Source: Myxococcota bacterium
Lineage (GTDB): Bacteria; Myxococcota_C; UBA6777
Assembly: GCA_023150835.1 (NCBI GenBank)
Contig: JAKLKB010000140.1
Span: 1-17,519 of the forward strand
DNA: 17,519 nucleotides
Direction: 5' to 3'
This document shows, one piece after another, positions 1 through 17,519 of this stretch. A program made the position numbers and the translations under genes. Numbering within the stretch: the stretch's first letter is position 1; every line of letters begins with the position of its first letter. The notes below the pieces were generated by a model. It did not search any database. It was not told where the DNA came from and worked only from the letters and a program-made list of their open reading frames with translations.

Positions 1-140
1 CCCCCCGTGAACGGGGGGAAGTTGGAACGGGTAGCGTCTGCGTCTCGTGCATACAGCGTGCGTCACGAAAAAACAACATCCCCGCTGCTTCCGACTTTCG
101 CTCCCTCCCCTGTTCACGGGGGAGGGCTGGGGTGGGGGGC
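1..140. repeat. Inverted pair of GC-rich palindromes at the window start
   Basis: Two related hairpins face each other. The first is a perfect C-rich/G-rich palindrome at 1-18 (7 bp stem, TGAA loop). The second is CCCTCCCC at 103-110 pairing with GGGGAGGG at 119-126 around a TGTTCACG loop. The reverse complement of 1-25 resembles 103-130, so these are inverted copies of one short repeat with about 80 bp between them. A third small palindrome, TGGGGC-TGC-GCCCCA, lies at 166-180. The same TGGGGC/GCCCCA stem recurs at 7806-7820. No gene is visible in 1-237; it is the upstream region of the first gene. Confidence 0.6.
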
Positions 141-237
141 TTTCCTCCGCTTTACCTAACGCCTATGGGGCTGCGCCCCACGAAACTTATCCGATGGTGT
201 AGTTCCTACGAAACCAAAAGCAAAGGATACTTTTGGG

Positions 238-873
238 ATGTCTGTGGCATGGCTGGGTTATTTGGCGAGTGGCTTGATCGCGTTGTCTTTGACGATGACG
301 TCGATCGTCCGACTGCGTTTGATCAATTTGTGTGGTGCTTCGTTGTTTGCGGTCTACGGCCTATTGATCGGGGCCTATCCTGTGGTGGTCTTGAATTCGT
401 TGACGATCACACTCAACACGATCTTTTTGCTGCGCTTGTTGAAAAACAAAGCCAAGTTTCGGTTGTTGCCTGTGTCTTCACAAAGTCCGTATCTACATCT
501 TTTTTTGGAGTATTACGAAAAAGATATCCGCAACTACTTTTCGGCGTTTCGTCTGAAAGAGATGGAGAAGTTGTCGGGGTATTATGTGTTGCGGGAACTT
601 CAGATCGTGGGGGTGATGCTGGGGCGGTTGGAAGAGGGGGGCGCATTTAGGATATTGCTGGATTATGTGCCTCCCTCCTACCAAGACTACAAGGCAGGCC
701 ATTTTATTTTCCACGAAAGCGGCGCGATCTTTCGAGAGATGGGCGTCAAACGGTTGGAGACACAAACGGATAACGCCGCGCATGCCCGTTATTTGGAAAA
801 AATGGGCTTCACGTCCGAGATCAGAGAAAACGGAGAGCGGATACTTGTGTGCCACCTCTCTCCTGAAAAATAA
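238..873 (+). CDS. YgjV-like inner membrane protein with C-terminal GNAT-like domain
   Basis: A 211-residue protein with two parts. Residues about 4-67 form three hydrophobic helices (the second spans roughly residues 29-47) and resemble the YgjV family of small inner membrane proteins. The motif INLCGASLFAVYGLLIGAYP is typical of that group. Residues about 85-210 are soluble and look GNAT-like: a strand-rich segment (VVGVMLGRLEEGG is the approximate pattern), then a YKAGHFIF segment, and near the end HARYLEKMGF, which resembles the last helix and strand of acetyltransferases. No clear acetyl-CoA loop (R/Q-x-x-G-x-G/A) is visible, so catalysis is uncertain. The ATG has a purine-rich site (AAAGGA) about 10 nt upstream. 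The function is not known. The gene stands alone, with a repeat region on each side. Confidence 0.75.
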   Translation: MSVAWLGYLASGLIALSLTMTSIVRLRLINLCGASLFAVYGLLIGAYPVVVLNSLTITLNTIFLLRLLKNKAKFRLLPVSSQSPYLHLFLEYYEKDIRNYFSAFRLKEMEKLSGYYVLRELQIVGVMLGRLEEGGAFRILLDYVPPSYQDYKAGHFIFHESGAIFREMGVKRLETQTDNAAHARYLEKMGFTSEIRENGERILVCHLSPEK

Positions 874-934
874 CGCGACTATTGACTTCGATTCTTATCA
901 CTCATACGAAATCCGCCCATTGCATGATCGTAAA

Positions 935-1025
935 ACGTAGGGGCAGCCCCCTGTGGCTGCCCAACCACAGGGCAGTTACAGCGAATCGCACCTACTCTTC
1001 GATCACACATCTTTCGGATATCGTA
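935..1025. repeat. Dispersed palindromic repeat, copy 1, with two competing hairpins
   Basis: This lies 3' of the YgjV-like gene. GGGCAGCC (941-948) pairs perfectly with GGCTGCCC (955-962). Alternatively CCCTGTGG (949-956) pairs perfectly with CCACAGGG (965-972). The two 8 bp stems share bases and exclude each other. The right part, ending in a TTCGGATATCG segment, recurs at 2231-2305 and, diverged, at 10634-10703. It could act as a transcription terminator, but no U-run follows. The rest of 874-1167 holds no gene that I can see; it is the probable promoter region of the next gene, though no convincing -35/-10 pair stands out. Confidence 0.6.
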
Positions 1026-1167
1026 CCAGCCCTAGATTGACGATAAAGTCTTTGTTTGGCAGCCACTCACACAAAAAAAGCCTTGTTTTCCTTCGGTTGT
1101 TTTGTTAGTCTTGCGGTGGTTTTCAGCGTAGAAACATCACAGGAACTTCAACAAGAAGGAGCGTGCT

Positions 1168-2139
1168 ATGCACAAAGAGCATCGTTTCGGGCGTAAGGCG
1201 TGGGGGCCGACACTACTTTTTCGGATCGCTTTGGTTTGTCTTTCTTTTGGTGTCTTGGCGGGAGCATGGGAGCAAGAGTCCTCGGCTTTGGTGGCGGGGC
1301 AACGTGTGCGTTTTTGGTTTATGGAGGGTGGGCAACAGATCCATTGGAACGGCGAAGTGTTGGCGTTTCAAGGAGATTCTGTTCGTGTGCGCTACTTGCG
1401 CGGCGGTCAACAGTTGAGTCTGTGGGTGCCAAGAGACCGAGTGGTCGGGCTTCAAGGGATGGGGACGTTGGTGTATACTTGCCAGCCAGACAGCAAGATC
1501 TACATCACGCGAACAAACCGCAGAGTCTGTTGCCCACCCACTGCAACGGGATACCACACACGCAGCGGCGGAGATGTGATCTGTTGTCCCGCAGGAACTG
1601 CCGGAGTCTATTCAGGCCAGCACCACGTCCTTTGCCAGCAAGGTGGCGGAACCACCACCCACACCCACACAGGAAACACCCATATCGAGACAGGCAGCGT
1701 CTGTCGCCCCGGCCATACGCTGTATCGGGCCAAAAGTGGGAAGGGATATTGCTGTCCACCCGGAACAGCGGGCTATTACCAAGGTTATGATGGGATCACC
1801 TGTCGTTATGCAGGTTCGGCTCCGACGGGAAATGCGAATCCCCCACGATATAATAGCGGTGGTGTACACAGCGGCCCCGTCCGATGCCCCCCGGGCCATC
1901 AAGCCTACCGCCATCGCTCGACGCAGCGGATCTTTTGTTGTCCACCGGGAGCGCGTGGGAACACGTTGACAGGGCAATGTCTCCTGTCCAACCAAAAACC
2001 TTGCCCGCCTGTCCACGATTACGGCCATACCGCAGCCACATGCACCCGATTTCGTGGGACATCGTGGAAGTGTTGGTATCAAGAACGCCCGGGTGGATCA
2101 TCGGACAAGCCTTGTATGCGCTGTGCGTGTAAGTATTAG
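1168..2139 (+). CDS. Secreted Cys-rich protein with SH3/Tudor-like domain and CCPPG modules (unrecognised family)
   Basis: A 323-residue protein that I do not recognise. Residues 1-33 look like a signal peptide: basic start, hydrophobic run around 17-31, and an AGA site before Trp34. Residues about 42-95 have the spacing of a small SH3/Tudor-like beta barrel (GQRVRFWF, then NGEVLAFQGDSVRVRY, then LWVPRDRVV). The rest is built from Cys-rich modules: about 105-156, 179-212 and 240-271, each with a C-P-G or similar start and a CCPPG/CCPAG core (Cys121-122, 139-140, 195-196, 257-258). A different tail (279-321) has six Cys and ends CMRCACKY. Thr/His- and Gly/Asn-rich linkers separate the modules. 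The ATG is set by AGAAGGAG at 1154-1161, six nt upstream. It is probably extracytoplasmic and disulphide-bonded; the role is unknown. Confidence 0.8.
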   Translation: MHKEHRFGRKAWGPTLLFRIALVCLSFGVLAGAWEQESSALVAGQRVRFWFMEGGQQIHWNGEVLAFQGDSVRVRYLRGGQQLSLWVPRDRVVGLQGMGTLVYTCQPDSKIYITRTNRRVCCPPTATGYHTRSGGDVICCPAGTAGVYSGQHHVLCQQGGGTTTHTHTGNTHIETGSVCRPGHTLYRAKSGKGYCCPPGTAGYYQGYDGITCRYAGSAPTGNANPPRYNSGGVHSGPVRCPPGHQAYRHRSTQRIFCCPPGARGNTLTGQCLLSNQKPCPPVHDYGHTAATCTRFRGTSWKCWYQERPGGSSDKPCMRCACKY

Positions 2140-2230
2140 AGTCCTTTGCGGTCTATCGGGCGTGGGGGGACGAGGGGGAAGCGAAAGAGGGCATGATACG
2201 AGATCCGCCCGTTGTGTGATCAGAAAGAGG

Positions 2231-2305
2231 TCGGGGCAGACAGGTGTGGCTGCCCAAGAATCGGGCGTCTACGTACGATGCTTTGTGTACATCATCCGGA
2301 TATCG
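2231..2305. repeat. Dispersed palindromic repeat, copy 2, between convergent gene ends
   Basis: This lies in the 189 bp between the convergent ends of the Cys-rich gene (2139) and atpG (2329). GGGCAG at 2234-2239 pairs with CTGCCC at 2250-2255. The following segment, GGGCGTCT..CGTA..CTTTGTGTACATCA, matches the copy at 10634-10703 closely, and the TCCGGATATCG end matches copy 1. The position suggests a shared, bidirectional 3' element, possibly a terminator or mRNA-stabilising hairpin. No other feature is visible in this gap. Confidence 0.6.
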
Positions 2306-2328
2306 CATGAAGTCCGATGCGTCGAGAT

Positions 2329-3213
2329 TTAACGAGAGCGTGAGGTCCGAAGGGCTTCGGCTCCTGCGACGATATCGAGTAGCTCCGAGGTGATGGCGTC
2401 TTGGCGCTGTTGTTGAAACTGCAAGCCCAGTTCATCAAGCAAGGTCTCGATATTCTTTTCGGCGGACTGCATCGAAGCAAGGCGACTGGCGAACTCGCTT
2501 GCAAGGGACTCCACACAGGCACGATAAAGCGAAACAAACAGGTGCTGGCGCAGAAGGCTCGCAAAGAGCGGCTGCCACGCCATCTCGGAGCGGGGGATCT
2601 GCTTGTTTGGCCAAGCGGTATGCTGAAGGGTCGAGAGCCACTGCGGATCGACGGGCCACAGGGGCGTGCAGACGGGGGCAAAGGTCGCTGTTTCTACGGG
2701 GCGATTGTGAAAGATCAAGATCTGCACAGGTTCGAGGGCTTGGCGCTTTTCTTCGAGGGCAAGCAAAAGTTCTTGCATCGTCGGGGTGACGCCTGCGATG
2801 GAGATCGGCACAGGAAAGCGCTGTTGCAAAGGCCATCCGCGTTCTTCGAGGCGGATCGCAGCGCGCTCTCCGACGCCAAACAGCGTGCGACTTTGAAAGT
2901 GTTCGATCCCGACGGTTTGATCGACATGATCGGCGATCACTTCGTTGATCGAGCCACACAGACCTTGATCGGAGCCAAAGACCACCGCGATCAGGTGGCG
3001 TGGCGGGGGAGGGGGCGTGAGGGCTGAGACACCCTGCTGTTGTAAGACAAAACGGAAACCCAATGCGAGGGTGTGGTGGTAATCAAGCAGGGCGTGTACG
3101 GCGCGTTCGTACTGACGGATGCTGACGGAAGCAAGGGACTTCATGGTCTTGACGATGGTGTGGAGCGACTGGGTGTTGTCGATCTTTTTTTTAATCTCTT
3201 CGAGCGAGGCCAT
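2329..3213 (-). CDS. atpG: F-type (N-type) ATPase gamma subunit
   Basis: The gamma subunit is the central rotor shaft that links the catalytic hexamer to the c-ring. The 294-residue length is normal for the family. The N-terminal helix begins [20 protein letters not shown] and includes the conserved VKTMKSLA segment. The Rossmann-like middle carries [10 protein letters not shown] (81-90). The C-terminal helix includes the conserved [16 protein letters not shown] stretch (239-254). The ATG at 3213 lies 23 nt inside the end of atpA. An upstream in-frame extension to 3564 is only open frame across atpA and is rejected because it lacks homology. This is the last gene of the N-ATPase operon. Confidence 0.95.
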
Positions 3214-4753
3214 CTTGCGGTCCTTGGTCGAGGGTTTGGAGGGCTTGGCGGAGGGCGTCGGTGGTGAGGGCGATCTGGTCTGGGGTGAGTTTTTGAGCGC
3301 GGTCGATCTGCTCGATGATCTGGGGGAGGTGTTTGCGTGCGTGGCGGCGCACGATCTGTTCTGCTTCGGGGATACGGGCGAGTGGCAGGGCGTCAAACAG
3401 ACCTTGGGTGAGCGCAAGCAGCAAAAGGATCTGATCGGCTGCGGGGAGGGTATCGAATTGATCTTGTTTGAGGACTTCGCGGATACATCGGCCTCGTGTG
3501 AGGATCTGTCGGTTGGTCTCGTCAAGGCGTGCGCCAAAACGCGAGAAGGCTTCGAGTTCTTCAAACTGGGTGTAGGTCAAGCGAAGCATCCCCACCACAG
3601 CCCGATAAGCGGGGAGTTGGGTTTTTCCACCGACACGGGAGACCGAACGACCGATCTCGACGGCAGGAAGCATACCTTTTTGGAACAGGTCGGGAGAAAG
3701 ATAGATCTGGCCGTCGGAGATGGAGATCAAGTTGGTGGGGATATAGGCGGAAAGGTTCTGGGCTTCGGTTTCGACGATGGGAAGGGCGGTTAAGGAGCCG
3801 CCGCCGTGTTCTTTGCGAAGGCGTGTGGAGCGTTCAAGCAAGCGCGAATGGATGTAAAAGATATCGCCCGGGAAGGCTTCGCGTGCGGGAGGGCGGCGCA
3901 ACAGCAACGAGATCTCGCGGTAGGCGCGGGCATGACGGGTGAGATCGTCGTACACGATCAAGACATCGCGTCCGTGTTCCATCAAGTATTCGGCCATACT
4001 CGTGGCGGCGTACGGAGTGATGTACTGGAGTCCGGGCGGTGCGTCCCCTCCTGCAACGACTACTGTAGTGTAAGACATCGCGCCGTGTTGACGAAGTGTG
4101 TCGATCACTCGCGCCACAGCGGTGCTGCGTTGGCCGATCGCGCAATAGATGCACAGCACGCCTTGGTCGTGTTGGTGAAGGATGGTGTCGACGGCGATGG
4201 CGGTTTTGCCCGTCTGACGGTCTCCAAGGATGAGTTCACGTTGTCCCCGTCCGATCGGAAACATCGCGTCGATCACTTTGATGCCCGTCTGAAGGGGCTG
4301 TTGGACAGGATCGCGGTGCATAATGGGCGGGGCGATGCGTTCGAGCGGATAGCGTTGCGTTGCGCGGATCGGGCCGTTGTTGTCGAGCGGAACGCCTGTG
4401 GCATCCACGACGCGACCAAGCACGCCTTCACCCACAGGCACATCCACCAAATTTCCGCTGCGGTACACTTCGATCCCTGCGTACAGATGGGCGCTTTCTT
4501 CGATCAGCGCCACGCCGATATCTTCGGGGTTCAAGCGCAACACCATCCCCCGAGAGCCGTCCGCAAAAAGAATCTCTTCGCCCATCCGCGCCCCCGGAAG
4601 CCCCGTCACTCGGACGACTCCACGTTGTACCTCTCGAACGCGCCCGATCTCTCGGAGCGTTGGCTCCAATAAAAGTCCTGTTCTTGCGGTCTGTAGCCCC
4701 ACAAACGCTGGCGTCAAGATCGCCTCTCGGAGAGAACGCGCTGGCTCGGTCAT
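3191..4753 (-). CDS. atpA: F-type (N-type) ATPase alpha subunit
   Basis: The alpha subunit is the non-catalytic nucleotide-binding subunit of F1. It is 520 residues long, close to the family norm. The P-loop is GDRQTGKT (177-184). The Walker B region is [18 protein letters not shown] (263-280). The arginine finger that completes the catalytic site on beta is expected in RSVSRVGG (Arg373). The N-terminal segment ([17 protein letters not shown]) is the usual beta-barrel domain. The ATG overlaps the atpF stop by 4 nt (ATGA), which fixes this start. A longer frame reaching 4855 reads into atpF and is not used. The nearest relatives should be N-ATPase alphas rather than the housekeeping AtpA, judging from operon order. 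Confidence 0.95.
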
Positions 4754-5547
4754 ATCGCACCTTTCTCTGGTGGTGTGGGGGCTTGGGAGGAACGAGCGCT
4801 GAGGGCGTGTTGGAAGGTTGCACCCAAAGCATCGAGGTATTCGCGGAGATTCCATGCGATCTCGTAGGGTGGAACTTTGAGCGAGATACCGCCGAGCAGC
4901 GCGGGGTCTTGCGCAAATTCCACGCGCACAGGGGCATCTGCGATCTGTTCGATCTGTGTGAGAATGGCCTGTTGTTGGGCGTCGGAGAGCGGAAAGCGCG
5001 TGTGGACCGTCAGGGCTTCGGTGGATTCGTGAAGAGCGCGCTTGAGGGCGGCTTGGGTGGCGGGGTCGAGGGTGGTGAGTTTTTGCAAAAAGGCCGAGGT
5101 GATGGCTTGTTCGATCTCGGCGTGGGCAAGGTCGCGCAATGCGTGAGTGGCGATGGCAAGGGTTTCTTCACCGACGCGCTGTTGGAGGTCAAGCAAAAAG
5201 TCCTGCTTTTCTTGCTCGATCGAGCGTAGCCATCGGTCTTTTCGCTGTTGGAGATCGTCGCGGATGGTTTGAAGCATCTGCTGTTTTTGGGCTTCGGCTT
5301 CTTCTCGGATGCGCAGCAGAGCGGATTCTTGGGTCTCTCGCAACAGGCGTTGCTGCTTTTGGTTGTCTTCGAGAGCGATCTGCGCCTGCTGTTGGAGGCG
5401 TTCGGCCTCCTCCCATCGCTGCGCAACGGTTTGTTCGCGCTTGTCCATCGCGGCCAACAATGGGGCATAAAGGAAGCGTTTGAGCAGCGCCATCAAGATC
5501 AAAAAGTTGACGATCTGGGCGCTGACAGTGAACCAATCGATGCTCAC
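4750..5547 (-). CDS. atpF: N-type ATPase subunit b with fused delta-like C-terminal domain
   Basis: This is the peripheral stalk subunit, 265 residues from the GTG start. Residues 1-30 are the membrane anchor ([20 protein letters not shown]), the usual N-ATPase b opening. Residues about 35-150 are a long charged coiled coil rich in Gln, Glu and Arg. Residues about 155-245 resemble the C-terminal domain of the delta/OSCP subunit: [31 protein letters not shown], then a final helix. This agrees with the absence of a delta gene, as known for N-ATPase operons. I chose GTG at 5547 because GGGAG lies 8 nt upstream and the protein then starts exactly at the family N-terminus. A TTG at 5586 would add 13 residues of unlike sequence. 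Confidence 0.92.
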
Positions 5548-5555
5548 CGAAAATT

Positions 5556-5560
5556 CTCCC
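5556..5560 (-). promoter_or_regulatory. Ribosome binding site deciding the atpF start
   Basis: GGGAG on the minus strand, 8 nt before the GTG at 5547. It supports the GTG start over the TTG at 5586. Confidence 0.6.
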
Positions 5561-5608
5561 GCGTCTTGTGTATCTTGAGTGCGCAAAACAAAAGAGGCGT
5601 TGCGGTGT

Positions 5609-5899
5609 TTATTTTCCGACTGTTTTGGCGGCTTGGGCGATCACATAGTTCCAAAACGGGTTGGCAAAGAGCAGGATCATGGACACCACAAGGCAGTAGA
5701 TGGCGGTGGATTCGACCATTGCGATGCCCACAAACAAGGTGCGCGTGATCGTGTTGGCTTCGTCGGGTTGTTGGGCGATCGATTGGAGGGCTTGGGCGAG
5801 GGCGCGGCCTTCGCCAAGTGCGGGGGCGATCGAGCCGATGCCGACGGTCAAACCCGCAGTAAAGATCGAGACGCTGGCGATCAATCCGATGGTATCCAT
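5609..5899 (-). CDS. atpE: N-type ATPase c subunit with two-carboxylate ion site
   Basis: This is the rotor-ring proteolipid, 96 residues with two transmembrane helices. Helix 1 has the small-residue packing stretch VGIGSIAPALGEG with Glu30 where Na+-type c subunits such as that of Ilyobacter have Gln. Helix 2 carries the ion-binding Glu63 in MVESTAIYC; Ser64, Thr65 and Tyr68 fall at the Na+-ligand spacing (E-S-T-x-x-Y). The loop is the normal SIAQQPDEANTI. This two-Glu arrangement is known from Fusobacterium and from N-ATPases. Ion choice cannot be read with certainty, since the Burkholderia N-type ring with such a site was reported to be proton-selective. The ATG lies only 5 nt after the stop of the tnpB remnant; the nearest SD-like GGGA is 12 nt away, which is rather far. 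Confidence 0.95.
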   Translation of the reverse strand: MDTIGLIASVSIFTAGLTVGIGSIAPALGEGRALAQALQSIAQQPDEANTITRTLFVGIAMVESTAIYCLVVSMILLFANPFWNYVIAQAAKTVGK

Positions 5900-5904
5900 A
5901 AAGG

Positions 5905-6369
5905 CTACTGTTCCCTTTTCGTTAACAAATGTTGAACACTTGCTAAGCAAAGCGCCGAAGGATCGGCGGTCGTAACCGACAAAGCCCGCAGGAAGATCCC
6001 GCGAGCACCTTGGTGATCTCGATCCACTTCCACACCACATCGACAGCGAAATCGCTTTTTGCTGCCGATGTTTTGGATGTTTCCACAATAGGAACATGTC
6101 TTTGAGGTATAGGCTTCGTTCACTTCCACCACCGCTGCGCTGTATTCTTCCGCTTTCGCTTTCAGGTGTTGTTTGAAGCGGTAGTGCGCCCACGTCATCA
6201 TCGCCCGTGCTGTTTTGCTGTTGAGTTTGGACACCATCTGCTGTGTTTCAAACGTCGGCAACAAGATCACTTCGAAGCGTGTGACGAGGAAGTGTGCCAC
6301 CTTTTTGTGCAGATCATCCACCAAGTCGCGAATACGCCACCGTAATCGTTGCGCTGCACGGTTCAGGCT
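5905..6369 (-). pseudogene. tnpB: tnpB C-terminal fragment (IS607/Fanzor-like RuvC nuclease)
   Basis: This is an open frame (extending upstream to 6438) whose part from about 6369 resembles the C-terminal half of TnpB. In order it shows a basic helix pair, the FETQQMV and KTARAMMTWAHYRFKQHL segments typical of the IS607/Fanzor-like branch, then EVNEAYTSKTCSYCG with the likely RuvC Glu and the first zinc-ribbon pair, then a CRCG pair and VDRDHQGARGIFL with the last RuvC Asp. The RuvC-I Asp and the whole N-terminal recognition lobe are missing, so it cannot be an active RNA-guided nuclease. The last 24 or so codons to the stop at 5905 do not look like TnpB. It is probably translated, if at all, only as a relic in the operon mRNA. 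Confidence 0.85.
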
Positions 6370-6506
6370 GCGCTTTTGGCGTCCACTTTGCTCTTTCCTT
6401 CTTCTGCCCACTTCCTCAACGTGTTTGGATGGATGCACAGCATCTCACAGGTTTTTTTGTTGACAACAGTTCCATCTCTTTGCATCCGATGAGCTTCACG
6501 CTGCAT
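6363..6506 (-). pseudogene. tnpA: tnpA N-terminal fragment (IS607 serine recombinase HTH)
   Basis: A 47-codon frame, in a different phase from the tnpB piece. It contains VVNKKTCEMLCIHPNTLRKW followed by AEEGK. This matches the MerR-like helix-turn-helix at the N-terminus of IS607 transposases (the x-x-L-G-V-H-P-N-T-L-R-R-W-A-x-x-G-K pattern). It ends at a TGA shortly after Lys40. The serine-recombinase catalytic domain that should follow is absent. The assignment rests on the HPNTLRKWAEEGK motif plus the adjacent tnpB fragment; either alone would be weaker. Confidence 0.75.
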
Positions 6507-6542
6507 TCCATAGCAAATGTCATCGTCTCTGTCAACTCGTAT

Positions 6543-7253
6543 TTACTCCTTGGGGGTGGGTGAAGAAGACTCCGATGGTGTCGGAGATGGATGGGCTTGA
6601 TAGGCCGAAGCGATGTACACCATCGCCAAGATCGAAAAGATATACGCTTGAATCATTCCAGTGAGTAAGCCCAACAAGTCCATGATGATCGGAAAAAAGA
6701 ACGGAACGACGATCAAAAGGCTGCCTGTGATCAGACGCCCACTCATGGCGTTTCCAAACAGGCGAACCGCAAGCGCAAGGGTGCGGGATATCTCACCAAG
6801 GATATTAAATGGAAGCATAAAAGCCGAAGGTTCGATGTATTGGCGAAGATAAGGCAGCATTCCTTGTTGGGTGATGCCGTACAGCGGAACGGCCACAAAC
6901 ACACACAACGCAAGGGCTGTGGTGGTCGACAGCGATGCGGTCGGGGCGATAAACCCCGGGATCACCGAAAGCAAGTTGGAACCTGCGATAAACAGAAAAA
7001 GCGTTCCGATAAAAGGTAGAAAAGGACGGGGCGGTTGTTGTCCGACCTCTCGGATCTGCGAGAGGATCAGCACCAACAGGCTTTCCAACAAAGCCTGCCC
7101 TCGTGAGATCTTGACATCCGAAGAAAGGCGACGCCCTACCCACCAAGCGATCGACACAAGCAGCGCCATCACAAACCATGTCCACAACAAGGTCGCGTTC
7201 AGCCTGATAGGCCCCCACTGCCAAAGAATCAATGCGTCTGGAGAAAGCTGCAT
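6543..7253 (-). CDS. atpB: N-type ATPase subunit a
   Basis: Subunit a is the membrane stator half-channel that passes ions to the c-ring. It has 236 residues and opens MQLSPDALILWQWGPIRLNA, the usual N-ATPase start. Several transmembrane helices follow. The key stator arginine is Arg164 in LAVRLFGNAMSGRL, which faces the c-ring Glu. The next helices (FFFPIIMDLLGLL and QAYIFSILAMVYIASA) complete the conserved C-terminal hairpin. The tail is Ser/Pro/Thr-rich. The ATG overlaps the atpR stop by one base (TGATG), which fixes the start; an in-frame extension to 7376 reads through atpR. The IS607 remnant follows directly downstream. Confidence 0.95.
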   Translation of the reverse strand: MQLSPDALILWQWGPIRLNATLLWTWFVMALLVSIAWWVGRRLSSDVKISRGQALLESLLVLILSQIREVGQQPPRPFLPFIGTLFLFIAGSNLLSVIPGFIAPTASLSTTTALALCVFVAVPLYGITQQGMLPYLRQYIEPSAFMLPFNILGEISRTLALAVRLFGNAMSGRLITGSLLIVVPFFFPIIMDLLGLLTGMIQAYIFSILAMVYIASAYQAHPSPTPSESSSPTPKE

Positions 7254-7888
7254 CAGAACGACTCCGAACGAGGTTGAGAGGGAAGATCTTTGTTGAGAGG
7301 TGAGGCTTTCTTGGGGGTGATCTGCCCGAATACTCGGATGCAAACGTAGCGTGCGATCCAAAAACCAAACAAACACACCAACAGCCGCTCAGGGCGACCT
7401 TGCATCACCAGATAAAACGCTACCCCCGCCAAAAGCGTCCGCAGCGCAAAGCTGCCCAACAACCAAAGCGCAGGCGAGCGCCGATGCGGGACTTGTTGGG
7501 TCGTCCACCAAAGCCCGCCAAAATAAAACAGCCCAATCCCTACACCCAACACAAACGAAAGTAGCAACACAGCAAGCGTCAAGGGCGGGAAGCTTGTCAG
7601 AAAAAAGGACGGAAACATCAGGGACGGGAGGCTTGTCAGAAAAAGCGGTGACTGTGCCAACGAAGGCATCCCACCCATAGCAGTGAAGTCATGGCCAAAA
7701 AAAACCCGCGTTCGCGCCACTTCAAGCGATGCAGTTGTCTGTGTGAAAGGGCTGTGATCTCTTCGCCAATACGGGGTCAAGGGGACGACGACCCCTTGCG
7801 GGGTTTGGGGCAGCGCCCCACAAAAACCATGCGATCGCGTCAAGCCGATCGTGTCCAGAAAAATTAGCGATAGAAAGAAGAAGTTCAT
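7253..7888 (-). CDS. atpR: N-type ATPase accessory membrane protein AtpR, with repeat-expanded N-terminus
   Basis: AtpR is a small three-helix membrane protein found only in N-ATPase operons, thought to act with AtpQ in assembly of the rotor. The conserved core is residues about 103-190: LAVLLLSFVLGVGIGLFYFG, then GLWW, then an ALRTLLAGVAFYLVM helix and LLVCLFGFWIARYVCIR. I chose the ATG at 7888 because it overlaps the atpQ stop as ATGA, giving 211 residues. The first 90 or so residues are not family-like. They contain an in-frame copy of a dispersed repeat (7752-7829) and a 39-nt tandem duplication. Translation could instead begin at 7678, 7669 or 7618, close to the usual N-terminus, though none has a good ribosome binding site. 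The core is certain, the start is not. Confidence 0.8.
   Translation of the reverse strand: MNFFFLSLIFLDTIGLTRSHGFCGALPQTPQGVVVPLTPYWRRDHSPFTQTTASLEVARTRVFFGHDFTAMGGMPSLAQSPLFLTSLPSLMFPSFFLTSFPPLTLAVLLLSFVLGVGIGLFYFGGLWWTTQQVPHRRSPALWLLGSFALRTLLAGVAFYLVMQGRPERLLVCLFGFWIARYVCIRVFGQITPKKASPLNKDLPSQPRSESF
7583..7644. repeat. 39-nt tandem duplication near the start of the AtpR core
   Basis: The segment GGCTTGTCAGAAAAA (+ strand near 7630-7644) recurs with one mismatch 39 nt lower, near 7591-7605. In protein it gives FLTSLPSL and FLTSFPPL 13 residues apart, just before the first AtpR membrane helix. The unit is in frame. Confidence 0.6.
7752..7829. repeat. Dispersed repeat (family 2) in frame within atpR
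   Basis: About 78 bp that match 10285-10359 at both ends: CTGTGATCTCTTCGCC..CGGGGTCAAGGG on the left and CCCCACAAAA on the right. Inside are two small stems: ACCCC-TTGC-GGGGT at 7791-7804 and TGGGGC-AGC-GCCCCA at 7806-7820. It has no stop codon in the atpR frame. Confidence 0.65.
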
Positions 7889-8316
7889 CGTTTCTTCGGC
7901 TCCTTGGAAGTGTCGGTGGGTTGGGCGGAAGGGGGCGTGGTGTTGGAAGGCAGGAGCGGATCGTGGGGAAGGGGTGCAACACGGCGTTGGCTTTCCTTTT
8001 CGATCCAGTACCACGCTTGTCGACATCCCCAAAACAGACCAAGGAACAGGAAGGTCAGCGTCCAAGACACACGAGAAGGCCAAAGATGATCGAGCCAGAC
8101 ACCAAACAACGTGCCTGCGACGGTGGGGAGCGCCACCGACCAACCGACGAGGCCGAACATCCCCAAGCCGAACCAGACGGTGGGTGGGCCTTCTTGGCGG
8201 GCGCGAAGCTTGCGGGCCTCTCTTTGTCCGACTTCTTCGGGCCATCCACGCGAAGAGGATGGTTTGGGAGTGGGATCTGGTGGCTTGGGAGCGGTCAGAG
8301 GCGGATGTTGCGTCAT
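7885..8316 (-). CDS. atpQ: N-type ATPase accessory membrane protein AtpQ
   Basis: AtpQ is a small AtpI-like protein specific to N-ATPase operons. It has 143 residues. Residues 1-45 are a Pro-rich then charged cytoplasmic segment. Two membrane helices follow, about 47-74 (GMFGLVGWSVALPTVAGTLF) and 83-106 (SWTLTFLFLGLFWGCRQAWY). The GWSVALPT and GVWLD motifs are typical of the family. The C-terminal tail is Pro/Thr/Lys-rich. AtpI relatives help c-ring assembly, and a similar role is inferred here. It starts 8 nt after atpC ends, and its stop overlaps the atpR ATG as ATGA. Confidence 0.88.
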   Translation of the reverse strand: MTQHPPLTAPKPPDPTPKPSSSRGWPEEVGQREARKLRARQEGPPTVWFGLGMFGLVGWSVALPTVAGTLFGVWLDHLWPSRVSWTLTFLFLGLFWGCRQAWYWIEKESQRRVAPLPHDPLLPSNTTPPSAQPTDTSKEPKKR

Positions 8317-8324
8317 CTTTGATC

Positions 8325-10359
<2,035 letters not shown>

Positions 10360-10583
10360 AAGTCCAACAGCGTAAGCCCTATCCTGTTTTTGGGGTGGCG
10401 AAGAGTCTCTTGTTTGCGCGCCGAAGTCGCCATCGGCATCACCAAGGTACGCAATCTTTTCGCTGTTGTGTTGACCTGCGTCAAGCCTTTGGTGTGCCGC
10501 TTTCTCTGCATCGGAGTGGCGCTGTGTTGAAAAACCCTCGTGCTTGTGGGCGTTCGAGCGGTAGGACTGTTGGCTCTAAAAAA

Positions 10584-10620
10584 CGCTGATCGCCCTATCT
10601 GTACGGGGTTAAGGGAGCCG
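10584..10620. repeat. Dispersed repeat (family 2), partial copy
   Basis: GATCGCC..TACGGGGTTAAGGGAGCCG resembles the left part of the copy at 10285-10359 (CGGGGTCAAGGGAGCCG). The right part, with the hairpin, is missing. Confidence 0.5.
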
Positions 10621-10633
10621 CTGTCTGAGTGTT

Positions 10634-10703
10634 CGCCCCCTGTGGCTGCCCTATAACAGGGCGTCTGCGTACTCTCCTTTGTGTGTACATCACTCGGAGA
10701 TCG
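10634..10703. repeat. Dispersed palindromic repeat, copy 3, 3' of the WD40 gene
   Basis: Related to the copies at 935-1025 and 2231-2305: CTGTGGCTGCCC, then CAGGGCGTCTGCGTA, then GTGTACATCA. CCCTGT and ACAGGG can pair around a 12-nt loop. It ends two bases before the stop codon of the WD40 gene, so it may form the end of that transcript. Confidence 0.55.
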
Positions 10704-10705
10704 TA

Positions 10706-13700
10706 TTATTGTTCACAAGAAAAGAGGGTGATCCACGCGGTCTGATCGCCGATGGCGAGGGTGCGGTCGTCGGGGGACCAAGCGAGTCCTTGGGTGGGGA
10801 GGCGTTGGAGGCGGAGGGAGTGCGCAAGGGTGTAGTTTTTGGTTTCGCGTAAGTCGATGCGTCCGTCGTTGTAAGCGATGGCGAGCCAGTGACCGTGAGA
10901 GCTAAAGCGTAAGCGGGTGGGGACGCCCGTGGTTTGGAGAGTTTGGAGCGTTGTGGCGGTTTGGGCATCCCAGAGGCGGATCTCCCCGTCGAGACTTGCG
11001 GAGGCGAGGTGTGCGGTTTGCGGGTGGACGGAAAGGGCGAGGATGCCTTGGGTATGGCCTTGGAGTGTACGAAGAGGGGCGGCGGTTTGGAGATTCCACA
11101 AGCGTACGGTCAAATCGAGACTTGCGGAGGCGAGCCAATCGCCTTTGGGATGGTAGGCCAGATCGGTGATGGCGGCAGTATGTTCGAGAAGTTTGTTGGA
11201 GACTTGGTTGGTGGACATCGACCAAAGCAGGATGGACTTGTCGTCGGCAGCGGTGGCGAGTTGAGCGTTGTCGGGGCTGAAGGTGGCGGCGTGGATCGGC
11301 GCGGTGTGTTGTAGGTTATCGCTGAAGCGTTGTTGGTTGTCGCTGAGGGAGGCGACACGGACGCGCTTGTCGGAGCCGACGGTGGCAAGGAGCTTGCTGT
11401 CAGGGCTGATCGCGACGGCGCGAAGATCGGTGCTGTGGCTGGAGATCGTGTGCAGCCAGCGCCAATCGCTGCGTCGGTCGATACGCCCCGTGCGGAGGGC
11501 AGAACCCGAAGCGAGGTAGAGGCCGTCGTTGCTAAAGGCGAGTGTTCGGACGCTGAGGGGGTAGCGTTCGAGGATCTGCCGTCGGGGATCGCGTGCGAAG
11601 TCCCACACACGCAAGATCCCATCCAAGCCGCCTGCAAAAAGCTGCGTCGCGTCTTGATTGAAGGAGACGCTGTAGAGGGCGGATGTTCCGATTGGAAGGT
11701 TTTGGAGGGTGGTGTTGTTGGACAGATCCCAGAGACGGAGGCTTCCGTCGTGGGAGGCGGAAGCAAGGCGCATGGCGTCGTGGCTCAGGGCGATCTGCTG
11801 GACGGCTTGGGTGTGGCCTTGGAGCGTGGTGCGTAATTCTCCTGTTTCGGGATTCCAGAGGCGGATGGTGGTGTCGTAAGAGGCGGAAAAAAGGCGCGAA
11901 CCGTCGCGTGAAAACAACAGATGCGTGATGCCTCCTGTATGGCCCTCAAGAGCGCGTAAGCGTTTTCCTGAGGCGGTGTCCCACAAAAGGATCTTTTGGT
12001 TAAAAAGTCCCGCAGCAAGGCGGTTTCCATCAAGGGTCCACGCGACACTCAAGGCGCGGCTGTTGTCGGTCAAGAGGGTGCGTAGATTGAGGCCAGTGCG
12101 CCAATCCCAAAGGCGGATGCTTCCGTCCCAAGAGGCGACGGCAAGCACGTTGCTGTCGGGCCGAAACGATAGCGACGAAACCTGATCGCGTTGTCCGAGA
12201 AAAGTTCGCAGCAGTCGCCCATCGGAGGTTTGCCACAGAAAGACTTGAGAGGCGGAAGCTGCGGCGAGAAAGCGTTGATCGGGACTCAAGGCGATGGCGT
12301 TGAGCGGTTCGGTGGCGTCGGTGAGGGTGTGAAGAAGGGTGCGTTGAGGATTCGTCCAAAGGCGGACTTTGTTGTCGGCGGTGGCGGTAGCAAGAAGGCG
12401 TTGATCGTTGCTGAGGGCGATGGCAAGGAGAGGGCCGCTTTGGAGGTCGAGTGTTGTGGGCGTGGGGAGTGGTTGAAAGTCCCAGACATCGGCATTTCCA
12501 TCTGCGCCAGCGGTGACGAGAGCGTTGTGTTGGGGGAGGAAGGCGAGGCTGGAGACGTGTTGGTTGCGTGGGCGGAGGATTTGGAGGAGTGCGCCGTCGG
12601 TGGTGCGCCAGATACGAACGGTGCGATCATAAGAGGCCGAAGTGAGCGTTTGGCCTTGGGCATCAAAGCGCAGAGCGCGGACATTGCTTGTGTGGGCGTC
12701 GATCGTGCGTTGAAGACTGGCATCATTGGTCTTCCAGATCTGGATCTGCCCGTTCCATCCGCCTGTTGCGAGGACGGATTGATCGGGATGCAGGGTGGCT
12801 GCATAAAGAGGCGTGTTGGTTTGGATGGTTTGTTGAAGAGTGCCGTCGGCGAGCTTCCATAGACGGGCGGTTTGGTCGACCGATGCGGAGAGCAAGAGGC
12901 TGTTGTCTTCGCTCAAGGCGAGGCTGGTGATCTCGCGTGTGTGGCCTTGGAGGGTGCGCAACAACATCCCGTCGCTGGTCTTCCAGACATGGATCAGGCC
13001 GTCCCATGCGGCGGTATAAGCGGTGGCTCCATCTTTGCTCAAGACGACGCTGCTTGCGACCATGCGATGCGCCCCAAAGGTGCGCAGGTAGGTTCCATCT
13101 TGGAGGTTCCACAAACGGACGCTTTGGTCGGTGGAGGCCGATGCAAGGAACCGACCATCAGCGCTGATCGCGAGAGCGCGGACGCCGCGTGTGTGGCCTT
13201 GGAGGGTGCGCACCACAGCAGGCTGTTGCCATGTCCAGATCTGGATCTCGTTGAAGCGTGCATTGGCGACCGCAACTTGCGCACCATCGGGAGAGATCGC
13301 AACGCTGGTCACGCGGTCGAAGTGCGTGTGCAGGGACCGGAGTCGTTGGCCGTTGGCATCGTTAAGGATCTCGATGTGTTGATCGGAAGAGGCGATGGCA
13401 AGACGATTTCCATCGGGGAGCCAACCTACGCTATAGGGCGACTGGCTGCTTTGGTATTCGTAAAGCATCTGACCGCTTTGGGTGGCCCATACACGGACAA
13501 ATCGGTCGGTTCCTACGGTCGCCATGCGCGTTCCATCGGGATGAAAAGCCACATCGTAGATCGAGTTGTTTCCGTGTCCTTGCCAAGAGCGCGAGACCGT
13601 CCCTGTGGCGATATCGATCAGCTTGATCGTGCGATCGGGTGAAAGCGAAACGCTGGCAAGCGTCTTTCCGTCGGGACTACGGGCGATCCCACGAACGGCT

Positions 13701-16700
13701 CCGCTGTGGTGTTTGTATTGCTGGGTGGACTGCCCCGTCGCAACGTCCCAATAGCGGATCTCTTGATCGGCAGAACCCGAATACAAGGTCTTGCTATCGA
13801 GTGAAAAGGCCAAGGCCCACACGGTGTTGGTATGGCCGTTGAACTCCAGCGCGAAGGTGCGATCGGAGACCTTCCACAAGCGGATGATTCGGTCGGCTCC
13901 TGCGCTGGCGATCCACTGACCATCGGGGCTAAAGGCGACCGCATACACCGTGCTGGTGTGCTTAGAGAGTCCGCCAAGATAGCTCCCGTCAGAGATCTTC
14001 CATAGATGAACAAGGCGGTCACTTCCGACGGCTGCGAGGCTCTGGCTATCGGGACTCCACGCAAGATGTTGAAGGGCGCTGGTGGCTTCGACAAAGGTGT
14101 ACTTGAGCCGCTCGGTCGCGAGATCCAAGACGCGGACGATCTGGCTTTCGTCGTCGATCGAAGCGAGATACTTTCCATCGGGGCTGATCGCTGCGCGCAA
14201 GATCCCAAAGCGGCTATTGTTTTCGGTGTAGGCTTCCCATCGCCGTTGCAGGACACTTGGGAGGCAACACGTCGGCGCGTTGGTGTGAGCGCAAGCGTTG
14301 GGCCGCTGGCCGGGGGGCAGATGCGTGATCTCTTCGGGCGGAGGCTCGGGTTGGGACTCGGTGCTGATCTCGGTGGTAGGTTCGGTGCCGATCTCGGCGG
14401 TGGATTCGGGCGAAGCGTCGAGGGCTTGTTCCGCGGTGGCCTCGGATGGTTCTTCGGGGCCGATCTCGGCGGTGGGTTCGGGCGAGGCATCGAGAGGCTT
14501 CTCTGTGACAGGCTCAGCGGTCGTTTCCGCCGAGGTCTCTTGGGAGGGCGTTTGACATCGGGTGGTTTGGCAGATCTGCCCTTGTGCGCAATCGCTGTCT
14601 TGGCGACAAGACACGCTAGACTCGGGACATCCGAACAATGGGAGCAAAGACAGGCCGCACAGACCCACGACCCACAGCAGCGGCCTGATGCGGCGACCGC
14701 AAAACCACGCGATCGTGCGCTTTCGTTGCAAGAAAATAAGCAGCCATATCGCCATCAAGCCCCATCCTGCCGATGGGGTGGTGTTTTCCGATACCGCCGA
14801 ACAACCACACCCTGTTTTGGGCGGAGCGTCGAAAGCGATCTCGGCGGTGGCTTCGGGCTTTGGTTCCGCGACGGTTTCGGCGGTAGGTTCGGGCGTAGGT
14901 TCGGAGACGATCTCGGCGGTGGCTTCGGGCTTTGGCTCGTCTTCTCTTTCTACGGCCTCGGGCGAAGCATCTGGTTGCGCAGGTTCTTCTTGCCATTGCT
15001 CAAGCTCGATCCCCGACAAACAGCGGCCTTCTCGACAAGCGTACGTCGGTGGACACTCGCCATCGTTTCGACAAGGATTGCTTGTGCGGTTTCCTTCACA
15101 GATCCCAAATGGGCGGAAGATTCGGCGACAAACGCGATCTGCCCCACAATCTTTGTCTTCTGCGCAATAGCAGATATCGATCTGCGTGTTGGGTTTGCTG
15201 CAATAGCCGCCAAAACGGCAGGTCTTGGTTTGGCTGCAATCTTCTACACAAAAACTCCCGTCGTTGGTGCGGATACACGCGAGATCTTGTTTGCAGCGGT
15301 TCAGCGGATCGCAAGACTGGCCGAGCGCCCGTTGTCCGGGCGTGGCAGAGACACAATAACTTTCGCCTTGGAAAGATTCGCAGGTGTAAGGAGACGCGCA
15401 GGCTTGGACGGTTGTGGTCGCAACGCAAGCCCCGACCACGCCCGAGCTTGTGTTGCAAGAGAAGCCTTGGCCGCACTCCGCAGTCTGACGACAAGCGCAG
15501 ACATTTTGATAACAAAAACCTCCGCCCACCTTACCGCAGTCTGTATCGCTGTTGCAGGGATGCAGACAGAGGTTCTGAGAAGAGGCCAGCGTGTAGCATG
15601 ACATCGGAGCGTCGCAGCTTGTGCCATCGCGACAGGTACTGCCGGCTTTTCCGGCAGGTGCGCCACAAGCGGGAAGACAGCGTTTGCCGCTGAGCGTGCG
15701 TTTGCAAACCAGCGGATCTTGACAAGGCACAGGATCGCAAGAGGCCGCAAATCCGCCTCCTTGGGGTTCTGCGCAGACTCCACCCGTGCAGCTATGGCTT
15801 TTCGGACAATGGCTATCAAACAAACAGGGGATCTGACAGGCCCCATCTTCGGGCAAACATTGGCGAGGAAGTCCCGCGTAGGGTTCTTGACAAGCATAAC
15901 CCGCAGGGCAAAAGTCCCCCGCCCCGCAGGGTTGAGAACAAAAGCGATGCCCTTCGATCCCCAAGCAATATCCGCCGCTGGCTTGGCAGTCGGCTTGGCT
16001 TTGACAGGGCTTGCACAGATCAGCGGAGCGCGCAACGGGTTGAGGCTGACAAGTACCGTTTTCGCAAAACTCTCCTGCGCCGCACGTTGCGGTGCTGTTG
16101 CACGTCAGCGCAGGACACGATCCCTCAAAGGGCTTACACAACTTGGCTACACCGCTTTGGGTTTGAAGCGTTGCGCAGTAGTGGCCGTCAGGGCAACAAT
16201 CCGCAGCGTCACAGGCCAAAAGACAGCGGTATCCGTCTTGAAAGCGAAAGCACCCACCCCCCACACAGTCTTTGTCGCTTTTGCATGCACCACAGATCCC
16301 CGTCGCTTGGCTGATCGGGACGCCTTCGCAAAACTTGGTGTTCGCGCACCGCCGACACACGCCGCAGTCCGCATCTTGGGTGCAAGGCTCAGGACCATCG
16401 CCATAACTCGACAAGATCGACTGGATAAAACTGGTGTACGTATCCGTACGCATCGAAGTCCCCGAACCTGTGCAACTTGAGCGCGGTGGATTCGCCCCTT
16501 GCACCGAAGGCGCGCTCACATAGGAGTTCACGCCGATCACACGGACCTTTCCATCCAGAAGCACCAGCGCAGGACCACCCGAGTCCCCATGACACACGCT
16601 TTTTCCCGTCGCTTGGTGCGTAAAACGATCTGTCAACACTTGTACGATCGGGATCTCGACCCCGTGTTTGCGGTCGGCGGATATCCGTGTGGGGGTGCTT

Positions 16701-17227
16701 TGCAATAAGCCATAACCCAGAAACAACGGGCTTTTGCTCGCCCAAAGATTCGTGTCTGTATTGAAGTTCACCGCGATCGGTTGCGCGATGTTGACAGCTT
16801 GCTTGAGGATGCCAAAGCCGATATCCCCGCCATTCGAGAGGTTGGTATTCCAGATCGGGTGGTTCTTAAACAAGGCCATATCGAACGCAAAGTAGTTGGC
16901 TTGGAAACCCGAAGAAGCGTTCGCATCAGGAAGATCGATGCGGAACTCGACCGACGCCCCTTTGTATTCAAGTGCTGCATCCACACAGTGCGCCGCCGTC
17001 AACACCACGCGCTTGGCGATCAACGTCCCTGTGCAAAATGACGAACGATTCGAGGTCAACGCCCCTACCGCAGGATAACGCAGATCCGGTTGCCCCCCGA
17101 TAATCGGCTGTGTTGTGTGCCCAATCTTGTCTAACAACGGCGTATCGGTCGGTAAACAAGCGCCCCACACCATCCATCCCAAACCCATCCACATCACAAA
17201 CCATCTTCGATCACGACGCTTCCACAA
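10706..17227 (-). CDS. Secreted S1 serine protease / Cys-rich / MYXO-CTERM-like / lipobox / WD40 giant fusion protein
   Basis: One uninterrupted frame of 2173 residues. It starts at TTG (17227), seven nt after AGGAGA. Residues 1-24 are a signal sequence, possibly ending at a lipid-modified Cys24. Residues 42-272 are a chymotrypsin-fold protease: IIGG start, His80 (TAAHC), Asp135, Ser216 (GDSGGP). Position 189 (chymotrypsin numbering) is Ser210, so it is unlikely to be Lys/Arg-specific. Residues 282-740 hold many Cys-rich C-x-x-D-x-D-C modules. Next come a Pro/Glu linker (747-803), a GCGC motif with hydrophobic segment and RKR tail (806-837), a second hydrophobic segment ending in LFGC (Cys867), one more Cys-rich module, a similar linker (896-972) and 28 WD40 repeats (about 1004-2173). 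It may be two ancestral genes in one frame. Substrates and role are unknown. Confidence 0.85.
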   Translation of the reverse strand: MWKRRDRRWFVMWMGLGWMVWGACLPTDTPLLDKIGHTTQPIIGGQPDLRYPAVGALTSNRSSFCTGTLIAKRVVLTAAHCVDAALEYKGASVEFRIDLPDANASSGFQANYFAFDMALFKNHPIWNTNLSNGGDIGFGILKQAVNIAQPIAVNFNTDTNLWASKSPLFLGYGLLQSTPTRISADRKHGVEIPIVQVLTDRFTHQATGKSVCHGDSGGPALVLLDGKVRVIGVNSYVSAPSVQGANPPRSSCTGSGTSMRTDTYTSFIQSILSSYGDGPEPCTQDADCGVCRRCANTKFCEGVPISQATGICGACKSDKDCVGGGCFRFQDGYRCLLACDAADCCPDGHYCATLQTQSGVAKLCKPFEGSCPALTCNSTATCGAGEFCENGTCQPQPVARSADLCKPCQSQADCQASGGYCLGIEGHRFCSQPCGAGDFCPAGYACQEPYAGLPRQCLPEDGACQIPCLFDSHCPKSHSCTGGVCAEPQGGGFAASCDPVPCQDPLVCKRTLSGKRCLPACGAPAGKAGSTCRDGTSCDAPMSCYTLASSQNLCLHPCNSDTDCGKVGGGFCYQNVCACRQTAECGQGFSCNTSSGVVGACVATTTVQACASPYTCESFQGESYCVSATPGQRALGQSCDPLNRCKQDLACIRTNDGSFCVEDCSQTKTCRFGGYCSKPNTQIDICYCAEDKDCGADRVCRRIFRPFGICEGNRTSNPCRNDGECPPTYACREGRCLSGIELEQWQEEPAQPDASPEAVEREDEPKPEATAEIVSEPTPEPTAETVAEPKPEATAEIAFDAPPKTGCGCSAVSENTTPSAGWGLMAIWLLIFLQRKRTIAWFCGRRIRPLLWVVGLCGLSLLPLFGCPESSVSCRQDSDCAQGQICQTTRCQTPSQETSAETTAEPVTEKPLDASPEPTAEIGPEEPSEATAEQALDASPESTAEIGTEPTTEISTESQPEPPPEEITHLPPGQRPNACAHTNAPTCCLPSVLQRRWEAYTENNSRFGILRAAISPDGKYLASIDDESQIVRVLDLATERLKYTFVEATSALQHLAWSPDSQSLAAVGSDRLVHLWKISDGSYLGGLSKHTSTVYAVAFSPDGQWIASAGADRIIRLWKVSDRTFALEFNGHTNTVWALAFSLDSKTLYSGSADQEIRYWDVATGQSTQQYKHHSGAVRGIARSPDGKTLASVSLSPDRTIKLIDIATGTVSRSWQGHGNNSIYDVAFHPDGTRMATVGTDRFVRVWATQSGQMLYEYQSSQSPYSVGWLPDGNRLAIASSDQHIEILNDANGQRLRSLHTHFDRVTSVAISPDGAQVAVANARFNEIQIWTWQQPAVVRTLQGHTRGVRALAISADGRFLASASTDQSVRLWNLQDGTYLRTFGAHRMVASSVVLSKDGATAYTAAWDGLIHVWKTSDGMLLRTLQGHTREITSLALSEDNSLLLSASVDQTARLWKLADGTLQQTIQTNTPLYAATLHPDQSVLATGGWNGQIQIWKTNDASLQRTIDAHTSNVRALRFDAQGQTLTSASYDRTVRIWRTTDGALLQILRPRNQHVSSLAFLPQHNALVTAGADGNADVWDFQPLPTPTTLDLQSGPLLAIALSNDQRLLATATADNKVRLWTNPQRTLLHTLTDATEPLNAIALSPDQRFLAAASASQVFLWQTSDGRLLRTFLGQRDQVSSLSFRPDSNVLAVASWDGSIRLWDWRTGLNLRTLLTDNSRALSVAWTLDGNRLAAGLFNQKILLWDTASGKRLRALEGHTGGITHLLFSRDGSRLFSASYDTTIRLWNPETGELRTTLQGHTQAVQQIALSHDAMRLASASHDGSLRLWDLSNNTTLQNLPIGTSALYSVSFNQDATQLFAGGLDGILRVWDFARDPRRQILERYPLSVRTLAFSNDGLYLASGSALRTGRIDRRSDWRWLHTISSHSTDLRAVAISPDSKLLATVGSDKRVRVASLSDNQQRFSDNLQHTAPIHAATFSPDNAQLATAADDKSILLWSMSTNQVSNKLLEHTAAITDLAYHPKGDWLASASLDLTVRLWNLQTAAPLRTLQGHTQGILALSVHPQTAHLASASLDGEIRLWDAQTATTLQTLQTTGVPTRLRFSSHGHWLAIAYNDGRIDLRETKNYTLAHSLRLQRLPTQGLAWSPDDRTLAIGDQTAWITLFSCEQ
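10709..14218 (-). repeat. Array of 28 WD40-type repeats
   Basis: Counting the recurring pattern (hydrophobic-A-x-S-P-D-G, then L-A-S-A-S-x-D, then I-R-L-W, then L-x-G-H-T) by eye gives 28 units of about 42 residues. Four seven-bladed propellers would use exactly that number. The repeats have diverged from each other, so the array is not a very recent expansion. Units 22, 23 and 27 lack the Trp of the LW motif. Confidence 0.8.
14627..14818 (-). other. Junction: MYXO-CTERM-like signal followed by lipoprotein-type signal
   Basis: This covers residues 804-867 of the giant protein. It reads Cys807-Gly-Cys809, a short polar stretch, the hydrophobic GLMAIWLLIFL, the basic QRKR, a short WFCGRRIRP segment, then LLWVVGLCGLSLLPLFGC. 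The first half has the order of a MYXO-CTERM sorting signal and the second that of a lipoprotein signal peptide with lipobox LFGC. Met825 (ATG at 14755) or Leu833 (TTG at 14731) could serve as a start for a separate lipoprotein, but I see no good ribosome binding site. Confidence 0.7.
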
Positions 17228-17519
17228 GACACACTCTCCTATCCGCTCCGATACTCGGCTTCTTTGCAGCCGTTCCTTTCACTTCCATCCAACCGCGCAT
17301 CTTCGCATGAAAGAAAACAACTGGGAATAAGGCACGACGAACTTGGAGGAATTTGTCAACAGCATCGTTCGTCACGGGGATAAGTAAGTATCACTAAGTT
17401 TCTTCAACTTTCGCGCCCGAAGAACGGGTTCGTTCAAAAAAGATGGCGATGAAGAGGTCACCGACGCAACAGATCGAGGGCAGGCACGGGGGCCTGCCCC
17501 TACGAAACACCGTGTGATT
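17228..17519. other. Upstream region of the protease gene, with a terminal hairpin repeat
   Basis: A 292 bp non-coding stretch. It carries the AGGAGA ribosome binding site of the giant gene (17235-17240, minus strand) and presumably its promoter, which I cannot place. At 17478-17499 GGGCAGGC pairs with GCCTGCCC around ACGGGG. In reverse complement this resembles the GTAGGGGCAGCC hairpin at 938-962. The window ends just beyond it. Confidence 0.55.

Follow-up and report, generated by a model that had tools for sequence, protein, structure and literature searches.

Back-to-back MYXO-CTERM and lipoprotein signals join a protease and a WD40 protein of Myxococcota in a predicted surface polyprotein

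The window, the whole stretch of 17,519 nucleotides analysed here, is one entire contig of a 7.56 Mb draft genome (G000, 239 contigs) of a Myxococcota bacterium. Its minus strand carries a single uninterrupted open reading frame (ORF) of 2173 amino acids, which runs without an internal stop from a TTG codon at 17227, preceded by a Shine-Dalgarno (SD)-like AGGAG, to a stop codon at 10706-10708. The ORF encodes, in this order, a trypsin-like protease, Cys-rich repeats, a MYXO-CTERM sorting signal, a basic loop, a lipoprotein signal with Cys867 and a WD40 propeller. An ATP synthase operon (window 2329-10258, minus strand) adjoins the fused gene and includes an AtpR-type subunit, as in N-ATPases, which are alternative F-type ATPases that often pump ions. 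The fused gene has the following features.

10706-17227, minus strand: fused ORF of 2173 amino acids, open from the TTG; also fused in the sister genome
17156-17227, minus strand: N-terminal signal of the protease half, probably of lipoprotein type (Cys24, invariant in five genomes)
16511-17092, minus strand: trypsin-like domain, residues 46-239 (PF00089, 63.2 bits, cut-off 20.6)
15017-16402, minus strand: Cys-rich repeat region, residues 276-737 (Cys columns invariant in five genomes)
14717-14812, minus strand: internal MYXO-CTERM sorting signal, residues 806-837 (TIGR03901, 23.0 bits, cut-off 20)
14684-14728, minus strand: basic loop QRKRTIAWFCGRRIR, residues 834-848, predicted to be cytoplasmic; position of the lost stop and start
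14627-14695, minus strand: lipoprotein-type signal, residues 845-867, with Cys867 (orthologues and WD40 paralogues share the Cys; dN/dS 0.39, from a small number of changes)
14555-14614, minus strand: Myxo_Cys_RPT repeat behind the lipobox, residues 872-891 (TIGR04201, 24.5 bits, cut-off 25)
10709-14347, minus strand: WD40 propeller region, about residues 961-2173 (PF00400 and related models)

The catalytic triad of the protease half (H80, D135 and S216) is invariant among the five genomes aligned. Because Cys24 is lipobox-like and equally invariant, the protease half probably starts as a lipoprotein in its own right, and with the sorting tag at its other end the mature protein may carry lipid on each terminus. 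Residues 805-868 of the junction read T-G806-C807-G-C809-SAVSENTTPSAGWGLMAIWLLIFL-QRKR837-TIAWFCG-RRIR-PLLWVVGLCGLSLLPLFG-C867-P, or, unbroken, TGCGCSAVSENTTPSAGWGLMAIWLLIFLQRKRTIAWFCGRRIRPLLWVVGLCGLSLLPLFGCP. The first signal has the MYXO-CTERM form, with C807 as the candidate lipidated Cys of the motif, a helix at residues 820-833 and then the Arg-rich QRKR; G806, C807, C809 and R835 are invariant in the five genomes. TIGR03901 matched the window junction with 23.0 bits in the genome scan and with 20.9-21.4 bits on short junction pieces, whereas the entire 2173-residue protein scored only 17.6 bits, under the cut-off of 20. In Myxococcota bacterium KLAP109 (G001; 93% identity), the sole other genome of the same genus compared, the orthologue scored 34.6 bits, the top score in that genome. 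The second signal consists of an RRIR n-region, a hydrophobic core and the lipobox LFGC, which departs from the usual consensus by Phe at -2 and Pro at -4; Cys stands at the Cys867 position also in the orthologues of three further genomes (G002, G003 and G004) and in WD40 paralogues. The hydropathy profile has two hydrophobic segments, at about residues 820-833 and 849-866, and residues 834-848 between them contain six Arg or Lys and no acidic residue. The original prediction had described a MYXO-CTERM signal followed in one frame by a lipoprotein signal, with both domains outside and a basic turn inside. This anatomy is confirmed by the open ORF, by a TIGR03901 score above the cut-off and by the conserved position of Cys867, and the predicted topology agrees with the two hydrophobic segments and their basic, acid-free loop.

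A MYXO-CTERM signal is normally found at the end of a protein. Among 116 sites read in the five genomes, 111 reach a stop within 23 residues, one is followed by 69 residues that include no export signal, and the remaining four, all internal, are those of the window, of its orthologue in G001, and of two further loci (G000:C70 and G001:C20). The tag of the window has 1336 residues behind it, whereas it is terminal in the three separate orthologues. All four internal tags are followed by a second export signal. Since 111 of the 116 tags end at a stop and 4/4 internal ones precede an export signal, chance is an unlikely cause of the pairing.

Comparison with related genomes points to how the junction arose. 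The G001 gene has the same fusion junction and stays open up to the contig end at residue 1074, which covers only part of the WD40 half. In G002, G003 and G004, which represent other genera of the same family, the two halves are adjacent but separate genes: the ATG of the WD40 gene overlaps the TGA of the protease gene in G003 and G002, and lies one base beyond the TAA in G004. All three carry a strong SD (-8.7 to -11.7 kcal/mol) that lies among the Arg codons of the tag or immediately behind them. As the genus mate is fused while the halves are split and adjacent in the other genera, the comparison indicates that the window gene is a genus-level in-frame fusion of a translationally coupled gene pair. 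In 3/3 sister-genus genomes the downstream start is in a different frame from the upstream gene, so the fusion required an indel or deletion, and a simple stop-to-sense point mutation is unlikely. A reassigned stop codon was ruled out, as all three stops terminate other MYXO-CTERM genes of the same genome. The alternative raised in the original prediction, that two neighbouring genes had lost the stop between them, is thus right as an account of the origin, with the halves overlapping or abutting in three genomes of the family. The comparison of relatives that it had proposed found the halves fused in G001 and split in the other three, so that they are not always separate.

For the pair of fused species, dN/dS is 0.17 overall. 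It is 0.14 for the MYXO motif, on small counts, and 0.39 for the second signal, about 2 for the first helix and about 1.5 for the loop, all on few changes; both Cys sites (C807 and C867) are kept in both species. The fused MYXO-CTERM is 72% identical between the species, compared with 76-100% for 17 pairs of terminal MYXO-CTERM signals in the same two genomes. The downstream ATG and the strong SD of the sister genera have been lost in the fused genus, and a weak SD-like AGGA remains ahead of TTG824/ATG825 (-7.0 kcal/mol).

The genus contains further fusions of this kind. A second one in the window genome (G000:C70:51615-59135; L150:5616-13136, minus strand) is an ORF of 2506 amino acids that joins a MopE-like, Cys-rich MYXO-CTERM protein to a second half opening with a lipoprotein-type signal, and its junction retains a TTG with a strong SD (-8.7). 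The third, found in both species (G001:C20:9273-11531, L151:4274-6532; G000:C90:13884-16100, L209), joins a MYXO-CTERM protein with the zinc-protease-like motif HEIGHALGIGH to a protein with a type I-like signal; in G001, the stretch encoding LLALRSRR is duplicated at the junction. In G003, the orthologous halves of the C70 and C20/C90 fusions are separate neighbouring genes. By sequence comparison, the genus thus has three separate fusions, each between a MYXO-CTERM gene and an exported protein. In another MYXO-CTERM gene of the window genome (G000:C34:2482-2565, L166), the tag is followed by 69 residues, against 9 in the sister species, without an export signal; this is a stop loss into apparently non-coding sequence and a contrast case to the fusions.

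We searched junction profiles against 188 and then 377 Myxococcota genomes. In the first run, eight loci were read, of which seven are in-frame fusions of a MYXO-CTERM with an export signal and one is an ordinary terminal tag. In the second run, in which stop-free full-length junction matches were read, all 19 loci, two of them already found in the first run, are such fusions. Because the profiles contain both signals, the counts tell us that such an architecture is real and occurs repeatedly but are no measure of its frequency, and the presence of a second signal in all of them is partly a matter of ascertainment. The fused architecture also lies on chromosome-sized contigs, for instance G211:C1 (8.05 Mb) and G147:C1 (5.85 Mb), and the survey overturned the view that fusion is limited to the window genus. 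Comparison of both halves yielded three families of fusions with conservation upstream and downstream of the junction: F1 in seven genomes at 24-48% identity, and F2 and F3 in three genomes each.

The best case for a fused junction being kept as coding sequence, together with its two Cys sites, comes from F1. With a profile of F1, 31 loci in at least 29 genomes cross the junction in one stop-free match; further genomes carry both parts within one ORF, and a few appear to be split. A regular expression missed 16 of 30 F1 junctions, and every locus was therefore read individually: in 30/30, the tag-like Cys, helix and Arg cluster are accompanied by a second helix and a second Cys. In an alignment of seven members (30-43% identity to the first sequence), G232, C233 and C235 of the tag and C285 of the lipobox are invariant. 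In three close relatives, dN/dS is 0.14-0.35 at the junction against 0.07-0.17 in the halves, by which measure the junction is under purifying selection comparable to that of the halves. The loci (L345-L374) represent a widespread fused Myxococcota family, whose second half is Cys-rich and then looks propeller-like; one member, L330, had no Pfam match, and its NCBIfam match was to MYXO-CTERM only. The back-to-back design is recurrent in the phylum and anciently conserved there, and this suggests that Myxococcota produce some of their surface proteins as polyproteins that are then cut.

Internal sorting tags in fused proteins are already known. In Myxococcus xanthus, the internal MYXO-CTERM of MXAN_5598 has been ascribed to the fusion of two genes, and the N-terminal part was proposed to be processed and anchored (PMC11980579). 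MXAN_5598 shares the internal MYXO-CTERM with the window protein, but downstream of the tag it has an OmpA-domain beta-barrel of the outer membrane in place of the WD40 lipoprotein, and neither a second lipoprotein signal beside the tag nor a conserved class was described (PMC11980579). HVO_0405 of Haloferax volcanii, a substrate of the archaeosortase ArtA, is likewise a fusion of two once-independent genes with a central sorting signal, at which cleavage was shown experimentally (PMC7157517). It differs in being archaeal and in using another sorting enzyme and signal, and the passages on it describe no back-to-back lipoprotein signal (PMC7157517). The statement of the original prediction that no polyprotein of this design had been described therefore needs correcting in the light of MXAN_5598 (PMC11980579) and HVO_0405 (PMC7157517). 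The M. xanthus MYXO-CTERM gene traA overlaps traB by four bases, which resembles the ancestral arrangement as seen in G003, but the two are not fused and TraB is an OmpA-domain protein (PMC3325183).

Two NCBIfam models have names close to this design: NF033207 (midcut-by-XrtH), by its name a protein cut in mid-chain, and NF058595 (lipo-invert tail), by its name a putative lipid-related anchoring tail. NF058595 gave 13-25 bits with some of the junctions from other Myxococcota. Filing the architecture under either model was rejected, as no score reached the cut-offs (45 and 37 bits) and neither model matched the window junction; our literature search found no papers on "midcut" in this sense or on "lipo-invert". 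Two proteins are also obtained from one gene in the cytochrome b/c1 precursor FbcH of Bradyrhizobium, by cleavage at an internal signal peptide; unlike the window protein, FbcH is cut by a type I signal peptidase and has no C-terminal sorting tag. The back-to-back tag and lipoprotein signal, their repeated origin and the conserved fused families were not found in the open-access literature searched.

The window genome encodes the myxosortase MrtP (268 bits, cut-off 250) and two LspA genes above cut-off. Within a few kb of the MrtP gene stands a Cys-rich MYXO-CTERM gene (G000:C16:11515-15802; L101, L127), whose product may be a substrate encoded next to its enzyme. We consider double processing the best-supported mechanism, in which each signal most likely works as it does when terminal, and we assign a probability of about 0.6 to the reading that the window protein is a polyprotein with two cuts, one made by myxosortase behind Cys807 and one by LspA ahead of Cys867. 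The chain would form a hairpin in the inner membrane, and both domains would lie outside it. Cys807 would be lipidated, and MrtP, the presumed enzyme, would cut just behind it; Guo and colleagues proposed that the MYXO-CTERM Cys is lipidated prior to cleavage by myxosortase (PMC11980579). For cutting at a sorting signal in the middle of a fused chain, HVO_0405 is a precedent (PMC7157517). Lgt and LspA would act at Cys867, with LspA cutting just ahead of it. The hairpin peptide of about 59 residues (808-866) would be discarded, leaving one protease with a lipid at each end for every separate WD40 lipoprotein.

The WD40 half could instead be translated mainly from a start codon that lies in frame within the MYXO-CTERM helix, and the fusion would then be incidental. 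TTG824, present in both species, and ATG825/827 stand behind an AGGA (-5.9 to -7.0 kcal/mol), and the TTG and SD kept in the C70 fusion also speak for such a start. However, the best combination of start and SD across 24 fused junctions equals the coding background (median -3.0 vs -3.0, one-sided p 0.48), and six of the 24 junctions are without any ATG, GTG or TTG. Internal initiation is therefore not a general rule. With the strong SD of the sister genera lost from the fused genus, and with ribosomes that initiate upstream bound to make the fusion anyway, we regard it as unlikely for the window protein, even if individual loci such as C70 may use it.

It is also rather improbable that neither signal is cut and that a helical hairpin holds the protease and the propeller together on one membrane. 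The topology allows such a tether, and the diverging MYXO-CTERM of the window would fit it, but a bare hairpin needs no Cys, yet both are invariant in the seven F1 members and kept in the window genus, and MrtP and LspA are encoded. Cleavage at just one signal, which would leave one half with a transmembrane helix, is more doubtful still: the marginal MYXO-CTERM score and the imperfect lipobox of the window favour it, whereas the conservation of both Cys in both species and in F1 argues against it. Very little credence can be given to a sequencing or assembly artefact, or to a decaying pseudogene with a lost stop. The window does come from a draft genome of many contigs, but the second genome has the same fusion, the dN/dS over the whole region is low, and the architecture occurs on the chromosome-sized contigs mentioned above; an assembly artefact is rejected on account of the second genome and these contigs. 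Since the sister genome shares the fusion and the architecture is conserved elsewhere in the phylum, the fusion is neither a mistake nor a dead end.

The double-processing mechanism, if true, means that a C-terminal sorting tag is functional despite hundreds of residues behind it. Processing of both signals would give two anchored partners a fixed equal stoichiometry and joint export without a dedicated protease. With autonomous cut signals on both sides, fusions would cost little, which would explain their recurrence and persistence in Myxococcota and suggests why tagged genes repeatedly fuse to downstream export genes. We see about even odds that the fused proteins form an ancient, conserved class of surface polyproteins found throughout the phylum, from which myxosortase and LspA would excise the hairpin linker and release matched lipid-anchored pairs. 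Such proteins would be clean substrates for testing the order and specificity of myxosortase and LspA, and they carry a warning for annotation that a single ORF can mean two mature proteins.
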